NCBI RefSeq assembly: GCF_025362505.1
Contig: NZ_JANYGG010000061.1
Coordinates: forward strand, 1 to 39,533
Direction of reading: 5' to 3'
DNA length: 39,533 bases
Source: Sphingomonas sp.
Lineage (GTDB): Bacteria; Pseudomonadota; Alphaproteobacteria; Sphingomonadales; Sphingomonadaceae
Of the stretch, positions 1 through 39,533 are shown piece by piece. How positions within the stretch are numbered: the first letter of the stretch is position 1; each line of letters opens with the position of its first letter. The notes beneath the pieces are model-generated. The model was not told the DNA's origin, did not search any database, and worked only from the letters and a program-made list of their open reading frames with translations. A program made the translations under genes and the position numbers.

Positions 1-1
1 C

Positions 2-1876
2 AAGAGCTATTTTCCCGACAACGCGGTCGAGTTCTTCGTCAGCTACTACGATTATTACCAGCCCGAGGCCTATGTCCCCCGGTCGGACACCTACATCGAG
101 AAGGAAAGCTCGGTGAACGAGGCGATCGACCGGATGCGCCATTCGGCCACCCGATCGCTGCTCGAGCGCGACGACGTGATCATCGTCGCCTCGGTGTCGT
201 GCATCTATGGCATCGGTTCGGTCGAGACCTATTCGGCAATGATCTTCTCGATGAAGAAGGGCGCGCACGCCGACCAGCGCGAGATTATCCGCAAGCTGGT
301 GGCGCTCCAGTACAAACGCAACGATCAGTCCTTCACGCGCGGCAATTTCCGCGTGAAGGGCGACAATCTGGAGATTTTCCCGTCGCACTATGAGGACACC
401 GCGTGGCGGATTTCCTTTTTCGGCGACGAGATTGAGGAGATCGTCGAGTTCGACCCGCTGACCGGCAAGAAAGTCGCGTCGCTGGAGAGCGTCAAAGTCT
501 ATGCCAATTCGCATTATGTCACCCCGGGGCCGACGCTCAAGCAGGCGATGGAGGCGATCCGCCACGAACTCTCCGAGCGGTTGAAGGAGCTGGTCGCCGA
601 AGGGAAATTAATCGAGGCGCAGCGGATCGAGCAGCGCACCAATTTCGACTTGGAAATGATCGCCGCGACCGGCAGTTGCGCCGGGATCGAGAATTACAGC
701 CGCTTTCTCACCGGTCGCCTGCCCGGCGAGCCGCCGCCGACGCTGTTCGAATATCTCCCCGACAATGCGCTGCTGTTCGTTGACGAGAGCCACCAGACCG
801 TCCCCCAGATCGGGGCGATGGCCAAGGGCGATCACCGGCGGAAAATCACGCTCGCCGAATATGGTTTCCGCCTGCCGAGCTGCATCGACAATCGCCCGCT
901 GCGGTTCAACGAATGGGACGCGATGCGGCCGCAGACGACGTTCGTTTCGGCGACCCCGGGACCGTGGGAAATGGAAGCGACCGGCGGGGTCTTCTCCGAA
1001 CAGGTCATCCGCCCGACCGGGCTGATCGACCCGCCGGTCGAGATCAAGCCGGTCGAGGATCAGGTCGACGACCTCGTCAACGAAGCGAAGAAGGTCGCCA
1101 AGGCGGGCTATCGCACTCTCGTCACCACGCTGACCAAGCGCATGGCCGAAGACTTGACCGAATATCTCCACGAGGCGGGGCTTCGCGTCCGCTACATGCA
1201 CAGCGACGTCGAGACACTGGAGCGCATCGAGCTGATCCGCGACCTCAGGCTCGGAGTCTATGACGTGCTCGTCGGGATCAACCTGCTGCGCGAAGGGCTC
1301 GACATCCCCGAGTGCGGACTGGTCGCGATCCTCGACGCCGACAAGGAGGGGTTCCTGCGCTCCGAAACCTCGCTGATCCAGACCATCGGCCGCGCCGCGC
1401 GCAACATCGACGGGCGCGTGATCCTCTATGCCGACCGCGTCACCGGCAGCATGGAGCGCGCGATCAACGAGACCGACCGCCGCCGCGAACGCCAGGTCGC
1501 GTTCAACGAAGCGAACGGCATCACCCCGGCGTCGATCAAGAGCCACATCAACGACATCATGAGCGATATCAGCCTGCGCGACGGCGTGCTGGTCGAGACC
1601 GGCGACGACGAGCGCCCGCACCTCGTCGGCCACAATTTGAAGGCCTACATCGCCGACCTCGAAAGCCGCATGCGCAAAGCCGCCGCCGACCTCGAGTTCG
1701 AGGAAGCCGGGCGCCTGCGCGACGAAATTCGCCGCCTCGAGGAAGACGAGCTCGGCATCCCCCAGCAACAACGCACCGCACCGCGCCCGGCCGGCAATTC
1801 CAAAGAAGGCAAACCGGGCACGCGAAAGACCCGCTACGGCAAGCAGTCGAAGACGAAGTGGGGTGGCAAGAAGTAG
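2..1876 (+). CDS. uvrB: UvrABC system protein B, 5'-truncated by window edge
   Basis: UvrB is the damage-verifying helicase-like subunit of nucleotide excision repair; it receives damaged DNA from UvrA and recruits UvrC. The frame is open from base 2, so the start and the N-terminal part with the Walker A loop lie outside the window. Visible parts include the [16 protein letters not shown] segment, the beta-hairpin region with [11 protein letters not shown], the helicase motif [13 protein letters not shown], the later helicase motifs [13 protein letters not shown] and QTIGRAARN, and a C-terminal UVR motif around [19 protein letters not shown] that in the family contacts UvrC. About 624 residues are present, which leaves roughly the first tenth to seventh missing. 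A basic Lys/Arg/Gly-rich tail follows the UVR motif. Identification is near certain. Confidence 0.97.
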
Positions 1877-1933
1877 TGCACTTCCGGCTCCTGGCCGACG
1901 CAACTCCCGGCACCCGCGCGCGTTGCGCCCCTT

Positions 1934-2512
1934 ATGAGAATCGTTTCGCTCCTGTCAGGACTTGCATTCGCCGTATCACTCGGCGGCTGCAACCGCTCCT
2001 CGCCCATCGCCAACGATGCCGTCGCGCTTCCCGATAATTCGGTCGGCGACGCTCCCGCCGCCGGGCTCGCCGCCCCCGCCAACGCCGCCGCAGCCGAAGC
2101 CGTCGTCAGGGCCTCGCTCCCGCTGCCGAACGACGGCATGGCGTGGAGCTGGGACGGGCAAGAGGGCGCCGCCGAATATGGCGCCGGCCCCCAGGCACCC
2201 GCGTTCGAGATCGCCTGTAAAGACGGCAAGTTGCTGTTCCACCGCATCGACGCCGCTCCGGCCGGCGGCAAGGGTACGATGAGCTTCACCGGCAATGGCC
2301 ATGCCGCCTCGGTGCCCGCCGTCGCGATTGGCGACACCGCCACACTGTCGAGCAGCTGGCTCGCCACTCAGCCGCCATCGGACACGACCCAAGCGGTCGC
2401 GAGGGTGTTTTCCGGCCCCGGCCCGGTCGAAATCGCGCTGTCTGGGACTACCACGCTCGTCACCGTGCCCTCGCCGCTCTCGCTTCGCCCGTTCGCACTG
2501 TGCCGCATATAA
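1934..2512 (+). CDS. Hypothetical lipoprotein
   Basis: The 192-residue product begins with a short signal peptide ending in a lipobox (SLGGC, Cys19), so it is probably a lipidated envelope protein. A low-complexity Ala/Pro-rich linker (about residues 25-65) follows. The rest is a compact domain with the pieces MAWSWDGQ, FEIACKDGKLLFHR and a C-terminal FALCRI; its two Cys residues could form a disulfide. I do not recognise a named family. It lies 57 bp after uvrB on the same strand and could be co-transcribed with it. A hairpin follows directly after the stop codon. No obvious Shine-Dalgarno sequence precedes the ATG, so the start rests on the lipoprotein signal. Confidence 0.75.
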   Translation: MRIVSLLSGLAFAVSLGGCNRSSPIANDAVALPDNSVGDAPAAGLAAPANAAAAEAVVRASLPLPNDGMAWSWDGQEGAAEYGAGPQAPAFEIACKDGKLLFHRIDAAPAGGKGTMSFTGNGHAASVPAVAIGDTATLSSSWLATQPPSDTTQAVARVFSGPGPVEIALSGTTTLVTVPSPLSLRPFALCRI

Positions 2513-2514
2513 CA

Positions 2515-2540
2515 AGGGCGGCCCCCTTCGGGACCGCCCT
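2515..2540. terminator. Hairpin between convergent genes
   Basis: AGGGCGG (2515-2521) pairs with CCGCCCT (2534-2540) around a CCCTTCGGG-type inner loop. It lies immediately after the lipoprotein stop and before the convergent autotransporter stop. There is no clear T-run, so it is an imperfect intrinsic terminator for either direction. Confidence 0.6.
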
Positions 2541-2561
2541 CATCCGTGACGAACTGAAGAA

Positions 2562-4427
2562 CTAGAAGCCGAAGTTCAACCCGACCTGGCCTGAGGTCTC
2601 GTTGCCCTGCTTCTTGCCGAACGTGCCCGACACCGCGGCGTCGATCGACACCCCCCCGGTGATCGACGAGGCCAGCCCGGCCGAAGCGCGGGCATAGGTC
2701 TTCTTGCTCGCGTCGGCGAAGGCGAAATGGTTGATGATCGTCGGGGCGGCGGTCAGCGCATAATAAGCGGTGCGCCCGTCGCCCGTGAAATCCTTCTCGG
2801 CGACCAGGCTGGCAAACGGCCGGAAATGGCTGTCGCCGGTGCCGAAGTCGCCGCGCAGCTCGATCCCGGCGTCCCCGCGCAGCGACGAGAAGCGCTGCTC
2901 GCGCACGTTGAGCGTCAGCGCCGCGTCGCCCGTCTCGGTGTAGGCGTTGACCTTGGCCTTGGCGTAATCGAGCGCGACCACCGGCCCGACGCGAAATCCG
3001 CCCATCGGCATGAGATAACCCGCCTTGGCGCCGGCCAGCCAGTGTGTGCCACTCGGCTTCGCCGACATCGCGTCGATCACGCCGGCCCGCTCGATGCGGT
3101 GCTTGTCGTGGCCATAGCCAAGATACCCTTGGGCGAACCCGCCGGCGATCCCGAACCCGGCGAATGCGCCAAGCTGGTAGCTTTGCGAGCGGGTGCTGGC
3201 TGCGTCATTGGCGAACCGCGCCTTGGGCCGCGAGTAGTTGGCGGCGATGCCCGCGGTGCCGTTGCTGAACCCGGCCTCGAGGCCGAGCGTGCCGCCGACG
3301 CTGGTCACCTTGAACTGGTCGTTGGTCATGCTCGCAGCCACCTTGCGGGTGAAGCTGTCACCGACAGCGAACAGGCGGACACCGCTGAGCAGTTCTCCGT
3401 CGCGCGGGCTGCCGAGGTCCATCCGTGTCGTCAGCGTCCGCCCGAACTGACGCGCGATATCGAGCGCGAGGTCGCTCGTCGCCTGCAGCGTCAGCGGCGC
3501 TTCCATCTGCGTCGCAACATAGCGAGCGACGATGGCAAAGCCCGCCGAGGTTAGGTGCAGCCCGTCGACGTAGAACAGATATTGGCTGGAGTAAGCCGAA
3601 TTGAGGCAACTGGCGATCGGTGCGCACACTCCCGCGCTGGTCAGCCCGTAGGCCGTCGGATTGGCAGAGACCCGCGACAAGGCCAGGGATAAGTCGAGAT
3701 AATTGACGATCGCCCCGTTGGCCGCATAACCCGCCAGCGTCGGCTGCATGGCGCTATTGAAGGTCGTCGAATAGCTGGTGCGGATCGCAAAAGCGGACGG
3801 GTCACCCGCGACTTCAGGAAGGGACGCGGTATTGCCGGCGAGGAAGCTGATGTTGCGCGCCCCGGCAGCGACCAGTGCGTCGAGGCCGGTCTTGGCGGCG
3901 GCGGCGGCGGCAGCGCCAGCGGCGGGCGCGCCAAGCAACGTCCCGGGCGCGATCACCGGCCCGGGAGTGCCGTTGGCCACGCTGCCACGCTGATAGAGGC
4001 GGGCGTCGTTGCCGCCGATCGACACGGCCAGCAGGTCGGTCGGGCCAAACCTGCCGCTGACGCGCGGGAACGCGGCGGGCCCGCCGCCGGCGAGGAAACT
4101 GCCAAATTCCGTCGGGAAGCCAAGCCCCGGGCCGGTGACGGTGTTATAATCACTTGTCAGCGCGCCGCCGATCGCGAAATTGTCGATCGGCACGTTCAAT
4201 AGCTGGCCAAGCGTGTCGATATAATTCGTCCCGCCCGAGAGGCGCCCGGTGGGGTAGATGACGGTCGTCAACGGATTGAGCCCGACCAGCTGGAAGAAAT
4301 TGCCGTCGTCGGCATAGCTGTCGCCGAACGCGACAATGCGACTCACCCGCTGGGCGGAGGCGGGGGCGGCGAGCCCCAGAGCGGTGGCGCCAAGCAGAGT
4401 GGCAGCCAGTAGGCGGCGATAGATCAT
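2562..4427 (-). CDS. GDSL-family autotransporter esterase
   Basis: The 621-residue protein has a signal peptide cleaved near ASA-Q26 and an SGNH/GDSL hydrolase passenger domain: block I GDSYADDG with catalytic Ser37, block III GGNDAR, and block V DGLHLT with the Asp/His pair. The last 270 or so residues look like an autotransporter beta-barrel and end in Phe (GLNFGF), as expected of an outer-membrane protein recognised by the BAM complex. Family members such as EstA-type esterases stay anchored in the outer membrane and hydrolyse short-chain or lipid esters. The start at 4427 is chosen because AGAGGA lies 7 bases upstream and the signal peptide begins there; longer in-frame starts add a non-signal extension. 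The gene is convergent with the preceding lipoprotein gene. Confidence 0.92.
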   Translation of the reverse strand: MIYRRLLAATLLGATALGLAAPASAQRVSRIVAFGDSYADDGNFFQLVGLNPLTTVIYPTGRLSGGTNYIDTLGQLLNVPIDNFAIGGALTSDYNTVTGPGLGFPTEFGSFLAGGGPAAFPRVSGRFGPTDLLAVSIGGNDARLYQRGSVANGTPGPVIAPGTLLGAPAAGAAAAAAAKTGLDALVAAGARNISFLAGNTASLPEVAGDPSAFAIRTSYSTTFNSAMQPTLAGYAANGAIVNYLDLSLALSRVSANPTAYGLTSAGVCAPIASCLNSAYSSQYLFYVDGLHLTSAGFAIVARYVATQMEAPLTLQATSDLALDIARQFGRTLTTRMDLGSPRDGELLSGVRLFAVGDSFTRKVAASMTNDQFKVTSVGGTLGLEAGFSNGTAGIAANYSRPKARFANDAASTRSQSYQLGAFAGFGIAGGFAQGYLGYGHDKHRIERAGVIDAMSAKPSGTHWLAGAKAGYLMPMGGFRVGPVVALDYAKAKVNAYTETGDAALTLNVREQRFSSLRGDAGIELRGDFGTGDSHFRPFASLVAEKDFTGDGRTAYYALTAAPTIINHFAFADASKKTYARASAGLASSITGGVSIDAAVSGTFGKKQGNETSGQVGLNFGF

Positions 4428-4780
4428 GAGACGTCCTCTACAAGTGACCGGCGCCCGGCCTTTCTTCGACGTCCGTATTGCGGCGCACCCCGGCCACACA
4501 AGTGGCGCGAAGGCAACAGGAGGGGAAAATCAGCGCCTGATTCCAGTATCTTGGGCTTTCCGTAGCGTCAAACAGCCGCGCTAATGGCCGACGGTACATC
4601 TGAACAGACTTTAATGTCTTGCCGCGGGTTCGCTGGGCAACCGGCTCATCAGGATCGCCGCCCGCTCGCCCGGTCTCCGTCATCGGGATCCAGCGCACCG
4701 CATCGGCGCGGACCGGACGATTTCGCTTTCCTACAGTATAACCCATATGGTTTACATATCTGATTGAGGAAGAACCCGAC
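4428..4780. other. Divergent intergenic region, 353 bp
   Basis: This is the shared upstream region of the autotransporter gene (leftward) and the endolysin gene (rightward). It carries the AGAGGA ribosome site of the former near 4433 and GAGGAAGAA before the latter near 4766. A TATAAC hexamer at 4737-4742 next to a near-palindrome CCCATATGGTT could be the promoter of the lysis pair, but no good -35 hexamer was seen. The short leftward reading frame here looks non-coding. Confidence 0.5.
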
Positions 4781-5353
4781 ATGTCCGATGATCACGACTC
4801 GAGCGTTGCCACCATCGACCAGCTGGTCGACGCCCTGATCGACCGCGAGGGCGACTATGTCGCCAACCCCGCCGACCGTGGTGGCGCGACCCGCTTCGGC
4901 ATCACCGAGGCCGTCGCCCGCGTCCACGGCTATGGCGGCACGATGGCCGCGCTCCCGCGGGGCGAGGCAGCGGCCATCTATCGCCGGCTCTACTGGCTCC
5001 GGCCCGGCTATGACGCGATCGCGACCCGCGCGCCGCTAATTGCCGCCGAGATGTTCGATACCGGCGCCAACATGGGCCCGGCGGTTGCCACCACCTTCCT
5101 CCAGCGCAGCCTCACCGCGCTCAACCGCAACGGCAGGGATTATCCCGACCTGGTTCCCGACGGCCGCTCGGGACCGCGCACGCTCGCCGCGCTCGACGCT
5201 TTTCTCGCGCTGCGTGGAGCAACTGGCGAGATTGTCCTGCTCCGCGCGCTCGATGCGCTGCAGGGCGAACGCTACCTCCGCCTCGCCGAGCGCCGCCCCG
5301 CCAACGAGGCCTTTCTCTACGGCTGGCTCGCGAACCGTATCGGTAAGAATTAA
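4781..5353 (+). CDS. GH108-type peptidoglycan hydrolase, GTA/prophage endolysin
   Basis: The 190-residue product matches the glycoside hydrolase 108 (N-acetylmuramidase) family. The signature EGDYVANPADRGGATRFGIT at residues 23-42 holds the catalytic Glu23. The C-terminal half (LTALNRNGRDYPDLVPDGRSG onwards) resembles the peptidoglycan-binding domain that follows in this family. There is no signal peptide, as expected for an endolysin that needs a holin. GAGGAAGAA precedes the ATG. The next gene, 52 bp on, is a GTA-type holin, so the two form a lysis cassette. In Rhodobacter capsulatus an endolysin/holin pair of this kind sits apart from the GTA structural cluster and releases the particles; the same role here is an inference. 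Confidence 0.92.
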   Translation: MSDDHDSSVATIDQLVDALIDREGDYVANPADRGGATRFGITEAVARVHGYGGTMAALPRGEAAAIYRRLYWLRPGYDAIATRAPLIAAEMFDTGANMGPAVATTFLQRSLTALNRNGRDYPDLVPDGRSGPRTLAALDAFLALRGATGEIVLLRALDALQGERYLRLAERRPANEAFLYGWLANRIGKN

Positions 5354-5405
5354 GCTACGTCACCGTGAACATTCGGAACATTCGACCCATTTCAGGAGAC
5401 AAGTC

Positions 5406-5819
5406 ATGGCCTTACTCGACAGCATCATCGGACCGATTTCGCAGCTGCTCGACCGCATCATCCCCGACCCCCGCGTGCGCGACGAGGCCAAGCTGGCGCT
5501 CCTCAAGCTGCAAGGCGACCAGGAAATGGCCAGCCTGACGACCCAGATGCAGGCGATCGTCGCCGAGGCGCAGTCGCCCGACCCGTGGACCAGCCGGGCC
5601 CGCCCGTCGTTCCTCTACATCATGTACGCGCTGATCATGTGGTCGATCCCGATGGGCCTCATCGCCGCGGTCCAGCCGGGCATGGCGGTCGCCATCTCCA
5701 ACGGCATGACCGCCTACCTGCGCGGCATCCCCGACGAGCTCTACACCCTCTTCGGCACCGGCTACCTCGGCTACACCGCCGCGCGCACCTGGGGGAAGGT
5801 CAAGGGGGTGGAGAAATAG
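5406..5819 (+). CDS. Holin of 3TMs type (gene-transfer-agent release)
   Basis: The 137-residue protein has an N-terminal segment with DPRVRDEAKLALLKLQ, a helical linker, then hydrophobic segments at about 69-89, 91-106 and 112-127. The order and motifs (PDPWTSRARPSFLYIMY, then LFGTGYLGYTAARTW) match the family described as holin of 3TMs for gene-transfer release. It would form inner-membrane lesions that let the upstream GH108 endolysin reach peptidoglycan. TTCAGGAGAC gives a strong ribosome site before the ATG at 5406; a longer frame reading through the endolysin gene is not real. No capsid, portal, terminase or tail gene lies nearby, so this is not a full prophage. Confidence 0.9.
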   Translation: MALLDSIIGPISQLLDRIIPDPRVRDEAKLALLKLQGDQEMASLTTQMQAIVAEAQSPDPWTSRARPSFLYIMYALIMWSIPMGLIAAVQPGMAVAISNGMTAYLRGIPDELYTLFGTGYLGYTAARTWGKVKGVEK

Positions 5820-5857
5820 GCGTGCATCCCGGCGATGCCCCGCTACGTTAGTTCCGC

Positions 5858-6730
5858 ATGATCAGTCGCCTTCCCCGCTTCGCCCCCGCGCTCCTCGCCC
5901 TGCTGGGCTCGTGCACCGCTCCTGGCCTCCTCACCGGCATCAACGGCTTGCTGCCCGGTGACGCCGGTGCTCACCGCATCGCCGAGGCGGTGCCGTTCGG
6001 TCCGAGCGAGCGGCTGAAGCTGGACGTCTGGTCGCCGCGCCGCGCCGGCCACGCGCTGCCGGTAGTCATCTTTCTCTACGGCGGTGGCTGGGTCGCGGGT
6101 TCGCGGACCGACTATGGGTTCGCCGGATCGGCCTATGCGGGGCAGGGGTTCGTCACCGTTGTGCCCGACTATCGACTGGTGCCGACGGTGCGCTTCCCGA
6201 GCTTCGTCAATGACGGCGCGCTGGCGGTGAAATGGACCCGCGACAACATTGCCCGCTATGGCGGCGACCCCGACCGGATCGTGCTCGCCGGCCATTCCGC
6301 CGGTTCCTACAACGCCGCGATGCTCGCTCTCGACCCCCATTTCCTGCGCGATGCCGGGGTTCCGGCGGGGACGATCAAGGCCGCGGCGCTATTGTCGGGC
6401 CCGTACGACTTCTATCCCTTCACCGAAATGCGCGGGCGCGATGCGCTGGGCAACTGGCCGCGCCCAGCCGAAACCCAGCCGATCAATTTCGTCGGCCGCT
6501 CGTCACCGCCGATGCTGCTCGCCACCGGGAGCGACGACGACATCGTGAAGCCACGCAACAGTCAGGCGCTTGCCGCGAAGCTGCGCGCCAACGGCGTGCC
6601 CGTCGAGCTCAAGATCTACCCCGGCAAAAGCCACATCGACACCGTGAAGTCGCTCTCTCGCCCGTTCCGCAAGTCCACCCCGGCTCTGGCCGACAGCGCC
6701 GCATTCCTTCACCGGATCCTAGGGAGCTAG
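5858..6730 (+). CDS. Alpha/beta hydrolase, BD-FAE/HSL-like esterase, probable lipoprotein
   Basis: The 290-residue protein starts with a signal peptide and lipobox LLGSC (Cys19). The fold markers of the hormone-sensitive lipase-like esterases follow: YGGGW (residues 74-78) as the oxyanion loop variant of HGGGW, the nucleophile elbow GHSAG with Ser147, an acid in SDDDIV (about 226-227), and a late His259 in GKSHID. It probably hydrolyses ester bonds of small or cell-wall substrates in the periplasm; the substrate is not evident. Its 3' end overlaps the convergent Mur ligase gene by 12 bp. The ribosome site is weak, so the start is supported mainly by the signal peptide. Confidence 0.88.
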   Translation: MISRLPRFAPALLALLGSCTAPGLLTGINGLLPGDAGAHRIAEAVPFGPSERLKLDVWSPRRAGHALPVVIFLYGGGWVAGSRTDYGFAGSAYAGQGFVTVVPDYRLVPTVRFPSFVNDGALAVKWTRDNIARYGGDPDRIVLAGHSAGSYNAAMLALDPHFLRDAGVPAGTIKAAALLSGPYDFYPFTEMRGRDALGNWPRPAETQPINFVGRSSPPMLLATGSDDDIVKPRNSQALAAKLRANGVPVELKIYPGKSHIDTVKSLSRPFRKSTPALADSAAFLHRILGS

Positions 6731-8110
6731 GCGCGCCACCAGTTCGTCGGCGAACTCGCTCAGCGTATCGTCGCGCGCGCCCATGATGACGATGCGGTCG
6801 CCCGGCAGCGCTTCGCCGAGCAGGGCGTCGGCAATGCGCGGCCGCTCGGGCGTATGCTGGGCATCACCCCCCGCCGCGTTGACCGCCTCGGCCAGCCAGT
6901 CCGACCCGCGCGAGCGGTCGACCGTCCCACCCTGATAGACCGGGTCGGGCAGGTACAGCCGGTCGCCCTCGCGCAGGCCATGCGCGAAGGTCTGCGCCAG
7001 CTCGTTGCCCATCTTGGCGAGCGGTCCGAAGCCATGCGGCTGGAACATCACCAGCAATCGCCCCGGCTGCGCGGTCAGCGTCGCCAGCGTCGCCGCGATC
7101 TTGTCGGGGTTGTGGGCGAAGTCGTCGATCACCGTCACCCCGCCGGCGGTGCCGACCGTCTCGAGCCGCCGCCGCAGCCCCGCGAACCGCTCGATCGCGG
7201 CGACCGCCTCGCCCAGCGGCACGCCGAGCGCGACGACCGCGGCGAGCGCGGCCAGCGCGTTCGACGCATTGTGGCGGCCTGGCACGGCGAGGCGCAGCTG
7301 ATGCTGCTCGCCACCATGATCGACGCTGAATGCGACGCCATCGGGCAAGAGCTCGAGGTTGCGCCCGGTGAATGCCGCTTGCGGGCTGTCGAAGCCATAG
7401 CCGAGCAGGCGGTCTGCAGGCACCTCGTCGGCCAGCATCCGCGCCTCGGGGTCGTCGAGGTTGACCACCGCCCGCCGGGCGACACCGAGGAAGCCGCCGA
7501 ACAGGGTCCGCAGCGCCTCCATCGAATGATGGTCGAGGCTGACGTTGGTCAGCACCGCGACGGTCGGCCGATACAGCGCGATCGAGCCGTCGCTCTCGTC
7601 GACCTCGCCGACGAACAGCTCGGGATCGCCGACCAGCGCGCTGGCGAACGGCGCTTGCGGCGACACGAAATTCTTCATCACCGCGCCGTTCATTACCGTC
7701 GGCTGGCGGTGGCAGGCCGACAGTATCCAGCCGATCATCCCGGTGACGGTCGACTTGCCCGACGTGCCGCCGACCGCGATGCTGGCGTGCGCGGCGTTCA
7801 TCAGCTGGCACAGCAGTTGCGGGCGGGTGAGGTGGGGGAGGTGGAGTTCACGGGCGCGGACGACGTCGGGGATGCTGTCCTCGACCGCCGCCGAAGTGAC
7901 CAGCGTCGCGCCTTTCGCCAGCCCCGATCCGTCCTGCGCGAACAGACCGATCCCGAGCGACTTCAGATAATCGAATTTGGCGCCGAGCCGACCGGCATCG
8001 AGCGCGCGGTCGGAACCGGTGACCCGCGCCCCGCTGGCGCGGACGATCGCGGCAAGCGGCAGCATCCCGCTCCCGCCGATGCCGCAGAAATGAAAGCTTT
8101 GGTTCGTCAT
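6719..8110 (-). CDS. Mur ligase family protein, Mpl-like
   Basis: The 463-residue protein has the three Mur ligase domains. The N-terminal Rossmann-like UDP-MurNAc domain opens with FHFCGIGGSGM and ends near VTGSD. The central ATPase domain has the P-loop GGTSGKSTVTGM. The C-terminal domain includes DDFAHNPDKI and ends GDRIVIMGARDD. The P-loop reads GTSGKST where MurC and Mpl usually show GTHGKTT. Mpl joins recycled L-Ala-D-Glu-mDAP tripeptide to UDP-MurNAc, while MurC adds L-Ala; the divergent LD-carboxypeptidase gene 46 bp away, whose product would make that tripeptide, favours an Mpl role. MurC remains possible by sequence alone. The start at 8110 is chosen because GGIGGSG normally lies about ten residues from the N terminus. 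Confidence 0.85.
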   Translation of the reverse strand: MTNQSFHFCGIGGSGMLPLAAIVRASGARVTGSDRALDAGRLGAKFDYLKSLGIGLFAQDGSGLAKGATLVTSAAVEDSIPDVVRARELHLPHLTRPQLLCQLMNAAHASIAVGGTSGKSTVTGMIGWILSACHRQPTVMNGAVMKNFVSPQAPFASALVGDPELFVGEVDESDGSIALYRPTVAVLTNVSLDHHSMEALRTLFGGFLGVARRAVVNLDDPEARMLADEVPADRLLGYGFDSPQAAFTGRNLELLPDGVAFSVDHGGEQHQLRLAVPGRHNASNALAALAAVVALGVPLGEAVAAIERFAGLRRRLETVGTAGGVTVIDDFAHNPDKIAATLATLTAQPGRLLVMFQPHGFGPLAKMGNELAQTFAHGLREGDRLYLPDPVYQGGTVDRSRGSDWLAEAVNAAGGDAQHTPERPRIADALLGEALPGDRIVIMGARDDTLSEFADELVARLAP

Positions 8111-8156
8111 CGCCGCTGCCCTATTGCGGCGACGAGCGATTGCATAGGGAGTGGGC

Positions 8157-8969
8157 ATGCGGATTGCCGTGGTCGCGCCGAGTTGCGCGTTGAGTGCGAC
8201 GGCGGCGGAGCGGGTCGGCTCGATCCTCGCCGCACGCGGCGACGCCGAGCTTCTCATCCACCCGCAATGCTTCGCCCGCGATGGTCACTTCGCCGGTGAC
8301 GATGGGGCGAGGCTTGGCGCGCTGCGCGAGGTGATGGCCGATCCGGCGGTCGATGCCGTGTGGTTCGCACGCGGCGGCTATGGCTCGAACCGGATTGCCG
8401 AGGCGGCGCTGGCCGACCTGCCCGACGCGGCGCGGGCCAAGACCTACATGGGCTACAGCGACGCCGGCTTCCTTCTCGCGGGGTTGCACAAGGCGGGGCT
8501 CACGGTCGCACACGGGCCGATGGTCCAGGACGTGCTTCGCGACGGCGGCGAGGCGGCGGTCGGACGGGCGCTCGACTGGCTGGTGAAGCGCGACCGCACC
8601 GCGCTCGAGCCGGCGCTCGACGGGCCGGCGATGGCGTTCAACCTGACCGTGCTGTCATCACTGCTCGGCACCCCGCTCGAGCCTGACCTTACCGGCGTCG
8701 AGCTGCTGATCGAGGAAGTCGCCGAACATCTCTACCGCATCGACCGGATGATGTTCCACCTCGTCTCCTCGCCGGGCGCGCAAACGATCAGGCGCGTTCG
8801 CCTCGGCCGGGTCAGCGAGGTGCCGGTCAATGATCCGGCGTGGAATGGCGACGTCGAAGCGATCGTCCGCGACTGGTGCGAGCGCGCGCGCATCCCCTAC
8901 GGCGGCCCGGCCGACATCGGCCATGATGTCGCAAATCGGGTCGTTCCGTTTCCACTTGCCGCAAGTTAA
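8157..8969 (+). CDS. LD-carboxypeptidase (LdcA/MccF family)
   Basis: The 270-residue cytoplasmic serine peptidase begins MRIAVVAPSC, as typical members do. Visible elements are FARGGYGSNRI, the nucleophile in YMGYSDAG (Ser101), the glutamate region LLIEEVAEHLYRIDRM, and the catalytic His256 in DIGHDV. LdcA removes the terminal D-Ala from murein tetrapeptides during recycling; MccF relatives cleave microcin C. The divergent Mpl-like ligase supports the recycling role, since LdcA product is the Mpl substrate. The start at 8157 has AGGGAG upstream; a GTG six bases earlier overlaps that site and is less likely. Confidence 0.9.
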   Translation: MRIAVVAPSCALSATAAERVGSILAARGDAELLIHPQCFARDGHFAGDDGARLGALREVMADPAVDAVWFARGGYGSNRIAEAALADLPDAARAKTYMGYSDAGFLLAGLHKAGLTVAHGPMVQDVLRDGGEAAVGRALDWLVKRDRTALEPALDGPAMAFNLTVLSSLLGTPLEPDLTGVELLIEEVAEHLYRIDRMMFHLVSSPGAQTIRRVRLGRVSEVPVNDPAWNGDVEAIVRDWCERARIPYGGPADIGHDVANRVVPFPLAAS

Positions 8970-9047
8970 TCGCCCCTCTGACGCTGCGCTCTTGCAAGGG
9001 GGCTAGGATTGCGCTCTATCTCCACTCCGCACAACAGGAGGGCCAAA

Positions 9048-9323
9048 ATGGCAAAAGCAACGACCGGGACACCGCGCAAGGCTGGGGGCGGGCTTGCCCG
9101 CCCGGTAACACCATCACCCGAACTCGCCGCCGTCGTCGGAGCCGCTCCGCTGCCGCGCAGCGAAGTGGTGTCGAAGGTATGGGCACATATCCGCAACAAT
9201 AATCTGCAGAATCCCGCCAACAAGCGGGAAATCCTGGCCGACGACAAGCTGAAGAAGGTCTTCGGCAAGGACAGCTGCACGATGTTCGAAATGAACAAGC
9301 ATCTGTCGGCCCACCTCAAGTAG
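9048..9323 (+). CDS. SWIB/MDM2 domain protein
   Basis: The 91-residue protein is basic at its N terminus (MAKATTGTPRKAGGG), followed by a single SWIB domain covering nearly all the rest: LPRSEVVSKVWAHIRNNNLQ, then LADDKLKKVFGKD, then FEMNKHLSAHL. SWIB domains are chromatin-remodelling modules in eukaryotes and occur as small stand-alone proteins in several bacterial groups, sometimes fused to topoisomerase; their role there is not settled, though nucleoid or protein-interaction functions are suggested. ACAGGAGGG is a strong ribosome site 6 bases before the ATG, which fixes the start. It appears monocistronic and is followed by a strong hairpin. Confidence 0.93.
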   Translation: MAKATTGTPRKAGGGLARPVTPSPELAAVVGAAPLPRSEVVSKVWAHIRNNNLQNPANKREILADDKLKKVFGKDSCTMFEMNKHLSAHLK

Positions 9324-9348
9324 GTCGCAATCCCGTCAGGGGGCTGGA

Positions 9349-9374
9349 GGGGTTCGCGGGTGACCGCGGGCCCC
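9349..9374. terminator. Bidirectional hairpin terminator
   Basis: GGGG-TT-CGCGG pairs with CCGCG-GG-CCCC around a GTGA loop (9349-9374), followed by TT. It lies between the convergent SWIB and Nudix genes, 26 bp past the SWIB stop. The GC stem is strong; the T-run is short. Confidence 0.65.
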
Positions 9375-9405
9375 TTCGTCGCATTGGCGGGCCGGCGACT
9401 CGGGC

Positions 9406-10155
9406 TCAGCCGCGCCACAGTCCTTCGACTTTTTCCTGCGTAACGGGGTAGCCGAGGTGACCGGGAATGGTCAGCCACCGCTCGCCATCGCGCTCTTCGA
9501 GCCACGGCGTGACCGTTTCGACCGGGTGCGCCGCCGCGTCGGCGACGATTTCGGCGTAACCGCCGTGCGGCGCGAGCCGGTGAAGGGTGGTGCGGGTCGG
9601 GAAGATCAAGCTGGCGGTTCCGCCTCGGTCGCGGTCGAGCACTTCGCGCGCGGTCACCCATTCCGCCGAGCTATTCTCTCGCTCGCCGACATTGGGATGC
9701 CAGTCGCCGGGCGGGGCGGACGCGATGAAGAAGATCGTGTCGAACCGCCGCGTCGCGTGGAATTTCGGCAGCCAGCGCGCGAACAGGGTCAGCGCCGTGG
9801 GAACCAGCCGGAGCGAATGATGGTCGAGCATCGCGGCGAGGCTCATGCCGCCGAGCAGGTCGCGCTGAAGTTCGAGTGAATGTGCCGCGTCGGGCAGCGG
9901 ATCGAGCGCGACCGAGACCGCCGTTTCCTCGATCGTCTCGCGCACCGCGGCAATGATCGCGGCGCCGTTCGGCAGTCCCAGCCTCTCGCCCAGCTCGACA
10001 TCCTCGGGATCGATCCGCCCGCCGGGAAAGACCAGCGCGCCGGCGGCGAACGCCATCGTCGCGGCGCGCTCGACCATCAGATATTCGGGTGGTCCGTCCG
10101 CCATGTCACGGACCAGGATGAGCGTCGCGGCGGGAATTGCGGTGTCGTCGGTCAT
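9406..10155 (-). CDS. Nudix hydrolase, NUDT8/NUDT19-like
   Basis: The 249-residue protein shows a split Nudix box: VFPGGRIDPED, then an insertion of about 14 residues, then AAVRETIEETAVSV, with the metal-binding Glu residues in RETIEE. The insertion and the long C-terminal part (PKFHATRRFDTIFFIA, then EWVTAREVLDR) resemble the NUDT19-like acyl-CoA or nucleotide diphosphatase group. It would cleave a nucleoside diphosphate linked to another moiety; the substrate cannot be read from sequence. The start at 10155 has GGGAAG upstream; a longer frame begins in the terminator of the neighbouring gene and is unlikely. Confidence 0.9.
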   Translation of the reverse strand: MTDDTAIPAATLILVRDMADGPPEYLMVERAATMAFAAGALVFPGGRIDPEDVELGERLGLPNGAAIIAAVRETIEETAVSVALDPLPDAAHSLELQRDLLGGMSLAAMLDHHSLRLVPTALTLFARWLPKFHATRRFDTIFFIASAPPGDWHPNVGERENSSAEWVTAREVLDRDRGGTASLIFPTRTTLHRLAPHGGYAEIVADAAAHPVETVTPWLEERDGERWLTIPGHLGYPVTQEKVEGLWRG

Positions 10156-10186
10156 CGGCTTCCCGGTTAGGTGATTGTCGCCCAAC

Positions 10187-10219
10187 AAAAAAGGCCGGCG
10201 CCGCGGATGGCACCGGCCT
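10187..10219 (-). terminator. Rho-independent terminator
   Basis: On the minus strand, AGGCCGGTGCC (10219-10209) pairs with GGCGCCGGCCT (10202-10192) with one mismatch and a 6-nt loop, and runs into six U at 10192-10187. It ends transcription of the small lipoprotein gene before the Nudix gene. Confidence 0.85.
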
Positions 10220-10263
10220 CTTTCAAACCGTCGGTCTCGCCCGAAAGCGGGACCGAGCGCGAA

Positions 10264-10545
10264 TTACATCGCGTTGACGGCCTTGTTGCCCTGCGCTTCG
10301 GTCATGTTGCCGGCGGCGACATTGTCGGCGACCTTGTCGCCCTTGTCCTTGAGCGCATCGGCCTGGTTCGACATCGAGTCGGCCATGGCGTCGTTGGCGG
10401 TGTTGCTGGCCGCGGCGTCGAGGTTGGCGGCGACATTGCCGGCATTCGCTTCGACATTGTCGGCGGCGACCTGGTTGGCATTCTTCTGGCAGGCGCCCAT
10501 CGAAAGCGCGGCAGTGCCGAGCAGTACGAGTGAAAGTTTCTTCAT
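10264..10545 (-). CDS. Small entericidin-like lipoprotein
   Basis: The 93-residue product has a signal peptide with lipobox SMGAC (Cys19). The mature part is Asn/Ala/Asp-rich and helical with loosely repeated VAAN/VEAN/VAAN segments, then SNQADALKDKGDKVADNVA. It probably sits in the outer membrane as an extended lipoprotein. Size and composition recall entericidin or Lpp-like small lipoproteins, but no family-defining motif is seen. AAGGGG lies about 7 bases before the ATG. The gene has its own terminator downstream. Confidence 0.85.
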   Translation of the reverse strand: MKKLSLVLLGTAALSMGACQKNANQVAADNVEANAGNVAANLDAAASNTANDAMADSMSNQADALKDKGDKVADNVAAGNMTEAQGNKAVNAM

Positions 10546-10729
10546 GGATTAATCCCCTTGTTCGGCCAAAGCGGCCCAGTTTAGCGGGCATTCGGCCCAT
10601 ATTGGCGTGCAACGACGATGCCGCCGAAGCAACACAGACACCCCCAACGCGGTCTGCTGCGCATCGGTTCCCGCGCTTCGCGTAATAAGTCAATTGGCGA
10701 TAATCGACAGGCCATGCCCGCGGCGAAAC

Positions 10730-10758
10730 TTGCGGCCAGGGTTGCAACCGCCTATCTG
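10730..10758 (+). promoter_or_regulatory. Probable ssrA promoter
   Basis: TTGCGG (10730-10735) and TATCTG (10753-10758) are separated by exactly 17 bp and lie 7 bp before the first hairpin of the tmRNA acceptor piece. The -35 TTG and spacing fit housekeeping sigma factor promoters of alphaproteobacteria. This is an inference from position and hexamers. Confidence 0.6.
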
Positions 10759-10847
10759 GGTCAGGCCGGGCAACCGGCTATGTCGGTAGAATGTTAGGTG
10801 GAATAGGCATTTCGGACCCGGGGGGCAGTACCCCGGCGCCTCCACCA

Positions 10848-10896
10848 CCAGCGGCGGTTGACGCGTCTTCGTAAGAGGGCAGGCGCCGTTGCTGAT
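10848..10896 (+). other. tmRNA intervening segment removed on maturation
   Basis: The 49 nt between the acceptor-piece CCA (10845-10847) and the coding-piece 5' end (10897) would be excised to give two RNA pieces. A second CCA follows at 10848-10850. AGGCGCC at 10881-10887 resembles the acceptor strand and may help precursor folding. The 5' cut is expected from RNase P by the logic of permuted tmRNA maturation. Confidence 0.8.
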
Positions 10897-10982
10897 GGGG
10901 GCGAAATAGGATCGACGAGTGCAATAAAGTCCTGACTGCCGATCGGCCTGAATGCGCCGTAAAACCGTTCATAACCACAAGT

Positions 10983-11018
10983 GCCAACGATAACGAGGCG
11001 CTCGCGATTGCCGCGTAA
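10983..11018 (+). other. tmRNA proteolysis tag reading frame
   Basis: GCC AAC GAT AAC starts an open frame reading A-N-D-N-E-A-L-A-I-A-A and ending with TAA at 11016-11018. It is preceded by ACCACAAGT, close to the usual resume-site context. The ANDN start and hydrophobic LAIAA end match ClpXP-type ssrA tags of alphaproteobacteria. The alanine carried by tmRNA itself would precede the first residue. Confidence 0.95.
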
Positions 11019-11186
11019 CTGAGGGCCTAACGGTCTAAGGTTATATGGACAAAAGCGCGGTTGGACCCCACCGGGCAACAGAAGGGGATTCCAGCGGCTT
11101 CCGGAGGAGCCGGGCAACAGAATCCTCCGGACCTTTTGCTTGATTTGCCACGGGAGCCTGTCGACCGGGCCGACCCCCGAAAACGC

Positions 11187-11218
11187 GGAGCCGGGCAACA
11201 GAATCCTCCGGACCTTTT
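11187..11218 (+). repeat. Second copy of tmRNA 3' hairpin segment
   Basis: These 32 bases are identical to 11106-11137, the loop and 3' arm of the last tmRNA hairpin together with its CCTTTT tail, shifted by 81 bp. A third, shorter copy of CCGGGCAACAGAA lies at 11071-11083. The second copy has lost most of the 5' arm and keeps only CGGAG/CTCCG. It lies between ssrA and the amidohydrolase gene and could be a degenerate tandem duplication or a second weak terminator. Confidence 0.85.
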
Positions 11219-11297
11219 CATCCCGTAACTTAGCCCTTGCGGGCTTCGCACAAGCATCGCAGACCTGCCCTCGATCAATCTTCGAGGGGGAAATCGC

Positions 11298-13346
11298 ATG
11301 TCCAAATCACGCCTGCTGCTCGCGCTCAGCCTTGCCGTCGCGCCCGCCGCGCTGATGGCGGCACCCGCGACCAAGGAGCAGCTGCTCGTCGCCCCGGCGG
11401 GCGCACGCCATTACACCATCAGCTCGATCGCCGGGAAGCATGGCGATGTCTGGTCGTGGGCGCTGACCGATGGGCGCACCGCCTACCGCATGTCGATGTC
11501 GCTGCGCGGCTGGATCACCGAGACCGACGAGGTCGACACGGCGGGCGCCGACGGCCGGCCGACGCGGATCGCGGTGCGCGGCTTTACCGACAATGGCGAC
11601 GCGACCGAGGATTATAGCGTCGGCGGCGATGGCGTCGCGACGTGGAAGACCGCAGTCGACGGCGGCTCGGCGCCACTCGGGGCGAAGCGTTACTCGGCCT
11701 ATGGCGGTCCGTGGCTTGCCCAAGAGCGGGACGTTGCCGCGCTCGTCGCGGCGGGCGACAAGGGGATCGACATGCTTCCGGGCGGCCATTCCCGGATCCG
11801 TATCGGCCAGCCGATGACCATCGACGCGCCGGGCGGTGCAAGGTCGCTCAAGCTGGCATTTATCGAAGGATCCAGTTTCGCGCCGACGCCGGTATGGCTC
11901 GACGCGGATAACCGTTTCTTCGGCAATGCCGGGCAAATCTCGCTGCTGCCCGCGGGAAGTGAAGTGCTCGGCCCCAAGCTCAAGGACATCCAGGAGAAAG
12001 CCGTCGAGGGCCTTGTGCGCGATGTCGCGCACCGCTTCCTCAGCCCGGCGCATCGCACGCCAACGCTGTTCGACCATGTCAAATTGTTCGACTCGGTCGC
12101 CGGGCGCTACCTCGCCGACCGCGCGGTGCTGGTCGCCAACGGCAAGGTCGCGGCGGTCGGTGCGGGCGGATCGCTCCGCGCGCCGGCGGGCACCACGCGG
12201 ATCGACGGGCGCGGCAAGACACTGCTTCCCGGCTTGTGGGATTCGCACCAGCACGTCGGCGGCGATGACTGGAACCTGCTGCAGAATGTCGCCACGGGCA
12301 TGACCAATTATCGCAGTCCGGGCTCGCTGATCGTCGATGCGCTGAGCATTACCAAGCGCCGCGCTGCGGGCGACCTGCTAGCGCCCGAGGGCAAGATCTC
12401 GGTGATCATCGACCGCAAGGATCCGCTTGCCGCGCAGGGCGCGCTGACCGTTACTTCGGCGGCCGAGGCGATCGCCGCGGTCGACAAGATCAAGGCGGCC
12501 GGGCTGTGGGGCGCCAAATTCTACACCTCGATGACCCCGGCGTGGATCGCCCCGGCAGCGGCCGAGGCGCACCGGCTGGGCTTGCACGTCCACGGCCACG
12601 TGCCTGCCGGAATGCGCCCGCTCGACGCCGTGCGCGCCGGCTATGACGAAATCACCCACATCAATTTCATCATGATGCAGGCGATGCCGCAGGAGGTGGT
12701 CGACAAGGCCAACACCGCCGCCCGGCTCGAGGGCCCGGCCAAATATGGCAAGGACGTCGACCTCGATTCGCCGGCGATGAAGGCGTTCTACGCCGAGCTG
12801 GCGAAGCGCGGCACGATCGTCGATCCGACGCTGACCGTGTGGGAGCAGCTGATGACCTCCGACGGAAGCGCGCTCTCGCCCGAATATGCCCCGTTCGCCG
12901 CGATTTCCCCGCCGGCGGTCGCGCGCGGCTGGAAGATCGCCGGCTATCCGCTGTTCGACGGGCTGACCCGCGACGATTTCCGCAAGAGCTTTGCCAAGAT
13001 GGTCGGGCTGGTCGGCCGGCTGCACCAGGCCGGGGTGCGGATTGTCGCCGGGACCGATGGCGCCGGCCTCGAGCTGGTGCGCGAGCTCGAGCTCTATCGG
13101 CAGGCGGGCCTGTCCAATGCCGAAGCGCTGCAGACCGCGACGATCATCCCCGCGCGGATGACCGGAATGGCCGACCGGGTCGGATCGATCGCGCCGGGCA
13201 AGACCGCCGACCTGATCCTGGTCGACGGCGATGTGGAGCAGAGCCTCGCCGCGCTCCGCCAAATCGACAAGGTCGTTCTCGACGGCAATCTGCTCGACGG
13301 GGACGACTTGCGTGCCGCGGCGGGGTTCAGCGGGCGGCCTCGGTAA
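11298..13346 (+). CDS. Secreted amidohydrolase-superfamily protein
   Basis: The 682-residue protein has a signal peptide ending near LMAAPA, an unusual N-terminal domain of about 240 residues rich in beta-like segments (WSWALTDGRTAYRMSMS, LPAGSEVLGPKL), and a C-terminal amidohydrolase domain. The latter shows the metal-binding DSHQH (His317, His319), HVHGHVPAG, EITHINF and a late GTDGAG (Asp587), closing with the usual GSIAPGKTADLILVDGD. Relatives include imidazolonepropionase-like and prolidase-like peptidases; the substrate is unknown. GAGGGGG lies before the ATG at 11298. The downstream hybrid kinase gene starts 47 bp after the stop and may be co-transcribed. Confidence 0.9.
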   Translation: MSKSRLLLALSLAVAPAALMAAPATKEQLLVAPAGARHYTISSIAGKHGDVWSWALTDGRTAYRMSMSLRGWITETDEVDTAGADGRPTRIAVRGFTDNGDATEDYSVGGDGVATWKTAVDGGSAPLGAKRYSAYGGPWLAQERDVAALVAAGDKGIDMLPGGHSRIRIGQPMTIDAPGGARSLKLAFIEGSSFAPTPVWLDADNRFFGNAGQISLLPAGSEVLGPKLKDIQEKAVEGLVRDVAHRFLSPAHRTPTLFDHVKLFDSVAGRYLADRAVLVANGKVAAVGAGGSLRAPAGTTRIDGRGKTLLPGLWDSHQHVGGDDWNLLQNVATGMTNYRSPGSLIVDALSITKRRAAGDLLAPEGKISVIIDRKDPLAAQGALTVTSAAEAIAAVDKIKAAGLWGAKFYTSMTPAWIAPAAAEAHRLGLHVHGHVPAGMRPLDAVRAGYDEITHINFIMMQAMPQEVVDKANTAARLEGPAKYGKDVDLDSPAMKAFYAELAKRGTIVDPTLTVWEQLMTSDGSALSPEYAPFAAISPPAVARGWKIAGYPLFDGLTRDDFRKSFAKMVGLVGRLHQAGVRIVAGTDGAGLELVRELELYRQAGLSNAEALQTATIIPARMTGMADRVGSIAPGKTADLILVDGDVEQSLAALRQIDKVVLDGNLLDGDDLRAAAGFSGRPR

Positions 13347-13393
13347 TTACGATACCCCTTGTCCGAGCAGGGGGTGGATGGCAGGACGCGCGG

Positions 13394-15385
13394 ATGAACG
13401 AGCTGCGACGATTGGCCTGGCTGGTGGCGGCCGCAGCGCTCGTTCCGTTATTGCTGTTCCTAATCCTGCAATCGGGTTTCAGCGCCCGCGAGCAGCGTCG
13501 CTCGGTTGAACAACGCGCGCTCGCCTCGGCCACGATGATGATCGCCAGCACCGATGGTGAGGTGAAGCGCCATTTCGCCGCGCTCGACGCGATCGCGACC
13601 ACGCGCTCGCTGCGCGATGGCAACCTGGCCGAATTCAAGTCGCGCGCGGTCGAGCTGATCGGACTCAATCGCGACTGGACCGAGCTGATCCTGAGTGACG
13701 CCCTCACCGGCAAGCTGCTGGCCAAGGTCGGCACTGACGGCACCGCACTGGACCTCGACCACCTTCCGCCGCCCAGCGAGAGCCCGCGGTTCGCTGGTTT
13801 CGCGCGCGGGCCAGGATGTCCCTGCATGATCGCGGAACGGGCGGCAAAAGGTCCGGCGGGCGCGCGGCTGATCGTTCGCCTGCTGGTCAATACTCGCGGT
13901 TTCGCCGCCGCCATGCCTCCGGCCAAGGGCGATTATGAAGTCACCGCGCTGGCAACGTCCGATGGCCGTTTCATCGCGCGCTCGCTCGGCGGCGAGGCGC
14001 ATTTCGCGAGGCCGGGATCGAAATATCTCGTCGCCGCCGTCGCATCGCGCGCCAGCAGCGGCATCTATCGCGGTATCACGCTGGAAGGGTTCGAGAATTA
14101 TACGGCGTTCGTGCGCTCCCCGCTGTCCGGCTGGTCGGCGCATCTCGCGCTCGGATCGGAACATATCGACGATCCGGCGCGCCGCTTCCTGGCATCGATG
14201 GGTTTTGCCGCGATGCTCTCGCTGGCCTTGGCGGCGGTGTTGACCTGGTTCGCGCTCCGCCAGGTCACCGAGGGGCGGCGCATCGCCGAACGGGTCCAGC
14301 AGGCGCAGAAGCTCGAGGCGCTTGGCCAGCTGACCGGCGGGATCGCCCACGACTTCAACAATTTGATGACCCCTGTGATCGGCGCGCTCGACTTTGTGTC
14401 GAAGCGCAAGGGGATCGATGACTCGGCTCGCCGAATGCTCACACGCGCGCTGGCGTCGGCCGAACGCGCCGGCAAGCTGACCGCGCAATTGCTCGCCTTC
14501 TCGCGTCGCCAGAAGCTGCTGATCGAACCGATCGATGTGGCTGCGATGCTGATCGACGTGGCCGACCTCGTTCGCCAGTCGGTCGGCGACGCCCACCGGG
14601 TGGAGATCGGGGCGGTCGAGCCATCGGTCTGCGCGTTCGGCGACCTCAGTCAGCTCGAGCTCGCCATCCTCAACCTGACGATCAACGCCCGCGACGCGTC
14701 GCGCCCGGGTAGCCTGATCCAGGTGATCGTCACGGCTTCGGGGTCGCCAGACGACGGCGAGGTGGCGCTGGCGGTCATCGACGAGGGCGAGGGCATGGAC
14801 GAAGAAACCCGCCGCCGCGCGGTCGAGCCGTTTTTCACGACCAAGGCGGTCGGGCAGGGAACAGGGCTCGGCCTTGCCCAGGTGTTCGGATTCGCCGCCC
14901 AGGCCGGGGGGCGGCTCGACATCGCCAGCGAACCGGGCATTGGCACCACGGTCACCTTGTTCTTGCGCCGGTGCGACGGCGTGGCGCGTTCCCGGCGCAT
15001 GCCGATCGACGTGACTGCAGCGGCGAGTACGGAGTCGCTTCGCCTGCTGGTGGTCGACGACGACCCGCTGGTTCGGGCGGTGATCGTCCGGCCATTGGAG
15101 GAGGCGGGGCATAACGTCGATGCGGTCAGCGACGGCCAGACCGCGCTCGCGGCAATCTCCCAGCGCCGCTTCGATCTGGTTATCACCGATTACGCGATGC
15201 CAGGGATGGACGGCGCAGAACTGATCCGTCGCGCTCGCGAGGTGCGGCCCGATTCGCGGTTCCTGATCGTGACCGGCCATGCCGACAGCGAGTCGGTGCT
15301 TGGCGCCGCCGGCGAGACGCCGATCCTCAAGAAACCGTTCGACGCCGCCCAGCTTGTCAGCCTGGTTGCCGCGCTCAGTGCCTGA
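13394..15385 (+). CDS. Membrane hybrid histidine kinase with C-terminal receiver
   Basis: The 663-residue protein has a transmembrane helix near residues 8-26, a periplasmic sensor region of about 240 residues that resembles cache-type domains, and a second helix near 268-288. The kinase core follows: H-box GGIAHDFNNLM with His319, N-box NLTINARD, G-boxes DEGEGMDEE and GQGTGLGLAQVFGF. The last part is a receiver domain, VVDDDPLVR to KKPFD, with phospho-acceptor Asp599 in ITDYAMPGMDG. No DNA-binding output domain is present, so it must act through phosphotransfer or protein contact. The start at 13394 fits the membrane helix; the open frame upstream is a shadow of the amidohydrolase gene. Its 3' end is 6 bp from the convergent kinase gene. 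Confidence 0.93.
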   Translation: MNELRRLAWLVAAAALVPLLLFLILQSGFSAREQRRSVEQRALASATMMIASTDGEVKRHFAALDAIATTRSLRDGNLAEFKSRAVELIGLNRDWTELILSDALTGKLLAKVGTDGTALDLDHLPPPSESPRFAGFARGPGCPCMIAERAAKGPAGARLIVRLLVNTRGFAAAMPPAKGDYEVTALATSDGRFIARSLGGEAHFARPGSKYLVAAVASRASSGIYRGITLEGFENYTAFVRSPLSGWSAHLALGSEHIDDPARRFLASMGFAAMLSLALAAVLTWFALRQVTEGRRIAERVQQAQKLEALGQLTGGIAHDFNNLMTPVIGALDFVSKRKGIDDSARRMLTRALASAERAGKLTAQLLAFSRRQKLLIEPIDVAAMLIDVADLVRQSVGDAHRVEIGAVEPSVCAFGDLSQLELAILNLTINARDASRPGSLIQVIVTASGSPDDGEVALAVIDEGEGMDEETRRRAVEPFFTTKAVGQGTGLGLAQVFGFAAQAGGRLDIASEPGIGTTVTLFLRRCDGVARSRRMPIDVTAAASTESLRLLVVDDDPLVRAVIVRPLEEAGHNVDAVSDGQTALAAISQRRFDLVITDYAMPGMDGAELIRRAREVRPDSRFLIVTGHADSESVLGAAGETPILKKPFDAAQLVSLVAALSA

Positions 15386-15391
15386 CCCGCG

Positions 15392-16774
15392 TCACGCGGC
15401 GGGCAGGCTGAGAGTAACGAGCAGCCCGCCGAGATCCTCGCTCTCGTCGAGTGCGACGGACCCGCCGTAAATCTGCGCGACATCGCGGACAATCGCGAGG
15501 CCGAGCCCGGTGCCCGGCTTGTCGGTGTCGAGCCGCGCGCCGCGCGCGAACAGGACCTGGCGGTCGGCCTCGGGGATGCCGGTGCCATCGTCCTCGATCA
15601 GGATCTCGACGGTGCCGTCGTGGGCAGGCTCGACCGTCACGAACACCCGCCCGCCGCCATATTTCGCGGCGTTTTCGACGAGGTTGCCGAGCATTTCGTC
15701 GAGGTCCTGGCGCTCGACCCGGACGCACGCGGCGTGGTCGCCGGCGATGTCGACGGTAACGTCGGGATAGAGGCGGCTGACCGCGCGCTCGACCGCTTCG
15801 ACGCTGTCCCACGCCGTCGCCCGCGCCTGCGCCGAAGCGCGGCGGCCGATGGCGCGGGCGCGGGCGAGGTGGTGGTCGACCTGGCGGCGCATGACCAAGG
15901 ATTCGCGAATGACCGTGTCTGACAGGTCTGGCGCGTGCGCGGTGGCGGCGTTGGTGATGACCGTCAGCGGCGTCTTGAGCGCATGGGCAAGATTGCCGGC
16001 ATGGCGCCGCGCTTCCTCGGCCTGTTCCTCGCTATGGGCGAGCAGGGCGTTGAGTTCATGAACCAGCGGATGGATTTCCCGCGGATAATCCTCGCCGATG
16101 CGCTCCTGCCGGGCAGAACGGATTGCGATCAGTTCGCGGCGCACCCGACGGAGCGGCGATAGTCCGTAAAATGCCTGCAGCGCGGCGAGCACCACCAGCC
16201 CTGCGCCGAGCGCGAGGAAGCTCCACAGCAGGGTGACACGCAGCGCCTGGATTTGCGCGTCGATCGTCTCGCGCGACTGAGCAACCTGAAAACGCCAGCG
16301 GACCTTCGACCCGGGCAGCAGCACGTCCCGCTCGGCGACGCGAAGCGGTTCATTCGCGAATTCGTCGCTGTCATATTCGTGGAGGTGGATGTCGATGTGA
16401 ACCCCGACCTGCAGCCGACGGTCCCAGAGCGAGCGCGACGGGAAGGTGTCGGCGCTGGCGCCGCTGACCTGGAAATAGAGGCCCGAGTAAGGCTCGAGGA
16501 AGCGCTGGTCGGCGGGCGGGCGGTTAAAACGGACTTCACCGTCGGGGCCGATCTCCGACGCCGCGACCATCGCGTTGAGCACATAGGTCAACTGGCTGTC
16601 GAAGTTCTCGCCGATCGAGCGCGACAGCACGCGATCGAGCGCGAACCCGCCGATCAGCAGCAGCACCCCGATCCACAGCGCCGCGACGCCGATCATCCGG
16701 CGGGTCAGCGACCCGGTGCCGCGCGGCGATCGCCCCCCCCTCACCGCCGGCAAGTCGGCGGGCCTGTCCGTCAA
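15392..16774 (-). CDS. Sensor histidine kinase, PhoQ/QseC-like
   Basis: The 460-residue protein has a transmembrane helix near residues 27-46, a periplasmic domain of about 130 residues with an acidic/His-rich stretch (HIDIHLHEYDSDEF) that might bind metal, and a second helix near 178-200. The dimerisation domain has the H-box GNLAHALKTPLTV with His264, and the ATPase domain shows NLVENAAKYG, EDDGTGIPE and GTGLGLAIV. Its start is a TTG overlapping the response-regulator stop as TTGA, with GAGGA upstream, which implies translational coupling. It would phosphorylate the OmpR-type partner encoded just before it. The PepSY gene completes a three-gene operon and may supply the signal-modulating protein. 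Confidence 0.92.
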   Translation of the reverse strand: MTDRPADLPAVRGGRSPRGTGSLTRRMIGVAALWIGVLLLIGGFALDRVLSRSIGENFDSQLTYVLNAMVAASEIGPDGEVRFNRPPADQRFLEPYSGLYFQVSGASADTFPSRSLWDRRLQVGVHIDIHLHEYDSDEFANEPLRVAERDVLLPGSKVRWRFQVAQSRETIDAQIQALRVTLLWSFLALGAGLVVLAALQAFYGLSPLRRVRRELIAIRSARQERIGEDYPREIHPLVHELNALLAHSEEQAEEARRHAGNLAHALKTPLTVITNAATAHAPDLSDTVIRESLVMRRQVDHHLARARAIGRRASAQARATAWDSVEAVERAVSRLYPDVTVDIAGDHAACVRVERQDLDEMLGNLVENAAKYGGGRVFVTVEPAHDGTVEILIEDDGTGIPEADRQVLFARGARLDTDKPGTGLGLAIVRDVAQIYGGSVALDESEDLGGLLVTLSLPAA

Positions 16775-17436
16775 GCGGGGACGTCCTCGAGGCTATAGCC
16801 GAGTCCGCGGATGGTGGTGATGATTTCGGCGCCGAGCTTCTTGCGGATGCGCGTGACAAACACCTCGATGGTGTTCGAATCGCGGTCGAAATCCTGGTCG
16901 TAGATATGCTCGATGAGCTCGGTGCGGCTGACTACCTTGCCCTTGTGGTGCATCAGGTAGGACAGCAATTTATACTCCTGCGCGGTCAGCTTGACCGGCT
17001 CGCCGGCCTTGGTGACCTTGCCCGAGCGGGTATCGAGGCGGATGTCGCCCGAGATCAGCTCCGACGAGGCATTGCCCGACGCGCGGCGGATCAGCGCGCG
17101 GAGGCGGGCGATGAGCTCCTCGGTCTGGAACGGCTTGGCGAGATAATCGTCGGCACCGGCATCGAGCCCGGCGACCTTGTCCGACCATGAGTCGCGCGCG
17201 GTGAGCACGAGGACGGGCATGCGCTTGCCCTCCTTGCGCCAGCGGTCGAGCACGGTCAGCCCGTCGATTTCGGGCAGCCCGAGGTCGAGCACCACCGCAT
17301 CGTAATTCTCGGTCGAGCCCAGATAATGGCCATCCTCGCCGTCGGTGGCGAGGTCGATGGCGTAGCCGGCGCCCTCGAGCGTCGAGCGCAGCTGGCGCCC
17401 CAGGTTCGGTTCGTCCTCGACGATCAGCACGCGCAT
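16771..17436 (-). CDS. OmpR/PhoB-family response regulator
   Basis: The 221-residue protein has a receiver domain (IVEDEPNLGRQL; phospho-acceptor Asp51 in VVLDLGLPEIDG; conserved Thr and Lys in VLTARDS and YLAKPF) and a winged-helix DNA-binding domain (LTAQEYKLLSYLMHHKG, ending VTRIRKKLGAEIITTIRGLGY). It forms a two-component system with the kinase gene that overlaps its stop by 4 bp. An inverted repeat lies between the upstream PepSY gene and this start, with one arm containing the GGGG near the ribosome site. The overall type is close to QseB/PmrA-like regulators of envelope responses; its targets are not evident. Confidence 0.95.
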   Translation of the reverse strand: MRVLIVEDEPNLGRQLRSTLEGAGYAIDLATDGEDGHYLGSTENYDAVVLDLGLPEIDGLTVLDRWRKEGKRMPVLVLTARDSWSDKVAGLDAGADDYLAKPFQTEELIARLRALIRRASGNASSELISGDIRLDTRSGKVTKAGEPVKLTAQEYKLLSYLMHHKGKVVSRTELIEHIYDQDFDRDSNTIEVFVTRIRKKLGAEIITTIRGLGYSLEDVPA

Positions 17437-17444
17437 TCGGTCAT

Positions 17445-17514
17445 CCCCAATTTCATTGTCATGGTCTCAACACGCGCGAAGCTGAACGGTTGCTTGGCCG
17501 GAACGAAATTGGGG
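17445..17514 (-). promoter_or_regulatory. Inverted repeat in response-regulator leader
   Basis: CCCCAATTTC (17445-17454) and GAAATTGGGG (17505-17514) are perfect 10-bp inverted arms 50 bp apart in the 139-bp gap upstream of the response-regulator gene. In the minus-strand transcript the arm next to the gene ends in the GGGG that lies about 10 bases before the ATG. It could be an operator pair for the regulator itself or an RNA helix that hides the ribosome site. Confidence 0.5.
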
Positions 17515-17575
17515 TGAGAGAGAGGGAAGGTCAATGGGGGCGACCCGCTCCCGGACGAGCCGGGGAGGAATGTGA

Positions 17576-17872
17576 TTAATTGCCCGCTTTGCCGATGACG
17601 CGCCCGGTGGCGGCGTCGACGTCGACCCAGATCACCCGCCCGTCACGGACGAATTTGAGCCGGTAGGTGTCGCCCCGAAATTCAGGTCCGAGATAGTCGG
17701 CCCCGCCCATGCTCGGTACGACCTGCCGCTCGATTCGCGGCAGCGGCATCGAGCGGCCCTCCTGAGTCGCGCGGAACGCACGGTCCTGGTCGCGCGGCCG
17801 GTCGGCCAGCGCGGGGGAGGCGATCATGGCGCTGCCGAGGGCAGCGCCGAAGAGCAACGAATACAGGCGCAT
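17576..17872 (-). CDS. PepSY-domain periplasmic protein
   Basis: The 98-residue protein has a signal peptide ending near PALA-D and a short basic/acidic mature segment. A PepSY-like domain at the C terminus has YRLKFVRDGRVIWVDVDAATGRVIG, which is the family's hallmark strand pair. PepSY proteins often accompany two-component systems and may modulate the sensor or inhibit proteases. The gene is first in the operon with the response regulator and kinase. The ATG at 17872 is preferred; a GTG four codons earlier has no better ribosome site. Confidence 0.85.
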   Translation of the reverse strand: MRLYSLLFGAALGSAMIASPALADRPRDQDRAFRATQEGRSMPLPRIERQVVPSMGGADYLGPEFRGDTYRLKFVRDGRVIWVDVDAATGRVIGKAGN

Positions 17873-18049
17873 GGCAAAACTCACTTCGCCGACCGGTTTA
17901 CGGACGATGCATTGAATGCCTTATGAATGATCTTGTCGAGTGGGGTTCAGGTCGATTTGGCGCGAAGATGTGGCGCGCAAGGCACGATGCGGGGCCACGA
18001 CGCTGGGCCAGCGGGTGACGCCGCCGCGCCGCTCGGCTAGGGGCGCCAT

Positions 18050-19864
<1,815 letters not shown>

Positions 19865-19871
19865 GCGTCAG

Positions 19872-19902
19872 AATGTCTGCTTGCGATCCACTTGCGGACA
19901 TT
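19872..19902. repeat. Dispersed inverted repeat, full copy
   Basis: AATGTCTGC (19872-19880) pairs with GCGGACATT (19894-19902) with one G-T wobble around a 13-nt loop. Its right end overlaps the aminotransferase stop codon. Half copies of the same element appear at 21238-21257 and 34592-34611. Confidence 0.7.
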
Positions 19903-21136
19903 AGCCCGCAAGCTCTGTCCGTAGCGCGGCTAAAGCCCTTGCAACCTGCACTTCATCATTAAAGACGTGAGGCGACAGGCGGATGCCGTTAAACCAGCGC
20001 CTCTCCGCCCGCTTGATTACAACATTGTGCCGTGTCCGGAGCGCAGCACGTAACCGGTCGGCATCGATCGCTGGGGGCAACATCGCCGCCACCATTGCTG
20101 TCGAACAGGCGCCCGGGGTTGGGCTCACAATGCGCAACTGCGGCATCTTTGTCATCTCCGTATACACGGTGTTCGCCAGACCACGGTTGTAGGCCTCGAT
20201 CCGGTGAATGCCGAGCGCTCGCGTGGCATCGAGCGCTTCACCGAGACCGACAACTATCGTGAGCGGCGCGAGACCGGCAGAATTCGAACCTACCGCCCGG
20301 CCGAGCTGCCATTGCGGCGGATCGAAAGCGCCCGCCGCGTTCTTCGCGATATAAACGAAGCCCGTCCCCTTGGGCCCCATCAGCCATTTGTGACCGCTCG
20401 TCGCATAGGCGTCGCAGCCGATGGACCGGACGTCGAAGCTTATTTGCCCGACAGCTTGGGCTCCATCCACCACGCAAAGCACGCCGCGCGACCGCGCGAT
20501 CCGGGCGATTTCTGCAACTGGCATTCGCAAGCCTGTCGGAGCTAGAACGTGGCTCACGCTAATCACTTTGGTCTTCGGTGTGAGCGCGGCAGCATAGGCA
20601 TCTACGATCCGCTGCGGATCATGCTCTTCGAAGGGCAGCTGAATACGATCGACTACCACACCGCTCATTTTCTCCCGGTGTAGCCATCCGACCTCGCCGC
20701 CTTCGTGCTCAAGATTGGATAAAAGAATCCGATCCCTAGCGTTCAGCTTCACGCTATGGGCCAGGGTCGTGATTCCGTCCGTTGTTCCACGTGTAAAAAG
20801 GATTTCGTTTGCGGAACAGCCAAGCAGCGCTGCTGCCTTTCCGCGCACATCGTCTGCCGCCGTGAAGACGGTGTCGGGCTGGTCGGAATAACATTGTGCA
20901 ACCGGATCCCTCTCGAGCTGCCGCCATGCCGCGATAGTGCGGGCGAGGACGCGATTGGGCGTCGGGCCGGCTGACGCTGTGTTGAGATGGATCAGACCGG
21001 GAGGAAGGCTCAGCTCACCAGCGGGGATCAGTGGGCCACCTTGGACTGCAGCGCTCACGCTGGCGACGTCGAGCGCCGGCAGCAACCCCAGAGCCTGAAT
21101 CAAACCCCGCCGACTGGTCGTTCCAAACGCGTCCAT
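19901..21136 (-). CDS. Class V PLP-dependent aminotransferase, Tat-type signal
   Basis: The 411-residue protein is a fold-type I, class V enzyme of the isopenicillin N epimerase/cysteine desulfurase-like group. Visible are HLNTASAGPTP at the start of the fold, FTRGTTDGI, VISVSHVLAPTGLRMP, the cofactor Asp in CVVDGAQAVGQ, and the PLP Lys250 in SGHKWLMGPKG. The N terminus TSRRGLIQALGLLPALD looks like a twin-arginine signal, so the folded holoenzyme may be exported, which is unusual for this class. Substrate is unknown. Codon use is less GC-biased than in neighbouring genes, and pieces of a dispersed repeat lie at both ends, which suggests acquisition. GGGGG precedes the ATG. Confidence 0.88.
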   Translation of the reverse strand: MDAFGTTSRRGLIQALGLLPALDVASVSAAVQGGPLIPAGELSLPPGLIHLNTASAGPTPNRVLARTIAAWRQLERDPVAQCYSDQPDTVFTAADDVRGKAAALLGCSANEILFTRGTTDGITTLAHSVKLNARDRILLSNLEHEGGEVGWLHREKMSGVVVDRIQLPFEEHDPQRIVDAYAAALTPKTKVISVSHVLAPTGLRMPVAEIARIARSRGVLCVVDGAQAVGQISFDVRSIGCDAYATSGHKWLMGPKGTGFVYIAKNAAGAFDPPQWQLGRAVGSNSAGLAPLTIVVGLGEALDATRALGIHRIEAYNRGLANTVYTEMTKMPQLRIVSPTPGACSTAMVAAMLPPAIDADRLRAALRTRHNVVIKRAERRWFNGIRLSPHVFNDEVQVARALAALRTELAG

Positions 21137-21202
21137 AACTGCTGCCCCCGTGTTGCCGATGCGGACAATGACATGTTGGGCGCGGTGGTCCCATTCGCCG
21201 CT

Positions 21203-21257
21203 GTCCGCCCGAAGGCGGACGCTGTTCTAGGGTCCCCTTTCCACCCATTGCGGACAT
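21203..21257. repeat. Hairpin and half copy of dispersed repeat upstream of aminotransferase
   Basis: GTCCGCC (21203-21209) and GGCGGAC (21214-21220) form a perfect 7-bp stem with a CGAA loop. At 21238-21257 lies TTTCCACCCATTGCGGACAT, the right half of the dispersed element seen complete at 19872-19902. The rest of the 283-bp gap (21137-21419) shows no gene. Confidence 0.65.
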
Positions 21258-21419
21258 CGGCGAAAATACTGTCCTAAAGCCGCCCTAAAATGCCAAAGTT
21301 GTCATATTGAGTCTCGTCCTCGTTCGCTCTTTGCAGCTTTCCGAATTTCCTTCGCGCAAATAGCGTCACGAGCGTGAACATGTGTGAACTTGTCAACATT
21401 CGCGGCGCTGAGTCCGACC

Positions 21420-21608
21420 CTACCGCCGCCGCGCGAACATGATCAGCGCGACGCCGACCACCGCCAGGATCGCCCCGCGTGTCGCCCACGGCCGCTGGTC
21501 GAGCATGAAGCTCGATGCCGGCCAGTGGACCACCCCGGTGCCCTGTCCGACCCACAATATCCCCATCAGCAGCGCAAACACCCCGACGATCAACAGCAAG
21601 GTCTTCAT
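21420..21608 (-). CDS. Small two-helix membrane protein
   Basis: The 62-residue protein begins MKTLLLIVGVFALLMG, a membrane helix, followed by a short polar hairpin VVHWPASSFMLDQRPW and a second helix ILAVVGVALIMFA, and it ends in Arg residues. It has no named function; I recognise it as the kind of conserved small membrane protein found in sphingomonads. AAGGGA lies before the ATG at 21608, which fixes the start; the upstream in-frame extension lacks a ribosome site. It is 43 bp downstream of the DUF885 peptidase stop and may be in the same transcript. Confidence 0.8.
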   Translation of the reverse strand: MKTLLLIVGVFALLMGILWVGQGTGVVHWPASSFMLDQRPWATRGAILAVVGVALIMFARRR

Positions 21609-21651
21609 GGCAATTCCCTTCGTTCGAAGTCGGACGATAGCACGGACCAAC

Positions 21652-23469
21652 CTAGCCGCGTAGCTGCGCCTGCGTGCGCTCGCGGATTCGGCGCTGGAGG
21701 ATGGTCAGCGGCATCGCGCCTTCCTTGAGCACCTCGTGGAACTGCTTGAGATCGAACTTCGCCCCCAGCGTCGCCTGCGCCTCGGCGCGCGCGCGGGTCC
21801 AGGCGAGATGGCCGATCTTGTAGCTGCACGCCTGCCCGACCGAAGCACAATAGCGCTCGACCTCGCGCTGCACTCGCGGGCGTGCAAACCCTGTCGTCGC
21901 GACCATGTAATCGATCGCTTTTTCGCGGCTCCACCGCTTTGAATTGAGCCCGGTGTCGACCACCAGCCGCGCTGCGCGGAACAGGTAGGACTGCAGATAC
22001 CCCGCGCGCTCGATGCCGTTATAGCCGCCAAGCTCGTCGGCCAGCTGCTCGGCATAAAGCGCCCAGCCCTCACCATAGCCGGAATAATAGGCGTTGCGGC
22101 GGATCATCGGCAGCGCGCCCGAGGTCTGCGCGATCCCGCCCTGCAAATGATGGCCCGGAACCCCCTCATGATAGGTCAGCGCGGGCAGCTGATACTTGGG
22201 CCAGTCCGAGGTCGACTTCAAATTAATGTAGTAAATCGCCGAACGCGAGCCATCGATCGTCGCCGGCTGGTAATAACCGTTGGGCGCGCCTTCCTGGATG
22301 TTCGGCGGCACGCGGCGGATCTCGAGGCTGCGATGCGGCACCGTCGCGAAGGCGCGAGGCAGCCGCGTTATCATGTCGGCAAACCCGGCGTTGAGGCTCG
22401 CGATCAGCGCCGCGCGGCCAGCGTCATCGTTCGAATATTGCTGCGCCGCCGAGGCGTTGAGCGCGGTCAGCCGCTCGCCGACGCTGCCATTCGTGTAACC
22501 CGCCGCCTTGAGAATAGCATCGAGTTGCCCGCTGATCTCGGCGACCTGCTGCAGCCCGAGCACATGGACCTGCTCCGGCGTCAGGTCGGTGGTCGTCGCC
22601 TGGGCCAGCGCCACCGCGTAAATCTCGTCGCCATGCGGCAGCCGCCACGCCCCGTCACCCGCCGGCGTCGTCGACCGCAGCTGCTGAACCAGCGCCATCT
22701 GCCGGTCAAGCGCGGGATAGACCCGGGTGCTGACGATCGCCTCGGCGCGCCGCTGCCAGTCCCCCGCGATCCCCGCCTTGGCCGCGCGCGAGGTCAGCGC
22801 GGTCACCAGCCCGCTCGTCGCCGCCGGCTCGTCGCGCAGCGAGTGCATCTGCTTCAACACGAGGTCGAGCGACCAGCCCGGCGCGACATAGCCGCGCGCC
22901 GCCTGGCGCCGCTGCTCGGCACTCTCGTTATCCATCACTGTCGCGAACTGGTCGAGCCGCGCGAGATAGGCCTCGGCATCGCCGCGCGTCGCGATTGTGT
23001 GGGTGTTGGCGAGGAAATCGGGGATCGAGAAATAGGCCCCGTCCTGCTGGCTCCAGATGTAGGGGCTGATCGCGCTGTTAATACCGAACCGCCGCGGCGC
23101 CACTGTGTCGGTTGCAATGTCGTAGAGCACGACTTCGCGATTGAGCTTGGCCGCCGCCGACAGCCCCGCTGAGGGCACCGCATTAAGCTGACGCAAATAG
23201 CCCGTCCGCCGCGCCATATCCTGCGCCCGCGCGAGCTGATACGGCCGCGTTTCGAGCATCGACTTCAACCGCGCATTCGGCCCCTTGTCGAGCCCGAGCG
23301 CGGTCGCATTGGTCGGCGAATGCGCGATCTGGTCGGCGAAAATCCGGTCGAACAGCAAGTTCAGCCGCGCATCGCCCCCGGCCCCCCGCCCAAGCGGCGC
23401 GGCGACACTATCGGTCGAAACGACCAGCGCGGCGGCACCGCTGGTAGCGAGAAATTGACGGCGGTCCAT
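21652..23469 (-). CDS. DUF885 family peptidase, Tat-exported
   Basis: The 605-residue protein starts with a twin-arginine signal (MDRRQFLATSGAAAL) and continues as a DUF885 protein. Near the C terminus are the metal-site motif HEGVPGHHLQ and the GYGEGWALYAEQL segment that define this family of putative zinc carboxypeptidases. It likely folds in the cytoplasm and works in the periplasm on peptides; the substrate is not evident. The start at 23469 has AGGGGA upstream and places the RR motif at the N terminus. Another in-frame start 25 codons earlier would push the signal inward and is rejected. Confidence 0.92.
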   Translation of the reverse strand: MDRRQFLATSGAAALVVSTDSVAAPLGRGAGGDARLNLLFDRIFADQIAHSPTNATALGLDKGPNARLKSMLETRPYQLARAQDMARRTGYLRQLNAVPSAGLSAAAKLNREVVLYDIATDTVAPRRFGINSAISPYIWSQQDGAYFSIPDFLANTHTIATRGDAEAYLARLDQFATVMDNESAEQRRQAARGYVAPGWSLDLVLKQMHSLRDEPAATSGLVTALTSRAAKAGIAGDWQRRAEAIVSTRVYPALDRQMALVQQLRSTTPAGDGAWRLPHGDEIYAVALAQATTTDLTPEQVHVLGLQQVAEISGQLDAILKAAGYTNGSVGERLTALNASAAQQYSNDDAGRAALIASLNAGFADMITRLPRAFATVPHRSLEIRRVPPNIQEGAPNGYYQPATIDGSRSAIYYINLKSTSDWPKYQLPALTYHEGVPGHHLQGGIAQTSGALPMIRRNAYYSGYGEGWALYAEQLADELGGYNGIERAGYLQSYLFRAARLVVDTGLNSKRWSREKAIDYMVATTGFARPRVQREVERYCASVGQACSYKIGHLAWTRARAEAQATLGAKFDLKQFHEVLKEGAMPLTILQRRIRERTQAQLRG

Positions 23470-23546
23470 GGCGAATCCCCTGATGATCAGGGGCGCGATG
23501 CTAGGCCCGGCGACCGCGCTGGCAAGCCCACCGGTCGAACTCAACG

Positions 23547-24926
23547 CTACGTCTGCAGATGATATTGCTTGAGCAGGTCGTAGAGCGTCGGTCGGCTGAT
23601 CCCGAGCAATTTGGCCGCGCTCGAGATATTATTCTCGGTTCGGGTCAGCGCCTGGCGGATCGCGCGGCGGTCGGCGACTTCGCGCGCGGCGCGCAGGTTG
23701 AGCGCGATGTCGCGCTCGTCGGGGTCGGTGCCTTTCGCGCCGGGGAGGTCGAGATCGGCCGCGCCGACCATCTTGCCGTCGGCCATGATCACCGCGCGTT
23801 TGAGCCGGTTCTCCAGTTCGCGGACATTGCCCGGCCACGGATAGGAGTCGATCGCGGCGAGCGCATCGGGGGCGAGGCCCTGAACCCGCGGGTTGAGTTC
23901 GCGCGCGTATCGCGTGGCGAAATGGCGCGCGAGCAGGACCGAATCCCCCGGGCGCTCGGCGAGGCTGGGGATCTTCACGACGATTTCGGCGAGGCGGTAG
24001 TAAAGGTCCTCGCGGAACCGCCCGTCGGCCTGCATCGCGTCGAGATCCTGGTGGGTCGCGCACACGATCCGCGTGTCGACCGCGATCGGCGTCCGTCCGC
24101 CGATCCGCTCGATCACCCGCTCCTGGAGGAAGCGCAGCAATTTCACTTGGAGCGGAAGGGGGATGTCGCCGACCTCGTCGAGGAACAGCGTGCCCCCCTG
24201 CGCCAGCTCGATCTTGCCCGGGGTCGTCTTGACCGCCCCGGTAAAGGCGCCGCGCTCATAGCCGAACAGCTCGGCCTCGAGCAGGTTTTCGGGGATCGCG
24301 GCGCAGTTGATGGCGACAAATTCTCGCCGCGCGCGCGGCGACAGTTCGTGCACCGCCCGCGCTAGCAATTCCTTGCCGGTGCCCGATGCGCCGAGCAGCA
24401 TGACCGACACGTCGGCGCCGGCAACGCGCTCGATCGTCCGCGCGACCTTCGTCATTTCGGGCGCGGCGCTGAGGAGCGAGCCCAGGATGGTATCGCCGCC
24501 GCCCTGCTCCTCGAGCAGCCGGTTCTCGCGCTCGATCGCCTGGAGGTGGAATGCGCGCGCTACGATCAGGCCGAGCTCGTCGATGTCGACTGGCTTGCGA
24601 TAGAAATCATAGGCCCCGAGCGCGATTGCCTTCAACGCGGACTCGCGCGCGCCGTGGCCCGACGCGACGATCACCTTGGTGTCGGGTTTCAGCGCCAATA
24701 TCTCGGTCAACGTCGCAAACCCCTCCGCCGTCCCGTCGGGATCTGGCGGCAGGCCGAGGTCGAGCGTGACCACCGCGGGCTCATGCGCGCGCAATTGCTC
24801 GATCGCCGAGGTGCGGTCGCTGGCGACGATCACCCGATAGCCCTCATAAGCCCACTTCAACTGGCGCTGGAGCCCCTCGTCATCCTCGATAATCAACAGC
24901 ACGGGCAGTTCTGGTGTGTCGGTCAT
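23547..24926 (-). CDS. prsR: PEP-CTERM/exosortase-linked response regulator PrsR
   Basis: The 459-residue protein is an NtrC-type activator. The N-terminal receiver has Asp56 in VVTLDLGLPPDPDG and Lys in YDFYRKP. The AAA+ domain has Walker A GASGTGKE, the sigma-54 contact loop ERGAFTGA, Walker B GGTLFLDEVGD and the arginine region FREDLYYRL. The C-terminal Fis-type helix-turn-helix is NISSAAKLLGISRPTLYDLL. The sequence matches PrsR, the partner of PrsK in bacteria with PEP-CTERM/exosortase (XrtA) surface systems. ATG overlaps the prsK stop as ATGA, so the pair is translationally coupled. It would activate sigma-54 promoters for polysaccharide or protein-sorting genes outside the window. Confidence 0.92.
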   Translation of the reverse strand: MTDTPELPVLLIIEDDEGLQRQLKWAYEGYRVIVASDRTSAIEQLRAHEPAVVTLDLGLPPDPDGTAEGFATLTEILALKPDTKVIVASGHGARESALKAIALGAYDFYRKPVDIDELGLIVARAFHLQAIERENRLLEEQGGGDTILGSLLSAAPEMTKVARTIERVAGADVSVMLLGASGTGKELLARAVHELSPRARREFVAINCAAIPENLLEAELFGYERGAFTGAVKTTPGKIELAQGGTLFLDEVGDIPLPLQVKLLRFLQERVIERIGGRTPIAVDTRIVCATHQDLDAMQADGRFREDLYYRLAEIVVKIPSLAERPGDSVLLARHFATRYARELNPRVQGLAPDALAAIDSYPWPGNVRELENRLKRAVIMADGKMVGAADLDLPGAKGTDPDERDIALNLRAAREVADRRAIRQALTRTENNISSAAKLLGISRPTLYDLLKQYHLQT

Positions 24927-27031
24927 GCGATCTTCCGTTGTGGGGTCGCGTGGCGGCCCTGCGCGGGCTCGGCTGCGATGAGGTGAATGACGAACTGGCT
25001 GCCCTTGCCGGGTGTCGAGGTGACCGCGAGCCGCCCGCCCATCGCGGTGATGAGCGCGCGCGATTCGAACGCGCCGACGCCGAAGCCGCCATCCTTGGTC
25101 GATGCGAACGGCTGGAACAGGCGGTGGCGGACGAACTCGGCGTCCATGCCAATCCCGCTGTCGATGATGGTGATGGCAATCTCGTCGCCGTCGGCGGTGA
25201 CGCGGACCGTGACCTGGGCGCCGCTTTCCGACGCGTCGATCGCGTTCTGGAGCAAATGCCCGATCGCTTGCTCGAGCCCCGGCGGATCGACCATCGCCCA
25301 TAGCGACGTATCGCCGAGCAATCGCACCGGATGGTCGCGGCGCTTGGCGGCGATCGCGGCGGACAGCAGGTCGCGTAGCGGGGTCGGCTCAGCCCGCTCG
25401 CGCCGCGCGCCGCCCTGCGGGGCGAGCCGGGCGAGAAGGTCGTTCATCTTGCCGACCGAGCTCTTCAGCGTCGCGACCATGTCGGCGCGAAAATCGGGGT
25501 TGTCGGCGTGGCGCTCGGCGTTGCGCGACAGCAACGATAATTGGCTGACGAGGTTCTTCACGTCGTGGAGGATGAAGGCGAAGCGACGGTTGAATTCCTC
25601 AAACCGCTGGGCGTTGAGCAGCGCTTCCTGGCCGTGCGCTTCGGCGAGGCTCGATGCCGCCTGCCGCCCGGCGGTGCGCAGCAGGTCGAAATCCTCCCAG
25701 TCGAGCGAGCGGCGGTAATCGGGCGCGGCAAGGAGGACGAACCCGACCAGCCGTTCATGGTGGATCAGCGGCACGCCGACCCAGGCGACCGCGTCGTCAA
25801 TCATGAAGTCGGGGACGTCGAGCGGTCGATCCTCATGGCCATGCCGAACCGCGTCGAGGTCGACGATCCGGCCCTCCGCCTCGACCCCGCGCCAGAAAGC
25901 GGCGGCGGGGCGCGGATCGCCGGCGGCGAGCGGCTTGCCTGGCCACTTCCATGCCGCCGCAGGATCGATCGCGCCGGCCTCGTCGGAGACCAGCAGAAGC
26001 CCGCCGGGCGCGTCGAGAATGTCGGCGAACGCTTTCACCACCCGCTCGCCGAGCGGCGCGGCCTCGGCGCCGCTACGGCCGATCGTGCCGGTGAAGCGCA
26101 GCCACTCGGCGCGATAGTCATAGCGATGTTCGAAGAAATGCTTGGCCAGCTTGACCTTGAACCAGGCGCGCGCGCGCGACGACGGCAGCAGGACCATCGC
26201 CCCGATGGTCAGGGCCGCGATCGCGCCGACGGTCAGGCCTTGGGTCCAGTCCCAGCCGGTGCCCTTGAGCGCGGTCGCGAGGATCGCCATCACCGCGAAA
26301 TAGGCGCAGATCGCGAGCAGCGAGAGCGACTGGAAGGCCGCGGTGCGCGACAGGCGGATGCGCCAGCCCTTCTCCTGCCCGCGGCTGAGCGCGAACAGCG
26401 GCATCGTCGCGGCGATCAGCAGTCCGCGCCACGTCAGCAGGCTGTCGGCAAGCGGCGCGCCGAGATAGGCGAAGGTGTAAAGGTTGAGATCATAGCCCCA
26501 CGACAGCGCCAGTGCGAACATCGCCAGGCGGATCGGCCCACGGCTCGACGGCGCCGCCTGCGCGTACACATTGTGGACGATAATCAGCGCGCCCGCCGCC
26601 ATCACCACGCGGAGCAATCGCGAGGTCTGGTCGAAGGCTTGGGCGACGTCGGCGGGCACGGTCGCCGAGATCGTCAGGATGTTCAGGACCAGCTGGCACC
26701 CGATCACCAGTGCCTCCGCGCCGAGCACCAGGCGCACGCCGCCCGCCGGCGCCTCTTCGATCCGCTCGGGCGCGGCGAGGCCGTAGAGCAGCGCGATCCA
26801 GACGAGGTTGCGGAAGGTCTCCGCCAGCACCGCCAGCGGCGAGGCGGGACCGCCGATCGCCGCGAGCCAAGCCCACGCCGCAGTCAGCAGGTAGGCGGCG
26901 AGGAGCATTGCCTGGCTGCGATCGCTGACCCCGGTCCGCAGCCGCCACAGCAGCAGCGACGCGAAGGCGGCGGCCGCCATCGCGTGCGTCCAGAAGCTGA
27001 GCACCGGCTCGACTGTCAATTCGCCCGACAT
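24923..27031 (-). CDS. prsK: PEP-CTERM/exosortase-linked histidine kinase PrsK
   Basis: The 702-residue protein has a membrane-embedded N-terminal half of about eight helices (from LSFWTHAMAAAAFASLLLW to the segment around TIGAMVLLPSS), then a GAF domain that includes LIHHERLVGFVLLAAPDYR. A kinase module with the phospho-His in AFILHDVKNLVSQL follows, and an ATPase domain with LLQNAIDASESG, DSGIGM and GGFGVGAFES. Architecture and sequence fit PrsK, the sensor that pairs with PrsR. The start at 27031 (ATG) is taken; a TTG six codons earlier is possible, and no clear ribosome site distinguishes them. It is divergent from the aldo/keto reductase gene. Confidence 0.9.
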   Translation of the reverse strand: MSGELTVEPVLSFWTHAMAAAAFASLLLWRLRTGVSDRSQAMLLAAYLLTAAWAWLAAIGGPASPLAVLAETFRNLVWIALLYGLAAPERIEEAPAGGVRLVLGAEALVIGCQLVLNILTISATVPADVAQAFDQTSRLLRVVMAAGALIIVHNVYAQAAPSSRGPIRLAMFALALSWGYDLNLYTFAYLGAPLADSLLTWRGLLIAATMPLFALSRGQEKGWRIRLSRTAAFQSLSLLAICAYFAVMAILATALKGTGWDWTQGLTVGAIAALTIGAMVLLPSSRARAWFKVKLAKHFFEHRYDYRAEWLRFTGTIGRSGAEAAPLGERVVKAFADILDAPGGLLLVSDEAGAIDPAAAWKWPGKPLAAGDPRPAAAFWRGVEAEGRIVDLDAVRHGHEDRPLDVPDFMIDDAVAWVGVPLIHHERLVGFVLLAAPDYRRSLDWEDFDLLRTAGRQAASSLAEAHGQEALLNAQRFEEFNRRFAFILHDVKNLVSQLSLLSRNAERHADNPDFRADMVATLKSSVGKMNDLLARLAPQGGARRERAEPTPLRDLLSAAIAAKRRDHPVRLLGDTSLWAMVDPPGLEQAIGHLLQNAIDASESGAQVTVRVTADGDEIAITIIDSGIGMDAEFVRHRLFQPFASTKDGGFGVGAFESRALITAMGGRLAVTSTPGKGSQFVIHLIAAEPAQGRHATPQRKIA

Positions 27032-27122
27032 GGCGCGCACTGTCGGCAAAATTTACAAAGAAGTGGTGAACGCTTGGCGAAACAGCCATTTTTCGGCAAG
27101 GCGGTGCCCACGGGAGAAAGCG

Positions 27123-28055
27123 ATGACGAAGCGGATGATGGGGTCGAGCGGGATCGAGGTCGCGAAGCTCGCACTGGGCGGGAACGTGTTCGGCTGGACC
27201 GCCGACGAGGCGACGAGCTTCGCCATTCTCGATGCCTTCGTCGATGCCGGCGGCACCATGATCGACACTGCTGACGGCTATTCGGCTTGGGTGCCCGGCA
27301 ATGAGGGTGGCGAGAGCGAGACGATTATCGGCAAATGGCTAAAGCAGCCCGGCAAGCGGAACCGGGTCGTCATTGCAACCAAGGTCGGCTTCATGGCCGG
27401 GCTCGCGCCCGACACAATCGCTTCGGCGTGCGACGCCTCCCTTGCGCGCCTGGGGATCGAAACGATCGACCTTTATTACCAGCACAAGGATGACGAGAAG
27501 GTGCCTCTGGCCGACAGCCTTGGCGCGATCGACGCCTTGGTAAAGGCGGGCAAGGTGCGGGCGATAGGCCTGTCCAACTTCACGGCGCCGCGAATCGAGG
27601 AGGCGTTGCACGTCGCGCACCATGCGGGGCTGACGGTACCGAGCGCGTACCAAGGCTGGTACAACATGCTTGAGCGGCAAAAGTTCGAAGAGGCGATTGC
27701 CGCCGTGGTGCTTGGCCAGGGGCTGGCGATGTTCCCATTTTACGGCCTGGCCAATGGGTTCCTGACCGGCAAGTACCGGTCGCGAACCGACCTCGGGAAA
27801 TCGGTTCGTGGTTTACGAAACGTCGAGTATTTCGAGGGCAAGGGACCAAAGGTCCTGGCCGCGCTCGATGAGGTGTCGCGTGAGAGCGGAGCGTCGCTCG
27901 CCGCGATCGCGCTGGCATGGACGATGGCCCAGCCCGGGATTACCGCACCGATCGCGAGCGCAACAAGCCTCGCGCAGGTCGAGGAGCAGGTGGCTGCGTT
28001 AACGTTGACGCTGACGCCCGGCCAGATCGAGCTGCTGGATCGCGTGAGCGAGTAG
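27123..28055 (+). CDS. Aldo/keto reductase
   Basis: The 310-residue NADPH-dependent oxidoreductase has the complete catalytic tetrad: Asp48 in MIDTAD, Tyr53 in DGYSAW, Lys87 in VIATKVG and His121 in LYYQHKDD. The cofactor-binding end of the barrel shows GLSNF and the late ITAPIASATSLAQVEEQV. It resembles the YajO/Tas-like subgroup of bacterial aldo/keto reductases acting on aldehydes or sugar derivatives. GGGAGAAAG precedes the ATG at 27123; an upstream in-frame extension overlaps the prsK promoter region and is rejected. Its stop codon directly abuts the stop of the convergent DUF4893 gene. Confidence 0.93.
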   Translation: MTKRMMGSSGIEVAKLALGGNVFGWTADEATSFAILDAFVDAGGTMIDTADGYSAWVPGNEGGESETIIGKWLKQPGKRNRVVIATKVGFMAGLAPDTIASACDASLARLGIETIDLYYQHKDDEKVPLADSLGAIDALVKAGKVRAIGLSNFTAPRIEEALHVAHHAGLTVPSAYQGWYNMLERQKFEEAIAAVVLGQGLAMFPFYGLANGFLTGKYRSRTDLGKSVRGLRNVEYFEGKGPKVLAALDEVSRESGASLAAIALAWTMAQPGITAPIASATSLAQVEEQVAALTLTLTPGQIELLDRVSE

Positions 28056-28691
28056 CTATCCGGCCGGAACCAGTTCGATCACGTCGATCTGAGATTCGAA
28101 CGTCGGTCGCGGTATCAGCAGCCGCCAGCGCTGCGGGCCGATCCGCTCGACATAGCCCGCCACGTCGCGGTCGGGGTCGCCGCCATATTGCATCGTGCGA
28201 TTCTCGTCGCTGAGCATCAGCGTACCGAGGAAGATGGTGCGCAGTGCATCTCCGGGGAAGATCAGTCCGACCTGCCGCTGCGACCCGCTGAGCTTGGCTA
28301 ACCCCTGCAGCCCGCGCTCGGCGCGGACGCGGCAGGTGAACGCGGGATAGGCGATATAGTCGAGCAGCCCGGCCGACTTGGCGCCGAGCTTGGTCACCCG
28401 GCAGTTATAGGTGCCGTTGGGGATCGCCGGGCCGGGCAGCGCGGCATCGGGCGCAAGCAGGGCGCCCTCGGCGTCGACCTTCGCCCCGGCGCCGGACCGC
28501 CGCGCCGCCGCCAACCCCTCGACGAACGCGCCGCGCCAGTCGCGCAGCCGCGCGCGGTCGGCATCGGTGGCGACGAGGTGCCAGTCGCGCGCCGGCTGGT
28601 CGATGATCGCTCCCTCGCGGTTGAGCGTTCGCTCCATCGACGAGCAGGCGCAAAGCAGGGTGAGCGCCGCGGCGGGCAGGAGAAATCGCAT
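28056..28691 (-). CDS. DUF4893 lipoprotein
   Basis: The 211-residue protein has a lipobox signal peptide (LLCACSS) and the DUF4893 pattern: DWHLVATDADRARLRDWR, then IPNGTYNCRVTKLG, YPAFTCRV and QRQVGLIFPGD. Function of the family is unknown; it is typical of sphingomonads and relatives. The two Cys in YNCRV and FTCRV could form a disulfide in the periplasm. The start at 28691 is chosen to begin at the signal peptide. It ends exactly where the aldo/keto reductase ends, with no space for a separate terminator. Confidence 0.85.
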   Translation of the reverse strand: MRFLLPAAALTLLCACSSMERTLNREGAIIDQPARDWHLVATDADRARLRDWRGAFVEGLAAARRSGAGAKVDAEGALLAPDAALPGPAIPNGTYNCRVTKLGAKSAGLLDYIAYPAFTCRVRAERGLQGLAKLSGSQRQVGLIFPGDALRTIFLGTLMLSDENRTMQYGGDPDRDVAGYVERIGPQRWRLLIPRPTFESQIDVIELVPAG

Positions 28692-28743
28692 CACACCAAG
28701 GCTAGGCGGCCCCGCCGCCCGCCGCAACCGGCTAGACCATGAT

Positions 28744-28770
28744 CGTTTCAGATTATATCAATCTGAAACG
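28744..28770. repeat. Perfect 11-bp palindrome, dispersed alphaproteobacterial type
   Basis: CGTTTCAGATT (28744-28754) and AATCTGAAACG (28760-28770) are perfect inverted arms around ATATC. It lies between the start of the DUF4893 gene and the end of the hydroxybutyrate dehydrogenase gene, both leftward. There is no T-run. The sequence resembles a palindrome I recall from intergenic regions of several alphaproteobacteria. Confidence 0.7.
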
Positions 28771-28781
28771 TCAATCAGGCT

Positions 28782-29567
28782 CTATTGCGCGGTCCAGCCG
28801 CCGTCGATGCTCATGTTCGAGCCGGTGATCGACCCGGCTTCCTCGCGGCACAGGAACAGCGCCATTGCCGCAACCTCCTCGGGGGTGACGAACCGCTTGG
28901 TCGGCTGCGCGGCGAGCAGCACGTCGTTCATCACCTGCTCGCGGGTCAGGCCACGCGCTTTCATCGTGTCGGGGATCTGGTTCTCGACCAGCGGCGTCCA
29001 GACATAGCCGGGCGAGATGCAGTTGACCGTGATCCCGGTCGTCGCAAGCTCGAGCGCGACGGTCTTGGTCATCCCCGCGATGCCGTGCTTGGCCATGACA
29101 TAGGCGCTTTTGTTGGGGCTCGCGACCAGGCTGTGGGCCGAGGCGGTCGACAGGATCCGGCCCCATTTGCGCGCTTTCATCAGCGGCACCACGGTGCGCG
29201 TCAGATACCAGGCGGCGCTCATGTTTAGCGCGATGATCTTCTCATATTGGTCGGCCGGGAAATCCTCGATCGGCGAGACATGCTGCACCCCCGCATTGTT
29301 GACGATGATGTCGGGGCCGCCCGTAGCTTCGTGGCAACCGCGCGCCAGCCGCTCGATCGCCGCCGGATCGGTCAGGTCGGCGGGATCATAGCGCGCCGGC
29401 GCTCCCGCAGCCGCCTCGAGCGCCGCCCGTTCCGCCTCTATCGCCGCTGGATCGCCGAAACCGTTGATCGTCACGCTCGCTCCCTCGGCAGCGAACACCC
29501 TGGCGATCGCGAGCCCGATGCCCGAGGTTGAGCCGGTGACGATGGCGCTCTTGCCCGTGAGGATCAT
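28782..29567 (-). CDS. bdhA: 3-hydroxybutyrate dehydrogenase (SDR family)
   Basis: The 261-residue classical short-chain dehydrogenase oxidises D-3-hydroxybutyrate to acetoacetate with NAD+, in polyhydroxybutyrate turnover. It shows the cofactor loop TGSTSGIG (residues 9-16), the NNAGVQHVSP motif, the catalytic Ser in STASAHS, and Tyr/Lys in SAYVMAKHG. The NAGVQHV and LVENQIPDTMK stretches are typical of 3-hydroxybutyrate dehydrogenases rather than of general SDRs. AGGAAGAG precedes the ATG at 29567; a much longer frame reads into the upstream divergent gene and is not real. It is divergent from the zinc metallopeptidase gene. Confidence 0.92.
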   Translation of the reverse strand: MILTGKSAIVTGSTSGIGLAIARVFAAEGASVTINGFGDPAAIEAERAALEAAAGAPARYDPADLTDPAAIERLARGCHEATGGPDIIVNNAGVQHVSPIEDFPADQYEKIIALNMSAAWYLTRTVVPLMKARKWGRILSTASAHSLVASPNKSAYVMAKHGIAGMTKTVALELATTGITVNCISPGYVWTPLVENQIPDTMKARGLTREQVMNDVLLAAQPTKRFVTPEEVAAMALFLCREEAGSITGSNMSIDGGWTAQ

Positions 29568-29687
29568 CTGCTCTTCCTGAATGAGATTTCTCCGGCGTTC
29601 ATAGCGGGCGGATGCCGATCGCCAACCGAATGTTTTGCAACCGGCACGGCCTCCGCGCATTGAGTAGCCACACAGGAGGATCTCGCC

Positions 29688-30590
29688 ATGCGGCTCGACG
29701 ACCAGCGCGAAAGCGGAAATTTCCAGGACGATACCGGCCGCGGCGGAATGGGCTTCGGCGGTGGCGGCGGCGGCGGGCTCGGCCTGATCTTCTCGCTCAT
29801 CGCGAGCCGGTTCGGGATTGTCGGGATCATCCTCCTCGCGCTTGGTTATTGCGCGCTGACGTCGCTTGGCGGGCTTGGCGGCGGTGTCATGCCCAGCTCG
29901 TCGGTCAGCGCGCCGGGCGGCAAGAGCAGCCTCGACCCGACGATCCAGCATTTCACGCTCAAGGTACTCGGTTCGACCGAGGACAGCTGGGGCAAGCTGT
30001 TCGCAGCCTCGGGCAGCCGCTACGAGCCGACGACTTTGGTGTATTATTCGGGTTCGGACGATTCAGGCTGCGGCGCGGCGCAGTCGGCGATGGGACCATT
30101 CTACTGCCCGACCGACAAGAAGATCTACCTCGACACCAGCTTCTTCAACGAGCTCTCGCAGCGTTTTCAGGCGCCGGGCGACTTCGCCATGGCCTATGTT
30201 ATCGCGCACGAGGTCGGTCACCATGTCCAGGACATGCAGGGCATTCTCGACAAGGCGCACAACGCCCAGGCGCGGGCGAGCGATACGCAGGGCAACGCGA
30301 TCCAGGTCGGGGTCGAGCTGCAGGCCGACTGCTATGCCGGGGTGTGGGCGGCGACCGCTCGGGACAGCAAGGGCCAGTCGCTGATGGAGCCGGGCGACGT
30401 CGAGGAAGGAATGCGCGCCGCCATGGCGATCGGCGACGACACGCTGCAGAAAGAAACGCAGGGGCGGGTGATGCCCGACAAGTTCACCCACGGATCGTCG
30501 GCGGCGCGGATGGCGGCGCTGCAGAAGGGGCTGACGACCGGCGACCCGGCGCAGTGCGTGAATTTGCAGCAACCGTCAGTGCGAGCGTAA
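29688..30590 (+). CDS. Neutral zinc metallopeptidase, YpfJ family
   Basis: The 300-residue protein starts with MRLDDQRESGNFQDD and a Gly-rich stretch, followed by a membrane helix at about 33-60 and a periplasmic domain. The zinc site HEVGHH is at 174-179; the family signatures MGPFYCPTDKKIYLDTSFF, VGVELQADCYAGVWA and FTHGSSAARM are present. It matches the YpfJ/KPN_02809-type neutral zinc metallopeptidases, whose substrate is unknown. CAGGAGG gives a strong ribosome site. The last codons and stop come from a dispersed inverted repeat, so its C terminus (PSVRA) is shaped by that element. Confidence 0.93.
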   Translation: MRLDDQRESGNFQDDTGRGGMGFGGGGGGGLGLIFSLIASRFGIVGIILLALGYCALTSLGGLGGGVMPSSSVSAPGGKSSLDPTIQHFTLKVLGSTEDSWGKLFAASGSRYEPTTLVYYSGSDDSGCGAAQSAMGPFYCPTDKKIYLDTSFFNELSQRFQAPGDFAMAYVIAHEVGHHVQDMQGILDKAHNAQARASDTQGNAIQVGVELQADCYAGVWAATARDSKGQSLMEPGDVEEGMRAAMAIGDDTLQKETQGRVMPDKFTHGSSAARMAALQKGLTTGDPAQCVNLQQPSVRA

Positions 30591-30655
30591 CGAAGCAATC
30601 CAGCAGATCTTGCCCGCGCCGGATTGCTTCGTCAGCTCGCCCTTCACAATGACGG
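30573..30655. repeat. Long imperfect palindrome between convergent genes
   Basis: A perfect 12-bp stem, ACGAAGCAATCC (30590-30601) and GGATTGCTTCGT (30621-30632), is extended outward by CCGTCA (30573) against TGACGG ending at 30655. The element fills the gap between the YpfJ and oxidoreductase genes, supplies the YpfJ stop codon, and ends one base before the oxidoreductase stop. The CGAAGCAATCC/GGATTGCTTCG pair is a known type of dispersed repeat in alphaproteobacterial genomes. Confidence 0.8.
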
Positions 30656-31642
30656 TTAAAGCTTGACCAGCATCTTGCCCGTGTTCTTGCCCCAGAACAG
30701 TCCGAGGAACGCCTCTGGCGTCTGCTCCAGCCCATCGACCACCGTTTCGCGGCTCTTGACCTGGCCGTTCGCGATCCAGCCGCCCATGTCGCGGTAGAAG
30801 TCGCCCATGTGACCGAGATAATCGGTCCAGATGAAGCCTTGCAGCCGGATGCGCATCCCGATGACGCGCATGATGTAGCGAAACATCGCTGGCTCGCCGC
30901 GATTATAGTTGTCGATCATCCCGCAGATCGCGAAGCGCGCATCCTTGCGTGCATGGGCGAGGGCGGCGTCGAGGTGATCGCCGCCGACATTGTCGAAATA
31001 GACGTCGATCCCGTTCGGGGCCGCTGCTCCGAGGGATTTGACCAGTGGTCCGGCCTTGTAGTCGATCACCTCGTCGGCGCCGAGCGTACGGACATAGTCG
31101 CATTTCTCCGCGCCGCCGGCCGACCCGATCACGGTCATTCCCCTGGCCTTGGCGATCTGGACCACCGCCGATCCGACCGCACCTGCCGCAGCCGAGACGA
31201 ACACGATGTCGCCTTCCTTGGCCGACGCGGCCTCGAGCAGCCCGAAATAGGCCGTCCCGCCGGTCAGCCCGAGGATGCCGAGGAACGCCTGCGGCGCAAC
31301 GCCGAGGTCGGGCAGCTTGTTGAGCGCGGAGGCCGGCGCCACCGCCTCGTCGCGCCAGCCGAGCATGTGCATCACGGTGTCGCCCGGCTTGAACCCCGGA
31401 TCGCGCGACTCGACCACTTCGCCGACCGCGCCGCCCTCCATCGGGGCGTCTAGCGCGAACGGCGGGACGTAGGATTTCGTGTCGTTCATCCGCCCGCGCA
31501 TGTACGGGTCGACCGACAGAAAATGGTTCTTCACCCGCACCATGCCGTCTTCGAGCGCGGGCAGGGCGATCTCCTTAAGCGCGAAATTGTCGGGTGTGGG
31601 CATGCCAATGGGGCGGCTCATCAGGTGCCAGGCGCGGGCCAT
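30656..31642 (-). CDS. NADP-dependent oxidoreductase, MDR family
   Basis: The 328-residue protein belongs to the medium-chain reductases of the leukotriene B4 12-hydroxydehydrogenase/prostaglandin reductase group, as in YncB/CurA-like bacterial enzymes. It shows LSVDPYMRGRM near the N terminus, GEVVESRDPGFKPGD, the Rossmann segment VFVSAAAGAVGSAVVQIAK, YKAGPLVKSL and YFDNVGGDHLDAAL. It has no catalytic zinc Cys cluster. It probably reduces alpha,beta-unsaturated carbonyls with NADPH. AAGGAG stands 8 bases before the ATG at 31642; a GTG two codons earlier is too close to it. Confidence 0.93.
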   Translation of the reverse strand: MARAWHLMSRPIGMPTPDNFALKEIALPALEDGMVRVKNHFLSVDPYMRGRMNDTKSYVPPFALDAPMEGGAVGEVVESRDPGFKPGDTVMHMLGWRDEAVAPASALNKLPDLGVAPQAFLGILGLTGGTAYFGLLEAASAKEGDIVFVSAAAGAVGSAVVQIAKARGMTVIGSAGGAEKCDYVRTLGADEVIDYKAGPLVKSLGAAAPNGIDVYFDNVGGDHLDAALAHARKDARFAICGMIDNYNRGEPAMFRYIMRVIGMRIRLQGFIWTDYLGHMGDFYRDMGGWIANGQVKSRETVVDGLEQTPEAFLGLFWGKNTGKMLVKL

Positions 31643-31846
31643 CTTCACTCTCCTTGGATTGGGTGGGCCCGCTCTGGCGCGCTACCACGCAAAAGAAAAG
31701 CGCTGACGGGGAAGGGCTGTCTTCGCCGGCCCCCGGCCGCGAGATGGTGGAGGTTGCTGAATGAAGACAATGCTGGTGCCGTTCCCGCCGGACGGGACCG
31801 ACCGTAGGGCCGCATCGACCCAGTGAAGGAAGGAGGAAAGAGGCCG

Positions 31847-31875
31847 TTGCCAGCCTTGCCAAGCGCCGCTATTGG
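31847..31875 (+). promoter_or_regulatory. Probable tRNA-Ala promoter
   Basis: TTGCCA (31847-31852) and TATTGG (31870-31875) are 17 bp apart and lie 18 bp before the tRNA 5' end. The form matches housekeeping promoters of alphaproteobacteria. Confidence 0.6.
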
Positions 31876-31892
31876 GCACGCTCGCCGGGTGC

Positions 31893-31968
31893 GGGGCTGT
31901 AGCTCAGATGGGAGAGCGCTGCAATCGCACTGCAGAGGTCAGCGGTTCGATCCCGCTCAGCTCCACCA
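31893..31968 (+). tRNA. tRNA-Ala(CGC)
   Basis: A complete 76-nt tRNA. The acceptor stem GGGGCTG pairs with CAGCTCC and includes the G3-U70 pair that sets alanine identity. The anticodon stem CTGCA/TGCAG holds the loop ATCGCAC with anticodon CGC, which reads GCG. The T-arm contains GGTTCGATCC, and the discriminator A and encoded CCA end at 31968. It is the likely insertion site of the adjacent integrated element. Confidence 0.95.
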
Positions 31969-32015
31969 CGCTCGGCCGTCGATCAACTAAGCCATTGGAC
32001 TGACGAGGATAACCT

Positions 32016-32097
32016 AAGGACGCTGCTCGTCCTTCTGTCGTCCTGTCGACTCGCTCGTGTCGCTCGCTGACACAAACCTGACACAAGGGCGACAGAT
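32016..32097 (+). promoter_or_regulatory. Integrase upstream region with hairpin and 11-bp-spaced direct repeats
   Basis: AAGGACG/CGTCCTT (32016-32034) forms a 7-bp hairpin. CTGACACAA occurs twice, at 32067-32075 and 32078-32086, so the copies are one helical turn apart and end 11 bp before the integrase ATG. Such repeats suit binding of an integrase arm domain or a repressor. No clear promoter hexamers were identified. Confidence 0.5.
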
Positions 32098-33120
32098 ATG
32101 GCGACTGTAACGAAACGCGGCACGAGCTGGTTTGCTCAGGTGCGCCGCAAGGGCTTTGCTCCTCAATACAAGACATTCCGATTCAAGGCCGAGGCACTAG
32201 CTTGGGCGCGTCAGGTGGAGGGTGCGATTGACGAAGGGAAGGTTCCTTTCGGTACGCTTAGTCCCAAAGGCTTGTCCCTGCGTTCCCTGCTCGACCGCTA
32301 CAAGGCGGAAGTGACCCCGAGGAAGAGAAGTGCCGCTTCCGAGAACCTAAGGCTTGCGAAGCTACAGAGAGACCCCCTCGCCGACACTGACCTAGGTTCG
32401 TTGGAACCAAATGCCATCGCAGCGTACCGGGACCGACGCTTACGCATCGTGAAGCCCGCAACCGTTCGCCGTGAGCTTGCACTTCTAACCCATGCCCTGA
32501 ACATCGCCAGCCGCGAGTGGGGTTACGCTTTGGCTCGGAACCCCGTCGCTGTTGTCCAGCAACCCACCGTAGACAACGCCCGAGAACGCCGATTGCGAAA
32601 GGGAGAGCTTGAGAAACTGGAGGTGGCGTCGAGGGCGTCCCGTAATGGCTTAGTGGGGCCCATCGTGCGGCTCGCAATCGAGACTGCGCTGCGCCGAGCT
32701 GAAATAATTAATTTGGAATGGCGTCACGTCGACCTGGTCCAGCGGACAGCGCACATACCAGTCACCAAATCGGGCAAGGCAAGAACCATTCCACTGACCG
32801 ACGGAGCCGTCTCTATCCTTCGCCACAGGCGCACGGAAGCTGAGGTCCAAGGAAAGGTGTTTCCCATAACGGCCAACGCTCTACGGCTCTCCTGGGAGCG
32901 CCTACGACGCCGTGCGGGCCTTGTGGACCTGCGCTTCCACGACTTGCGTCACGAGGCTATCTCGCGGTTCTGTGAGCTTGGTCTGACGCTGGCGGAGGTA
33001 GCCTTAATCAGCGGACACAAGGACTATCGGATGCTCGCCCGCTACACCCACCTCCAGCCGATGGACTTGGCGATGAAGCTCAAAGGCAGGGCGTGGGAAC
33101 CTGGAACCAGCCGACAATAG
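32098..33120 (+). CDS. Tyrosine recombinase/integrase
   Basis: The 340-residue phage-type integrase has an N-terminal arm-binding-like segment (MATVTKRGTSWFAQVRRKGF), a SAM-like core-binding domain at about 60-155, and a catalytic domain with Arg199 in TALRRAEI, Lys224 or Lys227 in TKSGKAR, His281 and Arg284 in HDLRHE, His307 in SGHKDY and the nucleophile Tyr316 in ARYTHL. All catalytic residues are present, so it looks functional. It would integrate and excise the island at the neighbouring tRNA-Ala. The gene reads away from the tRNA and starts 130 bp beyond its CCA. It ends close to the convergent XRE gene. Confidence 0.95.
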   Translation: MATVTKRGTSWFAQVRRKGFAPQYKTFRFKAEALAWARQVEGAIDEGKVPFGTLSPKGLSLRSLLDRYKAEVTPRKRSAASENLRLAKLQRDPLADTDLGSLEPNAIAAYRDRRLRIVKPATVRRELALLTHALNIASREWGYALARNPVAVVQQPTVDNARERRLRKGELEKLEVASRASRNGLVGPIVRLAIETALRRAEIINLEWRHVDLVQRTAHIPVTKSGKARTIPLTDGAVSILRHRRTEAEVQGKVFPITANALRLSWERLRRRAGLVDLRFHDLRHEAISRFCELGLTLAEVALISGHKDYRMLARYTHLQPMDLAMKLKGRAWEPGTSRQ

Positions 33121-33175
33121 CGGGGCACGATCCAAGTGAGTAACGTAGTCGTGGCGCGTGCTTTCCTAATGGACG

Positions 33176-33439
33176 CTAGCGTTCACTCGGGGTGCCTACC
33201 GCCGTGACGAGCGAAGCCGGATCGATTCCAAGCGCACGAGCGAAGTCCACTAGTTCGATCACATCTAAGCGCCGTTCTCCAAGCTCTACACGCGACACGA
33301 ACTGCTTATGAAGGCCAAGCTTTATGGCCAATTCAGCCTGAGTCATGTTCAGCGTTCGTCGCTCGGCAGAGAGACGTTCGATTAGTTGCCGGTAGCGCGG
33401 GTCCCGAAAGCCCGGCGTAGTTGCTCGACCAGTTGCCAC
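33176..33439 (-). CDS. XRE-family transcriptional regulator
   Basis: The 87-residue protein is nearly all a helix-turn-helix domain: RYRQLIERLSAERRTLNMTQ, AELAIKLGLHKQFVSRVE as the recognition part, then LGERRLDVIELVDFARALG. It is a cro/CI-like DNA-binding regulator. The GTG start at 33439 is the longest plausible one; no strong ribosome site is seen, and a later start is possible. It is divergent from the tail-anchored protein gene, and a perfect palindrome lies in the region between them, so it probably controls itself and that gene. Stand-alone XRE genes of this kind often control island or toxin-antitoxin functions. Confidence 0.85.
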   Translation of the reverse strand: MATGRATTPGFRDPRYRQLIERLSAERRTLNMTQAELAIKLGLHKQFVSRVELGERRLDVIELVDFARALGIDPASLVTAVGTPSER

Positions 33440-33458
33440 ACAGCGCTGTCGAGCATCT

Positions 33459-33487
33459 TAGACAGGTCACAGAATCTGTGACAGAAT
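33459..33487 (+). promoter_or_regulatory. Palindromic operator within a divergent promoter
   Basis: GTCACAGA-A-TCTGTGAC (33466-33482) is a perfect 8-bp inverted repeat with a 1-base centre. It sits between TTAGAC (33459-33464) and CAGAAT (33482-33487), which are 17 bp apart and could be the -35 and -10 of the rightward gene. A repressor bound here would block that promoter and the XRE gene beside it. Confidence 0.65.
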
Positions 33488-33530
33488 GGGTGATAAACTT
33501 AAGGCGCGCACAGTGGGGTGGGGATCGCTT

Positions 33531-34124
33531 ATGGCCCAAGTTGACGACGAGCTGGCGAGTAACCCCTCAGCGCGACTGCAAAGTCTCCATGCGGAAATGC
33601 TTGCGGCGGGGGACTATGAACGGATCGCCCGCGAAGCAATGGTGCTGGAAGGTTTGGAAGCGCTCCCCCAACTTTGCGCAGCTGTAGAGGGGATCCGAGT
33701 CGAGCTGGCTGGAAAACTGGATGCTATCGGAGTACCTCCGCGGGATAACGGGACTTGGGGGGAAATTGCGTCCGAGCTGGGTGAAAAGCTCGAAGGTCTG
33801 GCGTCACTTGCCCAGCTAATTGAAAGTGTTGAGGGGCTTCAAGAAGCGGCCGATAGGCTCGCCATCGACCCACACCTCCAAACGTTATCCAAGGAGGTCG
33901 AAAATGCGGCGTCAGGTATCCACAGTCTAGCGAGCGAGCTCCAGTATCTCGCGAGCACCGTAGAAGAACAAGGCGAGCTAACTCGAATGACTATCGCAAG
34001 CAGGGCGAATAATATCGAGTGGCTCCTGCGCCTGCTCGTGTTAGCAGCTATTTTGATGATTGTACGATTTTGGCCGAGCGCGGGGTGGCCTTCGGGCCAG
34101 CATTTGTTTGGTGGCTCCGGCTGA
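33531..34124 (+). CDS. Coiled-coil protein with C-terminal membrane anchor, unknown function
   Basis: The 197-residue protein has acidic helical segments from residue 1 to about 155, including heptad-like stretches (ESVEGLQEAADRL, ASGIHSLASELQYLASTVEEQ), a single membrane helix near 162-181 (NIEWLLRLLVLAAILMIVRF), and a short Gly/Ser tail outside. It looks like a tail-anchored or type II membrane protein with a long cytoplasmic coiled coil. I do not recognise a family. The start at 33531 has GGGGA upstream and suits the promoter at 33459-33487; an earlier ATG at 33486 lies within the operator and lacks a ribosome site. The divergent XRE gene suggests a regulated island function. Confidence 0.7.
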   Translation: MAQVDDELASNPSARLQSLHAEMLAAGDYERIAREAMVLEGLEALPQLCAAVEGIRVELAGKLDAIGVPPRDNGTWGEIASELGEKLEGLASLAQLIESVEGLQEAADRLAIDPHLQTLSKEVENAASGIHSLASELQYLASTVEEQGELTRMTIASRANNIEWLLRLLVLAAILMIVRFWPSAGWPSGQHLFGGSG

Positions 34125-34414
34125 CCCTAGGACGGCGGCTGGAGTCGAAAGTAGAGAATTGCGCTACCCACGTAGCCCGCAAGGCCTAGCGGTGCCGTAG
34201 CGAGTCCTGACGGGCTCCTAGAGTCTTTTATGACGTTATGGAGTACCATGAATGGTTACGCCCCATTAGCGGGCTGTCGACAAACGACTCATAGCCGACG
34301 CTCCGTCAAGATCCGAGGCTCTTGAACCCAGTTTCGGGTTTTGATAATTCTGATACGCGTTGCCGGAAGACCCGCTTCGCATTGGCGTAAAACCCTTTGG
34401 GCGAGGGAAAGAGG
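34125..34414. other. Intergenic region, 290 bp
   Basis: No gene is seen. AACCC (34325-34329) and GGGTT (34336-34340) form a short hairpin followed by TT, possibly a weak terminator. The remainder is of mixed composition and lower GC than the core region. The ribosome site of the next small gene lies at its end. Confidence 0.4.
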
Positions 34415-34582
34415 ATGAGCGACACACAATCCTATTATGCTGCTAGAGCACGCGAGGAGCGCCAGCGAGCAATGGCCTCAGGCGATCCGGCTGTTGCAAA
34501 GATCCATGAAGAGATGGCCAACGAATACGAGAGTCGCTTGCAGGATACGGAAGCCTTAGAGCCGCGCGAACAGCGCGCTTGA
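34415..34582 (+). CDS. Small hydrophilic protein
   Basis: The 55-residue protein MSDTQSYYAARAREERQRAM and onwards is highly charged and helical, with the pattern AVAKIHEEMANEYESRLQ near the end. I recognise it as the kind of short conserved protein (YY.ARAREER...IHEE.A..YE) common in sphingomonads, of unknown function. GAGGGA lies 6 bases before the ATG at 34415. A TTG six codons earlier is less likely. A half copy of a dispersed repeat follows at 34592. Confidence 0.7.
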   Translation: MSDTQSYYAARAREERQRAMASGDPAVAKIHEEMANEYESRLQDTEALEPREQRA

Positions 34583-34591
34583 ATATCTAGA

Positions 34592-34611
34592 AATGTCTGC
34601 TTCCCACCCAT
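34592..34611. repeat. Half copy of the dispersed inverted repeat
   Basis: AATGTCTGCTTCCCACCCAT matches the left half and centre of the element present complete at 19872-19902 and as a right half at 21238-21257. It lies 10 bp after a small island gene. The right arm is degenerate here. Confidence 0.6.
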
Positions 34612-34677
34612 CATCGGAGGTCCGGCCACCTACTGAGAGGTTCACGCGCCTCGTGAAGGTCCAAGTAACAACAACCG

Positions 34678-34701
34678 CCGAGCGGCTTTAGCGGCTTTTT
34701 T
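34678..34701 (+). terminator. Possible weak terminator
   Basis: GCCG pairs with CGGC around GAGCGGCTTTAG, followed by six T near 34696-34701. It is 100 bp beyond the small gene ending at 34582. The stem is short, so confidence is low. Confidence 0.35.
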
Positions 34702-34778
34702 GAAGTCAGGTGGGGAGGGTTCACGGAGGGACCCGAAAGTTTGGCGATAGGGGACCCAAAGGGATCCGCCCTCGCTCG

Positions 34779-34994
34779 TCAAAGGGGCGAGAGGACCACC
34801 AGCCGAGCCTCCTTCGCACCGCACCGCAAGCAACGAAATCGACGGCTGGCTGCCTCTATTGTCCCGGCTCCACATTGACGGGCAACCATTGGCCCCGACA
34901 TTGTCCTAGCGGCGCCACAGGTTCCACATTCCACGCGAACGCTCGCACCGAAGCGGACAAGGTCTGAGGTCGTGCGTATATGCTTGGTGGACAT
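34779..34994 (-). CDS. Small zinc-ribbon-like protein
   Basis: The 71-residue protein has two CxxC pairs, in VECGTCGAAR and FRCLRCGAKE, spaced like a zinc ribbon. The N terminus MSTKHIRTTSDLVRFGASV matches a small conserved protein type I recognise from sphingomonads, of unknown function; a nucleic-acid or protein-binding role would suit a zinc ribbon. GGGA lies directly before the ATG, which is closer than usual for a ribosome site. It is leftward and separate from neighbours. Confidence 0.65.
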   Translation of the reverse strand: MSTKHIRTTSDLVRFGASVRVECGTCGAARTMSGPMVARQCGAGTIEAASRRFRCLRCGAKEARLVVLSPL

Positions 34995-35031
34995 TCCCGA
35001 CGCATAGAGAAACCGGAACGATTCGTGAACA

Positions 35032-35898
35032 TCAAGCTCGATTTGGTCGAGGGGCAGTTGCTTGGCGTTTCAGGATATGCTCGCTAGCGTGGATCGTCGC
35101 GAGATAGTGATAGAACATCCAACTCAACCATACAGCACGGTCATATTCTAACTTTTGGTCTTGTCGGAGGTGGCGAATCCCAAAATTGTTAGCCAGTTGA
35201 AAAAGCTCTTGCTCATCCTTCTTGAGTAGGGCGGTCTTGATTTGCGGGCGGAGCCACTCAAGAACCTCGGCAAGGTCGCGGACGGCCTGGTGGCGTTCGG
35301 TTATGCTACTACCATAGCGCCGGAAGCGTGAAACCGCGCCTTTCACCTTTTCGGTTACGGTGGCGTCGGATGAAGGTAGCTGTGCGGACAGGAGATGTCC
35401 CAATCCTTCGGGGCTCAATTCCATTAGCTCTCCATGCGCATCCAGCACGTAACCCGGCCCGTAGCGCTCCAGCAAAGGGTTCAGCCGGTCACGATAATCC
35501 TCCTGACCGAGTGCCGAGTTGAAATCGCTGTAGTGATAACCACAGCCGTTCCAGTCATGAAAATCTTTCTGCTGTGGTTTGCCAACGTGGTCGAACAAGA
35601 ACTCTATCAAGTCAAAAAGGTCAGCCTCACTATAATTGTGGAGGCGCCTGTTGATGGGCCACAGACCAGACTTCATGATTGTTGAGGTAACGTAGGCCTC
35701 TACATTGGAGCCGATTGCACCCTCTATGTCACCGTCGGTGCAGGATTGTCCGAAAGCCTCGGCAAAATAGCCGCTCGACCAGAAATGGTCAAAGGCATAG
35801 GAAAACAGGGAGTTTAGTGTTTCCAAATCGAGCCGTCCGGCATCGGCGTTTGGCGATGTGCGGGCGCTGAAATACCTACGTGGCTTCTTTGGGGTCAT
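35032..35898 (-). CDS. Unknown 288-residue protein, candidate defence gene
   Basis: I do not recognise a named family with certainty. The protein is soluble, with no signal peptide or membrane helix. The N-terminal half contains SLFSYAFDHFWSSGYFAEAFG, STIMKSGLWPINRRL and DLFDLIEFLFDHVGKP. The C-terminal half is helical (AVRDLAEVLEWLRPQIK, then LFQLANNFGIRHLR, DRAVWLSWMFYHYLATIHA) in a manner that recalls C-terminal helical domains of abortive-infection (AbiJ-like) proteins. A canonical HEPN Rx4-6H motif is not clear. Location in an island beside recombinase and restriction genes favours phage defence, but this is an inference. It is divergent from the serine recombinase gene. Confidence 0.75.
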   Translation of the reverse strand: MTPKKPRRYFSARTSPNADAGRLDLETLNSLFSYAFDHFWSSGYFAEAFGQSCTDGDIEGAIGSNVEAYVTSTIMKSGLWPINRRLHNYSEADLFDLIEFLFDHVGKPQQKDFHDWNGCGYHYSDFNSALGQEDYRDRLNPLLERYGPGYVLDAHGELMELSPEGLGHLLSAQLPSSDATVTEKVKGAVSRFRRYGSSITERHQAVRDLAEVLEWLRPQIKTALLKKDEQELFQLANNFGIRHLRQDQKLEYDRAVWLSWMFYHYLATIHASEHILKRQATAPRPNRA

Positions 35899-35941
35899 GC
35901 CGGGAGCATATTAGGTCACGGTTGCCCCGTCGAGGAGTTCT

Positions 35942-36053
35942 GTTGGGGTATACCCATACGGGCTCCCAACGTGGCACAAATAGGATGTTCCGATAGGGTT
36001 GACTTTGGCATTGTGGAACGTCACAAGGCGAGGGTCTAGAGTCTAACGGAACA
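35942..36053. promoter_or_regulatory. Divergent region with palindromes, possible recombination (res-like) site
   Basis: The 166-bp gap upstream of the serine recombinase has GGGTATACCC (35946-35955), an exact palindrome nested in GTTGGG (35942-35947)/CCCAAC (35965-35970). Further on, TGTTCCG (35986-35992) and CGGAACA (36047-36053) are inverted 54 bp apart. TGTTCCGATA resembles half-sites bound by Tn3-type resolvases. TTGACT at 35999-36004 could be a -35 element. Confidence 0.5.
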
Positions 36054-36064
36054 GGGGTTCTATC

Positions 36065-36610
36065 ATGTTGGTCGGATATGCGCGGGTTTCGAGTGAAGGT
36101 CAGTCTTTCGAGCTTCAACAGGATGCACTGGTCGCGGCCGGATGCGAGAAGGTCTTCAAGGAAAAGCGGACGGGCACGACTACGAATGGCCGGGACGCCT
36201 TGGGGGAGGCGTTGGACTTCGTCCGCGACGGTGACACGCTTGTCGTCACTCGTCTGGACCGCTTGGCTCGCTCGTCCCAGGACCTCCATAACATCATAGC
36301 GGCGCTCACGAAGAAGGGCTCGAAGTTTCGGTGCTTACAGCAAGCGGGCGTGGACACGGACAGCGGCATGGGAAAGCTGGTACTGGCTATTTTGGGCGCC
36401 GTCGCTGAGTTTGAGACGGACATTCGTAAGGAACGTCAGCGCGAAGGTATCGACAAGGCGAAGGCGGCTGGCGTCTACAAGGGCCGCAAGCCTAGTGTTG
36501 ACCGCCAGGCCGTAGCTGATCTTCACGCCCAGGGCATTGGGCCAGCTGCCATCGCCAAGCAGCTCAAGGTGGGGCGCACGAGCGTCTACAGGGCGCTAGG
36601 GATGGTGTAG
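36065..36610 (+). CDS. Serine recombinase, resolvase/invertase family
   Basis: The 181-residue protein is a small serine recombinase. The N-terminal catalytic domain shows GYARVSSEGQS with nucleophile Ser9, then VVTRLDRLARSSQDL with the active-site arginines. A long E-helix includes AEFETDIRKERQREGIDKAKAAG. The C-terminal helix-turn-helix (QAVADLHAQGIGPAAIAKQLK, RTSVYRAL) binds the crossover site. Length and layout match Tn3 resolvases and Gin/Hin invertases. No transposase or invertible segment is seen, so its substrate may be the palindrome-rich region just upstream or a cargo switch elsewhere in the island. Confidence 0.94.
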   Translation: MLVGYARVSSEGQSFELQQDALVAAGCEKVFKEKRTGTTTNGRDALGEALDFVRDGDTLVVTRLDRLARSSQDLHNIIAALTKKGSKFRCLQQAGVDTDSGMGKLVLAILGAVAEFETDIRKERQREGIDKAKAAGVYKGRKPSVDRQAVADLHAQGIGPAAIAKQLKVGRTSVYRALGMV

Positions 36611-36658
36611 GCTTATTGGTGGCTAGGCGCGACGGCCCGACCGTGTAACAACCGAGCC

Positions 36659-39517
36659 GTGACTGTCGACGAGTTTATCAGGAAATGGCGGGCGGCTGAC
36701 CTCAAGGAGCGTTCGGCCGCCCAAGAGCATTTTATCGACCTATGCCGGCTCTTGGGCGAGCCCACGCCAGCTGAAGCCGACCCGAGCGGCACGAGCTATT
36801 GTTTTGAGCGCGGGGCATCAAAGACGACTGGCGCCAATGGTTGGGCCGACGTTTGGAAGCGCGGCCACTTTGGCTGGGAATACAAAGGCAAGCGGAAGGA
36901 CCTAACGGTCGCCTTTGTCCAGCTTCAACAATATGCTCTGGCCCTCGAAAATCCGCCGCTCCTAATCGTCTGCGACCTTGAGCGATTCATTGTCCGCACG
37001 AATTGGACGAACAGCGTCAGTGAGGTCCACGAGTTATCCCTTGAGGACCTTCGGGACGCCAGCAAACGCGACATTCTCAAGTTCGCCATGTCGGAGCCCG
37101 AGCGCCTCCGGCCTGGAACGACGCGGGCAACCCTCACGGCGCGGGCTGCGGCCGACTTCGCCACGCTGGCTAACAACCTACGGGAGCGGGGCCACGAGGC
37201 ACATGCCGTCGCCCACTTCATCAACCGTCTGGTCTTCTGCATGTTTGCGGAGGACGTTCAGCTCCTCCCCAACGGCATGTTCTCGCGGATGCTCCAAGCG
37301 GCCGATGCGGGCGGCGACTTTGAGGCTTTGGCTGGTAGCCTGTTCGCCGCGATGAGGAACGGCGGGATGGTCGGCTTTGAGAGGGTCGAGCATTTCAATG
37401 GTGGGCTATTCGACACGGATGAAACGCTTCCGTTGGGGCCGGACGATATTGCCCTCTGCCGTCGGGTGGCGGCGTTGGATTGGGGTGAGATTGATCCCTC
37501 AATCCTTGGGACGCTCTTTGAACGTGGATTAGACCCAAGCAAACGAGCCCAGCTTGGTGCCCACTACACCGACCGCGACAACATCATGCGCATTGTTGAC
37601 CCAGTGATAATGGGGCCTTGGCTAGCTGATTGGGCTGCCACTAAGGAAGCCATCGAGAAGGCCCTCGAGAAGGCCGGAGAGGGGGCGTCGCCGTCAGTGA
37701 AGGCAAAGGGGCGGGCAGCGGCTGCGGGACTCTACAAGGGCTTCCTAGACCGATTGCGGGCCTATCGCGTGTTGGACCCGGCCTGTGGTTCCGGTAATTT
37801 CCTCTATTTGGCCCTTCGCGCTCTCAAGGACATTGAGCATCGGGCTGGTCTCGAAGCCGAAGCGGTGGGATTACAGCGTGAATTCCCCGGCGTTGGCCCG
37901 GAGAACGTGCTGGGCATCGAATTGAACCCCTACGCCGCGGAGTTGGCGCGGGTGACGGTGTGGATTGGTGAGATACAGTGGATGCGCCGGAATGGCTTTA
38001 GCATCCCACGCCAGCCGGTGCTTCGGCCTCTCTCTAACATCGAGTGCCGGGATGCGATTCTTGAGGGTGATGGGGCAGCGTCTTGGCCCGCCGCGAGCGT
38101 TATCATCGGCAACCCCCCCTTCTTGGGCAACAAGCGGTTGCGAGCTAGCTTGGGAGACAGCTACGTTGAACGGCTTTTCAATGCCTACAAGGGCGTCGTT
38201 CCGGGCGGGGCGGACCTCGTTACGTATTGGGTGGCCAAGGTTGGGTTTTTACTCGCCGAAGCCGCGATTGGGCGCGCAGGACTGGTCACGACAAACTCAA
38301 TCCGTGGGAGTGCCAATCGACCCGTGCTTCAACCTCTTGCTGAAGCAGGACGTATTTTTGAGGCGTGGAGTGATGAGCCGTGGGTAGTGGACGGGGCAGC
38401 GGTCCGAGTGTCCATCATCTGCATGTCCTCTGCACGCGAGCCACAGGCTCAGCTAAACGGGACAGCGGCGGAGCAAATCAACTCTGACCTTTCTGGTTCG
38501 ACAGACGATCTAACCGAGGCCCGTGGCCTCTCATCAAACCTCGGGATTGCGTTCCAAGGCCCGGTCAAGGTCGGACAATTCGAGGTCCCCGGCGACCTTG
38601 CTCGAGAGTGGCTGCTCGCACCCACCAACCCCAATGGGCGACAAAACGCTGATGTATTGCGTCCGTGGGTCAACGGGATTGACGTTGTGCGACGGCCGAC
38701 AGGCCATTGGATAATCGATTTTGGTGGGTTGTCCGAGCGCGAGGCAGCTATGTACGAGGCGCCATTTGAGTATGTCCGAGAGGTCGTCAAACCGAGCCGC
38801 GATGCCAACCGGGATGCACAGCGGCGGGTGAATTGGTGGAAGCTCGGACGTTCCGGTGCCGACCTGAAGCGAGCAACAAGCGGGTTAGACCGCCTAATCG
38901 TAACCCCGCGCGTCGCTAAGTTTCGCCTGTTTGCATGGACCCCCGGCTCCACGTTACCCGATGCACGGGTGAATGCCTTCGCCCGTAGTGACGACCTATT
39001 CTTTGGTGTTCTCCATTCAAGGTTCCACGAGGCTTGGTCACTTCGTCTCGGCGGGTGGCACGGCGTGGGAAACGACCCGCAATATACCCCGTCGAAGTGC
39101 TTTGAGACGTTCCCATTTCCAGCTGGTGTCATTCCAGACCAACCTTCAAGCGAGAGGCCCCGGGATCAGCTTAATGCCGTGGGGGAGGCGGCAAGGCGGC
39201 TGGACGAATTGCGCGAGGCTTGGCTTAATCCACCCGAGCTGGTTCGAGCCGAACCCGAGGTGGTGCCTGGATTTCCGCCGCGCTGCCTTCCTATCAGCGA
39301 GATTGCCGCTATCAGGCTCGCCAAACGCACCCTCACGGCCCTCTACAACGAACGTCCAACGTGGCTGACCAACGCCCATGCGGAACTGGATGCGGCCGTG
39401 GCGGTGGCCTATGGATGGGACCCCAGTATATCAACCGAGGAGGCTTTGGAGCAGCTCCTACAGCTAAACTTAAGTGCTATCGCCGCCAACGCGGCGAAAG
39501 TTTCTCGCAGGAAATAA
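36659..39517 (+). CDS. MmeI-like (type IIL) restriction endonuclease-methyltransferase
   Basis: The 952-residue protein joins cleavage, methylation and recognition in one chain. The N-terminal PD-(D/E)xK-like site has Asp64, nine residues, Glu74-Tyr-Lys76 (FGWEYKGKRKDL), the same spacing as the MmeI nuclease. A helical spacer follows, then a gamma-type N6-adenine methyltransferase: motif I DPACGSGNF (373-381), ELNPYAAELARVTVW, motif IV GNPPF (Asn485). The target-recognition region is around 600-830 and ends with WSLRLGGWHGVGNDPQYTP. Type IIL proteins modify one strand and cut at a distance. The GTG at 36659 matches the conserved N terminus. The stop is at the window end, so it appears complete. 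No separate restriction or specificity gene is seen nearby. Confidence 0.9.
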   Translation: MTVDEFIRKWRAADLKERSAAQEHFIDLCRLLGEPTPAEADPSGTSYCFERGASKTTGANGWADVWKRGHFGWEYKGKRKDLTVAFVQLQQYALALENPPLLIVCDLERFIVRTNWTNSVSEVHELSLEDLRDASKRDILKFAMSEPERLRPGTTRATLTARAAADFATLANNLRERGHEAHAVAHFINRLVFCMFAEDVQLLPNGMFSRMLQAADAGGDFEALAGSLFAAMRNGGMVGFERVEHFNGGLFDTDETLPLGPDDIALCRRVAALDWGEIDPSILGTLFERGLDPSKRAQLGAHYTDRDNIMRIVDPVIMGPWLADWAATKEAIEKALEKAGEGASPSVKAKGRAAAAGLYKGFLDRLRAYRVLDPACGSGNFLYLALRALKDIEHRAGLEAEAVGLQREFPGVGPENVLGIELNPYAAELARVTVWIGEIQWMRRNGFSIPRQPVLRPLSNIECRDAILEGDGAASWPAASVIIGNPPFLGNKRLRASLGDSYVERLFNAYKGVVPGGADLVTYWVAKVGFLLAEAAIGRAGLVTTNSIRGSANRPVLQPLAEAGRIFEAWSDEPWVVDGAAVRVSIICMSSAREPQAQLNGTAAEQINSDLSGSTDDLTEARGLSSNLGIAFQGPVKVGQFEVPGDLAREWLLAPTNPNGRQNADVLRPWVNGIDVVRRPTGHWIIDFGGLSEREAAMYEAPFEYVREVVKPSRDANRDAQRRVNWWKLGRSGADLKRATSGLDRLIVTPRVAKFRLFAWTPGSTLPDARVNAFARSDDLFFGVLHSRFHEAWSLRLGGWHGVGNDPQYTPSKCFETFPFPAGVIPDQPSSERPRDQLNAVGEAARRLDELREAWLNPPELVRAEPEVVPGFPPRCLPISEIAAIRLAKRTLTALYNERPTWLTNAHAELDAAVAVAYGWDPSISTEEALEQLLQLNLSAIAANAAKVSRRK

Positions 39518-39533
39518 TATCAGTTTTGAAGAC

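What the first reader, a model, noticed from the sequence alone, without database searches (positions are those of the whole stretch)
10765..11137. Permuted two-piece tmRNA gene with readable tag and visible inter-piece helix
The acceptor half with CCA precedes the coding half. Independent parts agree: a 7-bp acceptor stem with G3-U70 across the two pieces (10837-10843 with 10897-10903), a P2-like helix of about 12 pairs (10931-10942 with 10783-10798, with a bulge), and a tag frame ANDNEALAIAA ending in TAA. The 750-bp region would otherwise be called empty or filled with spurious leftward ORFs. The split form is established for alphaproteobacteria; the tag and loops are specific to this genome.
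Basis: partly seen in the sequence, partly recalled or inferred. Interest (0 to 1): 0.7.

Follow-up and report, generated by a model that had tools for sequence, protein, structure and literature searches.

The report
Ordinary permuted two-piece tmRNA gene
This is the ribosome-rescue RNA gene (tmRNA, ssrA) in the swapped-order, two-piece form usual in alphaproteobacteria; it is ordinary, apart from a doubled pseudoknot at its 3' end and a partial extra copy of that end just downstream.

Summary
The finding holds. Rfam's alpha_tmRNA model covers 10726-11092 (+) end to end at 204 bits, E 8e-58; the general permuted model scores 121.5 bits, and ARAGORN calls a permuted tmRNA with tag ANDNEALAIAA. 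It is the only tmRNA found in the assembly; smpB is present. Only the remark that the tag is genome-specific fails: 59 of 95 sphingomonad loci share it.

What the tools add lies 3' of the Rfam model. A second H-type pseudoknot with the same GGCAACAGAA loop follows the one at which the model ends. Both occur in 95 of 96 family and genus loci, with strong covariation; in the class sample 82 of 84 loci have one. In this genome a 32-bp half-copy of the second recurs 81 bp downstream; the closest relative lacks it. Half-copies recur elsewhere; their origin is unresolved. I saw neither feature described in the passages I read, but key papers were out of reach. Verdict: a new member of a known kind, low interest.

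The parts
10765..10778 (+). hairpin GCCGG-GCAA-CCGGC at the start of the acceptor piece (helix 11 of Burks et al. 2005, which takes the place of pk4)
   Evidence: RF01849 alignment; name from passages of PMC1168896
10782..10847 (+). acceptor piece: P2 strand (10782-10786, 10793-10799), T stem 10818-10822 with 10832-10836, acceptor strand 10837-10843, ACCA 10844-10847
   Evidence: RF01849 alignment; sequence
10848..10896 (+). 49-nt intervening segment, expected to be removed from the precursor
   Evidence: between CCA and acceptor 5' strand; removal is inferred
10897..10943 (+). coding piece, 5' part: acceptor strand 10897-10903, D-loop-like 10904-10915, P2 strands 10930-10936 and 10939-10943
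   Evidence: RF01849 alignment
10983..11018 (+). tag reading frame ANDNEALAIAA plus TAA
   Evidence: ARAGORN; sequence
11058..11092 (+). terminal pseudoknot A: S1 11058-11061 with 11070-11073, S2 11066-11069 with 11084-11087 plus outer 11063-11064 with 11091-11092, loop GGCAACAGAA 11074-11083
   Evidence: covariation over 93 sequences; a nested fold of this stretch alone is no better than its shuffles (z -0.2), but that method cannot form a pseudoknot
11095..11137 (+). terminal pseudoknot B: S1 11095-11098 with 11109-11112, S2 11100-11108 with 11123-11131, loop GGCAACAGAA 11113-11122, then T tract 11134-11137; beyond the Rfam model
   Evidence: covariation over 93 sequences; fold of 11091-11140 gives the 9-bp S2 (z -1.5)
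11138..11186 (+). 49 bp present here and absent from the closest relative found (G061); no counterpart in 70 other genus genomes beyond short matches (best 27 bases, E 0.002)
11187..11218 (+). exact 32-bp repeat of 11106-11137 (3' half of pseudoknot B with its T tract), no matching S1 strand upstream

Best explanation
The locus is the genome's only detected tmRNA (ssrA) gene, in the circularly permuted alphaproteobacterial form. One precursor is transcribed rightward. RNase P and tRNA 3'-processing enzymes are expected to cut out the 49-nt segment 10848-10896, leaving an acceptor piece ending in CCA at 10847 and a coding piece starting at 10897, held together by the acceptor stem and P2. G3-U70 marks it for alanylation; with SmpB it enters stalled ribosomes, and the frame from 10983 adds ANDNEALAIAA as a degradation tag. 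At the 3' end the gene carries two tandem H-type pseudoknots with the same loop, where nearly all loci of the class sample have one; the second, with its T tract, is the likely end of the transcript. The half-copy at 11187-11218 is most likely an inert remnant of an insertion or duplication. Shown here: sequence, models, gene order, conservation, covariation, uninterrupted site in a relative. Inferred: processing, charging, tagging, termination, inertness of the half-copy.
For: RF01849 204.2 bits full length, RF04321 121.5 bits; ARAGORN permuted tmRNA with tag; single hit in the assembly and no one-piece gene over cut-off; RF01849 over the cut-off in 57 of 59 family, 39 of 41 genus, 131 of 142 class and 40 of 40 order genomes (the window's own genome is in each); smpB 187.5 bits, open frame of 175 aa; tags conserved. 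Tandem pseudoknots: two in 95 of 96 family and genus loci, the other runs off its contig; 97.5% of cells paired, 18 of 21 pairs changed on both sides, 0 of 500 shuffles reach any of the five measures, slid versions at most 51.2% paired. G061: its matches to window 10900-11137 and 11187-11255 overlap by 32 bp and nothing there matches 11138-11186.
Against: No RNA data: neither the two pieces nor any end is shown. The consensus scans found no sigma-70-like promoter and no simple terminator in 10500-11350. The score (204.2 bits) is near the low end of the family sample (174.5-242.2; 6 of 57 score lower). Nested folds support only the S2 stem of pseudoknot B; pseudoknot A alone gives z -0.2 and 11090-11222 z 0.04. 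The assembly has 138 contigs and 5.9% estimated contamination, so the 81-bp repeat could be an assembly product. The structure counted was read off these same related sequences, which favours it.
Confidence: 0.97

Rival explanations
1. The half-copy at 11187-11218 is the displaced attachment-site fragment of an integrative element that used the 3' end of the tmRNA gene and was later lost down to a 49-bp remnant.
For: Exact 32-bp direct repeat running from inside pseudoknot B to past its end, uninterrupted site in the closest relative found; tmRNA genes are frequent island targets and islands leave gene fragments (passages of PMC4383910, PMC4131195 and PMC11915505). Further motif copies in the next 400 nt at 13 of 95 sphingomonad loci, none on the opposite strand. 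The window's 81-bp spacing differs from the 44, 44 and 64 bp of the three genus loci with a copy, as separate events would.
Against: No integrase among the nine neighbouring ORFs scanned. No phage record matches this region. Of 61 viral contigs with the motif, 39 carry their own ARAGORN-called permuted tmRNA, and a crude integrase-motif screen found none beside it in any of the 61 (no positive control). Elsewhere spacing is short and similar within clades, which fits local duplication better than decayed islands. In L088 and L099 the half-copy differs in sequence from the gene's own pseudoknot B, which a simple att exchange does not explain.
Confidence: 0.3
2. The half-copy arose by local duplication (replication slippage or template switching at a strong hairpin), with no mobile element involved.
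For: Near-identical tandem units at G013 and in Caulobacter, Phenylobacterium and Asticcacaulis, with similar unit length within clades; 9-bp stem at the site.
Against: The 49 bp between the copies is not seen in G061 and has no source in 70 other genus genomes; slippage alone does not bring new sequence.
Confidence: 0.5
3. The half-copy works as a third pseudoknot or a back-up terminator of the tmRNA transcript.
For: Loop and T tract are identical to those of pseudoknot B.
Against: No S1 partner and a short stem (in some other loci, L012, L016, L017 and L025, the loose test did find a 3-nt S1 partner); 11160-11222 folds worse than its shuffles (z +2.0, 197 of 200 shuffles as good); a further motif is seen at only 13 of 95 loci.
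Confidence: 0.1
4. The gene is a decayed, inactive tmRNA copy.
For: Score near the low end of the family; extra repeat downstream.
Against: Model matched end to end, tag open, only copy found in the assembly, smpB present.
Confidence: 0.02

Closest known systems
Alphaproteobacterial permuted tmRNA, Rfam RF01849 (alpha_tmRNA); two-piece tmRNA of Caulobacter
   Same: gene order, CCA-ending acceptor piece first, G3-U70, P2 across the pieces, helix 11 in place of pk4, tag starting A-N-D-N and ending A-A, terminal pseudoknot with loop GGCAACAGAA
   Different: a second terminal pseudoknot follows, beyond the end of the Rfam model; a half-copy of it lies 81 bp further on
Tandem pseudoknots pk4a and pk4b of one-piece cyanobacterial tmRNA (passages of Burks et al. 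2005, PMC1168896)
   Same: one tmRNA pseudoknot position occupied by two smaller tandem ones
   Different: there pk4 of one-piece tmRNA; here the last pseudoknot of the coding piece (pk3 in the Caulobacter numbering, by position) of two-piece tmRNA
Genomic-island fragments at tRNA and tmRNA genes (passages of the Islander paper, PMC4383910)
   Same: gene plus a displaced fragment of its 3' end in direct orientation
   Different: no island and no integrase found; copies are only 81 bp apart

Membership tests
alpha_tmRNA (RF01849) | covariance-model score over the curated cut-off along the full model | tested here: met
   204.2 bits against 50, positions 1-355 of 355
alpha_tmRNA (RF01849) | permuted order: acceptor half with CCA 5' of the tag-coding half | tested here: met
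   ACCA 10844-10847, tag 10983-11018
alpha_tmRNA (RF01849) | alanine identity pair G3-U70 | tested here: met
   G10899-U10841
alpha_tmRNA (RF01849) | P2 helix joining the two pieces | tested here: met
   about 11 pairs in the model alignment
alpha_tmRNA (RF01849) | tag reading frame ending in hydrophobic residues and a stop | tested here: met
   ANDNEALAIAA-TAA; same tag in 59 of 95 loci, this one included
alpha_tmRNA (RF01849) | SmpB partner in the genome, no other tmRNA | tested here: met
   PF01668 187.5 bits; single RF01849 hit, no RF00023 over cut-off, in a draft assembly
alpha_tmRNA (RF01849) | two mature RNA pieces | not testable with these tools
   needs RNA data
genomic-island attachment footprint | fragment of the gene's 3' end in direct orientation with an uninterrupted site in a relative | tested here: met
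genomic-island attachment footprint | island body with an integrase between or beside the copies | tested here: not met
   49 bp between the copies; no integrase among nine neighbouring ORFs

The most novel reading that the evidence does not exclude
In sphingomonads and some related families the last pseudoknot of the permuted tmRNA was duplicated into a tandem pair, and the 3' end of permuted tmRNA genes in Alphaproteobacteria is a recurrent site where short units (a half-copy of that pseudoknot and, in Caulobacterales and others, an inverted copy of the locus's own stem) are inserted by an unidentified small mobile element or by template switching. The window would be a fresh case, with an uninterrupted site in its nearest relative found.
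Probability: 0.3. Interest if true: 0.5.

Novelty: new member of a known kind. Interest (0 to 1): 0.22.

Why it matters
As a tmRNA gene it matters only for annotation: the region is otherwise left blank or filled with false ORFs. The tandem terminal pseudoknots would matter for where tmRNA callers and Rfam place the 3' end in sphingomonads (here RF01849 stops at 11092 and ARAGORN at 11109, inside the second pseudoknot), and the downstream half-copies give a comparable set of insertion or duplication scars at one RNA gene.

Tried and rejected
Attachment site carried by phages: no phage record matched; four weak Rhizobium plasmid matches at E 0.04-0.1 were set aside as chance. Of the viral contigs found with the motif (49, 18, 61 distinct), 39 hold an ARAGORN-called permuted tmRNA of their own; the others were not resolved. 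They do not speak for attachment.

Distant islands: in 65 genomes (chosen from the 98 that searches had given handles, G001-G098) the pattern CCNGGCAACAGAA lay mostly at the tmRNA gene; eight matches in seven genomes lay elsewhere. I fetched the two that read CCGGG: by eye one is in a coding stretch and one between genes, and I recognised no island; their ORFs were not scanned against a family library.

Second tmRNA in G082 as an island-borne gene: rejected, because the first copy and its upstream flank look identical by eye to the second, so it is a tandem segment duplication that cuts the first copy after the tag.

Origin of the 49-bp segment: not found in the genus genomes beyond short matches.

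Inverted copy of the stem as a feature of this locus: only chance level here (8 nt; 3 of 94 sphingomonad loci against 1.3 to 2.6 by chance).

Literature: nine paper searches were answered; I saw no description of the tandem pseudoknot or the half-copies in their listings or in the passages I opened, but I did not open most listed papers. For PMC11915505, PMC2704228, PMC1168896, PMC11476347, PMC4383910, PMC4131195 and PMC9004378 I saw found passages only. Keiler 2000, Sharkady and Williams 2004 and Williams 2003 are not held; that Williams 2003 reports an element at the permuted 3' end of a cyanobacterial ssrA is recalled, not seen. The tmRNA Website alignments were not available.

Full report
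Observation. RF01849 (alpha_tmRNA) matches 10726-11092 on the + strand over its full length, 204.2 bits against a cut-off of 50, E 8.1e-58; RF04321 (permuted tmRNA) scores 121.5 bits. ARAGORN independently gives a permuted tmRNA at 10753-11109 with tag ANDNEALAIAA. The acceptor strand 10837-10843 followed by ACCA pairs with 10897-10903 with G10899-U10841 as G3-U70; the inter-piece helix is 10930-10936 with 10793-10799 and 10939-10943 with 10782-10786.

Genome context. The assembly has this one RF01849 match. RF00023 gives 13 matches, all under the cut-off (best 36.4 against 47 bits), one of them the tRNA-Ala of this window. SmpB is present, 187.5 bits, in an open frame of 175 aa. The gene lies between a leftward 93-aa protein with a lipoprotein-like start (10264-10545, judged by eye, no Pfam match) and a rightward amidohydrolase-family protein (11298-13346). 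Nine neighbouring ORFs scanned against Pfam gave no integrase. Consensus scans found no promoter or simple terminator.

Relatives. RF01849 passes the cut-off in 57 of 59 family, 39 of 41 genus, 131 of 142 class and 40 of 40 order genomes, the window's own genome counted in each. The tag ANDNEALAIAA is the commonest in family and genus: 27 of 57 and 32 of 38 loci read.

A second terminal pseudoknot. The Rfam model ends at the pseudoknot whose loop is GGCAACAGAA (11074-11083), which by position corresponds to pk3 of the Caulobacter two-piece tmRNA (passages of PMC1168896). Right after it the window has another: S1 11095-11098 with 11109-11112, S2 11100-11108 with 11123-11131, the same loop at 11113-11122, then a T tract. 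The 10-mer GGCAACAGAA occurs three times in the whole assembly, all here. I read 96 family and genus loci (57 family, 38 genus, and L342 of the family from the class sample; the truncated second copy in G082 was left out): 95 have both pseudoknots, and the other (L107) runs off its contig. Two of the 95 are duplicates of others, which leaves 93 for the alignment. On these, 97.5% of cells pair, 18 of 21 pairs show changes on both sides, and none of 500 shuffles reaches any of the five measures; sliding the partners gives at most 51.2%. The structure was read from these related sequences, so the figures are favoured; the many two-sided changes are the stronger part. Nested folding supports the S2 stem of pseudoknot B (z -1.5) but not pseudoknot A (z -0.2), which it cannot draw as a pseudoknot.

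How widespread. From the class search I read 90 loci, taken nearly in order of score from the top, so weak-scoring genomes are under-represented; 84 had a recognised tag. Of these 82 have one motif, one has none by the strict pattern though a variant loop is visible (L341), and one has two, and that one (L342) is of the window's family. From the order search I read 27 loci of 40 genomes: of 26 with a tag, 5 have two exact motifs close together, in three other families (f139, f143, f144), two more have a degenerate second one by eye (f143), and the rest show one. The tandem pair is thus a feature of this family, patchy in its order.

A half-copy downstream. 11187-11218 repeats 11106-11137 exactly (32 of 32). 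It lacks the S1 strand and has a short stem; 11160-11222 folds worse than its shuffles (z +2.0). The closest relative found, G061, matches window 10900-11137 at 96% and 11187-11255 at 86%; the two matches overlap by exactly 32 bp in G061, and nothing there matches 11138-11186. G061 therefore holds the uninterrupted arrangement, and this genome an additional 81 bp. The 49 bp between the copies has no counterpart in 70 other genus genomes beyond short matches (best 27 bases, E 0.002).

Recurrence. In the 400 nt after the pseudoknots a further motif on the same strand occurs at 10 of 57 family loci (the window included), 3 of 38 genus loci and 2 of 84 class loci, and none on the opposite strand in about 62,800 bases; two of the family loci and one class locus have it only at a distance and may be chance. 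A pattern scan of genome contigs for two motifs 60-90 bases apart gave 67 stretches, by title mostly Alphaproteobacteria, with some clear non-tmRNA matches (Intestinimonas, Burkholderia, Pseudoclavibacter); ARAGORN calls a tmRNA beside 37 of the 67. Spacing is mostly 73-76 bp in Caulobacter, Phenylobacterium and Asticcacaulis (with exceptions of 41, 54 and 114), 94-98 bp at five family loci (L012, L016, L017, L036, L038), and about 38-46 bp in many Sphingomonas-type loci; the window's 81 bp and the 64 bp of L089 do not fit their genus. In the genome contigs set, which was chosen for repeats and holds related strains, 30 of 58 usable loci also carry an exact complement of 8 or more nt to their own S2-S1 arm in the flank, against a mean of 4.1 (at most 8) when flanks are swapped between loci. 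In the class sample it is 3 of 82 and in sphingomonads 3 of 94, both near chance. The window is one of those three, with 8 nt, so nothing can be built on it there.

Mechanism. As a gene it works like any alphaproteobacterial tmRNA; this follows from established knowledge of the family and is not shown here. For the half-copy, local duplication (about 0.5) and a lost integrative element (about 0.3) both remain open; a working third pseudoknot is unlikely.

Novelty. The tmRNA is a plain new member. I did not see the tandem terminal pseudoknot or the half-copies described in the listings of nine searches or in the passages of seven papers, but the main tmRNA papers and databases were out of reach, so I make no claim of priority. 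A known precedent for doubling a tmRNA pseudoknot is pk4a and pk4b of cyanobacteria (PMC1168896, passages).

The number of viral contigs with their own tmRNA is 39 of 61, not 37; spacing figures, the make-up of the class sample and the fold results against pseudoknot A are now given in full.

Noticed in passing
L106 (G082), about 600-1000 and 14460-14900: Two tmRNA copies 13.9 kb apart; the first, with its upstream flank, looks identical by eye to the second up to just after the tag, where it is cut by a tandem duplication breakpoint.
   Followed up: partly
L109-L175 (genome contigs), for example L163, L167, L162: Arrays of two to five half-copies of the terminal tmRNA pseudoknot, mostly at 73-76-bp spacing in Caulobacterales, many units also holding an inverted copy of the locus's own stem (30 of 58 usable loci of the whole set with at least 8 nt).
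   Followed up: partly
L180-L240 (IMG/VR contigs): 39 of 61 viral contigs with the motif carry an ARAGORN-called permuted tmRNA; two-piece tmRNA in aquatic phages is already reported (PMC9004378, passages).
   Followed up: partly
L384, 3' of the terminal pseudoknot: By eye, degenerate tandem copies of the terminal hairpin follow it closely, in another family (f140) of the same order.
   Followed up: no
window 10264-10545, - strand: 93-aa protein with a lipoprotein-like start and alanine/asparagine-rich body, no Pfam match.
   Followed up: no
G224, G154, G237, G262: Second, weaker RF01849 matches in four class genomes (72.8 bits in G224, over the cut-off; the others 19.7-34.3 bits, below it).
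   Followed up: no
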